64,000 nt of DNA from contig NZ_JACCBJ010000001.1 in NCBI RefSeq assembly GCF_013408745.1, forward strand, positions 558,001 through 622,000, given 5' to 3'. The notes below the pieces were generated by a model. That model saw nothing but the letters and a program-made list of their open reading frames with translations. It did no database searches and was not told the origin of the DNA. The DNA is from Leifsonia soli. GTDB taxonomy: Bacteria > Actinomycetota > Actinomycetes > Actinomycetales > Microbacteriaceae. Position 1 is the first letter of the stretch. The number at the start of each line of letters is the position of its first letter. Shown here one piece after another: positions 1-64,000 of this stretch. A program made the translations under genes and the position numbers.

Positions 1-2
1 AT

Positions 3-227
3 CCCGAGCTGGTGCTGGCCACGGGGACGCCCGTCGTGGTGGTCGGCGCGGACAACGCGGCCGCCCGGTGGACCCGGCAGGTCGTGGATGCGGTGCGGGC
101 GACGTGCCGTTCGGTGCTCGTGGTGGACATGGGCGGGCGTCCCGATCCCTCGTACGCCGACATCGCGACGTACGGATTCGACCGCCGTCACGGCGCCGCG
201 CTGCTCGGACTGCTGACCGGCCGCTGA
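3..227 (+). CDS. C-terminal end of a glycoside hydrolase family 3 protein (partial)
   Basis: Only the last 74 codons are in the window; the reading frame is open to the left edge. The segment reads as an alternating beta/alpha end domain with the phrases ATGTPVVVVG and IATYGF, followed by a last helix ending in LLGLLTGR. This resembles the C-terminal domain of GH3 beta-N-acetylhexosaminidases and glucosidases, where a similar LATY...LLTG segment closes the protein. A ROK-type sugar regulator lies next to it in the opposite direction, which fits a sugar-hydrolase gene. The family is an inference from a short fragment; the catalytic domain is not visible. Confidence 0.55.
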   Translation, partial: PELVLATGTPVVVVGADNAAARWTRQVVDAVRATCRSVLVVDMGGRPDPSYADIATYGFDRRHGAALLGLLTGR

Positions 228-243
228 CCTGCCGGTGATCCCG

Positions 244-1383
244 TCAGCGCGCCCAGCTGACCCCGAGCGCCGACTTCAGCGCGTACTGCGCCGCCCCGCG
301 GTAGGGGTGCTCTTGCGGAACCCGGGCGTACCGGAAGCTGAGCGGCATGGCCGCCTTGACGGGATGCCGGGCCGCCTCGGCGCGCAGGTGGCCGATGAAC
401 TCCGGCCCGAGGCGAGGCGCAGCACCGCCGAGCACGATGTTCGGGACGTCGAGCGCCGCGGCGACGAGCAGGAGGGCGCGGGCGAGCACGCGCGCGCCGT
501 CCGCGATCCGTTCCCGTGAGTCCGGAGCGGCGGCGAGGGCGGCGAGGTCGAGGGCCTCGAGGTCGGTGCCGTGGGGGAGTCCGAGCAGACTGGTCACCGA
601 GACGACCTCCTCGAGGCAGCCGCGGTTGCCGCAGGCGCAGAGCGGCGCTTCCGGCCCGAACAGCACGGGCACGTGGCCGATCTCGCCGGCGCGGTGGGCG
701 GCGCCGCTGACGACCTCGCCGTCGATGATGACGGCCGCACCCACTCCGGTGCTCAGTGAGACGAACAACTGGTTCGCCCCGAAATCGTCCGACGTGATCG
801 CGTCGGCGATCGCCTCCGCGTCGGCGTCGTTGATGAGGTGGATGGGCGCATCGACGATCCCGGAGAGCTCGCGTGCCAGGTCGACATCCGTCCATCCCAG
901 CTGCACCGACTCGCGGATCAGCGTGCCGTCGGCGATGCCGGGGACCTGGACCCCGACCGCCACGATCCGTGCCGAGGTGGAGGCGACCAGCCGTCGCGCG
1001 ACGGAGCGCACGTCCTCGAGGGACCCGGGGGTCGCCGCGCGGTGCGTGAGCGTGGCGAGCTCGTCGCCCAGCAGGTCGACGACCGCGCCGCGGACGAGTC
1101 CCGGCTGCACGAGCAGGGCGAGCAGGACGTGATTCTCGGCGGCGATGCGGAGGGTGGTCGCGCGCTTTCCCCCGGTGCTCTCGGCGAGCTGCCCTTCGAT
1201 CACGAGTCCGTCGGCGATGAGCCCGGCGAGCAGGGAGGAGACGGTCGCACTGGTCAGGCCGGTGCGTCGAGCGATCGCCGCCCGGGTCGCCGTGCCGTTC
1301 CCCGACAGCACGAGTTGCAGGGCGGTGGTGAGATTCCGCTCGCGGACGGCGGCCTGCGTCGCCTTGCCGTGCTCCTCTGCCAC
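244..1383 (-). CDS. ROK-family transcriptional regulator
   Basis: 379 residues, GTG start. Residues about 15-75 form a winged helix-turn-helix (TRAAIARRTGLTSATVSSLLAGL), followed by a ROK sugar-kinase-like domain. The ROK zinc signature is present as CACGNRGCLEE near residue 255, and a glycine-rich DGEVVSGAAHRAGEIGH segment precedes it. Length and architecture match NagC/XylR-type repressors that sense a sugar or sugar phosphate. It converges on the neighbouring GH3 gene end, so it may control sugar uptake or hydrolysis genes to the left of the window. Whether it kept kinase activity cannot be seen; proteins with this HTH are usually regulators. Confidence 0.9.
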   Translation of the reverse strand: MAEEHGKATQAAVRERNLTTALQLVLSGNGTATRAAIARRTGLTSATVSSLLAGLIADGLVIEGQLAESTGGKRATTLRIAAENHVLLALLVQPGLVRGAVVDLLGDELATLTHRAATPGSLEDVRSVARRLVASTSARIVAVGVQVPGIADGTLIRESVQLGWTDVDLARELSGIVDAPIHLINDADAEAIADAITSDDFGANQLFVSLSTGVGAAVIIDGEVVSGAAHRAGEIGHVPVLFGPEAPLCACGNRGCLEEVVSVTSLLGLPHGTDLEALDLAALAAAPDSRERIADGARVLARALLLVAAALDVPNIVLGGAAPRLGPEFIGHLRAEAARHPVKAAMPLSFRYARVPQEHPYRGAAQYALKSALGVSWAR

Positions 1384-1511
1384 TGTTCTCCCCGCCGTGT
1401 CGTTGCGTCACGACACTAGCGAATCCACGATTCCCCCGTTCACCCCGCGGGGCTATCCTGGCGGCGCCCGCGTCCGGCGACGACCGCGTGGGCGAGGGGA
1501 TGGGGGACGAG

Positions 1512-3848
1512 ATGGACATCCTGAGCGCCGACAGCAGCTTCGCGAGCCTGTCGACAGCGGATCTGCTCGAGGCACGCGACCTCTACCACTGGCATCTCCT
1601 CAACAAGAAGAATGTGGTGGGCACCGCCGTCGGGCTCTCCCTGATCCGGAAGAGCGATCCGTGGCCGGTCGGCGAGCGGCCGGACGCCGGAGGAGGCGTC
1701 CGCGCAGCGACGCGGGCGCCGGTGCGCGGCGAGCGCACCTTCGACAACTCCGAGGTGCGGGACTACTCGCGCCCGTGCATCCTGGTGCTGGTCGACGCGT
1801 GGATCCCCGCGGACCGCTTCGGCTCCGGTGCGGAGCAGGAGTCGCCGGAAGAGCTGGTGCCGAGCACGCTGTACCTTCCCGACGGGCGCACGGTCCCCGT
1901 CTGCGTGGTCAAGGTGACGCCCTCCGCCCCCGACGCCTCCGTTCTTCCGCCGCGCACCTGGCCGGCGTCGCGCATCGGGGGTGGCTTCCCGCTCGTCAGC
2001 GAGAGCCAGGGCGTGCAGAACCTGGGCAGTGTCGGCACCCTCGTGACGGACGGGCACACCGTGTTCGCGCTGACGAGCCGTCACGTGACCGGGCCGGCGG
2101 GGAGCCCTGTCTCGAGCTTCCTCGGCGGATCGCTCTCCGTGGTGGGCCGGGCGAGTGCGCGCCACCTCACCCGACGGCCGTTCGCCGAGGTGTACCCGCA
2201 GTTCTCCGGCCGCCGCACCTTCGCGACGCTCGACGTCGGCCTGGTCGAGGTGGACGACGTCACGGCCTGGACGTCGCAAGGCTACGGACTCCCGGCGGCG
2301 GGCGCGCTCGCCGACCTCAACGAGCTGAACATCGGCGTCCGGCTCATCGGTGCGCGCGTTCGGGCCTTCGGAGCCGCCTCGGGCGAGCTGCACGGCCGTA
2401 TCGCGGCGCTCTTCTACCGCTATCGCAGCCGCGGGGGCTTCGACGACGTGACCGACGTCCTGATCGCGCCGGACCCCGAGGCGGCCGGGGATGCGGATCC
2501 GGGCGCGGGGGAGTCGCGCCCGGGCGATTCCGGCACGGTGTGGTACCTGGTTCCGGCCGGCGACGGCCCGCTCCGCCCGATCGCGGTGCAGTGGGGCGGG
2601 CAGGGCTTCCTGGGCGCGTCGGGGGCGGGCTTCGACTTCTCGCTCGCCACCAGTTTGAGCGCCATCCTGCGCCTGCTGGATGTGGAACTGGTCGTCGACT
2701 ACAACACCGGCCCCCAGCCCTACTGGGGGAAGACCGGTCACTACACGATCGCGACCTTCGCCTGCGAGCGGGCGACGGATGCGAAGCTCCGGACACTGCT
2801 GACCGCCAACACGGACAGGATCAGCTTCAGCCTCGCGGGCCTCGGGCACGGCACCATCGACACGACGACCGTCCAGGCCAAGAGGAACGGCGGCTTCGTC
2901 CCGCTCGCCGACGTGCCGGACCTGGTCTGGAAGAACCTGCCGGGCGCGGTGAAGGGCGGCCGCGACACCGCGTTCCGCACCGGGCCGGAGCATCCGAACC
3001 ACTTCGCCGACATCGATCAGCTCCTCGACGGGACGACGCTCCGGGCGCGCTGCGTCGACGATCCGGCGAACGTCTCCGTTCCGGTGTGGCAGGACTACTA
3101 CACGCGACTCGGGCACACCGAGCCCGACAAGCGGGGGCTGCTGCCGTTCCGCGTCCAGCAGTTCTTCGACGAGCTGGTCGCGGCGGTGCGGGCGAAGGAC
3201 GTCGTCCGGTACGTCGCCGCCGCTGGTCTCGTCGCGCACTACGTCGGCGACGCCTGCCAGCCGCTCCACGGCTCGTTCCTCGCCGACGGCCTCGAGGACG
3301 GCACGGGGAAGGGCGTCCACTCCGCCTACGAGTCCACGATGATCGACCGCCACGACGTCGAGATCGTGTCGGGGATCGCTCACGCGCTCGACGGAGTTGC
3401 CCTGCCGCCGCTGGTGACCTCCGGTACTGAGGCGGCGGTCGCCGTCGTCCGGCTCATGGACCGGTCGGCGACGGCCATCGATCCGCGCGCCCTCGTCAGC
3501 GCGTACGCCGCCGTCGCGACGAAGCCCGGCGACTCGACGGTCCGGGTCACGGACGCGCTGTGGACCGCGTTCGGCCCGCAGACGATCGGTGTACTCGCCG
3601 ACGGAGCGCTCGCCCTCGCGATGCTCTGGCAGAGCGCCTGGAAGGCGGCGGCAGGGGATGCCGCGTTCTCCTCCGGTGCCCTGGCCGCGGTCGACACGGC
3701 GGCGCTCCAGGCGTTGTACGAGGATCCGGCGTTCGTCCCGTCGCTCACCCTCGACGAGATCGGCCGGGTGCTGCAATCCGCGCCGTCGAGCGGACGCTCC
3801 CGCACCTCGGGCGCGCGTCGGAAGACCGCGCAAAAAAAGACCCCCTGA
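1512..3848 (+). CDS. Fusion: trypsin-like serine peptidase plus S1/P1 nuclease or zinc phospholipase C-like domain
   Basis: Start chosen at ATG 1512 because GGGGGA (1502-1507) lies just before it; ATG 1500 and GTG 1488 are in-frame alternatives. The product has 778 residues and no signal peptide. Residues about 30-395 look like a trypsin-like/Nal1-type peptidase: NVVGTAVGL, then His191 (TSRHV), Asp241 (ATLDVGLVEV) and Ser340 (RPGDSGTVW), a plausible catalytic triad. Residues 405-770 resemble S1/P1 nuclease and zinc-dependent phospholipase C: W405GKTGH410 has the spacing of P1 Trp1/His6; H576YVGD580ACQPLH586 has the spacing of P1 His116/Asp120/His126; a later HSAYE gives the HxxxE form seen in phospholipase C. 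The stop codon lies inside a terminator stem shared with the tRNA. I know no described function for this fusion; substrate and role are unknown. Confidence 0.85.
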   Translation: MDILSADSSFASLSTADLLEARDLYHWHLLNKKNVVGTAVGLSLIRKSDPWPVGERPDAGGGVRAATRAPVRGERTFDNSEVRDYSRPCILVLVDAWIPADRFGSGAEQESPEELVPSTLYLPDGRTVPVCVVKVTPSAPDASVLPPRTWPASRIGGGFPLVSESQGVQNLGSVGTLVTDGHTVFALTSRHVTGPAGSPVSSFLGGSLSVVGRASARHLTRRPFAEVYPQFSGRRTFATLDVGLVEVDDVTAWTSQGYGLPAAGALADLNELNIGVRLIGARVRAFGAASGELHGRIAALFYRYRSRGGFDDVTDVLIAPDPEAAGDADPGAGESRPGDSGTVWYLVPAGDGPLRPIAVQWGGQGFLGASGAGFDFSLATSLSAILRLLDVELVVDYNTGPQPYWGKTGHYTIATFACERATDAKLRTLLTANTDRISFSLAGLGHGTIDTTTVQAKRNGGFVPLADVPDLVWKNLPGAVKGGRDTAFRTGPEHPNHFADIDQLLDGTTLRARCVDDPANVSVPVWQDYYTRLGHTEPDKRGLLPFRVQQFFDELVAAVRAKDVVRYVAAAGLVAHYVGDACQPLHGSFLADGLEDGTGKGVHSAYESTMIDRHDVEIVSGIAHALDGVALPPLVTSGTEAAVAVVRLMDRSATAIDPRALVSAYAAVATKPGDSTVRVTDALWTAFGPQTIGVLADGALALAMLWQSAWKAAAGDAAFSSGALAAVDTAALQALYEDPAFVPSLTLDEIGRVLQSAPSSGRSRTSGARRKTAQKKTP

Positions 3849-3875
3849 TCAGAGAATCCCTGATCAGGGGGTCTT
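3832..3875 (-). terminator. Rho-independent terminator of tRNA-Met, shared with the convergent fusion gene
   Basis: A perfect 15-bp inverted repeat (arms 3837-3851 and 3861-3875, loop of 9) is followed on the minus strand by a T-run (the A-run at 3832-3838 on the plus strand). The U-tract therefore serves the minus-strand tRNA. The stop codon of the plus-strand fusion gene (3846-3848) lies inside the left arm, so the same hairpin can end both transcripts. Confidence 0.85.
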
Positions 3876-3880
3876 ACCGG

Positions 3881-3954
3881 TTGCGGGGGCAGGATTTGAA
3901 CCTACGACCTCTGGGTTATGAGCCCAGCGAGCTACCGAGCTGCTCCACCCCGCG
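3881..3954 (-). tRNA. Initiator tRNA-fMet (CAT)
   Basis: The reverse strand folds as a full cloverleaf: acceptor CGCGGGG with CCCCGCA, anticodon arm CTGGG-CTCATAA-CCCAG, T loop TTCAAAT. The three consecutive G-C pairs beside the anticodon loop and the unpaired C1-A72 position are the marks of the initiator tRNA rather than the elongator. The 3' CCA is not encoded. Confidence 0.95.
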
Positions 3955-4073
3955 GCACAAGAAGAAACTCTAGCACGGGATCGGAGGGGTGGGAAATCGC
4001 GAACACCCGCCCGGGCGCGTCCTGTCCTGTGGACCGGCCGTCCTACTAGAGTCGATCCGAGATAGGGGATGCG

Positions 4074-5156
4074 ATGGCGAGTGTCGTGACGAAGTACCGG
4101 GTGGTCGTGGTCGAGGACGACCCGGACGTGGCCTTCTTCATGAAGACCGTGCTGGAGAAGCGAGCCGATGCGGTCGCCATCGCGGTCACGGACCCGTCCG
4201 TCGCCCTGGCCAGGATCGCCGAGTTCGAACCGGACCTCGTCATCACCGACATCGAGATGCCCGGCATCACCGGCCTCGACCTGCTCAAGGAGCTCCGCGC
4301 CGAGTATCCGGGGATGCCGGTCGTCGTGATGACCGCGCACGTCTCGGTCGACTACGCGGTCTCCGCACTCCGGGCGCAGGCCGACGAGTTCCTGAGCAAG
4401 CCCGTCGCGTCGGCTGAGCTGGTCGCGATCGTGAACCGGCTCGCCGCCGAGGGGCGGATCAAGCGCGCTGCCGCCCGCCGCCAGGTGGTGCTCGCCGTCG
4501 GCGCGCACCCGGACGACGTCGAGATCGGCGTCGGCGGCATCCTCGCCGCCCACCGCGATGCGGGGAACGAGGTCGTCATCCTGACCCTGTCGCGGGGCGC
4601 CCGCGGCGGGGACGCCAACGACCGCCAGCACGAGTCCCTCGCGTCCGCCGAACTGCTGGGCGCCCGGCTGTTCCTCGAAGACCTCGAGGACACCCACATC
4701 TCGGCGGCCGACCCGACGGTCGGGATCATCGAGCGCGTCGTCGCCGAGATCCAGCCGGACATCGTCTACACGCACTCGTCCCACGACCGGCACCAGGACC
4801 ACCGGGCGGTGCACGCCGCGACCAACGTCGCCACCCGTTCCGTGCGCACCGTGTGCTGCTACCAGAGCCCGTCCGCCACCATCGACTTCCGGCCCACCCG
4901 CTTCGTCCCGATCGACGGGTTCACCGACACCAAGCTCCAGCTCCTCGACTGCTTCCGCTCGCAGACCGAATTGCGCGGCTACCTCGAGCCCGACTTCGTG
5001 CTCGCGACGGCCCGCTACTGGTCGCGCTTCGGCGGCGGAAAGAACTGCGAGCCCCTCGAGGTGATGCGCGACACCGCCGACATCTCGGTGCCTGCCTCCG
5101 CCATCCACTCCGACGCCCGCATCGCCGGGAACCGACTGAACAGGACCGCTGAATGA
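4074..5156 (+). CDS. Response-regulator receiver fused to PIG-L/LmbE-type deacetylase
   Basis: 360 residues, ATG with AGGGGA (4064-4069) upstream. Residues 8-120 are a complete CheY-like receiver: acidic pair in VVEDDPD, phospho-acceptor Asp59 (ITDIEMPG), Thr in VMTAH and Lys in LSKPV. A short linker leads to a PIG-L/LmbE deacetylase domain (about 135-340) with the zinc motif AH145PDDVE and H240QDH243. This family removes N-acyl groups from GlcNAc-containing substrates, as in MshB or BshB of low-molecular-weight thiol synthesis. No DNA-binding domain is present, so phosphorylation would act on the enzyme itself; this is an inference. It is the first of eight overlapping genes that include a histidine kinase, the likely phosphodonor, and it overlaps the next gene by 4 nt. 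Confidence 0.92.
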   Translation: MASVVTKYRVVVVEDDPDVAFFMKTVLEKRADAVAIAVTDPSVALARIAEFEPDLVITDIEMPGITGLDLLKELRAEYPGMPVVVMTAHVSVDYAVSALRAQADEFLSKPVASAELVAIVNRLAAEGRIKRAAARRQVVLAVGAHPDDVEIGVGGILAAHRDAGNEVVILTLSRGARGGDANDRQHESLASAELLGARLFLEDLEDTHISAADPTVGIIERVVAEIQPDIVYTHSSHDRHQDHRAVHAATNVATRSVRTVCCYQSPSATIDFRPTRFVPIDGFTDTKLQLLDCFRSQTELRGYLEPDFVLATARYWSRFGGGKNCEPLEVMRDTADISVPASAIHSDARIAGNRLNRTAE

Positions 5157-6166
5157 CCGATTCCCCCCGTACCCGCGTCCTGGTGACGGGAGCAGGCGGC
5201 CCCGCCGGCGTCGCGGTGATCCGCTCGCTGCTCGCCCGGGACGACGTCGACGTCTACGCCGCCGACATGGACGGATGGGCCAGCGGTCTGTACCTGGTGG
5301 AGGAGGGGCGCAGGCGGATCGTGCCGCCCGGGCGGTCGGACGGCTTCGTCGACGCGCTCATCGCGATGAGCCGGGCCGACGGCATCGACGTGCTCTTCTC
5401 GACGGTCGACGTCGAGCTCCCCGGGCTCGCCGCTCGCCGCGACGAGCTGGAGGCGGTCGGGACGAAGCTGGCCGCGCCGTCGCACGACACGCTGGTCACC
5501 TGCCTCGACAAGTTCGCCCTGGTCCAGCGGGTCGGCGACCAGGCGCGCGTCCCGGTCACGCGGCTGCTGAACGCGGAGGGGATCGGCGCCGACTGGACCT
5601 TCCCGGTCATCATCAAGCCGCGCAGCGGCGCCGGATCCCGCGGTGTCCGTCTCATCGCGGACCGCGGCACCCTGGAGGCGCTCGGCACCGACGAGAGCAT
5701 CATCATCCAGGAGAACCTGCCGGGCGAGGAGTTCTCCGTCGACGTGCTCGCCGGGCTCGACGGCGGCGTCATCGCGGCGGTCCCGCGGTCGCGGGAGCGG
5801 GTCGACTCCGGCGTCTCGATCGCCGGGCGCACGGTACGGCGGCCGGAGCTCTCGGACACCGCGGCCGCGGTGGCCCGCGCGATCGGTCTGACCGGCGTCG
5901 CGAACGTGCAGCTGCGCTACAGCTCCGAGGGAACCCCGGCGCTCCTCGAGGTGAATCCGCGCTTCCCCGGTGCCATGCCGCTGACGATCGCGGCGGGCGT
6001 CGACATGCCGTCCCTCCTGCTCGACCTGGTGCTCGGCCGGCCCGTGCCGTCGGCGGTCGACTTCGAGGAGCTCGCGAACGTGCGCTTCCTGGAGGACGTC
6101 TTCCTGGCCCCCGCCGACGTGCTCGTCTCCGAGAACGCGGCGCACGCGGAGGGCCTGGAGGAGTGA
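5153..6166 (+). CDS. ATP-grasp domain ligase (carbamoyl-phosphate-synthase-like)
   Basis: 337 residues. The N-terminus has a Rossmann-like pre-ATP-grasp fold (VLVTGAGGPAGVAVIRSL). The ATP-grasp core follows, with FPVIIKPRSGAGSRGVRL (nucleotide-binding Lys and glycine-rich loop), a late hinge strand IIIQENLPGEEFSVDV, and the metal-binding LLEVNPRFPGAM. Such enzymes join a carboxylate to an amine (or other nucleophile) through an acyl phosphate. The substrate cannot be read from the sequence. It overlaps the deacetylase and the PHP gene by 4 nt on each side, so the three are probably made together and act in one pathway: the deacetylase could expose an amine that this enzyme acylates. Confidence 0.9.
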   Translation: MTDSPRTRVLVTGAGGPAGVAVIRSLLARDDVDVYAADMDGWASGLYLVEEGRRRIVPPGRSDGFVDALIAMSRADGIDVLFSTVDVELPGLAARRDELEAVGTKLAAPSHDTLVTCLDKFALVQRVGDQARVPVTRLLNAEGIGADWTFPVIIKPRSGAGSRGVRLIADRGTLEALGTDESIIIQENLPGEEFSVDVLAGLDGGVIAAVPRSRERVDSGVSIAGRTVRRPELSDTAAAVARAIGLTGVANVQLRYSSEGTPALLEVNPRFPGAMPLTIAAGVDMPSLLLDLVLGRPVPSAVDFEELANVRFLEDVFLAPADVLVSENAAHAEGLEE

Positions 6167-6981
6167 GCGGGACGGAGGCGGGCCGGCTGCCCGCTCTGCT
6201 CCACGGCGACTTCCACGTCCACTCGACGTTCTCGGACGACGCCCGCAGCACGCTCGCGGAGAACATCGCCGCCGCGTCCGCTGTCGGGCTCCGGACCATC
6301 CGCCTCACCGACCACGTGCGCGCCTCGACCGCCTGGGTGCCGGAATTCCTCTCCGCCGTCGCGGCGGAGCCGGTGCCCGACGGGCTGACCGTCCTGACCG
6401 GGGTGGAGGCCAAGCTGCTGCACGCGTCCGGCGCCGTCGACACTCCTTCCGGGCTGGTCGTCGGGCCCGGGGGCGTCGATGCGGTCGTGATCGGCGACCA
6501 CCAGTTCCCGGGGACCGACGGCCCGTGGTCGCCCACCGCGACGCGCGAGCGGCTCGATGCCGGCCTGGCGGTCGACGATGCGCTCGACCTGCTCATCGAG
6601 GGCAGCATCCGCGCCATGGAGCGCACGCCGCACGCGCAGCTGGCGCACTGGTTCTCGATCCTGCCGAAGGTCGGCCTCGACGAGGCTCGGCTCGGCGAGG
6701 AGCGCCTCCTGGCCTGGGCCCAGGCCGCCGCGGCGACCGGGACCATCGTCGAAGTCAACGAGAAGTGGAACTGCCCGGGCCCGGACGCCATCGCGGCGCT
6801 GCTGGACGCCGGCGCCCGCATCGTCGCCTCCACCGACAGCCATGTCGCCACGGACGTGGGACGCTACGAGCGCGTCCCCGCCCTGCTCGCCGAGGCCGCG
6901 GATCGAGCGGTCGCAGAACGGCCGGCCGCAGAACGGCCGGCCGCAGAACGGCCGGCCGCAGAACGTGAGGACGCACGGTGA
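6163..6981 (+). CDS. PHP-domain metal-dependent hydrolase
   Basis: 272 residues from a GTG that overlaps the preceding stop (GTGA). PHP motifs are in order: GDFHVHSTFSDDA, LTDHV, a middle His in HAQLAHW and the final STDSHV. The family includes histidinol phosphatases and nucleases that use a trinuclear metal site; the many His and Asp residues are preserved, so activity is likely. The last 30 residues are a repetitive, uncharged-to-acidic tail (AERPA three times) made by a 15-bp tandem DNA repeat and are probably dispensable. Position inside the coupled operon suggests it removes a phosphate from an intermediate of the deacetylase/ATP-grasp pathway; this is inference. Confidence 0.9.
   Translation: MSGTEAGRLPALLHGDFHVHSTFSDDARSTLAENIAAASAVGLRTIRLTDHVRASTAWVPEFLSAVAAEPVPDGLTVLTGVEAKLLHASGAVDTPSGLVVGPGGVDAVVIGDHQFPGTDGPWSPTATRERLDAGLAVDDALDLLIEGSIRAMERTPHAQLAHWFSILPKVGLDEARLGEERLLAWAQAAAATGTIVEVNEKWNCPGPDAIAALLDAGARIVASTDSHVATDVGRYERVPALLAEAADRAVAERPAAERPAAERPAAEREDAR
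6913..6965 (+). repeat. 15-bp tandem repeat, about 3.5 copies, inside the PHP gene
   Basis: The unit gcagaacggccggcc occurs at 6913, 6928 and 6943, followed by a partial copy at 6958. Each unit adds five residues (AERPA) without shifting frame. The region is a likely length-variable locus. Confidence 0.9.
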
Positions 6982-7160
6982 ACACTGCCCGACACTCCGC
7001 AGAACCGCCCTCCGAACTCCCCGAAGAGCTTCGCGAGCGCATCCAGGACGAACTGGAGCGCGACCGCCGCTGGGAGTACCGCCTCCCCGTCTATGGCGGC
7101 ATCGCCCTCCTGGTCCTCGCCGCGATCGTGGTCGTCCGGACGGTGTTCCTCCATGTCTGA
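6978..7160 (+). CDS. Small single-pass membrane protein of the operon
   Basis: 60 residues, GTG start overlapping the PHP stop by 4 nt. The first 33 residues are highly charged and helical (EELRERIQDELERDRRWEYRL), followed by one hydrophobic segment (YGGIALLVLAAIVVVRTVFL) that reaches the end. This suggests a type II or tail-anchored protein with its charged part in the cytoplasm. It overlaps the following response regulator by 8 nt. I do not recognise a family. Its place just before the receiver and membrane kinase suggests an accessory of the signalling module or an anchor for the pathway enzymes. Confidence 0.75.
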   Translation: MNTARHSAEPPSELPEELRERIQDELERDRRWEYRLPVYGGIALLVLAAIVVVRTVFLHV

Positions 7161-7545
7161 ACGCCAGAAGCGCGTCGTGATCGCGGACGACGACGACGAC
7201 ATCCGCGGCCTGATGACCATCGCCGCCAACCGTGCAGGGGTGGAGATCGTCGCGGCCGTGGACAACGGCTCCGCCGCCCTCGCGGCCGTCCAGGCGGGCG
7301 GGATCGACCTCGCGGTCCTCGACATCTCGATGCCCGGGCTCAACGGCGTGGAGGTGGCCGAGGCGATCCGCGCGGACGACCTCACCCGCTCGACGCTCAT
7401 CCTGATGGTGTCCGCGTCCGTCCAGCTGCTCACCGACCACGGGGTCGTCGCCGACCGGTCGGACAGCTTCATCGTCAAGCCGTTCAGCCCGCGGGTTCTG
7501 TCGACCCGCATCCGGGAGATGCTCGATCTGGAGGAGCCGGCATGA
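7153..7545 (+). CDS. Stand-alone response-regulator receiver protein
   Basis: 130 residues. Start at ATG 7153, inside the end of the small membrane protein gene. It is a single receiver domain: acidic cluster ADDDDD, phospho-acceptor Asp57 (VLDISMPG), Ser in MVSASV and Lys in IVKPF. There is no output domain, so it resembles Spo0F- or CheY-like single-domain regulators that pass phosphate on or act by protein contact. Together with the receiver fused to the deacetylase, the kinase encoded next has two possible receivers in the same operon. It overlaps the kinase gene by 4 nt. Confidence 0.93.
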   Translation: MSERQKRVVIADDDDDIRGLMTIAANRAGVEIVAAVDNGSAALAAVQAGGIDLAVLDISMPGLNGVEVAEAIRADDLTRSTLILMVSASVQLLTDHGVVADRSDSFIVKPFSPRVLSTRIREMLDLEEPA

Positions 7546-9320
7546 CCCTCGACCGCTGGCTCAGCCGGCTGCCGCTCGACTCGCCGTCCGCCTTCATGAA
7601 GCAGGTGCCGACAATCGTCGGCTTCGGGATCGCCGTGGTGATCGCCGTGCTGCCGAACGGCGTGCCGATCACCAACACCTCCGAGTTCGTGGCCGGTGTC
7701 GTGCTCGTGGCCGTCGCGTCGGTCCTTTCGCTCGTGGTGCCCTGGCGACGGTTCGCGCCGGAGTGGGCCGTGGTCGTGCCGACGCTGTCCCTGCTCGCGG
7801 TCGGGCTGCTCCGGCTCGGGACGGGGTCGTCGGCGTCGCCGTTCGTCGTTCTGACCCTGCTTCCGTTCGTCTGGATCGCCTCCGAGGAGGGGCGGATCAA
7901 CATCGTGATCGCGTCGCTCACGACCTTCGTCGTCCTCCTGGCGCCCCTGGTGGTCGACGGGGCCACGCGGTCCGTCGGCGACGTCGTCCGGGCGTTCTTC
8001 TCCCCGGTGATCTACCTGATCGTCGCCATCGTGATCAACGAGCTCGCCCACCGGATGCGGGTCCAGCTCGCTGCGGCGCGGGAGGCGGGCGAGCGGCAGG
8101 AGACACTGCTGGCGCAGGCGGTCACCGCGCAGGACGAGCTGGTGCTCAACGAGGCGCGGCTGAAGACGGCGAACCGCCTCATCCAGAGCATCTGGAACGC
8201 GGTGACCGAGCAGTCGGTCATCGGCACCGACCTGGACGGCCTCATCGATGTGTGGAACCCCGGCGCCGAGAAGATGCTCGGCCTGACCGAGAAGCAGGTT
8301 CTCGACGGCAGGCACCACATCACCGACTTCCACCTCCCGTCGGAGCTGGCGGAGCGGCTGCAGGACATGGATGCGCGGTTCACGACGGTCGCGACCACCG
8401 ACGAGTTCTCCGCCCTGGTGGACACGGTCCGTGCCGGCTCCGCCGACGTCCGCGACTGGACGTACGTGCGCCCGGACGGCAAGCGTGTCGTCGTGCAGGT
8501 GGCGGCGACCCCGCGCCTCGACGAGAACGGCCACCGGGTCGGGTTCATCTTCGTGGCGACGGACATGACGGAGGCGCGCGAGTTCGCCCGCCTCAAGGAC
8601 GAGTTCGTCGGCCTCATCTCGCACGAGCTGCGGACGCCGCTCAGCTCGATCCTCGGGTATCTGGAGCTGCTGCGCGACGACGACGAGGATCCGCTGTCGG
8701 AGGAGCAGCTGCAATACCTGGCGGTCGCCGAGCGCAACGCGCACCGGCTGCTCCGCCTCGTCGGCGACCTGCTGTTCACCGCGCAGGTGGAGTCCGGACG
8801 CTTCCCGCTCGACATCAAGGACGTCGAGCTCAGCAGCGTCGTGTCCGCGTCGGTGGAGTCGGCCCGCCCGGCCGCCGCCAACGCCGGGGTGACGCTCGTC
8901 GCCGAGGTGCCCGATCACACGGTGGCCGTGCGCGGGGACACCCTGCGGCTCGGTCAGGCGGTCGACAACCTGGTCTCGAACGCGCTCAAGTTCACGCCCT
9001 CCGGCGGCACCGTCACGGTGGCTCTGCGCTCGGACGGCTCCCAGGCCGTGATCGCCGTGACCGACACCGGCATCGGTATCCCGGCCGTCGAGCTCAGCCA
9101 GCTCTCGCAGCGCTTCTTCCGCGCATCCACCGCGACCCGCAACGCGGTGCCGGGCGTCGGGCTCGGCCTCACCATCACGAAGGCGATCGTGACCGCCCAC
9201 GGCGGCCGCCTCGACATCGCCAGCGAGGAGGGGGTGGGCACCTCGATCAGCATCGTCCTGCCCGTCGAGACGCCGGCGGCCGTGACCGGCGCCATCCCGC
9301 GTGTGGAGGTGACGCCGTGA
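7542..9320 (+). CDS. Membrane-bound PAS sensor histidine kinase
   Basis: 592 residues. About six hydrophobic segments fill residues 20-170, followed by a coiled linker, a PAS domain (about 215-345, with IWNAVTEQSVIGTDLDG), the HisKA helix with phospho-acceptor His361 (FVGLISHELRTPLSS) and a HATPase_c domain (DNLVSNALKF, TDTGIGIP, GVGLGLTITKAI). All catalytic boxes are present. The membrane part has no large outside loop, so the signal is probably sensed in or near the membrane, with PAS adding a cytoplasmic input. It is coupled by overlap to the receiver before it and to the amidase after it. Confidence 0.95.
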   Translation: MTLDRWLSRLPLDSPSAFMKQVPTIVGFGIAVVIAVLPNGVPITNTSEFVAGVVLVAVASVLSLVVPWRRFAPEWAVVVPTLSLLAVGLLRLGTGSSASPFVVLTLLPFVWIASEEGRINIVIASLTTFVVLLAPLVVDGATRSVGDVVRAFFSPVIYLIVAIVINELAHRMRVQLAAAREAGERQETLLAQAVTAQDELVLNEARLKTANRLIQSIWNAVTEQSVIGTDLDGLIDVWNPGAEKMLGLTEKQVLDGRHHITDFHLPSELAERLQDMDARFTTVATTDEFSALVDTVRAGSADVRDWTYVRPDGKRVVVQVAATPRLDENGHRVGFIFVATDMTEAREFARLKDEFVGLISHELRTPLSSILGYLELLRDDDEDPLSEEQLQYLAVAERNAHRLLRLVGDLLFTAQVESGRFPLDIKDVELSSVVSASVESARPAAANAGVTLVAEVPDHTVAVRGDTLRLGQAVDNLVSNALKFTPSGGTVTVALRSDGSQAVIAVTDTGIGIPAVELSQLSQRFFRASTATRNAVPGVGLGLTITKAIVTAHGGRLDIASEEGVGTSISIVLPVETPAAVTGAIPRVEVTP

Positions 9321-10159
9321 CCGACCGGCCGGCAGAGCTCACGATCGACGACAGCACGATCGCCGTCGCCGTCGCCGTCGCCCAGTTCGCACCAGGAGAC
9401 GACCGGGTGCGCAACCGGGACACGGCGACCGGGCTGATCGCCGTCGCCGCCTCCCGCGGCGCCCGCCTCGTCGTCCTGCCCGAGTACGCCTCCTACTTCA
9501 CCGATCCGCTCGGGCCGTCGTTCGCCCGCAACGCCGAGCCGCTCGACGGCGAGTTCGTCGGGGCGCTGACCGCTGCGGCACGCGAGCACGGGCTGTTCGT
9601 GGTGGCGGGGCTCGTCGAGCGCACGGACCAGTCGCATCGGTTCTCGAACACCCTCGTCGCGGTGGGGCCGTCCGGCGACGTGCTGGCGACCTACCGCAAG
9701 CAGCACCTCTACGACGCGTTCGGTGCGAAGGAGTCGGACTGGGTCGTGCCCGGCGAGCTGGACGAGCCGCAGACGTTCGCGGTGGACGGCGTGACCGTCG
9801 GCCTGCAGACGTGCTACGACCTGCGCTTCCCGGAGGTGACGCGGCGCCTGGCCGACGCGGGCGCCCAGCTGGTGGCGGTGCCCGCCGAGTGGGTGCGCGG
9901 TCCGCTGAAGGAGTTCCACTGGTCGACGCTGCTCGCGGCGCGCGCCATCGAGAACACCCTGTACGTCGCGGCGGCGGACCATCCGCCGTCGATCGGCGTC
10001 GGCTCGAGTGCGATCCTCGATCCGATGGGCGTCACCCTGGCCGGTCTCGGCGACACCACCGGTGTCGCCGTCGCGGAGGTGTCGACCGCACGGGTGCGCG
10101 AGGTGCGGGAGCGCAACCCCGCCCTCGCTCTCCGCCGTTACCGGGTGACGCCGCTCTGA
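9317..10159 (+). CDS. Carbon-nitrogen hydrolase (nitrilase superfamily amidase)
   Basis: 280 residues, GTG start overlapping the kinase stop (GTGA). The nitrilase triad is complete: Glu56 (VVLPEYAS), Lys128 (TYRKQHLYD) and Cys166 (LQTCYDLRFPE). The FPE after the Cys and the length fit the Nit/omega-amidase or deaminated-glutathione-amidase-like branch rather than true nitrilases. It would hydrolyse an amide bond in a small cytoplasmic substrate. As the seventh gene of the coupled operon it may trim or repair the product of the ATP-grasp step, but a general omega-amidase role is equally possible. Confidence 0.92.
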   Translation: MTDRPAELTIDDSTIAVAVAVAQFAPGDDRVRNRDTATGLIAVAASRGARLVVLPEYASYFTDPLGPSFARNAEPLDGEFVGALTAAAREHGLFVVAGLVERTDQSHRFSNTLVAVGPSGDVLATYRKQHLYDAFGAKESDWVVPGELDEPQTFAVDGVTVGLQTCYDLRFPEVTRRLADAGAQLVAVPAEWVRGPLKEFHWSTLLAARAIENTLYVAAADHPPSIGVGSSAILDPMGVTLAGLGDTTGVAVAEVSTARVREVRERNPALALRRYRVTPL

Positions 10160-10539
10160 TGGCGACGACGCACGACTTCTTCCTCGTCGGCGACCCGGAG
10201 CAGGGCCGCGGCATCGTCGTCGACGCCCTGCGCGCGCAAGGCTTCGCGGTGACGCCCGCGCCCGACGGTGCGTTCGCCGTGCAGCGGGGGAGCACCGCCA
10301 TGACCGTGCTCTTCGGCGGTCTGTCCGGGTCGCAGCTGCGGATCACCTTCCTGCTGCGCTTCCTGACCGATCAGCAGGGAGGCCTGGTCGCCCGGCTGTC
10401 GCGCGACCAGGTGGGCGCGGCGGTGAGCGGAGGGGCGATCGGCGCCTCGAAGGCCACGGCCGTGTTCGAGCAGTGCGTCGCCGACATCGGCGGCCGGCTG
10501 CGGGCCGCGCACCTGTTCGCGGGCGAGCGCCGCCAGTGA
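10159..10539 (+). CDS. Conserved hypothetical protein
   Basis: 126 residues; the ATG shares its A with the preceding TGA (TGATG), so it is translationally coupled to the amidase. The protein is mixed alpha/beta without signal peptide or membrane segment; the centre contains AMTVLFGGLSGSQLRITFLLRFL and a Gly/Ala-rich turn (AVSGGAIGASKA). I do not recognise a family. It is the last gene of the eight-gene operon; no clear terminator follows before the convergent aminotransferase gene. Confidence 0.75.
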   Translation: MATTHDFFLVGDPEQGRGIVVDALRAQGFAVTPAPDGAFAVQRGSTAMTVLFGGLSGSQLRITFLLRFLTDQQGGLVARLSRDQVGAAVSGGAIGASKATAVFEQCVADIGGRLRAAHLFAGERRQ

Positions 10540-10593
10540 CGGCGCGCTGACGCGGGCGGACGGCTCAGCGGTTCACGGGGCCGGAGCCGCGGT

Positions 10594-11790
10594 TCAGGGA
10601 GCCAGCGCCGCGAGCCGCCGTGCCGCCTCCTCGAGCACCTCCATCCGCTTGCAGAACGCGAACCGGACCAGGGATGCGGTGCGCGCCGCGTACTCGCCCC
10701 GGCTGAACGCGCCGAGCGGCACGGCGACGACACCGGCGAGCTCCGGCAGCCGCCGGCACAGCTCGACGCCCTCGGGGAAGCCGAGCGGCGCTGCGTCGGC
10801 GACAACGAAGTAGGTCCCGTCCGAGGGGAAGACGCCGAAGCCGGCCGCCGAGAGCCCGGCGGAGAGCACGTCGCGCTTGTGGGCGAGAGCGTCGGCGATG
10901 CCGGTGAAGTAGGCGTCCGGCAGCCGGAGTCCCGCCGCGATCGCCGGCTGGAACGGCGCCCCGTTCACGTAGGTGAGGAACTGCTTCACGGCGAGGACGG
11001 CGGTGACGAGCTCGGGAGGCGCCGTCAGCCAGCCGACCTTCCATCCGGTCGTGTTGAAGGTCTTCCCGCCGGACGAGATCGCGATGGTGCGCTCGCGTGC
11101 GCCCGGCAGGGACTCGAGGGGGATGTGCTCCGGCCCGAACGTGAGGTGCTCGTAGACGGAGTCGGTGATGATCACAGCGTCGTGCCGTTCGGCCAGCTCG
11201 ACGACGGTCGTGAGCGTCTCGCGGTCGAGCACCGTTCCCGTTGGATTGTGCGGCGTGTTCACGAGGATGGCGCGCGTGCGGTCGGTCACCGTCTCGCGCA
11301 GCCGGTCGAGGTCCGGCCGGAACGCCGGGGGCTCCAGCGGCACGGTGCGGTGGACGCCGCCCGCCAGGGCGATCACGGCGCCGTACTCGTCGTAGTAGGG
11401 CTCGAAGGTGACCACCTCGTCGCCCGGTTCGAGCAGGGCGAGCAACGTCGCTGCGATGGCCTCCGTCGCCCCCGCGGTGATGAGCACCTCGCGGTCCGGG
11501 TCGAGGTCGAGACCGTAGAAGCGCTTCTGGTGCTCTGCGACGGCCAGACGCAGGTCGGCGATGCCCATCCCGGGCGGATACTGGTTCTCGCCGGCGCGGA
11601 TGGCGGCCACCGCGGCATCCAGCACGGCGGCGGGGCCGTCCTCGTCCGGGAAACCCTGACCGAGGTTGATCGCCCCCGTGCGTGCCGCCAGCGCACTCAT
11701 CTCGGCGAAGATCGTCGGCCGCACGGAGCCGTCCGCCCCGAGCAGCCCTGCACCAGCGGCGGCGCGCCGCCAGCCTCCCGTGATCGTCAT
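10594..11790 (-). CDS. PLP-dependent class I/II aminotransferase
   Basis: 398 residues. Fold-type I features: AINLGQGFPDEDGP at the N-terminus, NTPHNPTGTVL, ITDSVYEHL and the PLP-lysine region SSGGKTFNTTGWKVGW, with a final Arg in SLVRFAFCK. The NLGQGFPDE entry and NTTGWKVGW active site resemble the YbdL/kynurenine-aminotransferase branch that uses methionine, glutamine or aromatic donors; actinobacterial DapC enzymes are close relatives, so the exact substrate is open. The gene is divergent from the HtrA-like protease gene. An omega-amidase-type enzyme is encoded nearby, and such pairs act on glutamine or methionine transamination products elsewhere; here this is only suggestive. Confidence 0.9.
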   Translation of the reverse strand: MTITGGWRRAAAGAGLLGADGSVRPTIFAEMSALAARTGAINLGQGFPDEDGPAAVLDAAVAAIRAGENQYPPGMGIADLRLAVAEHQKRFYGLDLDPDREVLITAGATEAIAATLLALLEPGDEVVTFEPYYDEYGAVIALAGGVHRTVPLEPPAFRPDLDRLRETVTDRTRAILVNTPHNPTGTVLDRETLTTVVELAERHDAVIITDSVYEHLTFGPEHIPLESLPGARERTIAISSGGKTFNTTGWKVGWLTAPPELVTAVLAVKQFLTYVNGAPFQPAIAAGLRLPDAYFTGIADALAHKRDVLSAGLSAAGFGVFPSDGTYFVVADAAPLGFPEGVELCRRLPELAGVVAVPLGAFSRGEYAARTASLVRFAFCKRMEVLEEAARRLAALAP

Positions 11791-11807
11791 AGGACAACGC
11801 TACGGCC

Positions 11808-11836
11808 TTACTCGCATCCAACCCATTGGGTACGTT
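11808..11836 (+). promoter_or_regulatory. Candidate sigma-70-type promoter of the HtrA-like gene
   Basis: TTACTC (11808-11813) and TACGTT (11831-11836) are separated by exactly 17 bases, about 100 bases before the start codon. The -35 box is weak; the -10 fits the actinobacterial TAnnnT consensus. Confidence 0.4.
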
Positions 11837-11937
11837 GGGGAGAGTCATCGACAGGCAGAAGGTCGCCCACAGCAACGGCAAATAGAACGCCCAGGTTCGC
11901 ATCCCAAGCTGTCTGTGCTTGGAAGGAGCAACACACC

Positions 11938-13671
11938 ATGACCGACACCCCGAACACCCCGGAGCCCGCGAAGCCCCAGCACGACGCCGACACCGACGCG
12001 GTCGTGGATGCTGCCGGCACTGAGAACACCGAGCACACCGAGGCAGCGGCCCCCGCGGCCCAGACCGAGACCCCCGCGGCGGCCCCCGCGGCCCCGACGG
12101 CTCCCGCGGAGCAGGCACCCGCGACGCAGCAGCCTGCGTCCGGCGCAGGCTGGACCGCTCCGGCGGCGCACACCGCGGGCGACCCCGGCGCGCAGCCGAC
12201 GGTGCCGCAGCCGACCGCCGCGCAGCCGACCGTTCCGCAGCCGACCGCCGCCCCGCAGCACCAGACCCAGCCCACGCAGCCCCAGCCCTACGGTCAGCCG
12301 TACGGCCAGCAGCAGCCGCACTACGGCAACGGCGCCTTCGGCCAGCCCGCAGGATACGGCCAGCAGCCGCAGCAGCCGCCCTACGCTCCCAACGCCCACC
12401 AGCAGGGCTACGCGGGCGCACCGGGCGCCCCCACCGCCACGGCCCCGGCGAAGCCCGCCAAGCGCGGCAGCACCGGCCTGATCATCGCGACGCTGGCCAT
12501 CGGCGCACTCGTCGGCGGCATCGCCGGCGCCGGAGCGGGCGTCGGCATCTACGCCGCCACCAACGGAGGCAACGCGACCATCAAGACCGTCTCCGGCCCG
12601 CAGAACATCACCGTGAACGACGCCAACGACGCCAGCACCATCACCGCGGTCGCCGCCAAGGCATCCCCGAGCGTCGTCACCATCTCGGTGAGCGCATCCA
12701 GCTCCGGCGGAACCGGCTCCGGCATCGTCCTGACCTCCGATGGCTACGTGCTCACCAACACGCACGTCGTGACGCTCGACGGCCAGGCGGCCAACGTGAA
12801 CGTGACGGTCACCGACAACGACGGCAAGATCTACACGGCCAAGGTCGTCGGCACAGACCCGACCACCGACCTCGCCGTCATCAAGCTGGACAAGGCGTCG
12901 GGCCTCACCCCGATCAGCTGGGGCGACTCGAGCAAGCTCAACGTCGGCAACACGACGGTCGCCATCGGCGCGCCGCTCGGCCTCTCCGGCACGGTCACCG
13001 ACGGCATCGTCAGCGCGCTCAACCGCAGCATCAGCATCGCCTCGTCGGCCGCTCCGAAGGACGACTCCAACAACGGTGGCGGCAGCCAGAACCCGTTCAA
13101 CTTCGACTTCCCCGGCCAGGGCGGTCAGCAGCAGCAGCAACAGCAGAGCTCCGGAACGATCTCGCTCCCGGTCATCCAGACCGACGCGTCCATCAACCCG
13201 GGCAACTCCGGCGGTGCGCTGCTCAACAGCAAGGGTGAACTGATCGGCGTCAACGTCGCCATCGCCAGCGCGGGCGGGTCGAGCTCCGACGGCTCGCAGT
13301 CCGGCAGCATCGGCGTCGGCTTCGCCATCCCGTCCAACCTCGCCAAGCGCATCTCCGACGAGATCATCAAGAACGGCTCCGCCTCGCACGGCCTCCTGGG
13401 CGCGTCGGTCACCGACGCGAGCACGGACAGCAAGGCGACGACCGTCGGCGCCCTGATCAAGAGCGTCACCGGCGGCGGCGCCGCGGCCGGAGCGGGCCTC
13501 CAGGCCGGCGACATCGTGGTGAACCTCGACGGCACCCCGATCACCGACGCGACCGACCTGACCGCTCAGGTCCGGGCGCACGCGGCCGGCTCGAAGGTGG
13601 ACGTCACCTACATCCGCGACGGCCAGACGAAGACCGCGACCGTCACGCTGGGGTCCCTCCCGGCGGAGTGA
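11938..13671 (+). CDS. HtrA/DegP-like membrane-anchored serine protease with PDZ domain
   Basis: 577 residues; AAGGAG (11923-11928) sits 9 nt before the ATG. Residues 1-170 are a low-complexity Ala/Pro/Gln/Thr tail including a repeated TVPQPTAAQP unit, predicted cytoplasmic. One membrane segment follows (LIIATLAIGALVGGIAGAGAGVGIY). The trypsin-like domain carries His (LTNTHVV), Asp (TTDLAVIKL) and Ser (INPGNSGGAL), and a Gln/Gly/Asn-rich loop interrupts it before the last part. A PDZ domain (GLQAGDIVVNLDGTPI) closes the protein. This is the standard actinobacterial PepD/HtrA layout: an outside protease for damaged or regulatory envelope proteins. The gene stands alone and ends at a strong hairpin. 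Confidence 0.95.
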   Translation: MTDTPNTPEPAKPQHDADTDAVVDAAGTENTEHTEAAAPAAQTETPAAAPAAPTAPAEQAPATQQPASGAGWTAPAAHTAGDPGAQPTVPQPTAAQPTVPQPTAAPQHQTQPTQPQPYGQPYGQQQPHYGNGAFGQPAGYGQQPQQPPYAPNAHQQGYAGAPGAPTATAPAKPAKRGSTGLIIATLAIGALVGGIAGAGAGVGIYAATNGGNATIKTVSGPQNITVNDANDASTITAVAAKASPSVVTISVSASSSGGTGSGIVLTSDGYVLTNTHVVTLDGQAANVNVTVTDNDGKIYTAKVVGTDPTTDLAVIKLDKASGLTPISWGDSSKLNVGNTTVAIGAPLGLSGTVTDGIVSALNRSISIASSAAPKDDSNNGGGSQNPFNFDFPGQGGQQQQQQQSSGTISLPVIQTDASINPGNSGGALLNSKGELIGVNVAIASAGGSSSDGSQSGSIGVGFAIPSNLAKRISDEIIKNGSASHGLLGASVTDASTDSKATTVGALIKSVTGGGAAAGAGLQAGDIVVNLDGTPITDATDLTAQVRAHAAGSKVDVTYIRDGQTKTATVTLGSLPAE

Positions 13672-13684
13672 TCGAGCACGCACG

Positions 13685-13718
13685 GAAGGGCCGTCCCGCG
13701 ACCGCGGGGCGGCCCTTC
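13685..13718 (+). terminator. Terminator hairpin after the HtrA-like gene
   Basis: Inverted repeat with 16-nt arms (13685-13700 and 13703-13718), one G-T mismatch and a very short loop, followed by tctg. It lies 14 bases past the stop codon. Confidence 0.75.
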
Positions 13719-13795
13719 TGCGCCCATCCGTCTCCCGGCTCCGCGGCAGGCCCGGCTGATAGGCTCGACGCCGACCCGCTACAGCGAAGGACCAG

Positions 13796-14839
13796 ATGCC
13801 GGACGACATCGTGAACACCCTCCCCGGTGTCTCGTACGTGATGCCCGTGCTCAACGAGGTGACCCACGTGCGGGCCGCCGTCGACAGCCTCCTGGCGCAG
13901 GACTACGCCGGCCCGTTCGAGGTCACCATCGCCCTCGGGCCGAGCATGGACGGCACCACCCAGCTGGTCGAGGAGCTCGCTGCGGTCGACGACCGCATCC
14001 GGGTCGTCGACAACGTGGTGGGCTCGACGCCTGCGGGGCTGAACCTCGCCATCCGCGAGTCGCAGTACCCGATCGTGATCCGGGTCGACGCCCACAGCGT
14101 CCTGCCGCCCGACTACGCCAGGGTCGCCGTCGAGACGATCCTGGAGACGGGCGCCGACAACGTCGGCGGGCTGATGGATGCGCAGGGAACCACCGACTTC
14201 GAGCGCGCCGTCGCCCGTGCGTACGGCAGCCGCGTCGGCCTCGGCGGGACGAAGCTGCACGTCGGCGGCGAGGCCGGCCCGGCCGAGACCGTGTACCTCG
14301 GCGTCTTCCGCCGCGATCGGCTGATCGAGGTCGGCCTCTTCGACGAGGAGATCAAGCGCGGTCAGGACTGGGAGCTCAACCGGCGACTCCGCACCACCGG
14401 CGGGACGGTGTGGTTCACGCCGCGGCTGAAGGTCACCTACCGACCGCGCCCGAACCTCTACCGGCTGGCTCGCCAGTTCTTCTCCACCGGCATCTGGCGC
14501 GGCGAGCTCGCCCGCCGCTTCCCGGCCTCGAACGGGCTGCGCTACTTCGCTCCGCCGGTGATGGTGCTGGGTGTCGGCATCGGCACGCTGCTCGGCCTCG
14601 CCGGCATCGTCCAGGCGGCCCTGGGCGCGGCTCCGTGGCTGCTCTGGGGCTTCGCCGTCCCGGCGCTGTACGTCGTGATCGTCGTGGTCTCCGCGCTGCT
14701 GTGGGGCCGGCGCGACGGTTTTCGCCCGTTCCTGTGGTTTCTCGTAGTCTTGCCCTGCATCCACTTCAGCTGGGGGATCGGCTTCATCCTCGGATACCTG
14801 TCGCTCACCCGGAACATCACGTCCCACACGGGAAGGTAG
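13796..14839 (+). CDS. Glycosyltransferase family 2 with C-terminal membrane segments
   Basis: 347 residues. A GT-A domain occupies residues 1-240: SYVMPVLNEVTHVRAAVDSL at the start, nucleotide-sugar/metal region VIRVDAHSVLPP, acceptor-side EIKRGQDWELNRRLR. Three to four hydrophobic segments (about 255-340) anchor it in the membrane with the enzyme on the cytoplasmic side. It is likely an ExoA-like transferase extending a lipid-linked saccharide. A TAGGCT box at 13760-13765 stands 30 bases before the start. The next gene, a CDP-alcohol transferase, follows 2 bases after the stop, so they form an envelope glycopolymer operon. Confidence 0.92.
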   Translation: MPDDIVNTLPGVSYVMPVLNEVTHVRAAVDSLLAQDYAGPFEVTIALGPSMDGTTQLVEELAAVDDRIRVVDNVVGSTPAGLNLAIRESQYPIVIRVDAHSVLPPDYARVAVETILETGADNVGGLMDAQGTTDFERAVARAYGSRVGLGGTKLHVGGEAGPAETVYLGVFRRDRLIEVGLFDEEIKRGQDWELNRRLRTTGGTVWFTPRLKVTYRPRPNLYRLARQFFSTGIWRGELARRFPASNGLRYFAPPVMVLGVGIGTLLGLAGIVQAALGAAPWLLWGFAVPALYVVIVVVSALLWGRRDGFRPFLWFLVVLPCIHFSWGIGFILGYLSLTRNITSHTGR

Positions 14840-14841
14840 GC

Positions 14842-15660
14842 ATGACCGCACCCGGACCTGCGGCGCACGGCGCCCGTCCGTCCTCGATCGCCGAACTGAA
14901 GGCTGTCGCGCAGCCCCCGGAGGTGCGCGGACGCCGCAACGCCGAGCACTGGACGGCCTCGCTGTACCTCCGCAATCTGTCGCCCTACCTCACCTGGGTG
15001 CTGCTCAAGACGTCCATCTCGGCCAACGGCGTGACGGGCCTGATGATCCTGACGGGATGGGCGACCGCGGCGGCGCTGCTCATTCCCGGGATCGCCGGAG
15101 CGGCGTTCGCCCTCGTGCTCGGCCAGCTGCAGATGCTGGTGGACTGCTGCGACGGCGAAGTGGCGCGCTGGCGCCGCACGTCGTCGCCCGCGGGCATCTT
15201 CCTCGACAACGTCGGCCACTATTCGACCGAGACCCTGATCGCGATCGCGCTCGGCATCCGTGCTGCGGGCTACCCGCTGGAGACGCCGGAGGACTTCCTC
15301 TGGACGAACCTCGGAACGCTGCTCGCCCTCGTGATCGTGCTCAACAAGGCGCTCAACGACATGGTGCGGGTGGCGCGGGCCAACGCCGGCCTGCCGAAGC
15401 TCGCCGATACGCAGTCGGAGTACGCGCCGACCCACGGCCTCATCGCTACCCTGCGGCGCGCGGCGAAGTTCCTCCCGTTCCACCGCCTGTACCACTCGGT
15501 GGAGCTCACCATCCTGATCTTCGTGTTCTCGATCGTCGGCCTGTTCATCGGCGCGACCTTCGCCGACCGCATCCTGCTGTGCGCGCTCGTCCCGCTCTCG
15601 ATCCTCGCGCTTGTCGGCCACTTCGTGACCATCATGGCGTCCCGGCGGGTCCGTGGCTGA
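14842..15660 (+). CDS. CDP-alcohol phosphatidyltransferase family protein with an altered fourth active-site position
   Basis: 272 residues with several membrane helices. The CDP-alcohol signature is present as DCCDGEVARWR...GIFLDNVGHYS. In the usual DxxDGxxAR-(7 to 8)-GxxxDxxxD pattern the fourth Asp, thought to be the catalytic base, is replaced by His (LDNVGH). The first three Asp residues are kept. The family moves a phospho-alcohol from a CDP-linked donor to an acceptor alcohol. Between two glycosyltransferase genes and near a nucleotidyltransferase and an ABC exporter, it probably adds a phospho-polyol or phospho-inositol-type group to an envelope glycan or makes its lipid carrier. The substrate is unknown. 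Confidence 0.88.
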   Translation: MTAPGPAAHGARPSSIAELKAVAQPPEVRGRRNAEHWTASLYLRNLSPYLTWVLLKTSISANGVTGLMILTGWATAAALLIPGIAGAAFALVLGQLQMLVDCCDGEVARWRRTSSPAGIFLDNVGHYSTETLIAIALGIRAAGYPLETPEDFLWTNLGTLLALVIVLNKALNDMVRVARANAGLPKLADTQSEYAPTHGLIATLRRAAKFLPFHRLYHSVELTILIFVFSIVGLFIGATFADRILLCALVPLSILALVGHFVTIMASRRVRG

Positions 15661-16537
15661 GCTGCCCGCGGTCGCGGTCGTGGTGCTCACGCAGGGCGCC
15701 CGGCCGGTGGAGCTGCGGCGCGGTGTGGAGTCGGTGCTCGCCCAGGAGGGCGTCGGCACCGACATCGTCGTGGTGGGCAACGGCTGGGATCCGGCGACGG
15801 CCGATCCGGCGCTGCCGGACGGCGTGCACGTGCTCGCTCTGCCCGAGAACGTCGGCATCCCGGCCGGACGCAACGCGGGGGTTCCGCTGGTGCACGGCGA
15901 GTGGCTGTTCTTCCTCGACGACGACGCCGACATCCCCTCGCGCACGTTCCTGGCGGACGCCATCGCCAAGCTCCGCGCCGATCCCGGCATCGGGATGCTG
16001 CAGCCCCGGCTCCGGGTGCCCGACGGCACGCCGTCGCCCCGGCGCTGGATCCCGCGCATCCGCAAGGGCGATCCGGAGCGGTCCAGCAACGTGTTCGCCG
16101 TGCTGGAGGCGGCCGTCGTCCTTCCGCGCGCCGTCTTCGAGCAGGCCGGCGGGTGGGCCGACCCGTTCTTCTACGCGCACGAGGGCATCGACCTGGCCTG
16201 GAAGGTGTGGGATCAGGGGAAGCGGGTCTGGTACGCCGGCGACCTCGTGGCCGAGCATCCGTCCGTCTCGCCGACCCGGCACTCGTACTACTACCGGCTC
16301 AATGCGCGGAACCGGGTGTGGCTGGCGCGCCGCAACCTGCCCGCGGTGCTCATTCCGCTCTACGTGGGGTCGTGGACGGGGATCCAGCTGCTCCGCTGGT
16401 TCCGCAAGCCCGCCGTCCTGCGCGCGTGGTTCGGCGGCTGGGCGGAAGGGTGGCGCACCGATCCGGGGGAGCGACGTCCGCTGCGCTGGCGAACGGTCGC
16501 GCGGATGACCGCCGCCGGGCGGCCGCCGATCGTCTGA
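15653..16537 (+). CDS. Glycosyltransferase family 2
   Basis: 294 residues, GTG start overlapping the previous gene by 8 nt. GT-A features: VAVVVLTQGARPVELRRGVESVL, PENVGIPAGRNAGV, the DxD-type FFLDDDADI and the acceptor segment AHEGIDLAWKVW. No strong membrane anchor is visible, although a hydrophobic stretch near residue 235 (VLIPLYVGSWTGIQLL) may associate with the membrane. It resembles rhamnosyl- or galactosyltransferases of cell-wall polysaccharides. It closes the three-gene envelope operon 13796-16537. Confidence 0.92.
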   Translation: MAELPAVAVVVLTQGARPVELRRGVESVLAQEGVGTDIVVVGNGWDPATADPALPDGVHVLALPENVGIPAGRNAGVPLVHGEWLFFLDDDADIPSRTFLADAIAKLRADPGIGMLQPRLRVPDGTPSPRRWIPRIRKGDPERSSNVFAVLEAAVVLPRAVFEQAGGWADPFFYAHEGIDLAWKVWDQGKRVWYAGDLVAEHPSVSPTRHSYYYRLNARNRVWLARRNLPAVLIPLYVGSWTGIQLLRWFRKPAVLRAWFGGWAEGWRTDPGERRPLRWRTVARMTAAGRPPIV

Positions 16538-16578
16538 GGCAGCCGATCAGCCGAGCCCCGCTCAGCCGATCGCCGCGG

Positions 16579-17577
16579 TCAGCCCGCTCGGCGCCGGTCT
16601 CCGTCGGCCGCGTCCGCAGCCTCGCCCGTGCGATCCGCATCCGGGAGTCCGCGAGGCGCCGGCTCCGATGCGCCGGCCTCGATGACGAACGGGCCGCGCG
16701 GCAGATCGGACCGGGACGGGTCGCCGTGTTCATGCTTCCGCCGGCCGCCGCGGGGCAGAGCGCCGCGCAGCGCCGTCCCGACCCGAACGACCCGGGTTCC
16801 GGTCGCCGTGCCGAGGCGGCGGACCGCACCAGGGCCCTCCACCGGCGTGAGGACCTCGGGGATGATCAGCGGGACAGGACCGAAGGCGAGACGCGCATTC
16901 TGCACCACGCGGCGCCCGAGGATGTGGTTCCCGGTGCCGCCGATGACGGCGCCGACGCCGAACGGGATGGCGCGGGCCAGGATGCTGGCACCGCCGCGTA
17001 CGGCGAACTGGCGGATGAAGACATTCTTCAGGCGGTCGACCAGGGGGCCGACGACCATGCTCGGCAGCGTGGACGTGACCAGTTCGCCCCAATAGGCGGT
17101 GCGGGTCACGCCGCCTCCGCCGAACTGGCCGGCGAGCTGACGCACGAGATCGGAACCCTCCTTGCCGAGCATCATGGTGAGCACCAGAGCTCTGGCGCGC
17201 TCGGGGTCGTCGACGGCGATGCCGTGCAGCTCGCTCATCGACTGCGCGTAGAGCGCGGTCGCCTCGAGGAAGCCCGCCGTCTCCAGCCCCGAGAGGGCGA
17301 GGGTGATGCCGGTGCCGATCGCGGGGATGACGGCCGTGGCTCCGACCGCGGCCCCGCCACTCGTGACCGCGGCGAGGTACCGCCGTTCGAGGACGCGGGC
17401 AAGCTCCTCCGCGGAGGCGTCCGGGTGGCGGCGGCGGATGCTGCGCAGGTGCGCCACCACGACTGGCCGCTGGATGCCGAGGAAGCGGTCGAGGGTCGTG
17501 TTGACCGCGCGCGGAGTGTCCCCGCCCTGCGACGGTCCTCCGGTGACGGAGATGATCGGTTGCTGCTTCTTAGCCAT
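16579..17577 (-). CDS. Uncharacterised protein with hydrophobic glycine-rich core
   Basis: 332 residues. After a charged N-terminus (LRSIRRRHPDASAEELARVLERRYL) come two or three Gly/Ala-rich hydrophobic stretches (SGGAAVGATAVIPAIGTGITLALSG; ILARAIPFGVGAVIGGTGNHILGRR), then a long basic and polar tail. The hydrophobic pattern suggests a membrane-associated protein, perhaps with re-entrant helices. I do not recognise a family with confidence; an EcsC-like relation would be one thing to test. It lies between the envelope operon and an XRE regulator, alone on its strand with the regulator upstream. Confidence 0.8.
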   Translation of the reverse strand: MAKKQQPIISVTGGPSQGGDTPRAVNTTLDRFLGIQRPVVVAHLRSIRRRHPDASAEELARVLERRYLAAVTSGGAAVGATAVIPAIGTGITLALSGLETAGFLEATALYAQSMSELHGIAVDDPERARALVLTMMLGKEGSDLVRQLAGQFGGGGVTRTAYWGELVTSTLPSMVVGPLVDRLKNVFIRQFAVRGGASILARAIPFGVGAVIGGTGNHILGRRVVQNARLAFGPVPLIIPEVLTPVEGPGAVRRLGTATGTRVVRVGTALRGALPRGGRRKHEHGDPSRSDLPRGPFVIEAGASEPAPRGLPDADRTGEAADAADGDRRRAG

Positions 17578-17604
17578 CTCCTCAGAGTGTAGGCCGGTTC
17601 CTGA

Positions 17605-17913
17605 TCAAGACGACCCGGGGTTCCCCTCGCGTGCGATCAGATAATCCTGGGCCGACAGGACGCGAACGTCGCTCGGCAGGTGTTCGGCCGTGATGTCCTG
17701 GGTCAGTGTGGACACGTCCGTCCCGAGCACGGCGGCGATGCGCATCATCGTCAGGAGGCTCGGGTTCGCCCCGCCGCGTTCGATCTTGCCGAAGTTGGTC
17801 ACATGCATGGCGGCGAGACTCGCGATCGCCTCCTGGCTGAGGCCCAGACGGACCCGGGCCTGACGGATGCGTTCGCCGAGCAGGAGGGCGGCGGTCCCTG
17901 CGGGGTTCTTCAT
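17605..17913 (-). CDS. XRE-family helix-turn-helix regulator
   Basis: 102 residues when started at ATG 17913 (MKNPAGTAALLLGERIR). A Cro/C1-type HTH covers residues 10-65: IRQARVRLGLSQEAIASLAAMHVTNFGKIERGGANPSLLTMMRIAAVLG. The short C-terminal part has no known sensor. Single-domain proteins of this type often regulate themselves or a neighbour; the membrane-like gene directly downstream (17577) is the nearest candidate. The start is uncertain because no good ribosome binding site is visible; an in-frame ATG exists at 17961. Confidence 0.85.
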   Translation of the reverse strand: MKNPAGTAALLLGERIRQARVRLGLSQEAIASLAAMHVTNFGKIERGGANPSLLTMMRIAAVLGTDVSTLTQDITAEHLPSDVRVLSAQDYLIAREGNPGSS

Positions 17914-18061
17914 AGTCAACAGTGAAGAGCCGGACGGCTCTCCGCTCCAGAGCACGAGCATCCCGAACCACGGACCTCACGCGTTGGTCACAGAAAATGC
18001 TGGTGATGCCTGCGTTCGCCGGGAGCTCTCCGGGCCGCTCGCGCGACCCGGAGAGCCCGGG

Positions 18062-18379
18062 TCACAGGCTGATCTGCCAGAGGTACTCGCGGCCGTCGGG
18101 CGGGAACCAGCGGACGACGAGCACGGTGTCGCGTGCGGGCTCACGGCCGGACACGCTCGCCCGGACGGCCTCCCCGGGCGATACGGAGGTGGGCGGGCTG
18201 ACCCGCAGACTCGCGCTTCCGGCGACGCTCACAGTGACGCCGCTGAGCGTCTCGCGCCCGGCATTGATCAAGCGGTAGTGGGGTGCCGTGGAGCGGTCGA
18301 CCCGCCACGGGACACGGTACGCCAGGCGGCGCGGACGAGGGGCGGGAGAGGGGCTGCGAAGAAACCGGAGACGATTCAT
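18062..18379 (-). CDS. Small hypothetical protein
   Basis: 105 residues. A basic, Arg/Pro-rich first third (LRFLRSPSPAPRPRRLAYRVPWRV) is followed by alternating short strands (GVTVSVAGSASLRV, TVLVVRWFPPDGREYLWQISL) that look like a small beta-sandwich. There is no signal peptide or membrane segment. I recognise no family. Codon pattern is consistent with coding, and no other gene competes for the space. Confidence 0.6.
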   Translation of the reverse strand: MNRLRFLRSPSPAPRPRRLAYRVPWRVDRSTAPHYRLINAGRETLSGVTVSVAGSASLRVSPPTSVSPGEAVRASVSGREPARDTVLVVRWFPPDGREYLWQISL

Positions 18380-18505
18380 GCAACGACGCTAACCAGCCCC
18401 TCCGACGCTCGACGCCCCGAAATCGGGCACGAACACCACTTCCGGGGACAACCCGCCCAAATCTTTTCTGGGGACGGTTCCGCCCCTGTGGAGAAGGCCG
18501 CAGCG

Positions 18506-19240
18506 TCAGGTGCCGTAGTCGGAGTTGTAGAGCTCCAGGACATCCCCGATCGGGCCGTCGAGCACGAGCGCGCCCTTGTCCAGGTACAGGCCGCGTTCGC
18601 AGAAGCGCCGCAGGTCCTTCTCGTTGTGCGAGACGAAGAACAGGGTCCGCCCGCCCGCGAGCAACTCCTCGATCCGCCGGTAGCACTTCTCCCGGAAGCC
18701 GCGGTCGCCCACGGCGAGCACCTCGTCGACGAGGAGCACCGGCTCCTCCAGCTGCGAGATGACGGAGAACGCGATGCGCACCTTCATGCCGCTCGACAGG
18801 TGCTTGTACGGGGTGTCGACGAAGTCGCCGATCTCGGCGAAGTCGATGATCTCGCCGAACCGCTCGTCGATCTGGGAGCGCGTCATGCCGTGGAGGCCGG
18901 CCGTCAGATAGACGTTGTCGCGCACCGTGAGGTCGTCCACGAACCCGCCGGTGATCTCGATCAGCGGGGCGACGCCGTCGCGAACGGTGACCGTCCCCTC
19001 GTCCGGCAGCATCACCCCGGCGACCAGCTTGAGAAGCGTCGACTTGCCCTGTCCATTGCGGCCGACGACGCCGATCGCCTCGCCCGGCTGCACGTCGAAG
19101 CTGACGTTGCGCAGCGCCCAGAAGTCGTCGGGGCGCACCCGGCGCTGACGGGTGGAGAAGAGGTCCTTGAACGAGCGGCGGGCGCCGCGATTGCGGCGGA
19201 AACGGACGCCGAGACCCTCGACGGCGATGACGGGGGGCAC
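18506..19240 (-). CDS. Polysaccharide/teichoic-acid ABC exporter, ATP-binding subunit (Wzt/TagH type)
   Basis: 244 residues, GTG start directly abutting the permease stop. Walker A GRNGQGKST, signature LSSGMKVRIAFS and Walker B PVLLVDEVLAVGD are complete. The KHLSSGMKVRIAFSV region and the ITGGFVDDLTVRDN loop are typical of the polysaccharide-export branch. The long C-terminal sugar-binding domain of O-antigen Wzt proteins is missing, as in short TagH-like forms. With the permease upstream it would export a lipid-linked glycopolymer across the cytoplasmic membrane. Confidence 0.93.
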   Translation of the reverse strand: MPPVIAVEGLGVRFRRNRGARRSFKDLFSTRQRRVRPDDFWALRNVSFDVQPGEAIGVVGRNGQGKSTLLKLVAGVMLPDEGTVTVRDGVAPLIEITGGFVDDLTVRDNVYLTAGLHGMTRSQIDERFGEIIDFAEIGDFVDTPYKHLSSGMKVRIAFSVISQLEEPVLLVDEVLAVGDRGFREKCYRRIEELLAGGRTLFFVSHNEKDLRRFCERGLYLDKGALVLDGPIGDVLELYNSDYGT

Positions 19241-20125
19241 TCAGATCTCCTTCAGGACGTCGCGCTCGAAGTGCTTGAAGACGAGCCAGCCGATCCCCAG
19301 CAGCACGAGAGACATCGCAGCGCTCACCCCGACCAGGAACCAGTCCAGCTCCTCGGCGAAGAACGCCGAGCGATAGAGACTGAAGATGCCGGTGAGCGGG
19401 TTGAACGCCGACCAGAAGTGCAGCGAGAACAGCACATCCGTCTGCGCGCCGGGATGCTCGGTCAGGTAGGCGGCACAGCGGCGCGCGGCGACACCGGCGC
19501 CGCATCCACCCGGGAGGTCTCGCGCGCTGTAGATGATGGGGGAGGCGTAGAAGAGGAAGCGCAGCGCCAGCTTCACCGCGCGCTCCAGGTCGCGGAAGAA
19601 CACCACGAGCGGCGCCACGATCAGCCCGACGCCGATCGTCAGCACCGTCTGGATGAGGATCGCCAGCGGGAAGAGCAGGACATCGACGTTGAGCCGGGCA
19701 CCCGTCAGGATGGCGAAGAAGGCCAGAACCGGGAGCGAGAGCAGGAACTCGATGCCCTTGGATGCGACGATCCGGTTGACCCAGATGGTCCGCGGGATCT
19801 TCGTCGAACGGATGAGCTTCGCCTCGCGGATGAACGCCCGCGTGCTGTCCGAGACAGCGCCGTTGAACCACATCCACGGCAGGAGGGCGGCCAGGAGGAA
19901 GACGATGTACGGGTTCTCGCCGACGTCGCGCTTGAAGATGACCGTGAAGACGAACCAATAGATCGCGCTCATGACGAGCGGATCGAGGATCGACCACAGA
20001 TAGCCGAGCACGCTCGTCGAATAGCGCACGCGGAGATCGCGCTTGGTCAGCAGCCAGAGCGAGTGCCGGTAGCGCGAGAAGGGCGAGCGCTGCGCAGGGC
20101 GCACTTCAGTCGGGATACTGGTCAC
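19241..20125 (-). CDS. Polysaccharide/teichoic-acid ABC exporter, ABC-2 permease subunit (Wzm/TagG type)
   Basis: 294 residues with six predicted membrane helices. The N-terminal amphipathic segment LLTKRDLRVRYSTSVLGYLWSILDPL is characteristic of ABC-2 polysaccharide permeases, as are the later WFNGAVSDSTRAFIREAKLIR and RFLFYASPIIYS segments. Between the fifth and sixth helices there is a short outside loop with three Cys residues (GGCGAGVAARRCAAYL), which is unusual for this family. The stop abuts the ATPase start, so both subunits are made in equal amounts. It belongs functionally with the glycosyltransferase operon 2.7 kb away. Confidence 0.93.
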   Translation of the reverse strand: MTSIPTEVRPAQRSPFSRYRHSLWLLTKRDLRVRYSTSVLGYLWSILDPLVMSAIYWFVFTVIFKRDVGENPYIVFLLAALLPWMWFNGAVSDSTRAFIREAKLIRSTKIPRTIWVNRIVASKGIEFLLSLPVLAFFAILTGARLNVDVLLFPLAILIQTVLTIGVGLIVAPLVVFFRDLERAVKLALRFLFYASPIIYSARDLPGGCGAGVAARRCAAYLTEHPGAQTDVLFSLHFWSAFNPLTGIFSLYRSAFFAEELDWFLVGVSAAMSLVLLGIGWLVFKHFERDVLKEI

Positions 20126-20177
20126 GAGAACCCATCGTATTGATCGAAGCCGCGTGAAAGCTCACGCCGACATCCGA

Positions 20178-20870
20178 CTATACGAAAAGATTCGCGCGCT
20201 CCAGGTCCTCCTGGAAGTCGACCTCGACGGCGTACAGGTCGGAGATGTCCACCGGCTCGACCAGCATGCGGTCCTGCTCGATGGCCAGCTCGATGCCGCG
20301 CTCGAAGTAGTCCTGGTCGCCGACGCGCTGCAGCTGGCGGAGCAGGGCGGCCTTGTCGCCGGAGGAGACGTAGTTGATGCCGACCGCCTCGCCGAGACCA
20401 CCCTTGACCGTCTTCGACAGCTCCTGGATGTAGCCCTCGGGCCCGGTCGTGTACTTGACCTCCTCGTCGGCGACGGACGAGGTGTTGACGGTGACGAAGG
20501 TCTGGTCGCGGGCCACCATGGCCGCGCCGCGCACGAGAACGGCCGGGTCGAAGACCACGTCGCCGTTCATCCAGAGGACACCGCCGGGACCGGACGCCTG
20601 GAGGGCGCGCATCAGGCTCTTCGACGTGTTGGTCTGGTCGTACTGCTCGTTGTAGACGAACTGGGCGTCGGGGAACGCCTCGATGATGTGCTCCAGCTTG
20701 TAGCCGACCACGATCGTCACCTGGGCGTCCTTGCCGAAGGCCGCGTGGATGTTGTCGAACTGCTGCTGCATGATGGTGCGGCCATCGTTCAGCTCGGTCA
20801 GCGGCTTCGGAAGGCTTCGTCCGAGTCGGCTTCCCATTCCGGCCGCGAGAATCACTACCTGGGTCGTCAC
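20178..20870 (-). CDS. Sugar/choline-phosphate nucleotidyltransferase (NTP_transf family)
   Basis: Start placed at GTG 20870: the AAGGAG sequence lies 6-7 bases upstream of it and is too close to ATG 20876. 230 residues. The nucleotidyltransferase signature LAAGMGSRLGRSLPKPL is at the very N-terminus, followed by VVGYKLEHI, WMNGDVVFD and VEPVDISDLYAVEVD. The combination resembles phosphocholine or inositol-phosphate cytidylyltransferases (LicC-like) as much as sugar-1-phosphate enzymes. A CDP-alcohol transferase is encoded in the same envelope locus, so a CDP-activated polyol or amino-alcohol is an attractive product. It lies upstream of, and codirectional with, the ABC exporter genes. Confidence 0.85.
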   Translation of the reverse strand: MTTQVVILAAGMGSRLGRSLPKPLTELNDGRTIMQQQFDNIHAAFGKDAQVTIVVGYKLEHIIEAFPDAQFVYNEQYDQTNTSKSLMRALQASGPGGVLWMNGDVVFDPAVLVRGAAMVARDQTFVTVNTSSVADEEVKYTTGPEGYIQELSKTVKGGLGEAVGINYVSSGDKAALLRQLQRVGDQDYFERGIELAIEQDRMLVEPVDISDLYAVEVDFQEDLERANLFV

Positions 20871-20990
20871 AATCATCTCCTTGGTCCTACGCGAACCCGG
20901 CCGTCTGCTGCGCCCTCATCGGTCGCCGCCGGCCTCGCCCGGGAGAAGGTCACCCAGGAATTCATCCGCGCTTACGCGTTCAGACACCCC

Positions 20991-21077
20991 GTTATGCCTC
21001 CCACAGGCTATCGGGGGACGGGCACGGGCGGCAGGGGTTGACGGATGTCGTTGTTGGGTCGTTATGTTCCTCACAGG
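20991..21077. repeat. Pair of 17-bp imperfect direct repeats
   Basis: gttatgcctcccacagg (20991-21007) and gttatgttcctcacagg (21061-21077) are exactly 70 bases apart and agree at 14 of 17 positions. The second copy overlaps the -10 area of the candidate promoter, so a regulator could bind here. Confidence 0.45.
21038..21068 (+). promoter_or_regulatory. Candidate promoter of the ABC ATPase/permease operon
   Basis: TTGACG (21038-21043) is followed after 18 bases by TTATGT or after 19 by TATGTT. A second -10-like TACGTT stands at 21141-21146, 6 bases before the alternative GTG start at 21153. Confidence 0.4.
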
Positions 21078-21254
21078 ACTTTCGGAGCAGACCGATCGCC
21101 TCACGCTCGTGCGGGGGGTACGCAGGCGCGCGGGTGTTGGTACGTTAGCGGGGTGAGTTCCGAGCACGCGCGTCCCCAGAGCACCGAGCCCGAGGAGGAC
21201 CGGGCGGCGGAAGCGGCGGAGACGGCTGAACGGAACACGCAGAGGGGGGACACC

Positions 21255-22253
21255 ATGGCGGAGGCCGCAGAGCCGACGACCGCGGAGGGCGGGGCCCAGA
21301 CAGGCTCCGTTCCACGGGCGAAGCGCGCCCCGGCGAAGACGGCTGCGGCCGCCGCCGGGACGAGCACGCGCGCACCGCGGACACGGACGACCGCGGCGAA
21401 GCCGCGTCAGACCACACGCACGAAGACCGAGACGGCCGCCGCGAGCGCCGCCCCGACCGTCGCGCTCGATGCGCCGGAGCCGGTGGACACCCGGCCGACC
21501 GTACTCACGATCACCGGCGTGCAGAAGCGCTACGGCGACACGGTCGCCGTCGACGGAGTGAGCCTCGACATCCGGGAAGGCTCCTTCTACGGCATCGTCG
21601 GGCCGAACGGCGCGGGGAAGACGACCACTCTCTCCATCGTCACCGGACTGCTCCGGCCGGATGCCGGCCGCGTCGTCGTGCACGGCGTCGACGTCTGGGC
21701 CGAGCCGGTCAGGGCCAAGCACATCATCGGTGTGCTTCCGGACAAGCTCCGGCTGTTCGACCGCCTCACCGGCGCCCAGTTCCTGCGCTACGCGGGCACG
21801 CTGCGCGGTCTGAGCGCCAAGACCGTCCGGGCGCGCACCGGCGACCTCGCCGCCGCCTTCGGCATCGAGGACGCCCTCGACCGTCTGGTCGCCGACTACT
21901 CCGCGGGCATGACCAAGAAGATCGCCCTCGCCGCCGCGATGATCCACTCGCCGCGACTCCTGGTGCTGGACGAGCCGTTCGAGTCGGTCGACCCGGTGTC
22001 GGCCGCGAACATCATCGACATCCTGCAGCGCTACACCGCAGCGGGCGGCACGGTCGTCGTCTCCAGCCATGGCATGGACATGATCCAGCGCGTGTGCGAC
22101 AGCGTCGCGATCATCGTCCGCGGGCAGGTGCTCGCTTCCGGGACCATCGACGAGGTGCGCGGCGAGCAGACGCTCGAGGAGCGCTTCGTCGACCTGGCCG
22201 GCGGTCGCAAGGCAGCGGAAGGCATGGAGTGGTTGCACAGTTTCTCGGACTGA
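21255..22253 (+). CDS. ABC transporter ATP-binding protein with long basic N-terminal tail
   Basis: 332 residues from ATG 21255, chosen because GGGGGGA (21244-21250) precedes it by 4 bases; GTG 21153 in the same frame would add 34 acidic residues. The first 80 residues are Ala/Thr/Lys/Arg-rich (RAKRAPAKTAAAAAG, RAPRTRTTAAKPRQTTR), resembling a histone-H1-like tail. The ATPase follows: GPNGAGKTTT, LVADYSAGMTKKIALAAAM signature region and RLLVLDEPFESVDP. The CcmA/NatA-like architecture is typical of ABC-2 efflux or envelope transporters. The permease gene starts inside this gene's 3' end. Confidence 0.9.
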   Translation: MAEAAEPTTAEGGAQTGSVPRAKRAPAKTAAAAAGTSTRAPRTRTTAAKPRQTTRTKTETAAASAAPTVALDAPEPVDTRPTVLTITGVQKRYGDTVAVDGVSLDIREGSFYGIVGPNGAGKTTTLSIVTGLLRPDAGRVVVHGVDVWAEPVRAKHIIGVLPDKLRLFDRLTGAQFLRYAGTLRGLSAKTVRARTGDLAAAFGIEDALDRLVADYSAGMTKKIALAAAMIHSPRLLVLDEPFESVDPVSAANIIDILQRYTAAGGTVVVSSHGMDMIQRVCDSVAIIVRGQVLASGTIDEVRGEQTLEERFVDLAGGRKAAEGMEWLHSFSD

Positions 22254-23806
22254 AGCTGCGGATCATGGGCAACGCCTTCCGGCGGACCCCGTGGCAGGTC
22301 TTCGGCCTGGTGATCGGGCTGCTCTACGGAGGGTTCATCACCGTCATCGTCGTCGGCTCGCTGGTCGCCGCACGCCTCGTCCCCGATGTGGCGGCGACGC
22401 ACAGCGTGCTGGTCGTCATCGGCGCGGTCGTGCTCGCCGGCTTCGCCCTGCTCCCGCTGCTGTTCGGCGTCGACGACACGCTCGACCCGCGCGAGTTCGC
22501 CCTGTTCGGCATCCCGAACCGGGTGCTCGCCACCGGTCTGCTGCTCGCCGGGCTGCTCGGCATCCCGTCGCTCGTGCTCGTCATCTGCGCGGGGGCGACC
22601 GTCGTCACCTGGTCTCAGAACGCGGGGACGGTGCTGATCGCGCTGATCTCGGCGGTCGTCGTCGTGCTCACCTGCGTCCTCGCCTCCCGCGTCACGACGG
22701 CGATCGCGCACTCGATGCTGTCGACGCGTCGTTCCCGGGAGGCGGGAGGCGTGATCGGCATCCTTCTCCTCGTGCTGATCGGCCCCGTGCTGCTGCTGCT
22801 CGTGACGGTCGACTGGGGTCGCGACGGCCTCGGAGCGCTCGGGGGCGCGGCGGGATGGCTGGCCTGGACGCCGCTCGGCGCCATGTGGTCGGCGCCCGGT
22901 GCCGCCGCGGAGGGCGACTGGGGTGCCGCCGTGCTGCAGCTGATCATCGCGCTCGCGACCCTCGGCCTGCTCTGGCTGGCCTGGACGGCGCTGGTCGCCC
23001 ACGTCGTCGCGTCGCCCGAGCGCGAGCAGCGCTCCAAGGCGTATCACGGCCTCGGCTGGTTCGACCGGCTGCCCGGCGGCCCGACCGCGGCGATCGCCGC
23101 GCGCTCGATGACGTACTGGGGGAGGGACGCGCGCTACTGGGTGTCGATCGTCCTCCTCCCGGTCATCCCGGTCGCGGTCGTGGTCGCCCTGGCGCTCGCC
23201 GGGCTCCCGTGGCACTTCATCGCCCTGGTGCCGCTCCCGCTGGTGTGCCTGTTCCTCGGCTGGAGCATCCACAACGACCTCGCCTACGACAGCACCGCGA
23301 TCTGGCTGCACGTCGTCTCGGGCACCCGCGGCATGGCCGACCGCGCCGGCCGGATGTTCCCGCCGGTCGTGGTGGGCATCCCGGTCCTGGTGGTCGGATC
23401 CATCGCGACGACCGTCGTCTTCGGCGACTGGGCGGTGCTTCCGTCGGTGGCGGCGCTCAGCGGCGCGATCCTGGTGATCGGCCTCGGCCTGTCCAGCATC
23501 TCGTCGGCGCTCTTCCCGTACCCCGCGACGAAGCCGGGCGACAGCGCGTTCACCCAGCCGCAGACCTCGGGTGCATCGGCGGCGCTCGTCCAGTCGCTCA
23601 GCTTCTTCGCGATCCTGATCCTGGCCTCGCCCGTGCTGGTGTTCCTCGTCCTCGGTCTCACCGTCAACGCGTTCTGGCTGGCGATCGCCCCGGTCGTCGC
23701 CGTGCTGATCGGCTTCGCCACCCTGTTCTTCGGGATCTGGCTGGGCGGTCGCGTGTTCGACCGCCGCGGGCCGGAGATCATGGCCTTCGCGAACCGCAAC
23801 GACTGA
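22229..23806 (+). CDS. ABC transporter permease (ABC-2-like, multi-pass)
   Basis: Start at GTG 22229, inside the ATPase gene, with GGAAGG (22217-22222) six bases upstream; this gives 525 residues and a 25-nt overlap. The protein is almost wholly hydrophobic with about 10-12 membrane segments (GLVIGLLYGGFITVIVVGSLVAARL, GVIGILLLVLIGPVLLLLVTVDW and so on) and short loops. It is partner to the ATPase by overlap and spacing. The cargo is not evident from the sequence. Similar actinobacterial pairs are annotated only as ABC transporters. Confidence 0.88.
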   Translation: MVAQFLGLKLRIMGNAFRRTPWQVFGLVIGLLYGGFITVIVVGSLVAARLVPDVAATHSVLVVIGAVVLAGFALLPLLFGVDDTLDPREFALFGIPNRVLATGLLLAGLLGIPSLVLVICAGATVVTWSQNAGTVLIALISAVVVVLTCVLASRVTTAIAHSMLSTRRSREAGGVIGILLLVLIGPVLLLLVTVDWGRDGLGALGGAAGWLAWTPLGAMWSAPGAAAEGDWGAAVLQLIIALATLGLLWLAWTALVAHVVASPEREQRSKAYHGLGWFDRLPGGPTAAIAARSMTYWGRDARYWVSIVLLPVIPVAVVVALALAGLPWHFIALVPLPLVCLFLGWSIHNDLAYDSTAIWLHVVSGTRGMADRAGRMFPPVVVGIPVLVVGSIATTVVFGDWAVLPSVAALSGAILVIGLGLSSISSALFPYPATKPGDSAFTQPQTSGASAALVQSLSFFAILILASPVLVFLVLGLTVNAFWLAIAPVVAVLIGFATLFFGIWLGGRVFDRRGPEIMAFANRND

Positions 23807-23851
23807 GGTGCGGGCTCGCGCACTCCCGGCCGCATCCACTCGCGCGGCGTC

Positions 23852-23857
23852 TAAACT
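23852..23857 (+). promoter_or_regulatory. -10 box (TAAACT) of the DUF3039 gene, probable leaderless start
   Basis: TAAACT ends six bases before the ATG. Transcription from this box would begin at or next to the start codon. Confidence 0.45.
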
Positions 23858-23863
23858 GGTGGC

Positions 23864-24142
23864 ATGAACGAAGCGAGCATCTCCGAGCCGGGCGGCCAGC
23901 CGAGCGGTGGCGGGGCGACGACGCTCGACCGCGAACTCGAGGAGCTCCTGCAGAACCAGGAGCCGGGGGACCACGAGCGCTTCTCGCACTACGTCAAGAA
24001 GGAGCAGATCCTCGAGTCGGCGCTCACGGGCAAGCCGGTGAAGGCGCTGTGCGGCAAGATGTGGACGCCGAACCGCGACCCCGAGAAGTTCCCGGTGTGC
24101 CCGACCTGCCGCGAGATCTACGAAGGCCTGCAGGGCGAGTAG
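23864..24142 (+). CDS. DUF3039 family protein
   Basis: 92 residues. The C-terminal half holds the DUF3039 core ALCGKMWTPNRDPEKFPVCPTCREIYEGL with three Cys residues (one CxxC) suited to bind a metal such as zinc. The N-terminal half is polar. The family is small and widespread in actinobacteria and has no proven function. It lies next to the convergent pncB gene, as in many relatives. Confidence 0.92.
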   Translation: MNEASISEPGGQPSGGGATTLDRELEELLQNQEPGDHERFSHYVKKEQILESALTGKPVKALCGKMWTPNRDPEKFPVCPTCREIYEGLQGE

Positions 24143-24166
24143 CCGCGCCGCCCGTGATCGTCCGGC

Positions 24167-25483
24167 TCAACCGAAGATGGTCGGCAGCACGGGGTCGCCG
24201 CGGCCCAGGCGGAACGCCTCGTCCGGCAGCTCCGCCATGGCGAGCGCACGGTGGTCGCGCGCGCGGCGCGTCCCCTCGACGCCCAGATGCTCGCGGTGCA
24301 CCTCGCCGTCGGTGATCAGCGGCACCAGGAGGTCGCGGCCGCTGTCGTCCGGCGTGTCGCCCTTCTCGACGATGTGCACCACCTCGGCCACGGCCGTCCC
24401 GCGTGCGTCGAGCCGGCGGATCGGGTGCTTGCGGCCACCGATGCTGGCCTTGCCGTCCGACTTCTTCGCGACGGAGATCCACTCGCCGCCGTCTCCGCTG
24501 CGGTGCGCGACGAGCTTGTAGACCATGCCGGACGCGGGATGCCCCGATCCGGTCACGACCGAGGTCCCGACCCCGTACGAGTCGACGGGGGAGGCGGCAA
24601 GCGCTGCGATCGTGAACTCGTCGAGATCGTTGGTGACGGTGATGCGAGTTTTCGCGGCGCCGAGGGAGTCGAGCTGCTCGCGCACCTGCTTCACCAGCTT
24701 CGGCAGGTCGCCGGAGTCGAGTCGCACAGCGCCGAGCTCCGGACCGGCCACCTTCACGGCGGTCTCGATCGCCTTCTCGACGTCGAAGGTGTCCACGAGG
24801 AGCGTCGTCCCGGGACCGAGCGCATTCACCTGCGCCCGGAAGGCGTCCTCTTCGGAGTCGTGCAGGAGCGTGAAGGCGTGCGCCGCGGTCCCCATCGTCG
24901 GAACGCCCCAGGTCCGGCCGGCCTCGAGGTTGGAGGTCGCCGAGAACCCGGCGATGAAGGCGGCGCGGGCGGCGGCCACGGCCGACCGCTCGTTCGCGCG
25001 GCGGGATCCCATCTCGGCGAGCGGCCGCCCGCCCGCGGCGGCGACCATCCGGGCGGCGGCCGAGGCGACGGCCGAGTCGTAGTTGAACACGCTCAGCAGC
25101 AGGGTCTCCAGGATGACGCCCTCGGCGAAGGGGGCGTCCACGATGAAGAACGGCGAACCCGGGAAGAACAGCTCGCCCTCGCGGTAGCCGCGGATGGTGC
25201 CGGAGAAACGGTAGTCGGCGAGCCAGTCGATGGTCTCGTCGCGCACCACGCGGTTGTCGCGCAGGAACTGCAACTCGGCGTCCTGGAAGCGGAACTGCTC
25301 GATCAGCTCCAGCAGCCGCCCGGTGCCGGCGAGCACGCCGTAGCGGCGGCCGGCGGGGAGGCGCCGGGTGAACGCCTCGAACACGCATTCGCGGTCGTGC
25401 GTCCCGGCGAGGAGCGCGGCGTCGAGCATCGTGAGCTCGTAGCGGTCGGTCAGCAGGGCGGAGGACGCGGCTCTCTCGGTCAC
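24167..25483 (-). CDS. pncB: Nicotinate phosphoribosyltransferase
   Basis: 438 residues from GTG 25483. A TAGGCT box on the minus strand (25496-25491) ends seven bases before this codon, so the in-frame ATG at 25501 lies upstream of the likely transcript start. Family features: [15 protein letters not shown] at the N-terminus, the substrate loop [22 protein letters not shown], the His/Thr region [11 protein letters not shown], and [18 protein letters not shown] for PRPP binding. It converts nicotinate and PRPP to nicotinate mononucleotide in the NAD salvage pathway. It is divergent from murI with only 71 bases between starts. Confidence 0.95.
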
Positions 25484-25490
25484 GCCGCTC

Positions 25491-25546
25491 AGCCTACCCA
25501 CGCCGGGGCCTACCCACGCCGGGCAGCGCGGAGGGACGGGTAGGCT
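25491..25546. promoter_or_regulatory. Divergent promoters of pncB and murI with a tandem 15-bp repeat
   Basis: TAGGCT faces left at 25496-25491 (pncB) and right at 25541-25546 (murI, GTG 8 bases later). Between them cctacccacgccggg occurs twice (25493-25507 and 25509-25523), which duplicates the left-facing GGGTAGGC box. Both genes are likely transcribed without a leader. Confidence 0.55.
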
Positions 25547-25554
25547 GGAGTGCT

Positions 25555-26373
25555 GTGACGGATGCGCCGATTGGGATCTTCGACTCGGGTGTCGGCGGGC
25601 TGACCGTCGCCCGGGCGATCCGCGATCAGCTGCCCAACGAGTCCCTGCTGTATGTCGGGGACACCGCGCACTCCCCGTACGGCCCGAAGTCGATCGCCGA
25701 CGTGCGCCGCTATTCGCTCGAGGTGCTCGACTTCCTGGTCGACCAGGGCGTGAAGATGCTCGTCATCGCCTGCAACACCGCATCGTCGGCCATGCTGCGG
25801 GATGCGCGCGAGCGCTACGACGTGCCCGTGATCGAGGTGATCCAGCCGGCCGTCCGCCGTGCCGTCTCCGCGACGCGCACCGGCCGGGTCGGGGTCATCG
25901 GGACCGTCGGCACCATCGCCTCCCGTGCGTACGAGGATGCGTTCGCCGCCGCGCCGACGCTCCAGCTCTTCACGCAGGCGTGCCCGCGTTTCGTGGAGTT
26001 CGTGGAGGCGGGCGTCACGAGCGGCGAGGAGGTGCTGCGGGTCACCGCCGAGTACCTCCAGCCGCTCCGCGAGGCGGACGTCGACACCCTGGTGCTCGGC
26101 TGCACGCACTACCCGTTCCTCAAGGGCGCGATCTCGTACGTGATGGGCGAGTCCGTGTCGCTCGTGTCGAGCGACACGGAGACCGCCAAAGACGTCTACC
26201 GCACGCTCGTCGGCCAGGGGCTCGAGCGGCGCTCGCCGCTCCCGCCGACCATCCACTACGAGGCCACCGGGTCGGACGCCGACACCTTCCTGCGCCTCGC
26301 CCACCGGTTCATCGGCCCCGAGGTCTCGCGTGTCGATCTGGTGCACACCGGCGTCATCGACCTCCCGCTCTGA
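25555..26373 (+). CDS. murI: Glutamate racemase
   Basis: 272 residues, GTG start. Both catalytic Cys motifs are present, [10 protein letters not shown] and LGCTHYPFL, together with [16 protein letters not shown] and [13 protein letters not shown]. It makes D-glutamate for peptidoglycan. The rph and rdgB genes follow in the same direction (29 and 2 bases after each stop), a common actinobacterial arrangement, so one transcript is likely. Confidence 0.97.
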
Positions 26374-26401
26374 CCATCCACCCACCCACCGAGGAGACCT
26401 C

Positions 26402-27157
26402 GTGACCGACATCACCCGCGCCGACGGGCGCACCCCCGACCAGCTGCGGCCCGTGACCATCGAGCGCGGCTGGAGCCGCCAGGCCGAGGGCTCCGCGCTC
26501 ATCTCCTTCGGCAACACGCGCGTGCTGTGCACCGCCTCGTTCACCAACGGCGTCCCGCGCTGGATGTCGGGCAAGGGCCGCGGATGGGTCACCGCCGAGT
26601 ACGCCATGCTCCCGCGCTCCACCAACGAGCGCATGGACCGGGAGTCCGTCAAGGGACGCGTCGGCGGGCGCACGCACGAGATCAGCCGCCTGGTCGGCCG
26701 CAGCCTCCGGGCCGTCGTCGACATGAAGGCGCTCGGTGAGAACACGATCGTCCTCGACTGCGACGTGCTGCAGGCCGACGGCGGGACGCGCACGGCCGCG
26801 ATCACCGGCGCCTACGTCGCCCTCGCGGAGGCGCTGGAGTGGGGTCGCGAGCACCGCTTCATCGGCCAGAAGGCGACGCCGCTGATCGACTCCGTCTCCG
26901 CCGTCTCCGTCGGCATCATCGACGGCAGCCCGATGCTCGACCTGGCCTACGTCGAGGACGTGCGCGCCGAGACCGACATGAACGTCGTCGTGACCGGACG
27001 CGGCCTCTTCGTGGAGGTGCAGGGAACGGCCGAGGGCGCCCCGTTCGACCGCGGAGAGCTCAACGCGCTCCTCGACCTCGCGCTGGCCGGCACGACCGAG
27101 CTCGCCGGCGTCCAGGCAGCGGCGCTCGCCCCGGCCGCGGTGGGCGCGGAGGGCTGA
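26402..27157 (+). CDS. rph: Ribonuclease PH
   Basis: 251 residues, GTG start with GAGGAG (26391-26396) five bases upstream. The RNase PH fold is complete: [25 protein letters not shown], the phosphate-binding region [14 protein letters not shown], and the acidic catalytic strand [20 protein letters not shown]. It trims the 3' ends of tRNA precursors with phosphate. It lies between murI and rdgB in one operon. Confidence 0.97.
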
Positions 27158-27159
27158 GC

Positions 27160-27753
27160 GTGGTCCGCGTCGTCCTCGCAACGCACAACCAGCACAAGGC
27201 CGCCGAGTTCCAGCAGATCCTCGGCCGCGAGGTGCCCGGTCTCGAGATCGTCGCCTACGACGGCCCCGAGCCGGTGGAGGACGGCGTCAGCTTCGAGGAG
27301 AACGCTCTGATCAAGGCGCGGGCCGCCGTCGCGCACACCGGGCTGCCCGCCCTCGCCGATGACTCGGGCATCTGCGTGGATGTGATGGGCGGCGCCCCCG
27401 GGATCTTCTCCGCCCGCTGGGCGGGCTCGCACGGCGATGCCGCCGCGAACCTGCAGCTGCTGCTCGACCAGCTCGCCGACATCCCGGACGCCGATCGCTC
27501 CGCGCACTTCACCGCGACGCTGGCGCTGGTCACCACGGACGGCGAGCCGACCGTCGTCCAGGGCATCTGGCCGGGCAGCATCGCGCGGGCGCCGCGCGGG
27601 CGGAACGGGCACGGCTACGACCCGATCTTCGTGCCGGACGGCCACGACGTGACGGCGGCGGAGCTGGAGCCGGCGGCGAAGAACGCGGAGAGCCACCGGG
27701 CGCGCGCGCTCTCGGCCATCGTCCCCGCGCTGCAGGCGCTCGGCGAGAGCTGA
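27160..27753 (+). CDS. rdgB: RdgB/HAM1 non-canonical purine NTP pyrophosphatase
   Basis: 197 residues, GTG start two bases after the rph stop. Family marks: VLATHNQHKAAEFQQIL at the start, SFEENALIKARAA, ADDSGICVD and GYDPIFVPDG. It removes ITP, dITP and XTP from the nucleotide pool. The short distance to rph shows cotranscription. No terminator is evident before the CDF gene, but the candidate operator there suggests a new promoter. Confidence 0.95.
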   Translation: MVRVVLATHNQHKAAEFQQILGREVPGLEIVAYDGPEPVEDGVSFEENALIKARAAVAHTGLPALADDSGICVDVMGGAPGIFSARWAGSHGDAAANLQLLLDQLADIPDADRSAHFTATLALVTTDGEPTVVQGIWPGSIARAPRGRNGHGYDPIFVPDGHDVTAAELEPAAKNAESHRARALSAIVPALQALGES

Positions 27754-27801
27754 GAACGGCACTCATTCCCATCTAGCCCCACCCCCTGGCGACGCGGGCG
27801 A

Positions 27802-27820
27802 CTTCTATCTACCGTAGAAG
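27802..27820 (+). promoter_or_regulatory. Candidate palindromic operator of the metal-efflux gene
   Basis: CTTCTATCTACCGTAGAAG ends five bases before the ATG. The outer 6-bp arms are exact inverted repeats, and the centre (TCTACCGTAGA) is itself a perfect palindrome around one base. A dimeric metal sensor of ArsR or MerR type bound here would cover the transcript start or ribosome binding site. Confidence 0.5.
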
Positions 27821-27825
27821 GCGAG

Positions 27826-28728
27826 ATGAGTCACGACCACGGCCACACCGCCAACCGAAACCGCCTGCTGATCGCCATCGGCATCGTGGCGGTCGTGCTC
27901 GTCGTCGAGGTCGTCGGCGCGTGGGTGAGCGGCTCCCTCTCGTTGCTCGCCGACGCCGGCCACATGCTCAGCGATCTCGCCGGGCTGATCATCGCGCTGA
28001 TGGCGACCATCGTCGCCGCGCGCCCGGCGACGGACCGGCAGACCTTCGGGTTCCGCCGTGCGGAGGTGTTCGGCGCGCTCATCAACGGCCTCATCCTCGT
28101 CGTCGTCGCGGTCACGGTCACCGTCGGCGCGATCGGGCGCCTGGTGGGCGGCGAGACCGAGGTGCACAGCGTCCCGATGCTCGTCGTCGCGGTGATCGGC
28201 CTCGTCGCGAACTTCGGGGCGCTGCTGCTGCTCCGGCCCGCCGCCGGACACTCGATCAACATGCGCGGGGCGTATCTGGAGGTGTTCGGCGACCTGGTGG
28301 GGTCCGCCACCGTCATCGTCGCGGCCGTGGTCATCCTGCTCACCGGCTTCACCCCGGCCGACGCGATCGCGTCGCTGCTGATCGCCGCGCTGATCGTCCC
28401 GCGTGCGTTCGTGCTGCTGCGCGACGTGGTGCGGGTGCTGAGCGAGGCGGCGCCGGCGGACACGGATGTCGCCGAGATCCGGGACCACATCCTCGGGACG
28501 GCGGGGGTCGTCGCGGTCCACGACGTGCACGTCTGGGCGATCACCTCGGGGGCGCCGGTGTTCAGCGCGCACGTCGTGTGCGAGCCGGCGGTGTTCCGCG
28601 AGGGCCGGACGGGCACCCTGCTCGACGAACTGTCCGGCTGTCTGTCGAAGCACTTCGACGTGGAGCACTCCACCTTCCAGCTGGAGCCGGCGGAGCATGC
28701 CGCCCACGAGGACGAGTTCCACCGCTGA
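27826..28728 (+). CDS. Cation diffusion facilitator family metal efflux protein (CzcD/ZitB type)
   Basis: 300 residues, His-rich N-terminus (MSHDHGHT) and six membrane helices. The helix II metal motif is ADAGHMLSD (HxxxD). In helix V the usual second HxxxD appears as EVFGD in MRGAYLEVFGDLVGS, with Glu in place of His, which may alter metal preference. A cytoplasmic ferredoxin-like domain (DVAEIRDHILGTAGVVAVHDVHVWAITSG) ends in a His-rich tail. It exports zinc or a similar divalent cation in exchange for protons. The palindrome just before the start suggests metal-controlled expression. Confidence 0.93.
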   Translation: MSHDHGHTANRNRLLIAIGIVAVVLVVEVVGAWVSGSLSLLADAGHMLSDLAGLIIALMATIVAARPATDRQTFGFRRAEVFGALINGLILVVVAVTVTVGAIGRLVGGETEVHSVPMLVVAVIGLVANFGALLLLRPAAGHSINMRGAYLEVFGDLVGSATVIVAAVVILLTGFTPADAIASLLIAALIVPRAFVLLRDVVRVLSEAAPADTDVAEIRDHILGTAGVVAVHDVHVWAITSGAPVFSAHVVCEPAVFREGRTGTLLDELSGCLSKHFDVEHSTFQLEPAEHAAHEDEFHR

Positions 28729-28747
28729 CCCGCCTGGCGTCTTGCCT

Positions 28748-28829
28748 CCGTCGGAGATCCGGCCGCCCTGGGCGCGTATCTCCATCCACACCGCGGTCCG
28801 TCGGAGATTCGGGGCGGATTATCCGACGG
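28748..28829. repeat. Repeated CCGTCGGA boxes between convergent genes
   Basis: ccgtcggagatccgg (28748-28762) recurs as ccgtcggagattcgg (28798-28812), and tccgacgg (28822-28829) is inverted to it. The second copy and the inverted copy can pair over 8 bp, which may act as a weak bidirectional terminator of the CDF and DedA genes. Confidence 0.5.
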
Positions 28830-28844
28830 TGGACGCGGTCAGGG

Positions 28845-29621
28845 TCAGGCCTCGGGGTGCGTGGGAGCGGGGGCAGGCTCCTCGACCGCCGCGGGAGCGG
28901 CCGCGTCTTCCGCGGCCTTGCGCTTCGACTTCCGCAGTGACTGGAAGTAGTGGAACAGCGTCGGCACCAGGGTGATGACGACCGCGCCGATCAGGATGAC
29001 GTCGATGTAGCTGGAGACGAAGTTCGCCACCGGCGGGATGTATCCGATCAGATAGCCGAAGAACGTCAGCCCGGCGCCCCACAGCAGCGCGCCGAGGGCG
29101 TTGTACAGCGAGTACTTCTTGTAGGACATGTGCCCGACGCCCGCGGCGACCGGCGCGAAGGTGCGCACGATCGGCACGAACCGGGCAACGATGACCGCGA
29201 GCGCACCGAAGCGCTCGAAGAACTGGTTGGTGCGCCGCACGTTCTCCATCGAGAACAGTCCGGTCTCCTTGCGTTCGAAGATCCGGGGGCCGGCCTTGTG
29301 GCCGATCAGATACCCGGCCTCTCCGCCGAGGAACGCCGCGAACGCGATGGCGAGGCAGACCCACCAGATGTCGACGCCGAACACCAGGGAGGTGTGCGTC
29401 AGCAGCCCCGAGATGATCAGCAGCGTGTCGCCCGGAAGCAGGAAGCCGACCAGCAGACCGGTCTCGGCGAAGACGATCCCGCAGACCACGAGGAGCGCCC
29501 AGGGACCCGCCGAATGGATGATGGTGTTCGGGTCGAGCCACGGGATGAGGCCGGCGTGATGGATCACGGTACTCCAGGAGGGATCGGTGGGAAAGCTGAG
29601 CCCGAGTTTAGCGTCGGCCAT
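28845..29621 (-). CDS. DedA family membrane protein
   Basis: 258 residues, five to six hydrophobic segments. Family features are present: FAETGLLVGFLLPGDTLLI, the re-entrant FLGGEAGYLIGHKAGPRIF and the Arg-containing ARFVPIVRTFAPVAAGVGHMSYKKY. DedA proteins act as lipid flippases and in envelope homeostasis. The last 40 residues are a charged, Ala/Pro-rich cytoplasmic tail. The gene is monocistronic between a convergent CDF gene and tRNA-Leu. Confidence 0.94.
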   Translation of the reverse strand: MADAKLGLSFPTDPSWSTVIHHAGLIPWLDPNTIIHSAGPWALLVVCGIVFAETGLLVGFLLPGDTLLIISGLLTHTSLVFGVDIWWVCLAIAFAAFLGGEAGYLIGHKAGPRIFERKETGLFSMENVRRTNQFFERFGALAVIVARFVPIVRTFAPVAAGVGHMSYKKYSLYNALGALLWGAGLTFFGYLIGYIPPVANFVSSYIDVILIGAVVITLVPTLFHYFQSLRKSKRKAAEDAAAPAAVEEPAPAPTHPEA

Positions 29622-29689
29622 GCGCTGGAAGCTGCACGAAGCGTGCGAATTCGGGCCCGCCCGGAAAGATCATCCTGGGGTCGTACGGG

Positions 29690-29771
29690 TGCGGGAGAAG
29701 GGACTCGAACCCTCACGCCGTGAAGCACAGGAACCTAAATCCTGCGTGTCTGCCAGTTTCACCACTCCCGC
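29690..29771 (-). tRNA. tRNA-Leu (TAG)
   Basis: The reverse strand gives acceptor GCGGGAG with CTCCCGC, anticodon arm CAGGA-TTTAGGT-TCCTG with anticodon TAG, a long variable arm as expected for tRNA-Leu, and T arm GAGGG-TTCGAGT-CCCTT. CCA is not encoded. Confidence 0.95.
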
Positions 29772-29787
29772 AGTGCGCTGGGCGCGG

Positions 29788-30825
29788 CTACGACATTAGC
29801 TCATGGACGCGCGGGGCGACCTCCGTGCCGTACAGCTCGATGGATCGCATCAGGTCGTCGTGGGGGAGCGTCCCGTTGCTCATCTTGATGTCGAAGCGGG
29901 AGGCCCCGAGCCCCTTCGCCGCGTAGGCGATCTTCTGCGCGACGGTCTCGGGCGAGCCGACGACGAGCGCACCGTCCGGCCCGGCCTCGTGCTCGAACCG
30001 GGCGCGCGAGGCCGGCGGCCAGCCGCGCTCACGGCCGATGCGGTTCGTCATCACCTCGTAGTGCGGCCACAGGATGTCCTTGGCCTCCTGGTCGGTCTCG
30101 GCGATGAAACCGGGGGAGTGCACGCCGATCGGGAGGCTCGTGTCCTGCCCGAACTGCTCCAGCGCCTTGCGGTACAGCTCGGCGAGCGGCTGGAACCGCA
30201 TCGGGCCGCCGCCGATGATGGCGAGCACGAGCGGGAAGCCGTAGTGCGCCGCACGCACCACCGACTCCGGGCTCCCACCCACGCCGATCCACGTCTTCAG
30301 CAGGCCGTGCTCGACGTGCGGGTACACCGACTGATCGTTCAGCGGCGCCCGGAGCTCGCCCGTCCAGGTGACCGGCTGCTGCTTGCGCACCTCGGCGAAC
30401 AGACTCAGCTTCTCCTCGAACAGCTCCTCGTACTTTGCGAGGTCGTAGCCGAACAGCGGGAACGACTCGATGAACGAGCCGCGGCCGAGGATGACCTCTG
30501 CGCGACCGCCGGAGATGCCGTCGAGGGTCGCGAATCGCTGGAACACGCGCACCGGGTCGTCCGAACTCAGCACCGTGACGGCCGATCCGAGGTGGATGCG
30601 CTCGGTCTGCCCGGCGATCGCCGCGAGCACGACCTCGGGCGCCGAAACGGCGAAGTCCTCGCGATGGTGCTCGCCGACGCCGAAGAAGTCGAGGCCGACG
30701 CGGTCGGCCTGCACCCCCTCCGCCACGACGTTGCGGAGCGTCTGCGCCTGCGACAGCGGTGTGCCGTCCGCATCCCGCGTCACGTCGCCGAACGTGTCGA
30801 TCCCGAGTTCCAGCTTCCCGGCCAT
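29788..30825 (-). CDS. LLM-class flavin-dependent oxidoreductase (luciferase-like monooxygenase)
   Basis: 345 residues. TIM-barrel luciferase-like features: LELGIDTFGDVTRDADG at the start, GLDFFGVGEHHREDFAVSAP, the RVFQRFATLDGISGGRAEVILGRGSF flavin region and GSPETVAQKI near the end. Enzymes of this branch use FMNH2 or F420H2 supplied by a partner; which one cannot be told. A single gene directly downstream of the MFS gene on the same strand, with 62 bases between them. Confidence 0.92.
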   Translation of the reverse strand: MAGKLELGIDTFGDVTRDADGTPLSQAQTLRNVVAEGVQADRVGLDFFGVGEHHREDFAVSAPEVVLAAIAGQTERIHLGSAVTVLSSDDPVRVFQRFATLDGISGGRAEVILGRGSFIESFPLFGYDLAKYEELFEEKLSLFAEVRKQQPVTWTGELRAPLNDQSVYPHVEHGLLKTWIGVGGSPESVVRAAHYGFPLVLAIIGGGPMRFQPLAELYRKALEQFGQDTSLPIGVHSPGFIAETDQEAKDILWPHYEVMTNRIGRERGWPPASRARFEHEAGPDGALVVGSPETVAQKIAYAAKGLGASRFDIKMSNGTLPHDDLMRSIELYGTEVAPRVHELMS

Positions 30826-30887
30826 GTCATCCCTCTATTCATGCGTTTGCATGGATGCCAACGCCTCACCGGCCAGGGTATTCCGGG

Positions 30888-32153
30888 TCAGGCGGTCCGG
30901 GGACGACGCGGGACGTACCGCGGGATGTAGCGGGCCAGCATCCCCGCGCCGACCAGCCCCAAAACGCCCATGACACCGCTGGCGAACGAAATCGACACGA
31001 GCGCCGTCAGCAGCGAGACGACCAGGGGGGCGGCGGCCTGGCCGGCGTCGGCCGAGAACCGCCACGCGCCGAGGAAGGGTGCAGGCCGGTCCTTCGGCGC
31101 GAGGTCGGCGCCGAGCGTCATCACGATGCCGGAGCCGATGCCGTTCGCCACCGAGAGGAACAGCGAGACGCCGATGTACCAGGCGACCGCGGAGCTGAGG
31201 TCGTGCGAGAAGGCGAGCACCAGGAAGCCGAGGCCGAGGCCGATCATGGACGGGATGGCGCTCCACATCCGCCCGAACCGGTCCATGATCTGTCCGCTGG
31301 CGTAGAAGAGGGCGAAGTCGACGGCACCCGCGAGGCCGATGATGAGCGCGGTGTTCGACTCGCTCAGTCCGATGGACACGGCCCACAGCGGCATCAGCAC
31401 GGTGCGGGCGGAGCGGATCGCCGCCACGAGGGAGACGCCCGCGCCCATCCGGATGAGCACCTCCCGGAACGACCAGATGGTGCGGAACAGCCCGTGGGTG
31501 CGCTCCTCTGCCTCCTCTTCGCCGGCCGTCACCTGGGCGCCGGATTCGTCGGTGACCCGCGCGGACGGGCCGAACATCTTCTCGGGGTCCGGGAGCGCCA
31601 GGAGCACGACGACCGAGCCGAGGCAGCTGATGATGAAGATCCAGAACACGGACTGCGTGGATCCTGTCGCCGCGATGACGGCGGACGCGATGAGCGGGCC
31701 GACGAACCATCCGCCGCGGAAGATGCCGCCGAGGGTGGACAGTGCCCTGGCGCGATAGCGAGCGGGAACGTACGAGGTCATGAACGCGTGGCGGGCGAGG
31801 GCGAACACGGCGGTCGCGATGCCGACCAGGAAGATGCCGGCCATCAGCACCCAGTAGTTGGGCGCCAGCAGGCAGATCGCGACGCCGACGATCGCGACGA
31901 CGGCCGCGCCGATCATCGAGGTGCGCTCGCCGACGCGTGACACCACCCATCCGCTCGGGATGTCTCCGATCAGTTCGCCGAGCATCACCATGGAGGCGAT
32001 GAAGCCGGCCATCGCCAGGGTCGCACCGAGGTTGCCTGCGGCGACGGGGATGATGGGGATGATCGCGCCCTCTCCGATCGAGAAGAGGAGCGTCGGCAGG
32101 AAGGCGGCGAGGGCGACGGAGCGGAAGGAGAAGGGGCGCTCGTCGGAAGTCAT
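30888..32153 (-). CDS. Major facilitator superfamily transporter
   Basis: 421 residues when started at ATG 32153 (MTSDERPFSF), which directly precedes the first membrane helix; longer in-frame starts would add a non-hydrophobic stretch without support. About 12 membrane segments, with the MFS loop signature GDIPSGWVVSRVGERTS between helices 2 and 3 and a charged central loop (VTAGEEEAEERTHG). A drug- or metabolite-efflux role is likely but the substrate is unknown. It is divergent from prfB. Confidence 0.9.
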   Translation of the reverse strand: MTSDERPFSFRSVALAAFLPTLLFSIGEGAIIPIIPVAAGNLGATLAMAGFIASMVMLGELIGDIPSGWVVSRVGERTSMIGAAVVAIVGVAICLLAPNYWVLMAGIFLVGIATAVFALARHAFMTSYVPARYRARALSTLGGIFRGGWFVGPLIASAVIAATGSTQSVFWIFIISCLGSVVVLLALPDPEKMFGPSARVTDESGAQVTAGEEEAEERTHGLFRTIWSFREVLIRMGAGVSLVAAIRSARTVLMPLWAVSIGLSESNTALIIGLAGAVDFALFYASGQIMDRFGRMWSAIPSMIGLGLGFLVLAFSHDLSSAVAWYIGVSLFLSVANGIGSGIVMTLGADLAPKDRPAPFLGAWRFSADAGQAAAPLVVSLLTALVSISFASGVMGVLGLVGAGMLARYIPRYVPRRPRTA

Positions 32154-32204
32154 TTCGTTAACACCGTACAACTTCCCGCTCGGGTGACTCACCTGACCGC
32201 CCGG

Positions 32205-32210
32205 TAGGCT
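32205..32210 (+). promoter_or_regulatory. -10 box (TAGGCT) of prfB
   Basis: TAGGCT ends ten bases before the ATG; the GGAGGA that follows (32211-32216) would be at or before the transcript start, so translation may be nearly leaderless. Confidence 0.45.
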
Positions 32211-32220
32211 GGAGGACGAC

Positions 32221-33333
32221 ATGATCGAACTCGACCTCTCCTCCCAGATCGCCGACCTGCGATCCACCTTCGCCGACATCACCGCGGTGGTCGACGTCGA
32301 CCGGCTGCGCGCCGACATCGCCGACCTGAGCGAGAAGGCGGGAGCCCCCGACCTCTGGGACGACACCACGAACGCCCAGAAGGTGACGAGCGCGCTCAGT
32401 CACCGCCAGTCGGAGCTCGCGCGCATCACGGCGATCGAGCGCCGTCTGGACGACCTGGAGGTGCTGGTCGAGCTCGCGAACGAGGCGGAGGACGAGGAGT
32501 CTGCCGCCGAGGCGCGGGCCGAGCTGCAGTCGCTGCAGACCGCGCTCGGCGACCTGGAGGTCCAGACGCTGCTGAGCGGCGAGTACGACGACCGCGCGGC
32601 CATCGTGACCATCCGCTCCGGCGCGGGCGGCGACGACGCCACCGACTTCGCCGAGATGCTCATGCGCATGTACCTGCGCTGGGCGGAGCAGCACAAGTAC
32701 CCGGTGAAGGTCATGGACACGTCGTATGCGGAGGGCGCCGGCATCAAGTCCGCGACCTTCGAGGTGGATGCGCCCTACGCGTTCGGCACGCTGTCGGTGG
32801 AGGCCGGCACCCACCGCCTCGCGCGCATCAGCCCGTTCGGCTCGGCCGACAAGCGGCAGACGTCCTTCGCCGCAGTGGAGGTCATCCCGCTGATGGAGGA
32901 GGCGACAGAGGTCGAGGTCCCGGAAGGCGATATCCGCGTGGATGTGTTCCGCTCGTCCGGCCCCGGCGGCCAGTCGGTCAACACCACCGACTCCGCGGTG
33001 CGCATCACCCACCTCCCGACCGGCCTCGTCGTCTCGATGCAGAACGAGAAGTCGCAGATCCAGAACCGTGCCGCCGCCATGCGCGTGCTGCAGACCCGAC
33101 TCCTGCTGCTGCAGAAGGAGGAGGAGGCCGCGAAGAAGAAGGAGCTCGCCGGCACGATCACGGCGAGCTGGGGCGACCAGATGCGCTCCTACTTCCTCTA
33201 CGGCCAGCAGCTGGTGAAGGACCTCCGCACCGGCTACGAGTCGGGCAACCCGAGCGCCGTCTTCGACGGCGACCTCGACGGCTTCATCGCGGCGGGCATC
33301 CGCTGGCGCGCGGGCAACAAGTCCGGGGAGTAG
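32221..33333 (+). CDS. prfB: Peptide chain release factor 2
   Basis: 370 residues. The class-I release factor layout is complete: N-terminal coiled coil, the stop-codon reading motif SPF ([15 protein letters not shown]) specific for UGA/UAA, and the peptidyl-hydrolysis motif GGQ ([19 protein letters not shown]). The frame is uninterrupted: the programmed +1 frameshift of many bacterial prfB genes is absent, as in other actinobacteria. It lies just upstream of ftsE in the conserved prfB-ftsE-ftsX-smpB block. Confidence 0.97.
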
Positions 33334-33418
33334 AGCCGGAGGTCGTCCTGCTGGGGCGCGGAACGGCGGGGTTGTGCCGCACGGGCATGTCGCTACTGCG
33401 GATCGGGGCGGGACTGCT

Positions 33419-33424
33419 TAGTCT
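33419..33424 (+). promoter_or_regulatory. -10 box (TAGTCT) of ftsE
   Basis: TAGTCT ends nine bases before the ftsE ATG, at the same position relative to the start as in several other genes of the window. Confidence 0.4.
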
Positions 33425-33433
33425 CAAGGGGTC

Positions 33434-34516
33434 ATGATCCGGTTCGAACACGTATCCAAGCAGTACCCGGGCACAGCGCGCCCTGCACTCAACGGCATCA
33501 ACCTCGAAGTGCTGCGCGGAGAGTTCGTCTTCCTCGTCGGCGCCTCGGGCTCCGGCAAGTCCAGCTGCCTGCGCCTGATCCTCAAAGAGGAGAAGCCGAC
33601 CAAGGGCAAGATCCACGTGCTGGGGCAGGACCTCGGCACGATCTCGTCGCGCAAGGTGCCGTACTTCCGCCGCAACATCGGTGTCGTCTTCCAGGACTTC
33701 CGGCTGCTGCCGAACAAGAACGTCTTCCAGAACGTCGCCTTCACCCTGCAGGTGATCGGCAAGTCGCGGGGCTTCATCCAGGAGGCCGTGCCCGACGTTC
33801 TGAAGATGGTCGGCCTCGACGGCAAGGCGCAGCGCCTGCCGCACGAGCTCTCGGGTGGTGAGCAGCAGCGCGTCGCGATCGCCCGGGCGGTGGTCAACAA
33901 GCCGCAGGTGCTCCTCGCCGACGAGCCCACCGGAAACCTCGACCCCGCGACGAGCGCCGGCATCATGGCCGTGCTCGAACGCATCAACGCCGGCGGCACC
34001 ACCGTCGTCATGGCCACGCACGAGGCCGCGATCGTCGACCAGATGAAGCGACGCGTCATCGAGCTCGTCGGCGGCCAGATCGTCCGCGACGAGCGCCACG
34101 GCGGATACGGCTTCACCGCCGCGATCCCGGTGGCGCAGCCGCTGGAGCGCGACGAGCCGGTCTCCGACGCGACACCCGTGTTCGCGGGAGCGGCCGCGGC
34201 AACGCCCGCCGCGCCGATGACCCGGCCGAACGCACCGACCTCGACACCGACCGCCCCGGTGGCGGTGCCGCAACAGGCACAGCCGCAGCAGGCGCCGCAG
34301 ACGCCGGCTCACCAGCCGCAGCACGCGCAGCCCGCCGAGCAGCCGCGGCCGGCCGCCTATCCGGCCCCGGTGCAGTTCGCGACCGCCCCGGTCCCGCCGG
34401 CCCCCGCGTCGGAGGAGCTGCCCGAACACCTGAACTTCACGGCGAACCTCGACCTCAGCGGACTCCGCGAGGACGCCGACCGTGACGGCGACCAGAATGT
34501 GGGGCCGACGAAATGA
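33434..34516 (+). CDS. ftsE: Cell division ATP-binding protein FtsE with long disordered C-terminal tail
   Basis: 360 residues, against about 220-230 for most FtsE proteins. Residues 1-228 are a complete ATPase: GASGSGKSS, the Q-loop [17 protein letters not shown], signature [14 protein letters not shown] and Walker [14 protein letters not shown]. Residues 230-325 are Ala/Pro/Gln-rich and disordered; the last 35 residues ([16 protein letters not shown] then an acidic end) look like a short folded or binding motif. FtsEX controls peptidoglycan hydrolases at division. It overlaps ftsX by 4 nt (ATGA). Confidence 0.96.
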
Positions 34517-35418
34517 GATTCGGACTCATCTGGTCGGAGGTCGGCAACGGCCTCCGCCGCAACCTGTCGATGGTCGTGTCGGTCATCCTCGTCACGTTCA
34601 TCTCGCTGACCTTCGTCGGCACCGCCGTCCTGCTGCAGATGCAGATCGGCCAGATGAAGACCTACTGGTACGACCGCGCGCAGGTCGCCGTGTACATGTG
34701 CACGACGACGGACAACTGCGCGAGCGGGCCGGCCACCGACCAGTCCATCGAGGCGGTCAAGAAGCAGCTCGAGTCGCCCGAGCTCGCCCCGTACATCCAG
34801 AAGTTCTACTTCCAGGACCAGAAGCAGGGCTACGAGCAGTTCAAAGAGCAGTTCAAGGGCAACCAGATCGCCGACTTCGTGACGCCGGACATGATCCCGC
34901 AGACGTTCTGGGTGAACCTGAAGGATCCGAACCAGTCGGCCGTGCTCACCGAGACGCTCTCCGGGTCGGCGGGCGTGCAGAGCGTTGTCGACCAGCGGAG
35001 CTACCTGGACCAGATCTTCAGCATCCTCAACGCCGCCAGCTACACCGCGATCGGCATCGCGGCGCTCATGCTCGTGGCGGCGGTGCTGCTGATCGCCACG
35101 ACGATCCGGCTCTCCGCGTTCTCGCGAAGGCGGGAGATCGGGATCATGCGGCTGGTCGGCGCCTCCAACCGCTTCATCCAGACGCCGTTCATCATCGAGG
35201 GCGTGATCGCCGCGCTCGTCGGGTCGATCCTCGCCTCGGTCGTGATCGCGCTGGGCGTGCAGTTCTTCGTCCGCGGGTACCTCAGCCAGCGCATCCAGTC
35301 GATCAACTTCGTCGGGATGGAGCAGGCCTGGCTGGTGATCCCCATCCTCGTCGTGATCGGCGTGGTGCTGGCCGCCGCGTCCGCCAACTTCGCCATCAAG
35401 CGGTATCTGAAGGTCTGA
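34513..35418 (+). CDS. ftsX: Cell division protein FtsX
   Basis: 301 residues, four membrane helices. The first follows [20 protein letters not shown]; a large outside loop (about residues 50-175, with two Cys residues in [10 protein letters not shown]) is expected to contact a periplasmic-side hydrolase such as RipC. The FtsX C-terminal segment with [19 protein letters not shown] is present. Translationally coupled to ftsE. Confidence 0.96.
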
Positions 35419-35445
35419 GCCGTGCCCGGGAGACCGGGGAGGCGA

Positions 35446-35451
35446 TAGACT
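35446..35451 (+). promoter_or_regulatory. -10 box (TAGACT) before smpB
   Basis: TAGACT lies 57 bases before the smpB GTG, suggesting that smpB has its own promoter in addition to reading from ftsEX. Confidence 0.4.
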
Positions 35452-35508
35452 GGTCCGCTGCCCGGCACCGCGCCGGGCGATGACCGTCGCCGATGTGAGG
35501 AGCGAGCT

Positions 35509-35985
35509 GTGCCGAAGGAACGGGGCCAGAAGGTCGTGGCCACCAATCGCCGGGCGCGCCACGACTACACGATCGAGGACACCTTCGAGGCGGGCCTCGT
35601 GCTCACCGGGACCGAGGTGAAGTCGCTGCGGATGGGACGGGCGTCCCTCGTCGACGGCTACGCGTTCGTCGACGGCGGAGAGGCCTGGCTCGACGCCGTG
35701 CACATCCCCGAGTACGCCGACGGCACCTGGAACAACCACGCACCGCGCCGCAAGCGGAAGCTGCTGCTGCACAAGGCCCAGATCCTCAAGATCGAGAACA
35801 AGGTCAAGCAGGGCGGCTACACCATCGTGCCGCTGTCGATCTACTTCAACGACGGCCGCGCGAAGGTCGAGATCGCGGTCGCCAAGGGCAAGCGCGAGTA
35901 CGACAAGCGGCAGGCTCTGCGGGAGCGTCAGGACCAGCGTGAGGCGCAGCGGGCGATGTCCACGCGCAACCACCTGGGCGAGTGA
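35509..35985 (+). CDS. smpB: SsrA-binding protein
   Basis: 158 residues, GTG start. The OB-fold core carries [29 protein letters not shown] and [15 protein letters not shown]; the C-terminal basic tail ([23 protein letters not shown]) becomes helical in the ribosomal mRNA channel. It carries tmRNA to stalled ribosomes. The tmRNA gene itself lies 2.4 kb downstream, on the same strand. Confidence 0.97.
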
Positions 35986-36014
35986 CCGTTCCGGCGGAGT
36001 GACAGACTGAGGTC

Positions 36015-36755
36015 ATGGACTCCACCGCTCAGCGCATCCCGATCGCAGGAACCTACAACTTCCGGGATGTCGGCGGCTACCCGGCGGCGGGCGGCACCAC
36101 GCGCCGCGGAAAGCTGTACCGCGCCGACGCGCTTGGCCGGATCGGACGACCCGGGCGGGAGGCGCTCCGCGAGCTGGGCATCCGCATCGTGATCGACCTG
36201 CGCGACGACTTCGAGGTGGAGGCGCTGCCCGACGATCTGGACGGACTGGACGTCGAGGTGCTGCGGCTGCCGGTGTTCGAGGGCTCCGGCGCCTCGGCGG
36301 CCACCGTCGGCGCGACCATCGTGCACCTGTACGACAAGATCGTCTTCCAGCACACCGACGTGATCGTCCGTGCCCTGCGCGAGATCGCGGACACGGGGGA
36401 GGAGGCGGTGGTCGTGCACTGCACGGCGGGCAAGGACCGCACCGGCATCGTCGTGGCGCTCGCCCTGCTCGCCGTCGGTGTCGACCGCGAGACCGTCGTG
36501 GCCGACTACGCGCTCACCGAGGACAACCTGCGCGGGCCGTGGCTCGAGGGGATGCTGGATTTGGTCCGCGGCTACGGGGTCGAGGTGACGCCCGATCTGC
36601 GGATCATTCTCGGCGGCAGTCCGCGGGAGGCGCTGGAGACCACGATCGACCGGATCGAGGAGCGCGCGGGCAGCGTTCGGCAGTACCTGCTCGACGCGGG
36701 ACTGGACGAGGTCGAGCTGGCGATGCTCCGCTCCGTGCTCGTCGAGCCGGCCTGA
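36015..36755 (+). CDS. Tyrosine-protein phosphatase (Tyr_phosphatase_3 type)
   Basis: 246 residues. N-terminal NFRDVGGYPAAGGTTRRGKLYRADAL and the CX5R loop HCTAGKDRTGIVVALAL match the MptpB/LipA-like dual-specificity family, which can act on phosphotyrosine and phosphoinositides. The Lys and Asp in AGKDRTG are the family hallmark. No signal peptide is seen, so it acts in the cytosol unless exported by other means. Starts 29 bases after smpB, so cotranscription is possible. Confidence 0.93.
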   Translation: MDSTAQRIPIAGTYNFRDVGGYPAAGGTTRRGKLYRADALGRIGRPGREALRELGIRIVIDLRDDFEVEALPDDLDGLDVEVLRLPVFEGSGASAATVGATIVHLYDKIVFQHTDVIVRALREIADTGEEAVVVHCTAGKDRTGIVVALALLAVGVDRETVVADYALTEDNLRGPWLEGMLDLVRGYGVEVTPDLRIILGGSPREALETTIDRIEERAGSVRQYLLDAGLDEVELAMLRSVLVEPA

Positions 36756-36831
36756 CGCGCAGCACCCGCCGGGATTCTCATCGGACCCATAACCGCTTCC
36801 CAGCGCGAACAGGGCTCTCGGCTGCTTTCAT

Positions 36832-37515
36832 ATGAACATGAGCAACACACCGCCCACCGATCCCACCGAGCCGCTGCCGGCTTCCCCGGGCTACACGCCG
36901 CCGCCTGGTCCGCCTGCGCCGGCTCCGGGTCCCGCTGCTCCGGGCGCGGCGGTACCGGGCACGCCGGCGCCCGTGGTCACCGAGCCGTTCTACAAGCGGC
37001 ACGGACTGGCGTTCGCGATCTCGACGCTCGTGCTCTCGATCGTCGTACTGCTCGGGCTGGTGACGGCCGGCTCCTTCGCGGTCGCCAGCGTGGTGTCGCA
37101 CATGGGCGAGCGGGCCATCTCGCGCGTCATCCCGGGGCAGGGTCACGGGCAGCCGGGAATGCCCGGGATGCCGGGGATGCCGGGCGACGGCGATGATAAC
37201 GGCGGCGGCGGCCAGCAGGGCGGCGACCAGAAGGGCCGCGTGCTCGTGCGCGGCACCATCGTCTCCATCTCGGGGGACACCTGGACCATCGACCGCGACA
37301 GCGGCTCGTCGGTCGAGGTGCGGGTGACGTCGTCGACGGTGTTCGGCACGCCGATGCAGTCGGCGTCGAAGTCGGACTTCGCGAAGGGGGACGAGGTGAT
37401 CGTCATCGCGAAGCGCGCCGACGACACCGTGACCGCGACGCGCGTGCTCAAGCTGGACGCGTTCCCCACCCGTCCGCCGTCGACGCCGGGCACGCCGCAG
37501 ACCCCGGGATCCTGA
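36832..37515 (+). CDS. Membrane-anchored DUF5666-like protein with proline-rich tail
   Basis: 227 residues. A Pro/Ala-rich cytoplasmic N-terminus is followed by one membrane helix (FAISTLVLSIVVLLGLVTAGSFAVA), a collagen-like PGMPGMPGMPGDGD linker, a Gly/Gln stretch and a small beta domain (RVLVRGTIVSISGDTWTIDRDSGSSVEVRV...KGDEVIVIAKRADDTVTATRV) of the DUF5666/OB-like type exposed outside. ATG 36838 is an equally possible start. The function of the family is unknown. Confidence 0.85.
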   Translation: MNMSNTPPTDPTEPLPASPGYTPPPGPPAPAPGPAAPGAAVPGTPAPVVTEPFYKRHGLAFAISTLVLSIVVLLGLVTAGSFAVASVVSHMGERAISRVIPGQGHGQPGMPGMPGMPGDGDDNGGGGQQGGDQKGRVLVRGTIVSISGDTWTIDRDSGSSVEVRVTSSTVFGTPMQSASKSDFAKGDEVIVIAKRADDTVTATRVLKLDAFPTRPPSTPGTPQTPGS

Positions 37516-37556
37516 TAGAGCCCGGATCCTGATCCCCGCAGGTCGGCAGCCGCCGG

Positions 37557-38225
37557 TCAGCTGGCGGAGAACCGCGCGTGCACCTGCACCGCGATGGTCA
37601 GCTCCTCCGGCTTGAGCGACAGGGTCGCCCCTCCGGAGTCGGCGGACACCGCGCGGGCGAACAGCGGCTGCGGCGGCTGCCCCGGCGCCGATCCGTCGCC
37701 GAGCATGCCCGGGTCGCTGAGCGCGAGCGGCTTCACCGTGGTGAGCCCGAGACTCGTCGCGTACACCGTCGCCTTCGCGACCGCGTTCTCCACCGCACGG
37801 CGCCGCGCCTCCTGCGTCAGCGTCTGCCGGCGCGCCTCCGTCAGCGACCAGGTGACGCCGTCGACCGCGACGCCGTCGAGCAGCGACACCACCCCGACCC
37901 AGTCGGACAGGGCGGCCAGGTCGCTGAACCGCGCGTCGATCCCGACCTCCGCATGATGCACGACGTCGAGCCGGCGACCGTCGTTGCTCCACGGGCGGTC
38001 GCCCCAGACCCGGAGCTGGTCGGAGGACCACTGCGTGACGGGACCGCTCTGCGGGTTGTGGAGCTCCCGCAGCTCGCTGCTGAGCTGCAGCTGTCGCTGC
38101 GTCGTGAGCGCGAGCACGTCCTCGCGCGACGGCCCCTCGTAGGTGACCCGCAGCCGCACGGCTCCGCGCTCGGCCGGGTGACGCAGCTCGTATTCCCCCT
38201 GGACAGTGATGATCGTGTCGGCCAT
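37557..38225 (-). CDS. SIMPL domain (DUF541) protein
   Basis: 222 residues. The SIMPL fold is seen in ITVQGEYELRHPAERGAVRLRVTYEG, VHHAEVGIDARFSDLAALSDWVGVVS, and the helical ARRQTLTQEARRRAVENAVAKATVYATSLGL with ELTIAVQVHARF at the end. Related proteins are periplasmic or signalling-associated; this one has no signal peptide and appears cytosolic. Function unknown. Confidence 0.9.
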   Translation of the reverse strand: MADTIITVQGEYELRHPAERGAVRLRVTYEGPSREDVLALTTQRQLQLSSELRELHNPQSGPVTQWSSDQLRVWGDRPWSNDGRRLDVVHHAEVGIDARFSDLAALSDWVGVVSLLDGVAVDGVTWSLTEARRQTLTQEARRRAVENAVAKATVYATSLGLTTVKPLALSDPGMLGDGSAPGQPPQPLFARAVSADSGGATLSLKPEELTIAVQVHARFSAS

Positions 38226-38353
38226 TCCCCGATGGTGGCATAAACGGCGCAGGGGCGATGTTGTAGTATGAGTAGCTGCCCGCCTGGTCGGGCAGACTGG
38301 TATCTGGACAACTCAACAGCGCGTGACAGCGACCCGGCCGACAGGCCGCGCAT

Positions 38354-38748
38354 GGGGATGATCGGTTTCGACATTGTCTGCGTGACTGTGAGAAGCGGGT
38401 CGAGGATGCATGGTTATCTCGTTAACGATCCATGCGAAAAAATAAGTGCCAATAACAAGAGCACTGTCTCGGCCAAGGCCGACTTCGCCCTCGCGGCGTA
38501 AGTTCACCTCCGCCATTTGAGAGACCGTCAGTCCGGGAATCGTTCCCTACCCGGATCCTGGCGTCAGCTAGGGGACTTGCTTCTGCGTTGAGCATCAGGG
38601 CGCAGAGGGACTTCCACTGATACTGGGTCCGTCGGAGCAGGTGCCAATGACAAGCTCCGGGACCGAGAAAGCGACTTCATTGGCTACGCCCGTAGAAGGC
38701 ACATGACCACAGCAGTGGACGGGGGTTCGATTCCCCCCATCTCCACCA
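38354..38748 (+). ncRNA. ssrA: tmRNA
   Basis: The 5' end GGGGATGATCGGTTTCGACA and the 3' end CATCTCCACCA pair as the tRNA-like acceptor, and GGTTCGATTCC forms the T arm. The resume codon GCC is at 38448, and the tag reading frame 38448-38501 encodes ANNKSTVSAKADFALAA followed by TAA. The AxNN...LAA form is the usual actinobacterial degradation tag. CCA is encoded. A 7-bp hairpin (ctgcccg/cgggcag) about 70 bases upstream lies between a TAGTAT box (38264) and the RNA, possibly in a leader removed by processing. Confidence 0.96.
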
Positions 38749-38805
38749 TTCGGTCGCTGTCACGCGTTGTTCAGATCCGTGTGGTTCCGGGGAAAGTGAG
38801 GCCGC

Positions 38806-40239
38806 CTACTCCACCCGGGACGCCGCAGGATCGAGGCTGTCCGGCGCTGTCGGTGAGAACCGGCCGTCGGCCACCGCCTGGCGGACGGTCAGATAGTCCG
38901 CGTACGCCTGGTCCGCGTAGGCGAAGGCCCAGGCGACGACCGCGGCGTCGAATGCCGTGCCGCCGCCGAGGTAGCCCGAGATGAACGGAGCGTCGGGCGA
39001 CTGGGCGTGGGCGCGCGCGAGGACGGTGCCGCAGGCGTCGACGTAGTCGGCGAAAGGCCGGAATCCGAGCGTCTCCGTGTCGATGGACACGTTCTGGTCG
39101 CGGAACTGCCGGATGTAGTACGCATGCCCGTCCTGCGTGACATAACCGAGGAACGGGTCGCTCACGGCTTGCAGCACGCGCTGGTTGGCGACGACACGGT
39201 GACCGTGCTCGGCGGAGTGGGCGTGATCGTCGAAAGCGGGAGCGCATCCCGCGGGAGCACCGCCGAACTCCACGACGACGGACTCGGTCGCTTCCTTCAC
39301 CTGAAGCACCAAGGACTCGCCGGCCGGCCCCGAGAGCACGATGATGTAGCACCGCGTCCCCACGCTGCCGACGCCGACGACCCGGCGCACGGCATCCGTC
39401 GCGGTGTACTGGGACAGGAGCAGCGCGATGTCGGCGGGGACGGTGGTGGCGTACTCGCGCGCGATCGCGAGCACCCTGCGCTCGGTCGCCTCGGGGATGT
39501 GGGTGAGTCGTGGCGGACTCTCGATGATCGCCGTCGTGCCGTCGGGGGCGCGTTCGGTGATCTTGCGCACCACCCGCTCCGACGTGCGGCGGGAGGCCTC
39601 CGCGATCGCGCGGTCGAGCACCTTCTGCGAGCTCGCTGCCCGCCGGCCTCCGCGGACGTCCGCGCGCAGGTAGTAGCGTTCCAGCGCGCCCAGCCCGGTG
39701 AACTGCCTCATCGCCGTCCGGTACGCGGCCGCCGCCTCGGATGCCGCCCTCTCGGCCTTCGCCTCCGAGAATCCTCGCTGGCGCGCAGCGATCACCACGC
39801 TCGTGACGAAGCGCTTCACATCCCACTCCCACGGCCCGTAGGCGGCCTCGTCGAAATCGTTGAGGTCGAAGACGAGCCTGCGCTCCGGCGAGGCGAAGAT
39901 GCCGAAATTGGCGACGTGCGCGTCGCCGCAGATCGTCACGTCGATGCCCGTCCGGGGTCCGTCGCGCAGGTCGGCCGCCTGGATGGCGGCAGAACCGCGG
40001 TAGAAGGCGAAGGGGTTCTCGGTCATCCGCTCGAGGCGGAGCGGGATCAGCTCCGCGACGCGGTGCTCGTGCTGCCGACGGAGGACGCCGACGGGATCGC
40101 GATCCTTCGCCGGTGCATACGTCGCATGGATGCTGCGCGGCACCCGCTCGCGAGCCCGCCTTCCCGCGTCGTACAGGCCGGCTGCGGACCGGACTGCGTC
40201 GTGATCGAAGCGGAGGCGACCGGAGTCCACAGAACTCAT
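38806..40239 (-). CDS. DUF2252 family protein
   Basis: 477 residues from ATG 40239; the longer ATG at 40281 would run into the next gene's stop. Family features include ENPFAFYRGSAAI, DVTICGDAHVANFGIFASPERRLVFDLNDFDEAAYGPWEWDVKRF, RDQNVSIDTET and a C-terminal YLGGGTAFDAAVVAWAFAYADQAYADY. The GDAHxxNFG and NDFDE motifs recall the catalytic loop and metal-binding DFD of aminoglycoside-kinase-like folds, so a small-molecule kinase activity is possible but unproven. It follows the META lipoprotein gene closely on the same strand. Confidence 0.92.
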   Translation of the reverse strand: MSSVDSGRLRFDHDAVRSAAGLYDAGRRARERVPRSIHATYAPAKDRDPVGVLRRQHEHRVAELIPLRLERMTENPFAFYRGSAAIQAADLRDGPRTGIDVTICGDAHVANFGIFASPERRLVFDLNDFDEAAYGPWEWDVKRFVTSVVIAARQRGFSEAKAERAASEAAAAYRTAMRQFTGLGALERYYLRADVRGGRRAASSQKVLDRAIAEASRRTSERVVRKITERAPDGTTAIIESPPRLTHIPEATERRVLAIAREYATTVPADIALLLSQYTATDAVRRVVGVGSVGTRCYIIVLSGPAGESLVLQVKEATESVVVEFGGAPAGCAPAFDDHAHSAEHGHRVVANQRVLQAVSDPFLGYVTQDGHAYYIRQFRDQNVSIDTETLGFRPFADYVDACGTVLARAHAQSPDAPFISGYLGGGTAFDAAVVAWAFAYADQAYADYLTVRQAVADGRFSPTAPDSLDPAASRVE

Positions 40240-40246
40240 CCCCGGC

Positions 40247-40612
40247 TCAGCGCCGCTGGAGGGTCCCGATCTTGGTATCACCGGATCGATAGACGGTGAG
40301 GGTGTTGCCGTCGACCTTCGCCGTTGCGGCGAGGTTGAGCCACGGGGTGACTCCCTCGCACGCCTTCAGCGTCGAGGCGAAGGGCCCGAACGTGAACGTG
40401 TCGCCGGAGATGCTGCCCTGACCCTTGAGCGGGTTGCAGCCGTCGGTACCCGAGAAGGAACCATCGGACGTGATGGTCAAGGAGGGCTTCCCGGGTGCGA
40501 CCTGACCCCAGTCGCCGGTGAACGAGGAACCGGACGAGGAGCACCCAGCGAGGACGATCATGGTTGCAACGGCAGCGATGGAGAATCCCGCTCGCGCGAA
40601 TCGAGTGCTCAT
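40247..40612 (-). CDS. META-domain lipoprotein
   Basis: 121 residues. A signal peptide with lipobox (IVLAGC) precedes a Ser/Gly linker and a META-domain-like core: GKPSLTITSDGSFSGTDGCNPLKGQGSISGDTFTFGPFASTLKAC. The two Cys residues in TDGCN and LKACEG are the pair seen in HslJ/META proteins. It is predicted to sit on the outside of the membrane. Seven bases separate its stop from the DUF2252 start. Confidence 0.9.
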   Translation of the reverse strand: MSTRFARAGFSIAAVATMIVLAGCSSSGSSFTGDWGQVAPGKPSLTITSDGSFSGTDGCNPLKGQGSISGDTFTFGPFASTLKACEGVTPWLNLAATAKVDGNTLTVYRSGDTKIGTLQRR

Positions 40613-40675
40613 GCCCAGACCCTAGTGGAGCGGGTTCCCGCGCGACCAGATCCGAGTCCCACCGCCCACGTCGGC

Positions 40676-41674
40676 TCATCGCCGTTCCACCGCATCGTCC
40701 GCGTGCCGAAGCGGGATCTCGGCGCGCATCACGCCTCGGCGGACACGCGTCACCAGAAGGAGTGAGCCCACGGCGACAGCCAGTATCACGCCCGTGACGA
40801 TGACGACGAGGCCCCACGAGACGACCTGCCAGCCGGGGAATGCGGCGAGGGAGGCCCACTCGATGCCGTAGGCGCCGGCGGCCGCGATCGGGAACGTGAA
40901 CGACCAGAAGCCGAGCGTGAAGGTGAGCCTGCGATAGCGGGGGAGGAGCGCGAGTTGTTGCAGCGCCATGAGCACCAGCAGCCCCAGAAGCACGGTGGAG
41001 ACGAGGTCGGCCTGCTCGCCGTTGATCGTGAACCAGGCGGTTCCGGCCACGGCGGGTGGTGCGAGCAGGATCGCGCAGGTGGGCGTGAGCGCGTCGGGAA
41101 GAGCGGCGAAGAACGCCAGTCTCGCCAGGAGCACGGTCGAGATGACGATCCAGAAGAAGACGCCGACGCCGAAGGCTCCGATCGCCATCCCGGGCAGACC
41201 GATCCTGGACGACGTGGTCGCCGCGATCAGGCCCGCCGCCACGGTCGGCAGCAGGTAGCCGCCGTGGAACGCCTCAGGGGGCAGGCTGCCGCTGTGCCAG
41301 AACGCCAGCACCCAGCCGGCGAACGCCGCGGCGACGATGATCGCAACGATGACGACGACGCTGCCGGCGATCGGCGTGAAGCGGTACAGATCGGCGCCGA
41401 GCAGCATCCCGACGACAGGGACGAGCGCGGCGATGGGGCCCTGCGCGGGATGCCTCAACTGCTGTCGCAGGGTCTCGGCGCTCCTGGCGCCGCGGCGCAG
41501 GTGCGCGACGATGAGCCAGATCCAGGAGACGGCGACGACCACCCAGAGTGCCTGCCCGATGGGTTCCGGGACGCCCAGGAGGCGGGCCGCCACGGTCCAG
41601 ATGGTGGCGAGCCCGGCGAGGCCGAAGGCGATCGCGAGGGTGTTGAGCGGGATGCGCTGCGCGGCGCTCATCAC
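40676..41674 (-). CDS. TDT/SLAC1-family transporter (tellurite-resistance/dicarboxylate type)
   Basis: 332 residues, ten hydrophobic segments. The first (IPLNTLAIAFGLAGLATIWTVAARLLG), FWHSGSLPPEAFHGGYLLPTVAAGL and the pore-side Phe/Gly segments (FGVGVFFWIVIST, LGFWSFTFPIAAAGAYGIEWA) fit the TehA/SLAC1 anion-channel fold. Substrate (dicarboxylate, sulfite or other anion) cannot be told. It ends 63 bases from the start of the META lipoprotein gene. Confidence 0.88.
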   Translation of the reverse strand: MMSAAQRIPLNTLAIAFGLAGLATIWTVAARLLGVPEPIGQALWVVVAVSWIWLIVAHLRRGARSAETLRQQLRHPAQGPIAALVPVVGMLLGADLYRFTPIAGSVVVIVAIIVAAAFAGWVLAFWHSGSLPPEAFHGGYLLPTVAAGLIAATTSSRIGLPGMAIGAFGVGVFFWIVISTVLLARLAFFAALPDALTPTCAILLAPPAVAGTAWFTINGEQADLVSTVLLGLLVLMALQQLALLPRYRRLTFTLGFWSFTFPIAAAGAYGIEWASLAAFPGWQVVSWGLVVIVTGVILAVAVGSLLLVTRVRRGVMRAEIPLRHADDAVERR

Positions 41675-41974
41675 TGCGCCGCCGACGACAGTTCTTCATC
41701 GATGCGGAGTACGGCGAGTTCGCGATGCCCGCCGATCGGAGCCCTGGCCATTCGTTGGTCCCTTCGACGATCACCGGTTGCGGCGATGGAGTACGGAATG
41801 TGCCCGCGGTGGCCTCTGTGCGATGGTCGCGGTCACGAGGGGACGGTATCGCCTCCGCCCGGTCGTGCGCGACATCGGGCGGCTTCCCGCAGCCCTCGAG
41901 TACTGCCTGTCCACGGTGGGACCTTCCCTGCGACACTGACCCCGGAAATGACCGGACCAGTGAGAGGGACACCC
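41675..41974. other. Intergenic region between divergent TDT and DUF6325 genes
   Basis: 300 bases without a supportable gene. It must hold the promoters for both directions. No convincing -35/-10 pair, repeat or hairpin stands out; a GAGAGGGA ribosome binding site lies at its right end. Confidence 0.5.
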
Positions 41975-42475
41975 ATGACCGACGACAATGACTCCGTCGC
42001 CCCGATCGATTTCGTGATCATCGAATTCCCGCCGGGGCAGCAGAATTTCTCCGGCGAGGTGATCGACGAGCTCCTGGCGCTCGTCGACGCCGGCACCATC
42101 CGCCTCGTCGACGCCATCGTGCTCGTCAAGGACGAGGACGGCTCCGTCGAGGCCGTCGAGCTGTCCGAGCTGCAGGGCCCGTCGGCCCTCGCGACGCTCG
42201 CGGAGCAGCTCGCCGACTTCCTCGCGGAGGCGGACATCGCGACCCTGGCCGAGGCGATGGAGCCGGGCAGCGTCGCCGGCGCCATCGTCTACGAGAACGT
42301 GTGGGCGGCTCCGTTCGCGGCCGCCGCACGCAGGGCCGGCGGGCGGCTCATCGCGGATGGGCGCATCCACAGCCAGGACATCGCCGACGCCCTGGAGGCG
42401 GAGGCCGAGCTGGAGGCCGCAGAGGACTTGGAACAGCAGGAACAGCGGAAAACGCAGGAAGAGCAGGGAGTCTGA
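41975..42475 (+). CDS. DUF6325 family protein
   Basis: 166 residues, GAGAGGGA upstream of the ATG. Family-like features: APIDFVIIEFPPGQQNFSGEVIDELLALVDAGTIRLVDAIVLVKDEDG and GSVAGAIVYENVWAAPFAAAARRAGGRLIADGRI. These small acidic proteins are usually encoded with a SHOCT-type partner and have no proven role; a stress or membrane-associated function is often assumed. The C-terminus here is an extended acidic coiled coil (EAEAELEAAEDLEQQEQRKTQEE). First gene of an apparent three-gene operon. Confidence 0.88.
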   Translation: MTDDNDSVAPIDFVIIEFPPGQQNFSGEVIDELLALVDAGTIRLVDAIVLVKDEDGSVEAVELSELQGPSALATLAEQLADFLAEADIATLAEAMEPGSVAGAIVYENVWAAPFAAAARRAGGRLIADGRIHSQDIADALEAEAELEAAEDLEQQEQRKTQEEQGV

Positions 42476-42476
42476 G

Positions 42477-42632
42477 ATGTTGAGACCAGCACGAGTGGGG
42501 CGCGTCGGCGTCGTCCGCGCCCCCGTCGCCAAGGCCGCCGTCGTCACGCGCGCCGTCACACCGGGCCCCGCGCCCGTCGCAAAGGCCGCCGTCGTCGGCG
42601 CCGCCCTGACCCCGCGCCGCCGGCGCATCTGA
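42477..42632 (+). CDS. 51-residue basic protein with duplicated PVAKAAVV motif
   Basis: Starts one base after the DUF6325 stop. The sequence is Arg/Val/Ala-rich with a near-exact 27-bp duplication (42519-42545 and 42570-42596) encoding APVAKAAVV twice, and ends in PRRRRI. The short hydrophobic stretches could insert into a membrane. DUF6325 genes elsewhere are followed by a longer protein with a similar basic, Ala/Val-rich N-terminus and a C-terminal SHOCT domain; this one may be a shortened version. That relation is inferred from memory of such neighbourhoods. Confidence 0.65.
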   Translation: MLRPARVGRVGVVRAPVAKAAVVTRAVTPGPAPVAKAAVVGAALTPRRRRI

Positions 42633-42643
42633 GAGGAGCCGTC

Positions 42644-45010
42644 ATGACCGTCGACCGCGCAGCGCGCAGCGTCCTCCCCATCCCGGACCGCCCGGCGCCC
42701 GGGCTCACCACCTACGACGCGAAGGATCCGGAGACGTCGTACCCGCCGATCACCCCGCTGCGCCCGCCGGAGGGCGCGCCCAACGTTCTGGTGATCCTGC
42801 TCGACGACGTCGGGTTCGGGGCATCCAGCGCCTTCGGCGGCCCGTGCGCCACGCCGAACGCCGAACGGCTCGCCGCGAACGGCCTGAAATACAACCGGTT
42901 CCACACGACCGCGTTGTGCGCGCCGACGCGGGCAGCCCTGCTCTCCGGGCGCAACCACCATTCGGTGGGCATGGGCAGCATCACGGAGACCGCGACCTCC
43001 GCGCCAGGCAACAGCTCGCTGCGGCCGAACACCAAGGCGCCGCTCGCGATGACCCTGAAGCTGAACGGGTACTCCACGGCGCAGTTCGGCAAGTGCCACG
43101 AGGTGCCGGTGTGGCAGTCGTCGCCGATGGGACCGTTCGACGCCTGGCCGTCCGCCGGAGGCGGTTTCGAGACCTTCTACGGCTTCATCGGCGGAGAGGA
43201 CAACCAGTGGGACCCGGCCCTCTACGACGGAACGACCCCCGTCGAGCCGCCCGCCACTCCCGAGGAGGGATACCACCTCACGGAGGACCTCGCCGATCAC
43301 GCCTCCACGTGGATCCGGACGCAGAAGGCGCTCATGCCGGACAAGCCGTTCTTCGTGTACTTCGCGCCGGGAGCGACGCACGCGCCGCACCACGTGCCGA
43401 AGGAGTGGGCGGACAAGTACGCCGGGAAGTTCGCCGGCGGCTGGGACGCGCTGCGCGAGCAGACCTTCGCCCGGCAGAAGGAGCTCGGGGTGATCCCGGC
43501 CGACGCCGAGCTGACCCCGCGCAACGCGGAGATCCCGGCGTGGGACGACATGCCGGAAGAGCTGAAGCCCGTGCTGGAGCGCGAGATGGAGGTCTACGCC
43601 GGGTTCCTCGAGCACACGGACCACCAGGTCGGACGGGTGCTCGACACCGTCGAGGACCTCGGGATCCTAGACAACACGCTGATCTTCTACATCATCGGCG
43701 ACAACGGCGCATCGGCCGAGGGCACGCTGAACGGCGCTTTCAACGAGATGGCGAACTTCAACGGGATGGCGGCCCTCGAGACGCCGGAGTTCCTGCTCTC
43801 CAAGATGGACGAGTTCGGCAGCCCGAGCTCGTACAACCACTACGCCGTCGGCTGGGCCTGGGCGATGGACACGCCGTTCCAGTGGACGAAGCAGGTCGCA
43901 TCGCACTGGGGTGGCACCCGCAACGGGACGATCGTGCACTGGCCGGAGCGCATCACCGACAAGGGTGGTCTGCGGTCGCAGTTCACGCACTGCATCGACG
44001 TCGCGCCGACGGTGCTGGAGGCCGCCGGGCTCCCGGAGCCCACGTTCGTGAACGGGGTGCAGCAGTCGCCGATCGAGGGCACCAGCATGATCTACAGCTT
44101 CGACGCCGCGGACGAGCCGGAGCGGCACGAGCTCCAGTACTTCGAGATGTTCGGCAACCGCGGCATCTACTTCAAAGGCTGGAGCGCCGTGACGAAGCAC
44201 CGGACGCCCTGGAACCTGCTGGGCGGCACCGTCCCGGCCTTCGACGACGACGTGTGGGAGCTGTACGACGGCAGCACCGATTACAGCCAGGCGCGCGACC
44301 TGTCCGCTGAACAGCCGGATCGGCTCCACGCGCTGCAACGGCTCTGGCTGATCGAAGCGGTGAAGTACAACGTGGTCCCGCTCGACGACCGCACCGCCGA
44401 ACGGATCAGCCCGCAGCTGGCCGGGCGGCCTGTCCTCGTGCAGGGGAACAGCCAGCTGCTGTATCCGGGCATGGGGCGGCTCTCCGAGAACAGCGTCATC
44501 AACCTCAAGAACCGATCCTTCTCGGTGACGGCCGAACTGGAGATCCCGGACGGCGGGGCCTCCGGGGTCGTCGTGGCCCAGGGCGGCCGGTTCGGCGGAT
44601 GGGCGCTGTACCTGGTCGACGGGGTCGCACGGTTCACGTACAACGTCCTCGGCATCCAGCTCTTCACGACAGAGGCCGGGGAGCCCGTTCCAGCGGGGAC
44701 GCGGCAGGTCCGGGCCGAGTTCGCCTACGACGGCGGCGGTCTTGCGAAAGGTGGGAACCTCACGCTCTACTACGACGGCCGCGAGGTCGGGTCCGGCCGG
44801 ATCGCGGTGACCCAGCCCATGGTCTTCTCCGCCGACGAGACGACCGACGTCGGCTACGAGGCGGGGACCCCGGTGTCGCCGGACTACACGACCGCCACGA
44901 GCAGGTTCACTGGACGCATCCGCTGGGTGCAGCTCGATGCCGGCCTGGACGACAACGACCACTTCATCGACGACGACGAGCGCCTGCGGGTGGCGATGGC
45001 TCGGCAGTGA
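42644..45010 (+). CDS. Arylsulfatase (formylglycine-type sulfatase)
   Basis: 788 residues. The metal site LVILLDDVGFG and the sulfatase signature C92APTRAALLSGR are present; Cys92 would be oxidised to formylglycine by a maturase that is not in this window. Later motifs GKCHE, ATHAPHH, FYIIGDNGASAEGTLNG and KQVASHWGGTRNGTIVHWP complete the fold. The length matches the 787-residue actinobacterial AtsA/AtsD-like group. No signal peptide, so it acts in the cytosol. It starts 11 bases after the small basic protein gene and ends before a strong hairpin. Natural substrate unknown. Confidence 0.94.
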   Translation: MTVDRAARSVLPIPDRPAPGLTTYDAKDPETSYPPITPLRPPEGAPNVLVILLDDVGFGASSAFGGPCATPNAERLAANGLKYNRFHTTALCAPTRAALLSGRNHHSVGMGSITETATSAPGNSSLRPNTKAPLAMTLKLNGYSTAQFGKCHEVPVWQSSPMGPFDAWPSAGGGFETFYGFIGGEDNQWDPALYDGTTPVEPPATPEEGYHLTEDLADHASTWIRTQKALMPDKPFFVYFAPGATHAPHHVPKEWADKYAGKFAGGWDALREQTFARQKELGVIPADAELTPRNAEIPAWDDMPEELKPVLEREMEVYAGFLEHTDHQVGRVLDTVEDLGILDNTLIFYIIGDNGASAEGTLNGAFNEMANFNGMAALETPEFLLSKMDEFGSPSSYNHYAVGWAWAMDTPFQWTKQVASHWGGTRNGTIVHWPERITDKGGLRSQFTHCIDVAPTVLEAAGLPEPTFVNGVQQSPIEGTSMIYSFDAADEPERHELQYFEMFGNRGIYFKGWSAVTKHRTPWNLLGGTVPAFDDDVWELYDGSTDYSQARDLSAEQPDRLHALQRLWLIEAVKYNVVPLDDRTAERISPQLAGRPVLVQGNSQLLYPGMGRLSENSVINLKNRSFSVTAELEIPDGGASGVVVAQGGRFGGWALYLVDGVARFTYNVLGIQLFTTEAGEPVPAGTRQVRAEFAYDGGGLAKGGNLTLYYDGREVGSGRIAVTQPMVFSADETTDVGYEAGTPVSPDYTTATSRFTGRIRWVQLDAGLDDNDHFIDDDERLRVAMARQ

Positions 45011-45030
45011 CGCGGGGGGAGTGGAGGCTC

Positions 45031-45068
45031 CGCGCCGGCGGACGACGGTCGGGTCGTCCGCCGGCGCG
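45031..45068. terminator. Bidirectional hairpin between arylsulfatase and CopC-like genes
   Basis: A perfect 16-bp inverted repeat (45031-45046 and 45053-45068) with a 6-base loop lies between the two convergent stop codons. It has no T-run, as is common for GC-rich actinobacterial terminators. Confidence 0.8.
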
Positions 45069-45074
45069 AAGCGG

Positions 45075-45743
45075 TCAGACGGTTCCGTCCGCTCCCGGGC
45101 CGCCGCGGTGCTTGCGGCCCGTGAGCACGACCACGAGCACCCCGATCAGGGCGAGCACCACGATCCCGACACCGATGCCGATCACCAGCCCGATGCTCCC
45201 GGAATCGGAGGCGGCGCTCGCCGCGGGGGCGGGCGTCGACGTCGCGGCATCGGTGCTCCGTCCACTCGCTGCTGCGGCCCCGGCCGCGCACGCGGGCGGG
45301 CCAGCGCTGCCCGGCGCAGCGGTCGCCCCCGCCGGCGGCTGATAGGTGAACGGGATGGTCCCGGAGACGGTGTGCCCGTCGGCCGAGACGATCTGCCACC
45401 TCAGCGTGTACGGACCCGGCGCACCGAGGGCCACCGGAGCCGTGACGGTGCGGTCGGCGATGGCCGGGCATCCCGTCTCGTAGTGGCGGTTCGCCGTGTC
45501 GGTGACCTGCACCAGTGATGACGAGCCGTCGCCGGCGAGGTCGAGCACCCGGTCGTTGAAGGTGAGGGATGCGCTCTCGAGCGGCGTCGACTGGGTCGAG
45601 CCGGCCGACGGCGTGCTCTGCACGAGGTAGTCGTGGGCGTCGGCCGCCGTGGCCGGGATCACGGCGAGCAGGGCAGCCAGCGCGACTCCGGTCAGGGCGG
45701 AGAGCGCCGTCGGCCGCGGCCGACGACGTGGTGCCGAGGTCAC
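45075..45743 (-). CDS. CopC-domain copper-resistance-like membrane protein
   Basis: 222 residues from GTG 45743, five bases after the preceding stop. A signal peptide (ALTGVALAALLAVIPATAADAHDYLV) exposes an N-terminal His after cleavage at ADA-HDY, as in CopC where the first His binds copper. The CopC beta-sandwich includes STPLESASLTFNDRVLDLAG and YTLRWQIVSADGHTVSGTIPFTY. A Ser/Ala-rich linker and a C-terminal membrane helix (GLVIGIGVGIVVLALIGVLVVVL) anchor it. It is cotranscribed with the YcnI-like gene. Confidence 0.92.
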   Translation of the reverse strand: MTSAPRRRPRPTALSALTGVALAALLAVIPATAADAHDYLVQSTPSAGSTQSTPLESASLTFNDRVLDLAGDGSSSLVQVTDTANRHYETGCPAIADRTVTAPVALGAPGPYTLRWQIVSADGHTVSGTIPFTYQPPAGATAAPGSAGPPACAAGAAAASGRSTDAATSTPAPAASAASDSGSIGLVIGIGVGIVVLALIGVLVVVLTGRKHRGGPGADGTV

Positions 45744-45747
45744 GGTC

Positions 45748-46482
45748 TCAGCCCCGCGGAGCCGTCGCGGTGCCGCGACGGGTGAGCGCGAACACCGCCA
45801 CGATGAGCGCCGCCGCTCCCAGCGCCAGGCCACCGATCCCGAGACCGATCGCGACGGCGTTGCCCGCCGCGGAGGTCGCCGCCGGGGCCGGTGCCGTCGG
45901 TGCGCTCGTCACCAGCGGCCCGGCGGCGCCGTCCTCCGCGGGCGGCGCGTCGTCGATGTACAGGGTCGGGGCGGGGTGCTCCGGCTCCTTCCCATCGGCC
46001 GGCGTCTTCTCGTCCCAGTCCACGACGGTGCCGTCCGAGTACGTCTGGTGGGTGGGCAGCAGCACGCTGCCGGTGTCGGGCACCGCTCCGGCCGAGATCA
46101 CGAACTGCTGGAACTCGCCGGGCGCGACCTGGACGCCCGGGTCGGCGGTCCAGGTCACCTTCACGGGCGCCTCGGTGATGGTTCCGTCATCCGTCTTCAC
46201 CGGCTTCGGGAGCTTCTCGGTGACGACCTGCGTCGTCCAGCCGGTCAGGGGCTGGTAGGAGACCGAGGTGAACGGGGTGTCGGTGGGGAGGTCCACTTCG
46301 AGCTTCACCGTGCCGGCGGTGGCCGACTCGGTGGGCACCTTGAAGGTGAGGGTGGCGTAGCTGCCGGGCTGCGCCTGGTCCGGGTTCACCCGGACGTGGG
46401 CGCTGGCGGCCAGGGGGAAGGAGAGGGCGAGGGCGGTCGCGGCCACGGTGGCGGCGGCGCCCAGGAGGAAACGCGTGTTCAT
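45748..46482 (-). CDS. YcnI/DUF1775-family copper-binding membrane protein
   Basis: 244 residues. A signal peptide ends at SAHVRV, giving an N-terminal His after processing as in Bacillus YcnI. The DUF1775 core includes PGSYATLTFKVPTESATAGTVKLEVDLP, WTTQVVTEKL and FQQFVISAGAVPDTG. A C-terminal helix (AVAIGLGIGGLALGAAALIVAVFAL) anchors it outside the cell. Copper binding by a Trp/His brace is known for the family. It precedes the CopC-like gene by 4 bases, the usual ycnI-copC pairing. Confidence 0.93.
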   Translation of the reverse strand: MNTRFLLGAAATVAATALALSFPLAASAHVRVNPDQAQPGSYATLTFKVPTESATAGTVKLEVDLPTDTPFTSVSYQPLTGWTTQVVTEKLPKPVKTDDGTITEAPVKVTWTADPGVQVAPGEFQQFVISAGAVPDTGSVLLPTHQTYSDGTVVDWDEKTPADGKEPEHPAPTLYIDDAPPAEDGAAGPLVTSAPTAPAPAATSAAGNAVAIGLGIGGLALGAAALIVAVFALTRRGTATAPRG

Positions 46483-46583
46483 GGGATGGGTCCGATTCTC
46501 GACCGCGGACAGCGGTCGGGTAGGCAGGTGGATGGGAAGGACCGCGAACGCGGCAGACCTCTGCCCGGCGAGGAGCGGAATGC

Positions 46584-47201
46584 TCAGGCCGGGCCCATCA
46601 GTGCCGGGGGACCCCGGTGGCGGAGACGGCCGAGCACGATCGTGCGGGCCGGAAGGACGACCGGGACGGTCTCGACGCGCATCGGCGGCACAGGGACGTC
46701 CACGACGGCTGCGACGACCAGGAGCCGTCGCAGCGAGAACGCGGTGAACTCGGACACGGCGGTGAAGACACGCTCGCCGTACCGGAGCGCGAGAACGGTC
46801 AGGACGGCCGCGCCGGCGTGGGCCAGCCACATCCACGGTCCGCCCAGCGACATGGCGGCCATCGGAACGGACGGCATCGGAACGACGCCGTCGGTGACCA
46901 TCGTCAGGTGCGATCCGGGATGGAGGTGGCCGGTGGCGCCCGCGAAGTGCGCGGACGGGCTCAGCGAGAACAGCGCGTGGAACAGGAACTGGCTGAGCCC
47001 GACGGAGGAAGCCGAGCGCCACAGGGCGGACCGCTTCCCGGCGAGGACGATGCAGCCGAGCCCGGAGAACACCAGGCTCAGCGTCAGCGCCACCGCGCTC
47101 GGCGGAAGGCCGCCGCCCGCGACGTGGAACAGCGCGGCGACGAAGGTCGCGAAGCCGGCGGCGATGAGGCCGCGAGCCACACGTGCGCTGCGCGTAGACA
47201 T
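46584..47201 (-). CDS. Multi-pass membrane protein of the YcnI/CopC locus
   Basis: 205 residues with four to five membrane helices and several His and Met residues in the centre (FHALFSLSPSAHFAGATGHLHPGSHLTMVTDGVVPMPSVPMAAMSLGG, quoted here only as a composition note over residues 74-121) that could bind copper. No named family is recognised. Similar hydrophobic genes accompany ycnI in other actinobacteria. It lies 101 bases upstream of ycnI on the same strand; no hairpin separates them. Confidence 0.8.
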   Translation of the reverse strand: MSTRSARVARGLIAAGFATFVAALFHVAGGGLPPSAVALTLSLVFSGLGCIVLAGKRSALWRSASSVGLSQFLFHALFSLSPSAHFAGATGHLHPGSHLTMVTDGVVPMPSVPMAAMSLGGPWMWLAHAGAAVLTVLALRYGERVFTAVSEFTAFSLRRLLVVAAVVDVPVPPMRVETVPVVLPARTIVLGRLRHRGPPALMGPA

Positions 47202-47282
47202 GTCACTCCGTCGAAGGTGGGGGCGGTTCGAGTCTACCCACAGGGGATGCGGCGGCCGGTCCGTCCGAGGACGGGCTCGCAG

Positions 47283-48113
47283 CTAGGCCGGCGTCTGGGC
47301 CAGCGCCCAGTCGAGCGTCACGCCGAGGGCCGTCAGGACCGAGACGTGGCCGTCGCGCGGGCGGATCCAGAGCTCGGCGTCGGGGAGGCGTTCGAGGAGG
47401 GATGCGGCGTGCTGGGGAGGGACGACGCGGTCGGAACCGCCCTGCACCAGGAGGACGGGAGGCCGGACGGCGCGGAGGTCGAACCCCCACGGCGACACGT
47501 AGGCGAGATCGTCGTCGACCTCGCCCGCGGGCCCTTCGGCGGCCCCAGCGCCCGCGTCGGCGCCGAGCGGGCCCCAGTCCGCGTTCAGCGTGTCGTAGTC
47601 GCGTGAAGTGAACGACTCCGGGTCGAACTCCGCGGTCTCGGCGTAGGCGAGGCGGGTCTCGCGGCCGGAGAGGGCGGCGCGCAGGGCGCCGGGGGATGCC
47701 ATCCCGGAGAACCAGTCCGGGGAGCGGTCGAAGGGAGAGAGGCCCGCGAGCGTGACGATCGCGGTCACCCGGGCGGGGTCGAGGACCCCCAGCGCCAGAG
47801 CGTGCGGGCCGCCGCCGGATGCGCCGACCGTCACGAACCGCTCGACGCCGAGCAGGTCGGCCACGGCGAGGACGTCGAGAGCCGCGTCGGCGATCGATCG
47901 CCCCGGACGGACGTCCGAGCCGGGGTAGCCGGGACGGGTGACGGAGACGACGCGCATCCCGCGGGCCTCGGCCGCGGCGGCGACCGGCGCGATCACGGCG
48001 CCCGTCTGCGGAGTGCCGTGATGCCAGACGAGCACGGGGGCGCCGGGCGCGCCCCCGGTGTCGAAGAAGCGGAGCGCACGGCCGTCCGCCGTCCGGACAT
48101 CCCGCCGGGTCAT
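47283..48113 (-). CDS. Alpha/beta hydrolase
   Basis: 276 residues. Alpha/beta fold marks: VLVWHHGTPQTGAVI (oxyanion region), nucleophile elbow VGASGGGPHAL with catalytic Ser in GxSxG, VLLVQGGSDRVVPP for the acid and RDGHVSVL for the His. Substrate unknown. The ATG overlaps the stop of the upstream deaminase gene (ATGA), so the two are translationally coupled. Confidence 0.93.
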   Translation of the reverse strand: MTRRDVRTADGRALRFFDTGGAPGAPVLVWHHGTPQTGAVIAPVAAAAEARGMRVVSVTRPGYPGSDVRPGRSIADAALDVLAVADLLGVERFVTVGASGGGPHALALGVLDPARVTAIVTLAGLSPFDRSPDWFSGMASPGALRAALSGRETRLAYAETAEFDPESFTSRDYDTLNADWGPLGADAGAGAAEGPAGEVDDDLAYVSPWGFDLRAVRPPVLLVQGGSDRVVPPQHAASLLERLPDAELWIRPRDGHVSVLTALGVTLDWALAQTPA

Positions 48114-49126
48114 GCGCCCCAGCCGTCCAGTTCGGCGAGGAGCTCGGCCTTCCGCTCGTCCGACGCGAACGAGGCCTCGATCGACGTGCGGGCGAACCGG
48201 CGGGCCTGGTCCGCGGTGAGGCCCAGGGCATCCCGCACCGCGGCGAAATTCTGCCCGGCGTAGCCGCCGAAGTAGGCGGGATCGTCCGAGTTGACCGTGA
48301 CGCGGACGCCCGCCGCATCCAGCCGGTGCAGGGGGTGGTCTCTCAGGTCCGGGGTCGCGCGCAGCCGCACGTTCGAGAGCGGGCACACCGTGAGCGGGAT
48401 GTGCTCCCCGGCGAGCCGGGCCACCAGCTCCGGGTCCTCGATCGAGCGGATGCCGTGGTCGATCCGCTCGGCGTGCAGCAGGTCGAGCGCCTCCCGCACA
48501 TACGCAGGCGGGCCCTCTTCGCCGGCGTGCGCGACGGCATGCAGGCCCGCGGCGCGGGCGCGGGCGTACACGTCCTCGAACAGCGACGGCGGATACCCCA
48601 CCTCGGCGGAGTCCAGCCCGACGCCGACGATCCGGTCCGTTCGGCGGAGCCCGGCGGTCAGGGCCTCCTCGGCCGAGGCGACCGGCTGATCGCGCAGGAA
48701 GCACAGGATGAGACCGCCGGACATCCCGAACTCGCGCCCGGCCTCGTCCAGGGCGTCGCCGATGCCGTCCACCACGTCGTCGAACGCGACGCCGCGCGCG
48801 GTGTGCGCCTGCGGGTCGAAGAACAGCTCGGCGTGCCGGACGCCCTGCGCGTGCGCGCGGCGGAGGTACCGTCTCGTCAACTCTGCGAAGTCCTCCCGCG
48901 TGCGCAGCACGGCCATCGTCGCGTAGTACAGGTCGAGGAACGACTGCAGGTCGTCGAAGTCGTACTGCGCCGACAGTTCCTCGACCGTCGCATAGGGCAG
49001 GTCGACGCCGTTGCGGGCCGCGAGCTCGAAAGCGAGCTCCGGCTCCAGCGTCCCCTCGATGTGGAGGTGCAGCTCGGCTTTCGGGAGGGCGTACAGGGCG
49101 TCGTCGGTGAGGGCGTCGTCGGTCAT
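48110..49126 (-). CDS. Adenine/adenosine deaminase family protein
   Basis: 338 residues from ATG 49126, with GGAGGA upstream; an earlier ATG gives a non-family Arg-rich extension. Zinc-site motifs: HLHIEGTLEPELAFELA, HAGEEGPP, CPLSNVRL and VTVNSDDPAYFGG. The phrase ELFFDPQAHTARGVAFDDVV is typical of the bacterial adenine deaminase branch rather than true adenosine deaminase, so adenine to hypoxanthine is the more likely reaction. Coupled to the alpha/beta hydrolase gene. Confidence 0.92.
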   Translation of the reverse strand: MTDDALTDDALYALPKAELHLHIEGTLEPELAFELAARNGVDLPYATVEELSAQYDFDDLQSFLDLYYATMAVLRTREDFAELTRRYLRRAHAQGVRHAELFFDPQAHTARGVAFDDVVDGIGDALDEAGREFGMSGGLILCFLRDQPVASAEEALTAGLRRTDRIVGVGLDSAEVGYPPSLFEDVYARARAAGLHAVAHAGEEGPPAYVREALDLLHAERIDHGIRSIEDPELVARLAGEHIPLTVCPLSNVRLRATPDLRDHPLHRLDAAGVRVTVNSDDPAYFGGYAGQNFAAVRDALGLTADQARRFARTSIEASFASDERKAELLAELDGWGA

Positions 49127-49194
49127 GCTCCGATCCTCCCACCGACGGACCGGGTTGCGTCGCGGGGATGACGCGGCACCTCCGTGCGGCCCGT

Positions 49195-49200
49195 TAGCCT
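49195..49200 (+). promoter_or_regulatory. -10 box (TAGCCT) of the DUF2809 gene
   Basis: TAGCCT ends six bases before the ATG, suggesting a leaderless transcript. Confidence 0.45.
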
Positions 49201-49206
49201 CGCACA

Positions 49207-49662
49207 ATGGGAACAGGTCGGCGTCGCATCCTCCTCGCAGCGGTGGGCGTCGCACTCGTCGTCGTCGGGCTCGCGGTGGCACGCGGGATGGACGGAGCGG
49301 TCGCCGCCTTCCTCGGCGATGCGCTGTACGCGGCCCTGATCGTCGTGGCGATCGCGTTCCTGGCCCCGCGGGCGCCCGCGCGGCTCGTGACCCTGGTCGC
49401 CTTCGCCATCTGCGCCGCCGTCGAGCTCTTCCAGCTGACGGGCGTGCCCGCGGCGCTGGCGGATGCGGTACCCGCCGTCGCGCTCGTCCTCGGGACCACC
49501 TTCCAGTGGACCGACCTGCTCGCCTACGCGATCGGCGCGATCGCGGCCGGAGCGGTGGATGCGGTCAGCCGACGCGCAGCAGGATCTTCCCGCGGTGCGC
49601 CGACGACTCCATCCGCCGGTGGGCGGCCGCCGCATCCTCCAGGGGGAACACCGAGTCGATGA
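49207..49662 (+). CDS. DUF2809 family membrane protein
   Basis: 151 residues, four membrane helices (ILLAAVGVALVVVGLAVARG, GDALYAALIVVAIAFLAP, LVTLVAFAICAAVELFQLT, FQWTDLLAYAIGAIAAGAVDA), with the family's AVELFQL and TFQWTDLLAYAIG phrases. The polar last 30 residues overlap, in the opposite direction, the end of the quinone oxidoreductase gene by 98 bases. Function unknown. Confidence 0.88.
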   Translation: MGTGRRRILLAAVGVALVVVGLAVARGMDGAVAAFLGDALYAALIVVAIAFLAPRAPARLVTLVAFAICAAVELFQLTGVPAALADAVPAVALVLGTTFQWTDLLAYAIGAIAAGAVDAVSRRAAGSSRGAPTTPSAGGRPPHPPGGTPSR

Positions 49663-50545
49663 CCGGGCGCACGCGCCCGTCGGCGAGCAGCGGCCAGACG
49701 TTCGTGCGCACCGCGGCGATGATCGCCACGCGCTCGGCGAGCGGCCGGGCGCGCAGCGTCGTGCCGTGGATGCTCGCCCGCTTCCGCATCAGCAGACCCA
49801 TGTCGACAGCGGCCGGCGTGCGGTCGCGCACGGCGATCGAGAGAATGCGGCCGCCGGTCGCGAGGGCGTCCAGGTCGCGCGCGATGTAGTCGCCGCCGAC
49901 GATATCGAGCACCACATCCACCCCGCGACCGTCGGTGAAGGCGCGCGCCGCCTCCACGAAGTCCTGCCGCCGGTAGTCGAAGGCGGCCTGCGCGCCCACC
50001 TCCCGGCAGAACGCCGCCTTCTCCTCGCTGCCCGCGGTCGCGATGACCTCCGCGCCGAGCGCCCGGGCGAGCTGGATGGCCATGGTGCCGATGCCGCTCG
50101 ACCCGCCGTGGACGAGCAGGGTCTCACCCGCCGCGAGCCGGCCGAGTTCGAACACGTTCGACCACACCGTCGCCGCGACCTCGGGAAGCCCGGCCGCCTC
50201 GACCAGGTCCACCTGGTCCGGCACGGGGAGCACGAGCCCCGCGTCGACCGTCACCAGCTCGGCGTATCCGCCACCGGGCAGGAGCGCGCAGACCCGGTCG
50301 CCGACGTTCCAGGCATCGACGCCGTCGCCGACCGCGTCCACGATGCCCGAGACCTCGAGTCCCGGCCAGTCGGGCGCACCGGGCGGCGAGGGGTAGTACC
50401 CGCGGCGCTGGCTCAGATCGGCGCCGTTGAGGCCTGCGGCGGTGACGCGGATGCGCACCTCTCCGGCGGCGGGCACCGGATCGGGGCGTTCGGCGAGAGT
50501 CAGCACCTCCGCATCGCCGGGCTCGGTCACCACCACAGCGCGCAT
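49565..50545 (-). CDS. NADPH:quinone oxidoreductase (zinc-less MDR family)
   Basis: 326 residues. Medium-chain reductase features: RVTAAGLNGADLSQRRGYYP, PGLEVSGIVDAVGDGV, the nucleotide-binding loop VHGGSSGIGTMAIQLA and RGKILLRV at the end. No structural or catalytic zinc ligands are seen. The TTLRARPLAERVAIIAA segment matches the PIG3/quinone-reductase branch. Its ATG overlaps the stop of the ABC permease gene by one base. Confidence 0.94.
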   Translation of the reverse strand: MRAVVVTEPGDAEVLTLAERPDPVPAAGEVRIRVTAAGLNGADLSQRRGYYPSPPGAPDWPGLEVSGIVDAVGDGVDAWNVGDRVCALLPGGGYAELVTVDAGLVLPVPDQVDLVEAAGLPEVAATVWSNVFELGRLAAGETLLVHGGSSGIGTMAIQLARALGAEVIATAGSEEKAAFCREVGAQAAFDYRRQDFVEAARAFTDGRGVDVVLDIVGGDYIARDLDALATGGRILSIAVRDRTPAAVDMGLLMRKRASIHGTTLRARPLAERVAIIAAVRTNVWPLLADGRVRPVIDSVFPLEDAAAAHRRMESSAHRGKILLRVG

Positions 50546-51801
50546 CAGGCGCCTCCCGCCGACCGCGTCGGCTCCGCGCGCTCCGTGCGGCGGCCCAGCA
50601 CATCCCGGATCCGCACCTTGCTGGAGTACTCGATCGACCCGTACCGGAACAGCCGGACTGCGATGCGCAGCACGACCACCGAGAGCACGAACAGCTCGAC
50701 GATGATGATGATCGCCTGCCACAGCGGCAGCGACCCGAACGCGTTGAGGATCAGCGCCGTGATCGGCGCGGTGTACGGGAAGTACGCGAGCAGCTGCACG
50801 ATCGGCGAGTTGGGGGAGCTGATGGCGAAGCCGGAGGCGTACAGGGGGATGACGACGGCGAAGATCACGACGGAGAACACCGGCGCCGCATCCTTCGCCG
50901 TCGGCATCACCGCTCCGACCGCGACCAGCGTCCCGGTGAACAGGGCGAAACCGCCGATCAGGATCAGCGCACCGACGATCATCTTCTGCGGATCGAACAC
51001 CAGCCCGCTCAGGTCGAAGTTCGGCAGCTGCAGCTGGTCGCGGAAGAACAGGTACCCGATGAGCATCGGCAGCGCGAACACCGCCAATTGGATGATGCCG
51101 ATCGCGAAGAGGGAGATGACCTTGCCGAGCAGCAGGTTCGTCGGGTTGATCGTGGTCAGGATCATCTCCGTGACGCGGTTCTCCTTCTCCTCGAGCGTCG
51201 AGTTCAGCATCTGGTTGCCGAGGAACACGATGACGATGAAGAAGGCGGCGAGGAACACGAGGGCCGGCAGGATCGCCTCGAAGCCGGGCGCGCGCTTGCC
51301 GTCGGCGAACGTCGTGGTCGAGGTCTTCACGTCACCGCGGAGCACCGCGACATCCGTCGGGCTGTCCAGCTTCTGCTCGACGCTCGCCGACAGGAGCGAC
51401 TCCGCGACGGCCGAGTACTTGCTGTTCTGGAACACGCCGGAGTCCTCGCCGTACACGCGGACGGTCTGCTTCGCGGGATCGGCCGGGTACGCGAAGTAGG
51501 CCGGCGTCCCGCCGATCTGGACCTCCTCGACGCCCTCCGCCTCCGACGTGATCCGCGTGCCGCCGTACTCCTTGGCGATGGTCGCGTCGATCAGACCGGA
51601 GTCGTCGGTATAGAGGAACTCGAAGCGGGAGTTCTTCTGCTGGTCGGCGGTGTTCGCGGTCGACACGTTCGACGCGATGATCAGGCCGCCGAGGCCGAAC
51701 ACCAGGATCGGGATGATGAGGGTGATCGCCCAGAACCGCCGCTTCGTGATGGTGCGGCGGAACTCGAACGAGATGACGGTGCTCAGGTTGTGGCGGGCCA
51801 T
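50545..51801 (-). CDS. ABC-2 transporter permease (NatB type)
   Basis: 418 residues. One helix near residue 30, a large outside loop (about 50-175) and a C-terminal set of five to six helices (FEAILPALVFLAAFFIVIVFLG onward), the NatB/YhaP arrangement. The LEEKENRVTEMILTTINPTNLLLGKVI segment is the family's coupling helix region. Likely an exporter of ions, lipids or peptides together with the ATPase encoded 3 bases upstream. Confidence 0.92.
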   Translation of the reverse strand: MARHNLSTVISFEFRRTITKRRFWAITLIIPILVFGLGGLIIASNVSTANTADQQKNSRFEFLYTDDSGLIDATIAKEYGGTRITSEAEGVEEVQIGGTPAYFAYPADPAKQTVRVYGEDSGVFQNSKYSAVAESLLSASVEQKLDSPTDVAVLRGDVKTSTTTFADGKRAPGFEAILPALVFLAAFFIVIVFLGNQMLNSTLEEKENRVTEMILTTINPTNLLLGKVISLFAIGIIQLAVFALPMLIGYLFFRDQLQLPNFDLSGLVFDPQKMIVGALILIGGFALFTGTLVAVGAVMPTAKDAAPVFSVVIFAVVIPLYASGFAISSPNSPIVQLLAYFPYTAPITALILNAFGSLPLWQAIIIIVELFVLSVVVLRIAVRLFRYGSIEYSSKVRIRDVLGRRTERAEPTRSAGGA

Positions 51802-51804
51802 GGC

Positions 51805-52740
51805 TCAGTCCTCCTCCCGGCTCTCGGCGCCGTAGACCTCGACGAAGATGTCGTCGAGCGACTTCCGGGTGGGCGAGAAGCGGGAGACCGGGACGCCCGC
51901 ATCCACCAGTCCGCGCAGGATGGCGGACGGGTCGGCGCCCTCTGCGGCTTCCAGCTCGGCGTGCCCGGCCTCGTCCGACAGGATGCGGTAGGCGGCGGAG
52001 TCGGGGAGGCGACCGCCGTCGTGGTCGACCTGGACGATCGTTCCGCCGAACTGCTCCTGCACCTCCTCGACCGTGCCGTACGCGCGGGCGACGCCGTCCT
52101 TCAGGAGGATGACGCGGTCGCACAAGCGCTCCACCTCCTCCATCTGGTGGGTCACCATCATGACGGTGGAGCCTGCGCGCTTCTGGTCGTCGATGATGTC
52201 CATCAGCAGGCGCCGGTTGACCGGGTCGAAACCCTTCGTCGGCTCGTCGAGGATGAGCAGCTCCGGCTCGTTCATGATCGTCACGCCCAGCTGCACCTTC
52301 TGCTGCTGGCCGCCGGAGAGCTTGTCGAGCCGCACCTTCTCCTTCTCGCCGATGCCGACGCGTTCGAGATACTCGCGCGACCACCGCCTGGCCTGTTCGG
52401 CGCCGAGGCCCTTGAGGCGCCCGAAATACACCATCACGTCGATGACGGACTCCTTCTTGTAGAGTCCGCGTTCCTCCGGCAGGTAGCCGAGGCGTTCACC
52501 CGCCTCCGGGCTGAACGGCCGGCCGTCGATGTGCAGGACGCCCGCCGTCGGCTGGTAGATGCCGAGCAGTGCCCGGATCGTGGTGGTCTTGCCCGAGCCG
52601 TTGCTGCCGAGGAACCCGAAGGTCTCGCCGCGGCGGATGTCGAAGGACAGATCGCGGATCACCGTCGTGCGCCCGAAGTCCATCCGGAAGTTCGCGATGT
52701 GGACCAACGGCTCCGTCGTCGTGGGGGTCTGTTCGCTCAT
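51805..52740 (-). CDS. ABC transporter ATP-binding protein (NatA type)
   Basis: 311 residues. Walker A GSNGSGKTTT, signature LSGGQQQKVQLGV, Walker B LLILDEPTKGFDP and the H-loop MMVTHQMEEV are complete. The C-terminal 80 residues form the extra domain common in NatA/YhaQ-type proteins. It is downstream of the inositol-phosphatase-family gene by 10 bases and upstream of its permease, so all four minus-strand genes 49565-53566 form one operon. Confidence 0.94.
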   Translation of the reverse strand: MSEQTPTTTEPLVHIANFRMDFGRTTVIRDLSFDIRRGETFGFLGSNGSGKTTTIRALLGIYQPTAGVLHIDGRPFSPEAGERLGYLPEERGLYKKESVIDVMVYFGRLKGLGAEQARRWSREYLERVGIGEKEKVRLDKLSGGQQQKVQLGVTIMNEPELLILDEPTKGFDPVNRRLLMDIIDDQKRAGSTVMMVTHQMEEVERLCDRVILLKDGVARAYGTVEEVQEQFGGTIVQVDHDGGRLPDSAAYRILSDEAGHAELEAAEGADPSAILRGLVDAGVPVSRFSPTRKSLDDIFVEVYGAESREED

Positions 52741-52750
52741 CGAAGCCAGC

Positions 52751-53566
52751 CTAGGGGAGCGGCCCGGCGTCGGCGAGGGCCTCCAGCAGGGCGGGGTGGA
52801 GCAGTCTGTTGGAGGCGAGCGACGACCCGTTGCCCGGGCCGGGCGTGCCGTCCACCGAGGTGAACGAGCCGCCGGCCTCCTCCACGATCGGGATGAGGGC
52901 GGCGAGATCGTAGGTCTTCACGCCGAACTCGGCCACCGCATCCACCAGCCCCTCGGCGAGCAGCATGTACGACCACATGTCGCCGTACGCCCGGTCGCGC
53001 CAGATGCGGCGGGTGAGCGCGATCAGCCGGTCGAGGTAGCCCGCCTCGTCCCACTGCGCGATGCTCTGGAAGCTGAGGGAGGCGTGCTCCAGGTCGGCGA
53101 CACCGGAGACGCGGATGCGGCGCGGCTCGGCGCCGGGCGCATCCGTCGTCCACGCTCCGCCGCCGGCCACGGCCCACCAGCGGCGGCCGAGGGCGGGGGA
53201 GCTGACCACGCCGACGCGGGGGACGCCGTCGACCGCGAGGGCGATGAGCGTTCCCCAGACCGGCACGCCGCGCAGGTAGTTCGCGGTGCCGTCGATGGGG
53301 TCCACGATCCACTGGCGGGCGGTGTCGCCCTCCGTGCCGTACTCCTCGCCGAGGATGCCGTCTTCCGGGCGCTCGGCGGCGATGGTCTCGCGGATGGCGC
53401 GCTCCACCGCCAGATCCGCCTCCGTGACCGGCGACCGGTCGGGCTTCGTCTCGACGTGCAGGTCGCGGTCGCGGAAGTGCGTCAGTGAGATGCGATCCGC
53501 CTCCTCTGCGAGCCGGAGGGCGAGGTCGAGATCGGCGGCGAGGGCGGGGGATGCGGTGTCAGGCAC
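52751..53566 (-). CDS. Inositol-monophosphatase-family phosphatase (HisN-like)
   Basis: 271 residues. The metal-binding motifs are intact: EEYGTEG, WIVDPIDGTANYLRG and YGDMWSYMLLAEGLVDAVAE. The SPVTEADLAVERAIRE segment and the order of motifs match the actinobacterial histidinol-phosphate phosphatase HisN/CysQ branch as well as inositol monophosphatases. The substrate is therefore not certain. It is the first gene of a four-gene operon with an ABC transporter. Confidence 0.92.
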   Translation of the reverse strand: MPDTASPALAADLDLALRLAEEADRISLTHFRDRDLHVETKPDRSPVTEADLAVERAIRETIAAERPEDGILGEEYGTEGDTARQWIVDPIDGTANYLRGVPVWGTLIALAVDGVPRVGVVSSPALGRRWWAVAGGGAWTTDAPGAEPRRIRVSGVADLEHASLSFQSIAQWDEAGYLDRLIALTRRIWRDRAYGDMWSYMLLAEGLVDAVAEFGVKTYDLAALIPIVEEAGGSFTSVDGTPGPGNGSSLASNRLLHPALLEALADAGPLP

Positions 53567-53625
53567 GATCCGAGCCTAGCGTCGCGCCCTTGGCAGGTGA
53601 CCTGCCCGCGGGTAGGAGTGGACGC

Positions 53626-53982
53626 ATGAGGAAGATCGTGTACGCGGGCTCGACGTTCTATACCGGAGATGCGCTCGCGGAAGCGCTGCTGGACTATGCG
53701 CGGGCGCTGGCCCGGCACGGCATCGCCGACACGATCTTCGTGCCGGGGCGCACGATGCAGGGGGAGACCGACGAGGTCGAGCTCCTCCTCGGGCCGGCCA
53801 GCCAGATCGTGAGCGAGCCGGTCGAGCTGGTCGGGGAGGAGATCGACGACGACGAGCTCCTGTCGCAGCTGCGCACCCTGACCGCGCAGCTGGCGCCGCA
53901 CAAGTCGGCGGCCGAGCCCGCCGACGGCTCCAGCGGCTCCGACGACGAGGGGGAGCGCCGGACCTTCGACGACATGCTCTGA
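53626..53982 (+). CDS. Conserved hypothetical protein
   Basis: 118 residues from ATG 53626. The first 75 residues form a mixed alpha/beta unit (KIVYAGSTFYTGDALAEALLDYARALARHGIADTIFVPG) and the last 35 are acidic and disordered, ending in RRTFDDML. No family, signal peptide or membrane segment is recognised. It stands between a divergent phosphatase gene and an AI-2E family gene on the same strand. Confidence 0.75.
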   Translation: MRKIVYAGSTFYTGDALAEALLDYARALARHGIADTIFVPGRTMQGETDEVELLLGPASQIVSEPVELVGEEIDDDELLSQLRTLTAQLAPHKSAAEPADGSSGSDDEGERRTFDDML

Positions 53983-54079
53983 CGCGCGCTGCCGGACGTT
54001 CTGCGCTCGGCGGAGCTTGTTGGCCGGTGCCTGCTCCCAATACGCTCGCGGTAGCCCTGCGGGGCGGAGCGGAGGCACC

Positions 54080-55177
54080 ATGCGTTTCATCCGGAGACCC
54101 GTGAGCGCGCGCGAGCGCGTCGCCGCCCCGGAGCCGCTGCTGCGGCGCAGCCCCTTCCTGTTCGGCTACCTCATCGCCCTCGGCGCGATCGGCGCGGTCG
54201 CGACGGGCTACATGCTGTACGGGCTGCGCTCCATCATCTTCTCCGTCTTCCTCGCGATGTTCGCGACGGTCGGCCTCGACCCGCTGATCCGCTGGTTCCA
54301 GCGGAGGGGGATGCCGCGCGTCTGGGCGATCGTGACCGTCATCCTGATCATCGTCGCCGTGCTGGTCGCGATCATCTGGGTCGTGGTCCCGCTCATCGTG
54401 CAGCAGATCTCGTTCCTCGCGACGGCCGTTCCGCAGGAGATCACCAAGCTGCGGGCGGAGGGCTGGTTCGACACCGTCAACCAGGCCAGCAACGGCGTGG
54501 TCGGGCAGATCGTCGGCTGGATCTCGGAGCAGGTGCAGAACCCGCAGACCTGGGCCACCATCGGCAACGGGCTCGTCGGGTTCGGCCTGTCGGTGCTGAA
54601 CGCGGTGACGACCGGATTCTTCATCGCCATCCTCACCATCTACTTCATCGCCTCGTACGACTCCACCAAGCAGGCCGCCTACCGTCTGGTGAGCCGTTCC
54701 CACCGCGACCGGTTCGAGAGCTACGCCGAGCGCATCCTGCAGAACTTCGGCAAGTACCTGAGCGGGATGGTGGTGCTGGCGTTCTGCAACTCGGTCTTCA
54801 GCCTCATCCTGCTTCTCGTCACCGGGGTGCCCGGCGCCTTCCTCATCGCGCTCGCCGCGTTCTTCATCACGCTCATCCCGCTCATCGGGACGGTGCTGAC
54901 GACGGCGGTCATGTCGGTGCTGGCGTTCATCCACTCGCCGGTCAGCGGCGTCGTCGTGCTCCTGCTGATGCTGGTCTACATGCAGGTGGAGGCGTACATC
55001 CTCACACCGCGGGTGATGGGGAAGGCGGTGCAGGTGCCCGGATCGGTCGTCCTGATCTCCGCGCTCGCCGGCTCCACCCTGTTCGGCCTGCCCGGGGCGC
55101 TCGTCGCGATCCCGATCTCGGCGGGCATCATCCTCATCATCAAAGAGGTCGTGATGCCCCGGAAAGAGCTCCGCTGA
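54080..55177 (+). CDS. AI-2E family (UPF0118) membrane transporter
   Basis: 365 residues; GGAGG (54071-54075) lies four bases before the ATG. Eight membrane segments with the family's central region and the conserved end QVEAYILTPRVMGKAVQVPGSVVLISALAGSTLFGLPGALVAIPISAG (residues about 300-347). Members include the TqsA autoinducer-2 exporter and sodium/proton antiporters; which applies here is open. Confidence 0.92.
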   Translation: MRFIRRPVSARERVAAPEPLLRRSPFLFGYLIALGAIGAVATGYMLYGLRSIIFSVFLAMFATVGLDPLIRWFQRRGMPRVWAIVTVILIIVAVLVAIIWVVVPLIVQQISFLATAVPQEITKLRAEGWFDTVNQASNGVVGQIVGWISEQVQNPQTWATIGNGLVGFGLSVLNAVTTGFFIAILTIYFIASYDSTKQAAYRLVSRSHRDRFESYAERILQNFGKYLSGMVVLAFCNSVFSLILLLVTGVPGAFLIALAAFFITLIPLIGTVLTTAVMSVLAFIHSPVSGVVVLLLMLVYMQVEAYILTPRVMGKAVQVPGSVVLISALAGSTLFGLPGALVAIPISAGIILIIKEVVMPRKELR

Positions 55178-55193
55178 GCCGAGCGATCCTCGA

Positions 55194-55224
55194 TTGGCGG
55201 GAACCGCGAAACGGATGCTAATGT
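55194..55224 (+). promoter_or_regulatory. Candidate promoter of tRNA-Lys
   Basis: TTGGCG (55194-55199) is followed by TAATGT (55219-55224), 30 bases before the tRNA. The spacer of 19 is long; GCTAAT two bases upstream would give 17. Confidence 0.4.
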
Positions 55225-55254
55225 TGAGCCTCGGTTCGGGAAACCGGATCGGAT

Positions 55255-55330
55255 GCGCCTCTAGCTCAATCGGCAGAGCAATTGACTCTTAATCAATGGG
55301 TTCAGGGTTCAAGTCCCTGGGGGCGCACCA
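55255..55330 (+). tRNA. tRNA-Lys (CTT)
   Basis: Acceptor GCGCCTC with GGGGCGC, anticodon arm ATTGA-CTCTTAA-TCAAT with anticodon CTT, T arm CAGGG-TTCAAGT-CCCTG, and an encoded CCA (55328-55330). Confidence 0.96.
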
Positions 55331-55346
55331 ACACCGCAGGTGGCGA

Positions 55347-55390
55347 GAAGCTCCCGATCCCATGGAAACACTGGGATCGGGGGCTTCTTC
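55347..55390 (+). terminator. Terminator of tRNA-Lys
   Basis: 16-nt arms (55347-55362 and 55372-55387) with one G-T pair and a 9-base loop, followed by ttcgttt. Confidence 0.85.
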
Positions 55391-55845
55391 GTTTCCGGCG
55401 GTTCGTCCCGCAATGGGGTCGAGCACTTCCTCGGCTGGGTTGCTCAGCCGAGCGGCCTCAGCGGCGGGAAGAATCTGCGGGTCTTCTGGAATTCCGTCCC
55501 TCATAACGAGAACGAGGCCTCTGCCGACGACAAGAACTGGGCCGCGCGCGAACCGGACCCTGACGCGCCATAACACTAACGGGCAGGCGGTAGCGACGCG
55601 GAGCGTCCAGCCGAGCTTCGCGATGGCGCGATAAGGCTGAAGTGGTTTCAGCGGACACGGTGGCATTTCGCCTGCTGTTCAGAGCGTCTTGGGTCTCCAA
55701 CCGGCCAGGTACTTGTCCGCTAGCAGGAACTACCCGGCGCCGTCATCTCCCGGGCCTACGGGCTGCGGGACCATACACTGAAAGCTGAGGGCGCGGCGGA
55801 GCGTCTCGGCGGCAATGCCGACAATCGACCAGGGGAGGGCGCCGC
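55391..55845. other. Gene-poor region between tRNA-Lys and the RNA-repair genes
   Basis: About 455 bases. Short open frames exist on both strands (for example to 55573 on the plus strand) but none has a recognisable product, and stops appear in all frames near 55570-55700. GGGGAGGG at its right end is the ribosome binding site of the Hen1 gene. It could be a decayed gene or an island junction; no tRNA-derived att repeat was found in it. Confidence 0.5.
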
Positions 55846-57261
55846 GTGCTGCTGACCGTCACCTACCGCGGCTCTGAACCCGGTGACCTCGGGTTCTTGC
55901 TGCACAAGCATCCTGACCGGGTGCATGACTTCGAGCTGCCTGTCGGGCATGCGCATGTTTTCTATCCGGAGCTCGATGACGAGCACTGCACGGCCGCTTT
56001 GATGCTGGAGGTCGACCCGATCGAACTGGTCCGCAGCAAGCGGTTCCGTGGTGATGCTGGGACGCTCGGGCACTACGTCAACGATCGCCCGTACGCGTCC
56101 GGGTCGATGCTCGCCGTTGCGCTCGGGTCGGTGTTCCGCACGGCGATGACCGGCCGTTGCGACGCGCGTCCGGAGCTCGCCGCCTCCCCGCTGGAGGTGG
56201 AGATCGGGCTGCACGCGGTACCGCTCCGCGGTGGTGACGACCTTCCCGAGCGACTCTTCGTGCCGCTCGGCCTGTCCGTGGAGCAGTCGGAGACGCTGCT
56301 CGATGGCGAGTATCCCGAATGGGGGCGGTCGCAGTACGCGAACATCACCCTCCGTGGCACAACGCTCCTCGGGGAGGTGCTCCGGCAGCTCTATGTGCTG
56401 CTCCCGGTGCTCGACGACGCCAAGCACTACTGGGTCGCGGACGCCGAGGTCGACAAGCTGCTGCGCGCAGGCGAAGGGTGGCTGGCCCAGCACCCGGAGC
56501 GGGATCTCATCTCCAAGCGCTACCTCGCCCACCAGCGCGAGTATGTCGTCGCGGCGACCGCGCGGCTCGCCGAGCTCGATCAGAGTCCCGGACCGGCGGA
56601 CACGGCGACCGACAGCGCTTCCGGCGCCGATGGGGGCGAAGACACGAACCGGCCGCTCAACCGGCTGCGCGGCGACGCGGTGCTGGCGGCGCTCCAGGAT
56701 GTCGGTGCGCGAACCGTCGCGGATGTCGGGTGCGGACCCGGCGCACTGCTCTCCCGGCTGGTGGTCGACCCGCGGTTCACCCGGATCGTCGGAACCGACG
56801 TCTCACCCGCGGCGCTCGAGACGGCGGCGCGACGCCTCGACCTCGCCGAGCGCAGCGATGCCCAGCGGGAGCGCATCCAGCTGCACCCGTCGTCCGTCAC
56901 GTACCAGGACGACCGGATCGCGGGACTCGACGCGATCGTGTTGATGGAGGTCATCGAGCACGTCGAGCCCGAGCGTCTCGACGCCCTCGCGCGTTCGGTG
57001 TTCGGCCTGGCGACGCCGGCCGCGGTGATCCTGACGACGCCGAACGCCGAGTACAACTCCCTCTACCCGACTCTCGCTGCCGGGGAGTTCCGGCATCCTG
57101 ATCACCGGTTCGAGTGGACCAGGGCGGAGCTGGCCGGATGGGCCGGCGAGGTCGCCGATCGATACGGCTATCGAGTGGAGTTCCGGCCGGTCGGAGTGCC
57201 GGATGCCGTGCTCGGACCGCCGACGCAAATGGCCCTGTTCCGGAAGGAGGCGTCCGCATGA
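55846..57261 (+). CDS. hen1: 3'-terminal RNA ribose 2'-O-methyltransferase Hen1
   Basis: 471 residues, GTG start after GGGGAGGG. The N-terminal 240 residues are the bacterial Hen1-specific domain that stimulates the ligase partner (LLTVTYRGSEPGDLGFLLHKHPDRVHDFEL). The C-terminal half is a methyltransferase: SAM loop VADVGCGPGALL (about 291-301) and the manganese-binding set E368xxE371H372 with a His in FRHPDHRFEW. It methylates the 2'-OH of a broken RNA 3' end before ligation, so that the repaired tRNA resists another cut. It overlaps the pnkp gene by 4 nt (ATGA). Confidence 0.95.
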   Translation: MLLTVTYRGSEPGDLGFLLHKHPDRVHDFELPVGHAHVFYPELDDEHCTAALMLEVDPIELVRSKRFRGDAGTLGHYVNDRPYASGSMLAVALGSVFRTAMTGRCDARPELAASPLEVEIGLHAVPLRGGDDLPERLFVPLGLSVEQSETLLDGEYPEWGRSQYANITLRGTTLLGEVLRQLYVLLPVLDDAKHYWVADAEVDKLLRAGEGWLAQHPERDLISKRYLAHQREYVVAATARLAELDQSPGPADTATDSASGADGGEDTNRPLNRLRGDAVLAALQDVGARTVADVGCGPGALLSRLVVDPRFTRIVGTDVSPAALETAARRLDLAERSDAQRERIQLHPSSVTYQDDRIAGLDAIVLMEVIEHVEPERLDALARSVFGLATPAAVILTTPNAEYNSLYPTLAAGEFRHPDHRFEWTRAELAGWAGEVADRYGYRVEFRPVGVPDAVLGPPTQMALFRKEASA

Positions 57262-59798
57262 CCGAGCTACGCATCCCCGCCACCTCCCTCGTCGTGCTCG
57301 TCGGAGTCAGCGGGTCAGGCAAGTCGACGTTCGCGCGTGAGAAGTTCGGCGCGTGGGAGACACTGTCCAGCGATGCCTTCCGGGGGCTGGTCTCCAACGA
57401 CGAGAACAGTCAGAGCGCGACGGGCGACGCTTTCGAGGCGCTGCGGTTCGTGGCGGCCAAGCGGCTTCGCGCCGGCCTGCTTACCGTGATCGATGCTACG
57501 AACGTCCAGGCCACGGCGCGCAAGAGCATGGTCGCACTGGCCAAGGAGCACGACGTGCTGCCCGTCGCGATCGTTCTCGACGTTCCGGAGCGCGTCGCCG
57601 TCGAGCGCACGGAGGCCCGTGACGATCGGGGCTTCGGTGCGGAGGTCATCCGTCGCCAGTCGAAGCAGCTCCGCAGCGGTCTGTCGAGTTTGCGCCGCGA
57701 GGGGTTCCGGACGGTGCATGTCCTCAGCGATCAGGCGGAGGTCGACGCGGCGACGATCGTCCGTACTCGCCTGCTCAACGACCGTGCAGACGACCACGGG
57801 CCGTTCGATGTGATCGGCGACGTGCACGGCTGCCGCTCCGAGCTCGAGACGCTCCTGGCCCGGCTCGGTTACGACATCGCGCGCGACAGCCAGGGCCGGC
57901 CGGTCGACGCCGTCCATCCGGATGGCCGCCGCGCGCTCTTCCTCGGTGACCTGGTCGACCGTGGACCGGACACGCCCGGCGTGCTCCGCCTGGTGATGGG
58001 GATGGTCGCCGCCGGACACGCGATCGCGGTCCCCGGCAACCACGAGGACAAGCTCGCGCGGGCGCTGCACGGCGACAAGGTGACTGTGGCGAACGGGCTG
58101 GAGACCTCCCTCGCGCAGCTCGCAGAGGAGTCGCCGGAGTTCCGCGACGAGGTGCAGGCGTTCTGCCGCCAACTCGTCTCGCACCTGGTGCTCGACGACG
58201 GCCGGCTGGTCGTCTCGCACGCGGGCCTGCCCGAACAGTTTCACGGGAGGGCGTCGGGTCGGGTTCGGGCTTTCGCGCTGTACGGCGACGTCACGGGAGA
58301 GAAGGACGAGTACGGTCTCCCCGTGCGCCTCGACTGGGCCCGCGACTACCGTGGCGCGGCTACCGTCCTCTACGGACACACGCCCGTGCCACGCGCCGAA
58401 TGGGTAAACAACACGATGTGCCTCGACACCGGCTGCGTGTTCGGCGGCGCGCTGACAGCACTGCGCTACCCGGAACGCGAGCTCGTCGCCGTGCCCGCCG
58501 AGCAGGTCTGGAGCGAGCCCGCTCGCCCGTTCGCAGTCGCCGTCGACACCTCCGCCGAGCGCGACGACGACGTCCTCCGGATCGAGGACGTGCTGGAGAC
58601 GCCGATCATCGAGACGCGCACCTCCGGGAAGATCAGGCTGCGCCCGGAGTTCGCCCTCGGGGCTCTCGAGACGATGAGCCGGTGGGCAGTGGACCCGCGC
58701 TGGCTGCTCTACCTGCCGCCGACGATGTCGCCGCCGGGGCCGTCGTCCCGCGACGGGATGCTAGAGCACCCCGACGAGGCGTTCGCGGCGTACCGGAAGA
58801 GCGGTGTCACGCGCCTCATCGCCGAAGAGAAGCACATGGGCTCGCGTGCAGTGACGCTGGTGACGCGCGACGCGACCCGGTTCGGTGCACCCGACGGGTG
58901 GCGAGGCATCGTCCACACCCGCACGGGGCGTCGGTTCTTCCCGTCGGCCGCCGACGAGGACGCGTTGCTGTCCCGCGTGCACGAGGCGGTCTCCCGGGCC
59001 GGGCTCTGGGAGGAGCTGGACACCGACTGGCTGCTGCTGGATGGGGAGATCCTGCCGTGGTCACTGAAGGCCGGTGCACTCATTCGCGAGCAGTACGCCG
59101 CGGTGGGCGCGGCGGCGGCATCCGCGCTGCCCGCCGCCGTGGCGACGCTGGAACGCGCAACCGATCGAGGACTCGACGTCTCGCCGATCCTGGACCGGAC
59201 GCGCCGACGCCAAGGCGACGCGGCCCGGTACGTCGACGCCTACCGCCGCTACGTCCAAAGGACCGACGGCATCGAGGGAGTCCAGCTCGCGCCCTTCCAG
59301 GTGCTGGCCGCAGAGAGCGGCGTGCACGCCGAGAAGGAGCACGCCTGGCACCTCGCGCTGGCCGACCGACTGGTCGCGGCCGACCCGCTGCTGTTCCGCG
59401 AGACCCGGCGACGCGAGATCGACCTCGACGACCCCCTGTCGGTGGAAGCCGCTGTCGACTGGTGGACTGCGCTCACCGAGGCCGGAGGCGAGGGGATGGT
59501 CGTCAAGCCAGCGACCGGCCTCGTGCGGAATGAGCGAGGTCTGGCCCAACCCGGCATCAAGGTGCGGGGCCGCGAATACCTCCGAATCATCTACGGACCG
59601 GATTACACCGAGCCATCGAGCCTGGACCGACTCCGCGAACGCAACGTCGGCCACAAGCGCTCGATGGCACTACGCGAATACGCGCTCGGTCTCGAGTCGC
59701 TTCACCGCTTCGTGGAACACGAGCCGTTGTGGCGGGTACACGAAGCGGTGTTCGCCGTGCTGGCCATGGAGTCAGAACCTGTCGACCCGCGGTTGTGA
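57258..59798 (+). CDS. pnkp: Polynucleotide kinase-phosphatase-ligase
   Basis: 846 residues, matching the three-domain bacterial Pnkp. Kinase (about 1-170): GVSGSGKST with Lys22. Phosphatase of the calcineurin type (about 180-420): IGD188VH190GC, GDLVDRGPDTP, GNHEDK, VVSHAGLPEQ and YGHTPV. Ligase/adenylyltransferase (about 470-846): nucleotide lysine in EEK525HMGSRA, LDGEILPWSLK and GEGMVVKP. It heals 2',3'-cyclic phosphate and 5'-OH ends of RNA and seals them with Hen1. The gene is complete and in one frame. Known substrates elsewhere are tRNAs cut by ribotoxins. Confidence 0.96.
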   Translation: MTELRIPATSLVVLVGVSGSGKSTFAREKFGAWETLSSDAFRGLVSNDENSQSATGDAFEALRFVAAKRLRAGLLTVIDATNVQATARKSMVALAKEHDVLPVAIVLDVPERVAVERTEARDDRGFGAEVIRRQSKQLRSGLSSLRREGFRTVHVLSDQAEVDAATIVRTRLLNDRADDHGPFDVIGDVHGCRSELETLLARLGYDIARDSQGRPVDAVHPDGRRALFLGDLVDRGPDTPGVLRLVMGMVAAGHAIAVPGNHEDKLARALHGDKVTVANGLETSLAQLAEESPEFRDEVQAFCRQLVSHLVLDDGRLVVSHAGLPEQFHGRASGRVRAFALYGDVTGEKDEYGLPVRLDWARDYRGAATVLYGHTPVPRAEWVNNTMCLDTGCVFGGALTALRYPERELVAVPAEQVWSEPARPFAVAVDTSAERDDDVLRIEDVLETPIIETRTSGKIRLRPEFALGALETMSRWAVDPRWLLYLPPTMSPPGPSSRDGMLEHPDEAFAAYRKSGVTRLIAEEKHMGSRAVTLVTRDATRFGAPDGWRGIVHTRTGRRFFPSAADEDALLSRVHEAVSRAGLWEELDTDWLLLDGEILPWSLKAGALIREQYAAVGAAAASALPAAVATLERATDRGLDVSPILDRTRRRQGDAARYVDAYRRYVQRTDGIEGVQLAPFQVLAAESGVHAEKEHAWHLALADRLVAADPLLFRETRRREIDLDDPLSVEAAVDWWTALTEAGGEGMVVKPATGLVRNERGLAQPGIKVRGREYLRIIYGPDYTEPSSLDRLRERNVGHKRSMALREYALGLESLHRFVEHEPLWRVHEAVFAVLAMESEPVDPRL

Positions 59799-59956
59799 GC
59801 GACGCGCCAGATTGATCAGGTAGCGGTCACTGCCGAGCCGGCAGGGCACTGGCCTCCCGAGTAGCGAAAACACATTCACTCTTTCAAACGTGGAGCCGCC
59901 GGGAACGTGCCACTGCCTTGTGTCACAATTCGACTACCCGAGCGAGGAGACATGGC

Positions 59957-60208
59957 GTGGCCAACTTGTTGCGAACAGTCGTCCTGATGTTCAGCGGCGG
60001 TGCGTTCGCGATCGTTGGCGTTCTGCTCTGGCGTCATGCCAAGGGGGCGGCCGAGTCGTTTCGTAAAACGGGTTCGATGGTATTCGGGGACAAGACCGCT
60101 GAAACCGTCTACACGGCGTGGAACGTGAAGTGGGGAGCCGGCGCGAGCGTTGTGATCGGCGCAATCATGTTCATTTCTGGTTTGGTCGCCACCATTCGGC
60201 TTCTGTGA
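59957..60208 (+). CDS. Small two-helix membrane protein
   Basis: 83 residues from GTG 59957; GAGGAG (59944-59949) is seven bases upstream. Two membrane helices (VVLMFSGGAFAIVGVLLW and GAGASVVIGAIMFISGLVATI) flank a short polar loop. No family is recognised. The DNA here is less GC-rich than the flanking core genes. Its stop overlaps the GTG of the next gene, so the pair is probably coupled. Confidence 0.65.
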   Translation: MANLLRTVVLMFSGGAFAIVGVLLWRHAKGAAESFRKTGSMVFGDKTAETVYTAWNVKWGAGASVVIGAIMFISGLVATIRLL

Positions 60209-60945
60209 GCCGACCGTCGACTATGAGTGGGAATAGGGGAGCTTTGCGAGCCCGAGTCCTCACCCGGTGGGTCGCCTATTACGCGGTTGCCCTCCTGTGG
60301 CCGATCTTCCTCGTGTTCACGATGGTCGAGCGGATTCGGACGTCATCGCTGGGTTCTTCGACGGAGCTGACCATCGGGATGGTGGTGCTCGGCGCAGTGC
60401 TCCTTGCGGCGCTCGTTGGTTTCCCGTTGTGGGTTCTCCCGAACACTCGATGCCGCGCCGTGCTACGTCGTCGTTTTCCTGATGCGGTCGTGCTCGTCGC
60501 GCGACGCGATGATTTCCGCCGTTTCATTGACGTGGACGCGCTCGACGTCCCGTACCGAAGAATCCCGTACTTCCTCACGGTTGTTGCAGATCGAGACTCA
60601 CTCTCGGCGTGGGCAGGGGGAGAGCCGGGAGAAGAGCCCCGAGAATTCGTTTCGATTCCGTGGCTCGTGTTGACCCCATTCGAGCGGGCCGCGACAGAGG
60701 GAGTGCTTCCGCAGTCCGTCCTGCGTTCTACCGCGCAGTGGAACGGCGAAGCGCAACCGCTGGAGTTGACGCGATCGGGACAGAACGCGGGGCGCTATCC
60801 GCGAGAGCAGGGAGCCGGAGACACCACGCGTGGCCCGCGCCACCGAGTCGTGAGCCATCGCCGGAATCCGCGTCGAGTGGTGACCAGATGTCGCAACTGG
60901 GTCACTCGGTGGACGGCGCGACCTAGTGGATGCGAGATTCTGTGA
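60205..60945 (+). CDS. Hypothetical membrane protein ending in a repeat-derived tail
   Basis: 246 residues from GTG 60205 (GTGA overlap); ATG 60223 is an alternative. Two membrane helices (WVAYYAVALLWPIFLVFTMV and IGMVVLGAVLLAALVGFPLWVL) are followed by a soluble domain (DAVVLVARRDDFRRFIDVDALDVPYRRIPYFLTVVADRDS). From about residue 200 on, the coding sequence runs through the first copy of a 120-bp DNA repeat, so the Arg-rich end (HRRNPRRVVTRCRNW) is probably not original. No family recognised. Confidence 0.6.
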   Translation: MSRPSTMSGNRGALRARVLTRWVAYYAVALLWPIFLVFTMVERIRTSSLGSSTELTIGMVVLGAVLLAALVGFPLWVLPNTRCRAVLRRRFPDAVVLVARRDDFRRFIDVDALDVPYRRIPYFLTVVADRDSLSAWAGGEPGEEPREFVSIPWLVLTPFERAATEGVLPQSVLRSTAQWNGEAQPLELTRSGQNAGRYPREQGAGDTTRGPRHRVVSHRRNPRRVVTRCRNWVTRWTARPSGCEIL

Positions 60946-61544
60946 TCCGCGCCCGTGAACTCCTCTCGCCGGCTACTCCACCATGCCACGGGCGTGAGTG
61001 ACCACCACCGATAAGGGGCCTCACCAGTCTTGGCCCCTCCGGTGCGCAGCAGGTGGCGCGTAGGCGCCTGTCCCGCGCCCTCGATCCCGCAGCGCAATGA
61101 ACAGGTAGGCCCCGGCGATGGCCCACGCCCAAAGTGTGGCCAGAAACCATGGCCACCAGTTCGGGAGACCGCGAATCGCGTAACTCACTCCGAGTGCTCC
61201 GCACGCTGCGCCGAGGATTCCCCACAGTACCGCGTGGATGATTCGAGGACGCCCGAAAGCCCATCGAACCCAGCGGGGAAAGCTACCCATGCTCATGCTC
61301 CATTCCTGGCGGGTTGCAGTCGGGCACGAAAATTAGCGAGTTCGTCGCGACCTTACAGAGGTCCCGTCACCTACTTGGACGAGGGGATCGACGGATCGTG
61401 ACGAGGTCCCTCAGATGATGTTGAGAAGAGCACAGAGCCGGACACGCCACGCGCGCCCGCGCCGCCGAGTCGTGAGCCGTTGCCGGAATCCGCGTCGAGT
61501 GGTGACGTGATGTCGCGACTCGGTCACTCGGTGGTCGACGCGAC
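60803..61544. repeat. Imperfect 120-bp direct repeats flanking a small gene
   Basis: Copy A (about 60803-60924) and copy B (about 61423-61544) share long identical blocks, for example gccggaatccgcgtcgagtg and the end gcgacct, with scattered substitutions. Copy B runs into the last codons of the desaturase gene; copy A carries a decayed version of those codons. Between them lies only the gene at 61021-61296. Confidence 0.75.
61021..61296 (-). CDS. Small two-helix membrane protein
   Basis: 91 residues. Two hydrophobic segments (IIHAVLWGILGAACGALGVSYAI and WWPWFLATLWAWAIAGAYLFIAL) rich in Trp are followed by a short basic tail. ATG 61290 is an alternative start. No family is recognised. It is enclosed by the two 120-bp direct repeats, so it may have arrived or been duplicated with them. 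Confidence 0.55.
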   Translation of the reverse strand: MSMGSFPRWVRWAFGRPRIIHAVLWGILGAACGALGVSYAIRGLPNWWPWFLATLWAWAIAGAYLFIALRDRGRGTGAYAPPAAHRRGQDW

Positions 61545-62645
61545 CTCGCGCAGCTCCAGGAGGGGGCAGGCGAACGGGTCCTTGTCGCCGAGGCCGACCT
61601 GGTTGATGTGGCGGGTGACGATCGCGTAGGAGTGCAGGAGGGTCGTCTCGGTGTAGCGGGTGCCGTTCGCGTCGCAGAAGGCGCGGATCATCGGCGCCGC
61701 CCGGCGGAGGTGCGGCCGGGGCATCGAGGGGAACAGGTGGTGCTCGATCTGGTAGTTGAGGCCGCCCATCAGGAAGTCGATGGTGCGTCCTCCGCGGATG
61801 TTCCTGCTCATCAGCACCTGTCGGCGGAGGAAGTCGAGCTTCATGTCGTGGGGCACCAGCGGCATCCCCTTGTGGTTCGGCGCGAACGACATCCCCATGT
61901 AGAACCCGAACAGCCCGAGCTGCACGCCGAGGAAGGCGGCCGCCTTGCCCGGCGGGAGGACGAGGAGCACCAGCGTCAGGTAGCCGATGATCCGGATGGC
62001 GAGGAAGGAGATCTCCACGGCCCGCCGTCGCAGGACTCCGTGGGCGAAGACGCGGCGCACGCTGGACGCGTGCAGCGACAGACCCTCGAGAAGCAGGATG
62101 GGGAAGAAGAACCAGCCCTGGTGGCCGATCAGCCAGCGCAGCGGCCGCGAACGCTTCGCCTCCACCTGCGCCGCGGTGAACGAGATCACCGGGAGCTCGA
62201 TGTCGGGATCGGCGCCCACCTGGTTCGGGTTGGCGTGGTGCCGGGTGTGCTTGTGCTGCCACCAGCCGTAGCTCATCCCGACGAACAGGTCGCCGACGAT
62301 GAGGGAGATCCAATCGTTCCAGCGGCCGGAGCGGAAGATCTGCCGGTGGGCGGCGTCATGGCCGAGGAAGGCGATCTGGGTGAACACGAACGCGAACACC
62401 ACGGCGGTGACGAGCTGCCACCAGCTGTTCCCGATGAGCACGAACGCGACGATCATGGCGGCCGTCACGACCGGGACCAGGATGAGCTTGGTCCAGTAGT
62501 AGCCGTAGCGCCGGCGCAGGAGGCCGGCCTCGCGCACCTGCGTCGCGAGCTCCGAGTAGCCCCCGTCTCGCCCGGCCGAGCGCGCAGCAGTCGGGCGTAC
62601 GGCAGTCAGGCGTGCTGCCGTCGAGGGGATGGACGGTTGCGTCAT
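61524..62645 (-). CDS. Membrane fatty-acid (acyl-lipid) desaturase
   Basis: 373 residues. The three His boxes are in place: HDAAHR, HKHTRHH and QIEHHLF, within four membrane helices (LILVPVVTAAMIVAFVLIG, VTAVVFAFVFTQIAFLG and others). The third box begins with Gln, typical of front-end acyl-lipid desaturases. It introduces a double bond into a membrane fatty-acid chain with a di-iron centre, usually as an answer to cold. The last codons lie in copy B of the 120-bp repeat. Confidence 0.95.
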   Translation of the reverse strand: MTQPSIPSTAARLTAVRPTAARSAGRDGGYSELATQVREAGLLRRRYGYYWTKLILVPVVTAAMIVAFVLIGNSWWQLVTAVVFAFVFTQIAFLGHDAAHRQIFRSGRWNDWISLIVGDLFVGMSYGWWQHKHTRHHANPNQVGADPDIELPVISFTAAQVEAKRSRPLRWLIGHQGWFFFPILLLEGLSLHASSVRRVFAHGVLRRRAVEISFLAIRIIGYLTLVLLVLPPGKAAAFLGVQLGLFGFYMGMSFAPNHKGMPLVPHDMKLDFLRRQVLMSRNIRGGRTIDFLMGGLNYQIEHHLFPSMPRPHLRRAAPMIRAFCDANGTRYTETTLLHSYAIVTRHINQVGLGDKDPFACPLLELREVASTTE

Positions 62646-62744
62646 GGCGGACCCCGAATCGTTGCGAGTCGCGCCGGGGTCTCGGACGCTGGTGAGAAAA
62701 TTCTACGCCGCGCACCGCCGATGTGGACGGGCGCGGGCAACCTC

Positions 62745-62915
62745 TCAGGTGCGGTTGCGCTTCGAAAGTGCGGAGCGCCGGACGAACCCGATCACCAGCG
62801 TGGCGATCACCAGGACGATGCCGATGATCCCGAGCCACAGCAGCCCCTTGATGGCGAAGCCGACGATCGCGAGGATCACCCAGAGCACGACGAGAACGAT
62901 CACCAAGATGAGCAT
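62745..62915 (-). CDS. Small hydrophobic membrane protein
   Basis: 56 residues, too short for many gene finders. Two adjoining hydrophobic segments (LILVIVLVVLWVILAIVGF and LLWLGIIGIVLVIATLVIGF) around a short AIKG turn, then a basic end (VRRSALSKRNRT). Tiny proteins of this hydrophobic type are common in actinobacterial genomes; function unknown. It lies 99 bases upstream of the desaturase gene on the same strand. Confidence 0.7.
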   Translation of the reverse strand: MLILVIVLVVLWVILAIVGFAIKGLLWLGIIGIVLVIATLVIGFVRRSALSKRNRT

Positions 62916-62972
62916 GCCCCGACCGTACTCCGCGGACGCCAGGAAGGAACCCGTCCGGCCGGGCGAAACGCC

Positions 62973-63815
62973 TCAGCGGTCGCGCGCGATCACGGAGAAG
63001 TCCTTGTCGCCGAGGCCCGCATCCACTGCCCGCTGGAGTTCGGCGGCCACCAGGGCGGCGGCCGGGAGAGGAGCATCGGCGGTCGCGATCATGAGGCGGA
63101 GGTCTTTCGCGAGCAGGGCCGCGGAGAACTGCGTGTCGTCGAAGTCGCCGGACGCGACCACGGGTCCCTTCATACCGGCGATGGGCGCGATGGTCGTGAG
63201 GGGCAGCATCGAGAGCACCTCGTCCGTGGAGAGCCCGCCCGCGCGGCCCAGCCGGAGCGATTCGGTCAGCGCCTCCATCGAGATGGCCAGGGCGAGGTTG
63301 GCGACGAGTTTGGCCGCGGCCGCCTTCTCGGGGCTGTCGAATGTCCGGATCTTGTCCGGGTCCGCCCACAGGGCGACGACACCGCGGGCGTCGCGCACCG
63401 CGTCGTGCTCGCCGCCGATCAGCACCGCGAGGCTGCCGGCACGCGCCGGGGCGAGCGACCCGACGACCGGCGAGTGGACGTACCGCACGCCCGCGTCGGC
63501 CGCCCACGCGGCGAAATCGGCCGCGTCGGAGGGAGCGACGGTCGTGATGTCGACCCACAGGGCCCCGACCGGGATCGGGAGCGACGACTCCATCACCGTC
63601 TCCCGGACCGCCTCCGGCCCGAACAGGACGGTGATCACGACGTCCGCCGCCTCGACGGCTGCGGCGGCGGAGGGAGCGATGCGGGCGCCGCGGCGTCCGA
63701 CGGCTTCCGCCGGTTCGGGGGAGCGGTTCCACGCCGTGACGCGGTGACCGTTGTCGATGAGGTGTGTGACCAGCTCGCGGCCCATGCGGCCGAGCCCGAG
63801 GAAGGCGATGTCCAT
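62973..63815 (-). CDS. NAD(P)-dependent oxidoreductase (3-hydroxyisobutyrate dehydrogenase-like)
   Basis: 280 residues from ATG 63815 (MDIAFLGLGRMG). The Rossmann motif GLGRMG, substrate segment VHSPVVGSLAPARAGSLAVLIGG and catalytic Lys region AAAKLVANLALAISMEALTES identify the beta-hydroxyacid dehydrogenase family; this member may use another imine or hydroxyacid (imine-reductase-like forms also exist). Single gene; its upstream neighbour is the sigma-factor-like gene on the same strand. Confidence 0.92.
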   Translation of the reverse strand: MDIAFLGLGRMGRELVTHLIDNGHRVTAWNRSPEPAEAVGRRGARIAPSAAAAVEAADVVITVLFGPEAVRETVMESSLPIPVGALWVDITTVAPSDAADFAAWAADAGVRYVHSPVVGSLAPARAGSLAVLIGGEHDAVRDARGVVALWADPDKIRTFDSPEKAAAAKLVANLALAISMEALTESLRLGRAGGLSTDEVLSMLPLTTIAPIAGMKGPVVASGDFDDTQFSAALLAKDLRLMIATADAPLPAAALVAAELQRAVDAGLGDKDFSVIARDR

Positions 63816-63873
63816 GGCCCCACTGTGCGCCTGCGGCCGCGCAGACGGAAGGGGGCCGAGCGAAGGGGCCGGG

Positions 63874-64000
63874 TCAGTCGCGCCCGGTGAGCGCATCCCT
63901 CTGCCCGAGGAGGAACGCGCGCTCCGCGTCGCCCCCGCACAGCGAGGCGGCGACGGCGTACTCCTCCGCCGCCTCGCGGGTGCGGCCAGCACGTCGCAGC
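63874..64000 (-). CDS. C-terminal end of a probable ECF sigma factor (partial)
   Basis: 41 codons and the stop are present: LRRAGRTREAAEEYAVAASLCGGDAERAFLLGQRDALTGRD. A TPR-like helical pair ending in ERAFL is typical of the C-terminal extension of ECF sigma factors of the SigI/DUF6596 type. The rest lies outside the window, so the assignment rests on this short stretch. Confidence 0.5.
   Translation of the reverse strand, partial: LRRAGRTREAAEEYAVAASLCGGDAERAFLLGQRDALTGRD

Follow-up and report, generated by a model that had tools for sequence, protein, structure and literature searches.

In the window, the whole 64,000-nucleotide stretch of Leifsonia soli DNA that was analysed, one open reading frame encodes a NAL1-like chymotrypsin-fold protease fused to a metal hydrolase of the S1/P1-PLC superfamily. 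We consider it fairly likely that the product is a cytosolic one-chain zymogen, in which the protease would cut before Trp405 and thereby activate the hydrolase. The original prediction had placed a protease-hydrolase fusion at this gene, and the observation is confirmed; its interpretation as a whole is partly supported by the evidence given below. The gene was read as follows:

1512..3848, plus strand: whole fused gene, one open reading frame, 778 amino acids from the ATG at 1512
1488, plus strand: alternative in-frame start (GTG), which would give 786 amino acids

The fused gene is present in a single copy in a 3.9-Mb single-contig genome, and its closest named relative among the matches listed is from Leifsonia sp. 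21MFCrub1.1 (98% identity). On inspection, the N-terminus of the protein is hydrophilic and has no signal peptide, as had been predicted. The PADLOC profile PDLC03017, which carries the name "trypsin-like", matches the protein with 190.6 bits over residues 11-752; its positions 6-305 and then 345-609, of 611, are matched by the first and the second half of the protein. Both halves thus fit consecutive segments of the profile, so PDLC03017 describes the protease-hydrolase architecture itself, and the family is therefore already on record as a defence candidate; we found no mechanism for PDLC03017. A search of NCBIfam with the fused protein returned no family. Matches to three Pfam models, PF25819 (21.9 bits; curated cut-off 26.1), PF02265 (20.0 bits; cut-off 29.5) and PF00882 (15.9 bits; cut-off 26.8), all fell under their cut-offs, and curated Pfam membership of the query was rejected; the domain assignment is thus carried by fold and ligand evidence. 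Protein relatives were taken as the best 120 of 990, the best 120 of 324 and the best 120 of 738, some of which occur twice, and the aligned set comprised 402 sequences, query included.

The first half of the protein has the following features, with conservation counted over the sequences that have a residue at the position:

1536..2708, plus strand: NAL1-like chymotrypsin-fold protease domain, residues 9-399
2082..2084, plus strand: catalytic His191 (292 of 293 sequences)
2232..2234, plus strand: catalytic Asp241 (305 of 305)
2529..2531, plus strand: catalytic Ser340 in a GDSG motif (324 of 325)
2592..2600, plus strand: Trp361-Gly362-Gly363, presumed substrate-binding segment, judged by its motif and by alignment to NAL1; residue 404 covaries with Gly363

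The catalytic triad therefore lies at the residues originally named, and the His-Asp-Ser set is intact in 291 of the 293 sequences that span all three positions. Judging by the motif and the NAL1 alignment, we take Trp361-Gly362-Gly363 to be the equivalent of the Trp215-Gly216 segment of chymotrypsin-like enzymes; by the same motif, position 363 lies two residues past the invariant Trp361. The domain is a full-length fold match to solved NAL1, and most of the best 120 of 990 relatives carry PF25819 according to a precomputed column. Plant NAL1 targets TOPLESS-type corepressors and is not known to have a C-terminal hydrolase, whereas the protein described here has one attached. In the part of the literature available, plant NAL1 is reported to act on transcriptional corepressors (PMC12915138). 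Comparison with viral structures gave 31 matches at E <= 0.001. The top two lack a name or a characterisation; those of the others that are named are mostly peptidases and polyproteins.

The second half begins at Trp405 and contains the predicted metal site:

2724..3776, plus strand: S1/P1-PLC-superfamily metal hydrolase domain, about residues 405-755
2724..2741, plus strand: W405-G-K-T-G-H410, equivalent of Trp1/His6 by alignment to solved enzymes; the proposed cleavage would fall directly before 2724
2910..2912, plus strand: Asp467, predicted metal ligand (Asp in 383 of 394 sequences)
3000..3002, plus strand: His497, predicted metal ligand (401 of 401)
3237..3269, plus strand: His576-x3-Asp580-x5-His586, predicted metal ligands, from conservation and alignment to P1 and AtBFN2
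3318..3332, plus strand: His603-x3-Glu607, predicted metal ligands, from conservation and alignment to P1 and AtBFN2

Structure comparison, by VIA-align run on the candidates from Foldseek, showed an all-helical fold that starts at the Trp1 equivalent. In the superposition, residue 405 of the model falls on residue 1 of the PLC and AtBFN2 structures, and the Trp/His pair and the two later ligand motifs align with P1 and AtBFN2. Asp467 and His497 presumably correspond to Asp45 and His60 of P1. The full set of nine ligands is complete in 360 of 368 sequences. An internal Trp with the Trp1/His6 spacing had been claimed for this protein, and its absence from homologues of the fusion had been named as a finding that would speak against the idea; the claim is borne out, and all but one of 324 fused sequences (323) have Trp405, the lone exception (L012) being a sequence in which much of the segment reads X. 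Metal ligands that fail to converge in a structure model had been named as another such finding; here the match of the fold speaks indirectly for the idea. The signs of nuclease and of phospholipase conflict: PF02265 matches 21 and PF00882 matches 8 of the 24 members of set A3, while the ninth ligand is Glu607, presumably as in PLC, where AtBFN2 and P1 nuclease carry Asp.

The same Trp1 start, fold and ligand motifs are found in secreted zinc PLCs (Listeria PC-PLC, B. cereus PLC) and in S1/P1 nucleases. Exported enzymes of the S1/P1 type are processed by signal peptidase, and B. cereus PLC carries a propeptide. Listeria PC-PLC is exported and matured by a separate metalloprotease, whereas the fused protein looks cytosolic and carries its own protease. 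In Listeria PC-PLC, the main chain of W1 is reported to bind metal, and one extra residue before W1 inactivates the enzyme according to earlier work cited in the same source; its indole is anchored in the active site, and W1F was the sole substitution without significant loss of activity (PMC10576769, in the part available).

Thirty PF00882 loci from the phylum were sorted by the way they begin. Four have a signal peptide that, by eye, ends before Trp. Thirteen begin with the start codon followed by Pro-x4-His, and six with the start codon followed directly by x4-His, with F, E, R or I as the second residue. The initial Met is expected to be removed before Pro and retained before a large second residue. 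Removal before Pro would thus give a Pro1/His6 spacing equal to that of Trp1/His6, and retention before F, E, R or I would give Met1/His6, again at the same spacing. The remaining seven loci have no such pattern or are doubtful (L069, L072, L078-L081 and L083). The pattern would fit a superfamily that requires an N-terminus at that place; the starts were sorted after the sequences had been seen, so they provide a lead rather than a test.

The linker between the two domains carries the proposed cleavage site:

2679..2723, plus strand: linker (residues 390-404), with Tyr404, the proposed P1 residue, as its last position; residues 400-406 have pLDDT < 50

Its length is 15 residues in 321 of the 322 fused sequences, whereas the segment between Trp361 and Trp405 ranges from 42 to 47. 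The one exception (P0234) has an additional residue before Trp, and it is also the sole sequence with a P1 that is neither aromatic nor T, S, V or I: a Cys, paired with Gly363. If the 404-405 bond is cut by the protein's own protease, the residue before Trp should match the specificity pocket, and we tabulated the two together in the 322 of 402 aligned sequences that have W405, S340 and W361. Aromatic P1 residues (F, Y or H) occur in 215 of these, and position 363 is Gly in 204 of the 215 and Ala in the other 11. In the 106 sequences with T, S, V or I at P1, position 363 is Ala, Gln, Ser, Glu or Val, and Gly in none. Over 94 representatives, the mutual information of position 363 with P1 is the highest outside the linker; this measure does not separate ancestry, and the covariation was therefore redone on trees.

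The main tree holds 318 of the 322 sequences and was built without position 363 and the linker. On it, an aromatic P1 gives way to a small one on five branches (between three and six in the other trees, which have 287 to 318 tips), and four of the five also carry one of the eight changes at position 363; the other four changes at 363 come without a change of P1. In a length-weighted test of branch coincidence, position 363 ranks first of residues 1-393 (p 9e-6; about 0.004 after correction). It ranks first in all 11 trees, including 10 of 10 alternatives (hydrolase-only, protease-only without the pocket columns, and eight from random halves), with p from 3e-6 to 3e-4 in these ten. For 35 control traits taken from the hydrolase domain, no pocket position reached a rank better than 7th; which positions make up the pocket was decided once the first covariation result was known. 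With simulated traits, position 363 shares the smallest p (0.0017) but takes fifth place when ranked by z, after 404 itself, 337, 259 and 463. Position 335, third in the branch-coincidence test, was set aside, as its rank in the other trees ranges from 2 to 308. Taken together, the covariation of 404 with 363 gives new support for a cut between 404 and 405, and it backs the earlier proposal that the protein's own protease recognises the stretch before Trp405; what it indicates is contact rather than hydrolysis.

On this last point, the covariation would fit equally well a linker that docks in the S1 pocket and stays uncut, with residue 404 as a pseudosubstrate, mutual inhibition of the two domains, release by a conformational change, and an internal Trp405 kept for its indole. 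The anchored indole and the active W1F form of the Listeria enzyme also suit such an arrangement. We nevertheless regard it as unlikely: the counterpart of Trp405 stands first in the chain of the solved PLCs and of AtBFN2, the Listeria enzyme is reportedly inactivated by a residue added before W1 (PMC10576769, in the part available), and a triad intact in 291 of 293 sequences exceeds what a docking module would need. Another possibility is a bifunctional degradative enzyme, whose protease cuts other proteins as NAL1 does and whose hydrolase works uncut. The complete NAL1 fold of the protease domain speaks for this, as does the report that ZmNAL1a degrades the REL2 corepressor (PMC12915138, in the part available), but the fixed 15-residue linker and the covariation of P1 with 363 would be left unexplained, and we find this explanation improbable.

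A further comparison is offered by relatives that have no protease. Eleven such sequences were found among the matches listed, with the hydrolase domain alone behind 9-20 residues, and those with a named source are from Leifsonia. All nine ligands are present in them and the Trp is kept; no evident signal peptide or visible processing was seen in the 11 sequences. Starts differ in certainty: one locus (L033) has an in-frame stop 12 bases upstream of its start, another (L035) has none within 120 bases upstream, so its start is less certain, and one protein (P0133) is without an initial Met and may be incomplete. One pair of them has a dN/dS of 0.16. In the hydrolase tree, the descendants of their common ancestor also include the query and fused copies from Leifsonia (support 0.994), which makes loss of the protease probable. 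No separate copy of the protease was detected in two whole genomes with the protease-free form (completeness not stated). Residue 404 in these sequences is L in seven and S, H, Y and R in one each, a variety that would fit relaxed selection on P1.

On the one hand, a Trp domain without protease or visible processing would count against cleavage as the means of activation, and an internal Trp in this form is what a docked, uncut linker would allow. On the other hand, retention of the Trp may mean either that another protease exposes it or that the Trp is able to work internally. The former leads to one more explanation, in which another cellular protease also cuts the fused protein before Trp405 and the fused protease serves as an inhibitor, a scaffold or a partial contributor. 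It would account for the Trp kept in protease-free copies, but all of the 322 fused sequences save one have an aromatic residue or T, S, V or I at P1, the 11 protease-free ones have mostly Leu there, and in the fused proteins P1 tracks position 363 of the fused protease itself; we thus hold this explanation to be very improbable.

In the mechanism that we favour, the NAL1-like domain would recognise the residue directly before Trp405, and a trigger would let the protease act. The 404-405 bond would then be cut in the same molecule or in a neighbouring one, and the cut would yield the free N-terminal Trp that the hydrolase metal site needs, turning the hydrolase on. In a chymotrypsin fold, the C-terminal end and the active site of the same molecule are far apart, and a cut in cis may therefore be impossible. 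The likeliest use would be as a single-gene immune or emergency effector that hits nucleic acid or, less likely, phospholipid. A more specific version, to which we give slightly less than an even chance, is a one-gene immune zymogen that works by unmasking an N-terminus: the built-in protease would make an alpha-amino ligand, and the position-1 amine would be made in several ways across the superfamily, by signal peptidase (Trp1), by the start of translation (Pro1 or Met1 before x4-His) and by the fused protease (Trp405). If this is true, a fragment that starts at Trp405 is expected and should depend on Ser340, and residue 363 should help to set the P1 preference. Protease, lock and hydrolase would then reside in one protein, a very simple way for bacteria to activate an effector by proteolysis, and a defence candidate that has so far been only a profile name would gain a mechanism.

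The original prediction had called the protein a new kind of toxin, defence effector or regulated hydrolase, which goes too far: it is not wholly new, given the PADLOC profile, which has the same two-half architecture and is only a name here, and the protease-activated pro-nucleases already published. In Hachiman and AVAST, a trypsin-like protease is reported to activate, by proteolysis, a separately encoded pro-nuclease of the MBL fold (Tuck et al. 2025, PMC12799240). In the available part of that account, the pairs of MBL pro-nuclease and protease (Hachiman, AVAST, Lamassu and DRT) and caspase-nuclease (canu) share with the fused protein the link between a serine protease and a hydrolase that needs a cut to become active (here activation is what we infer), a cytosolic effector of the nuclease type and a modular spread among bacteria. 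There, however, the nuclease is always a separate gene with an MBL fold and is cut in internal loops (after Ile in the tested Hachiman and AVAST), whereas the fused protein is one open reading frame with an S1/P1-PLC fold, in which cleavage would produce a metal ligand at the new N-terminus. The predicted Trypsin-NucA systems, some of them fused, show the same pairing of a trypsin-like peptidase with an endonuclease, and a proteolytic cascade has been proposed for them (Kaur et al. 2020, PMC7159879); their nuclease is NucA of the HNH superfamily, several have TM segments or EAD1, and the available part of the account describes no role for an N-terminal residue. Neither the S1/P1-PLC fold nor N-terminal unmasking appears in the accessible parts of these two accounts (PMC12799240 and PMC7159879), and activation chemistry in which a metal ligand is made by exposing an N-terminal amine would, if true, be an addition to the protease-activated immune nucleases as described there. 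By word matching in the open PMC literature, we recognised no paper on a one-chain fusion of a protease with an S1/P1-PLC domain, a claim limited to that search.

Among 28 genomes of the genus, three have the fused gene, three have the domain minus the protease and the other 22 lack both; when 199 genomes of the bacterial family were sampled, the fused gene was found in its own genome only. The records in which the fusion occurs include Actinobacteria, Proteobacteria, Bacteroidetes, Acidobacteria and others (phyla taken from organism names). A search of the order with PF02265 returned none of 198 genomes; as its own genome was among the 198, the fused copy is beyond the sensitivity of that search. 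In the genus, the gene lies at a variable site with conserved edges:

244..1383, minus strand: ROK-type regulator (named from reading the sequence), conserved edge of the variable site, upstream flank
3879..3954, minus strand: tRNA-Met (CAT), downstream flank, opposite edge of the site as judged by empty-site comparison

The regulator is present in 21 of the 28 genomes of the genus at E <= 1e-80, and all three fused copies in the genus lie between it and tRNA-Met. Comparison of eight further regions adjacent to the regulator showed the fused gene in two (G369 and G367), an empty site in two (G368 and G359) and, by eye, a predicted membrane protein in one (G373). In the other three (G370, G358 and G356), an isochorismatase-like gene, identified by eye, and then Wadjet genes lie on the gene's side of the regulator. 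PADLOC was applied to JetA and JetC of G370, JetB of G356 and JetD of G358, and the remaining Jet genes were identified by eye. A tRNA-Met was seen beyond the Jet genes in G370 only; none was found in the stretch examined in G358 and G356. Thus, the fused gene is an accessory gene at a site that is also occupied by Wadjet genes in relatives within the genus.

We put the chance that the protein serves in defence at about even. A crude clustering of 2584 six-frame open reading frames of at least 90 amino acids, which are not gene calls, around 50 loci, many of them cut by contig ends, revealed no recurrent partner, sensor or defence gene; only four clusters were common to four or more other loci, and by eye these are of SDR or ABC type. 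The genomic context leans towards an accessory, mobile, defence-like single gene and stops short of proof. No phage-borne copies were found in 50,697 records; plasmid records (72,556) contain four copies. Three of these plasmids have mixed neighbours, and in two of the three the gene is annotated in pieces. On the fourth, a conjugative Sphingobium plasmid, the neighbours are a ParE/ParD toxin-antitoxin pair, transposases and a dGTPase annotated as anti-phage.

The hydrolase domain of the fused gene also occurs in copies that have no protease (proteins P0121-P0130 and P0133; loci L033, L035 and L099-L101). These copies carry a short extension before the domain and retain the Trp and all ligands, and their sources, where named, are Leifsonia. 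Seven single-domain relatives (P0220, P0222, P0228, P0229, P0230, P0233 and P0235) form one clade; they start downstream of the Trp/His segment (W405-x4-H410) and have Asn at the position of Asp467, a predicted metal ligand. Judging from these sequences, the metal site looks partly lost in this clade.

A patterned start was seen in 19 PF00882-type proteins (loci L054-L058, L061-L065, L067, L068, L070, L073-L077 and L082), sorted after the sequences had been seen: 13 begin with Met-Pro-x4-His, and the other six with Met-x4-His and a large second residue. Once methionine is processed as expected, both types would have the residue 1 to His6 spacing, and residue 1 is possibly an N-terminal metal ligand.

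In three genomes of the genus, Wadjet genes adjoin the same ROK-type regulator that edges the variable site of the fused gene (L107:155-5798, L108:1936-6358 and L109:170-5216). PADLOC tests cover JetA and JetC in L107, JetB in L109 and JetD in L108, and the remaining Jet genes were assigned by eye. In L107 and L109, the stretch from JetC to the regulator showed no JetD.

Farther along the window than the fused gene lies a protease gene of ordinary type, recognized by eye:

10879-13671, HtrA/DegP-like serine protease ORF

On a Sphingobium plasmid, a CYTH-domain gene (L110:12388-12924) immediately follows the fused-gene copy.
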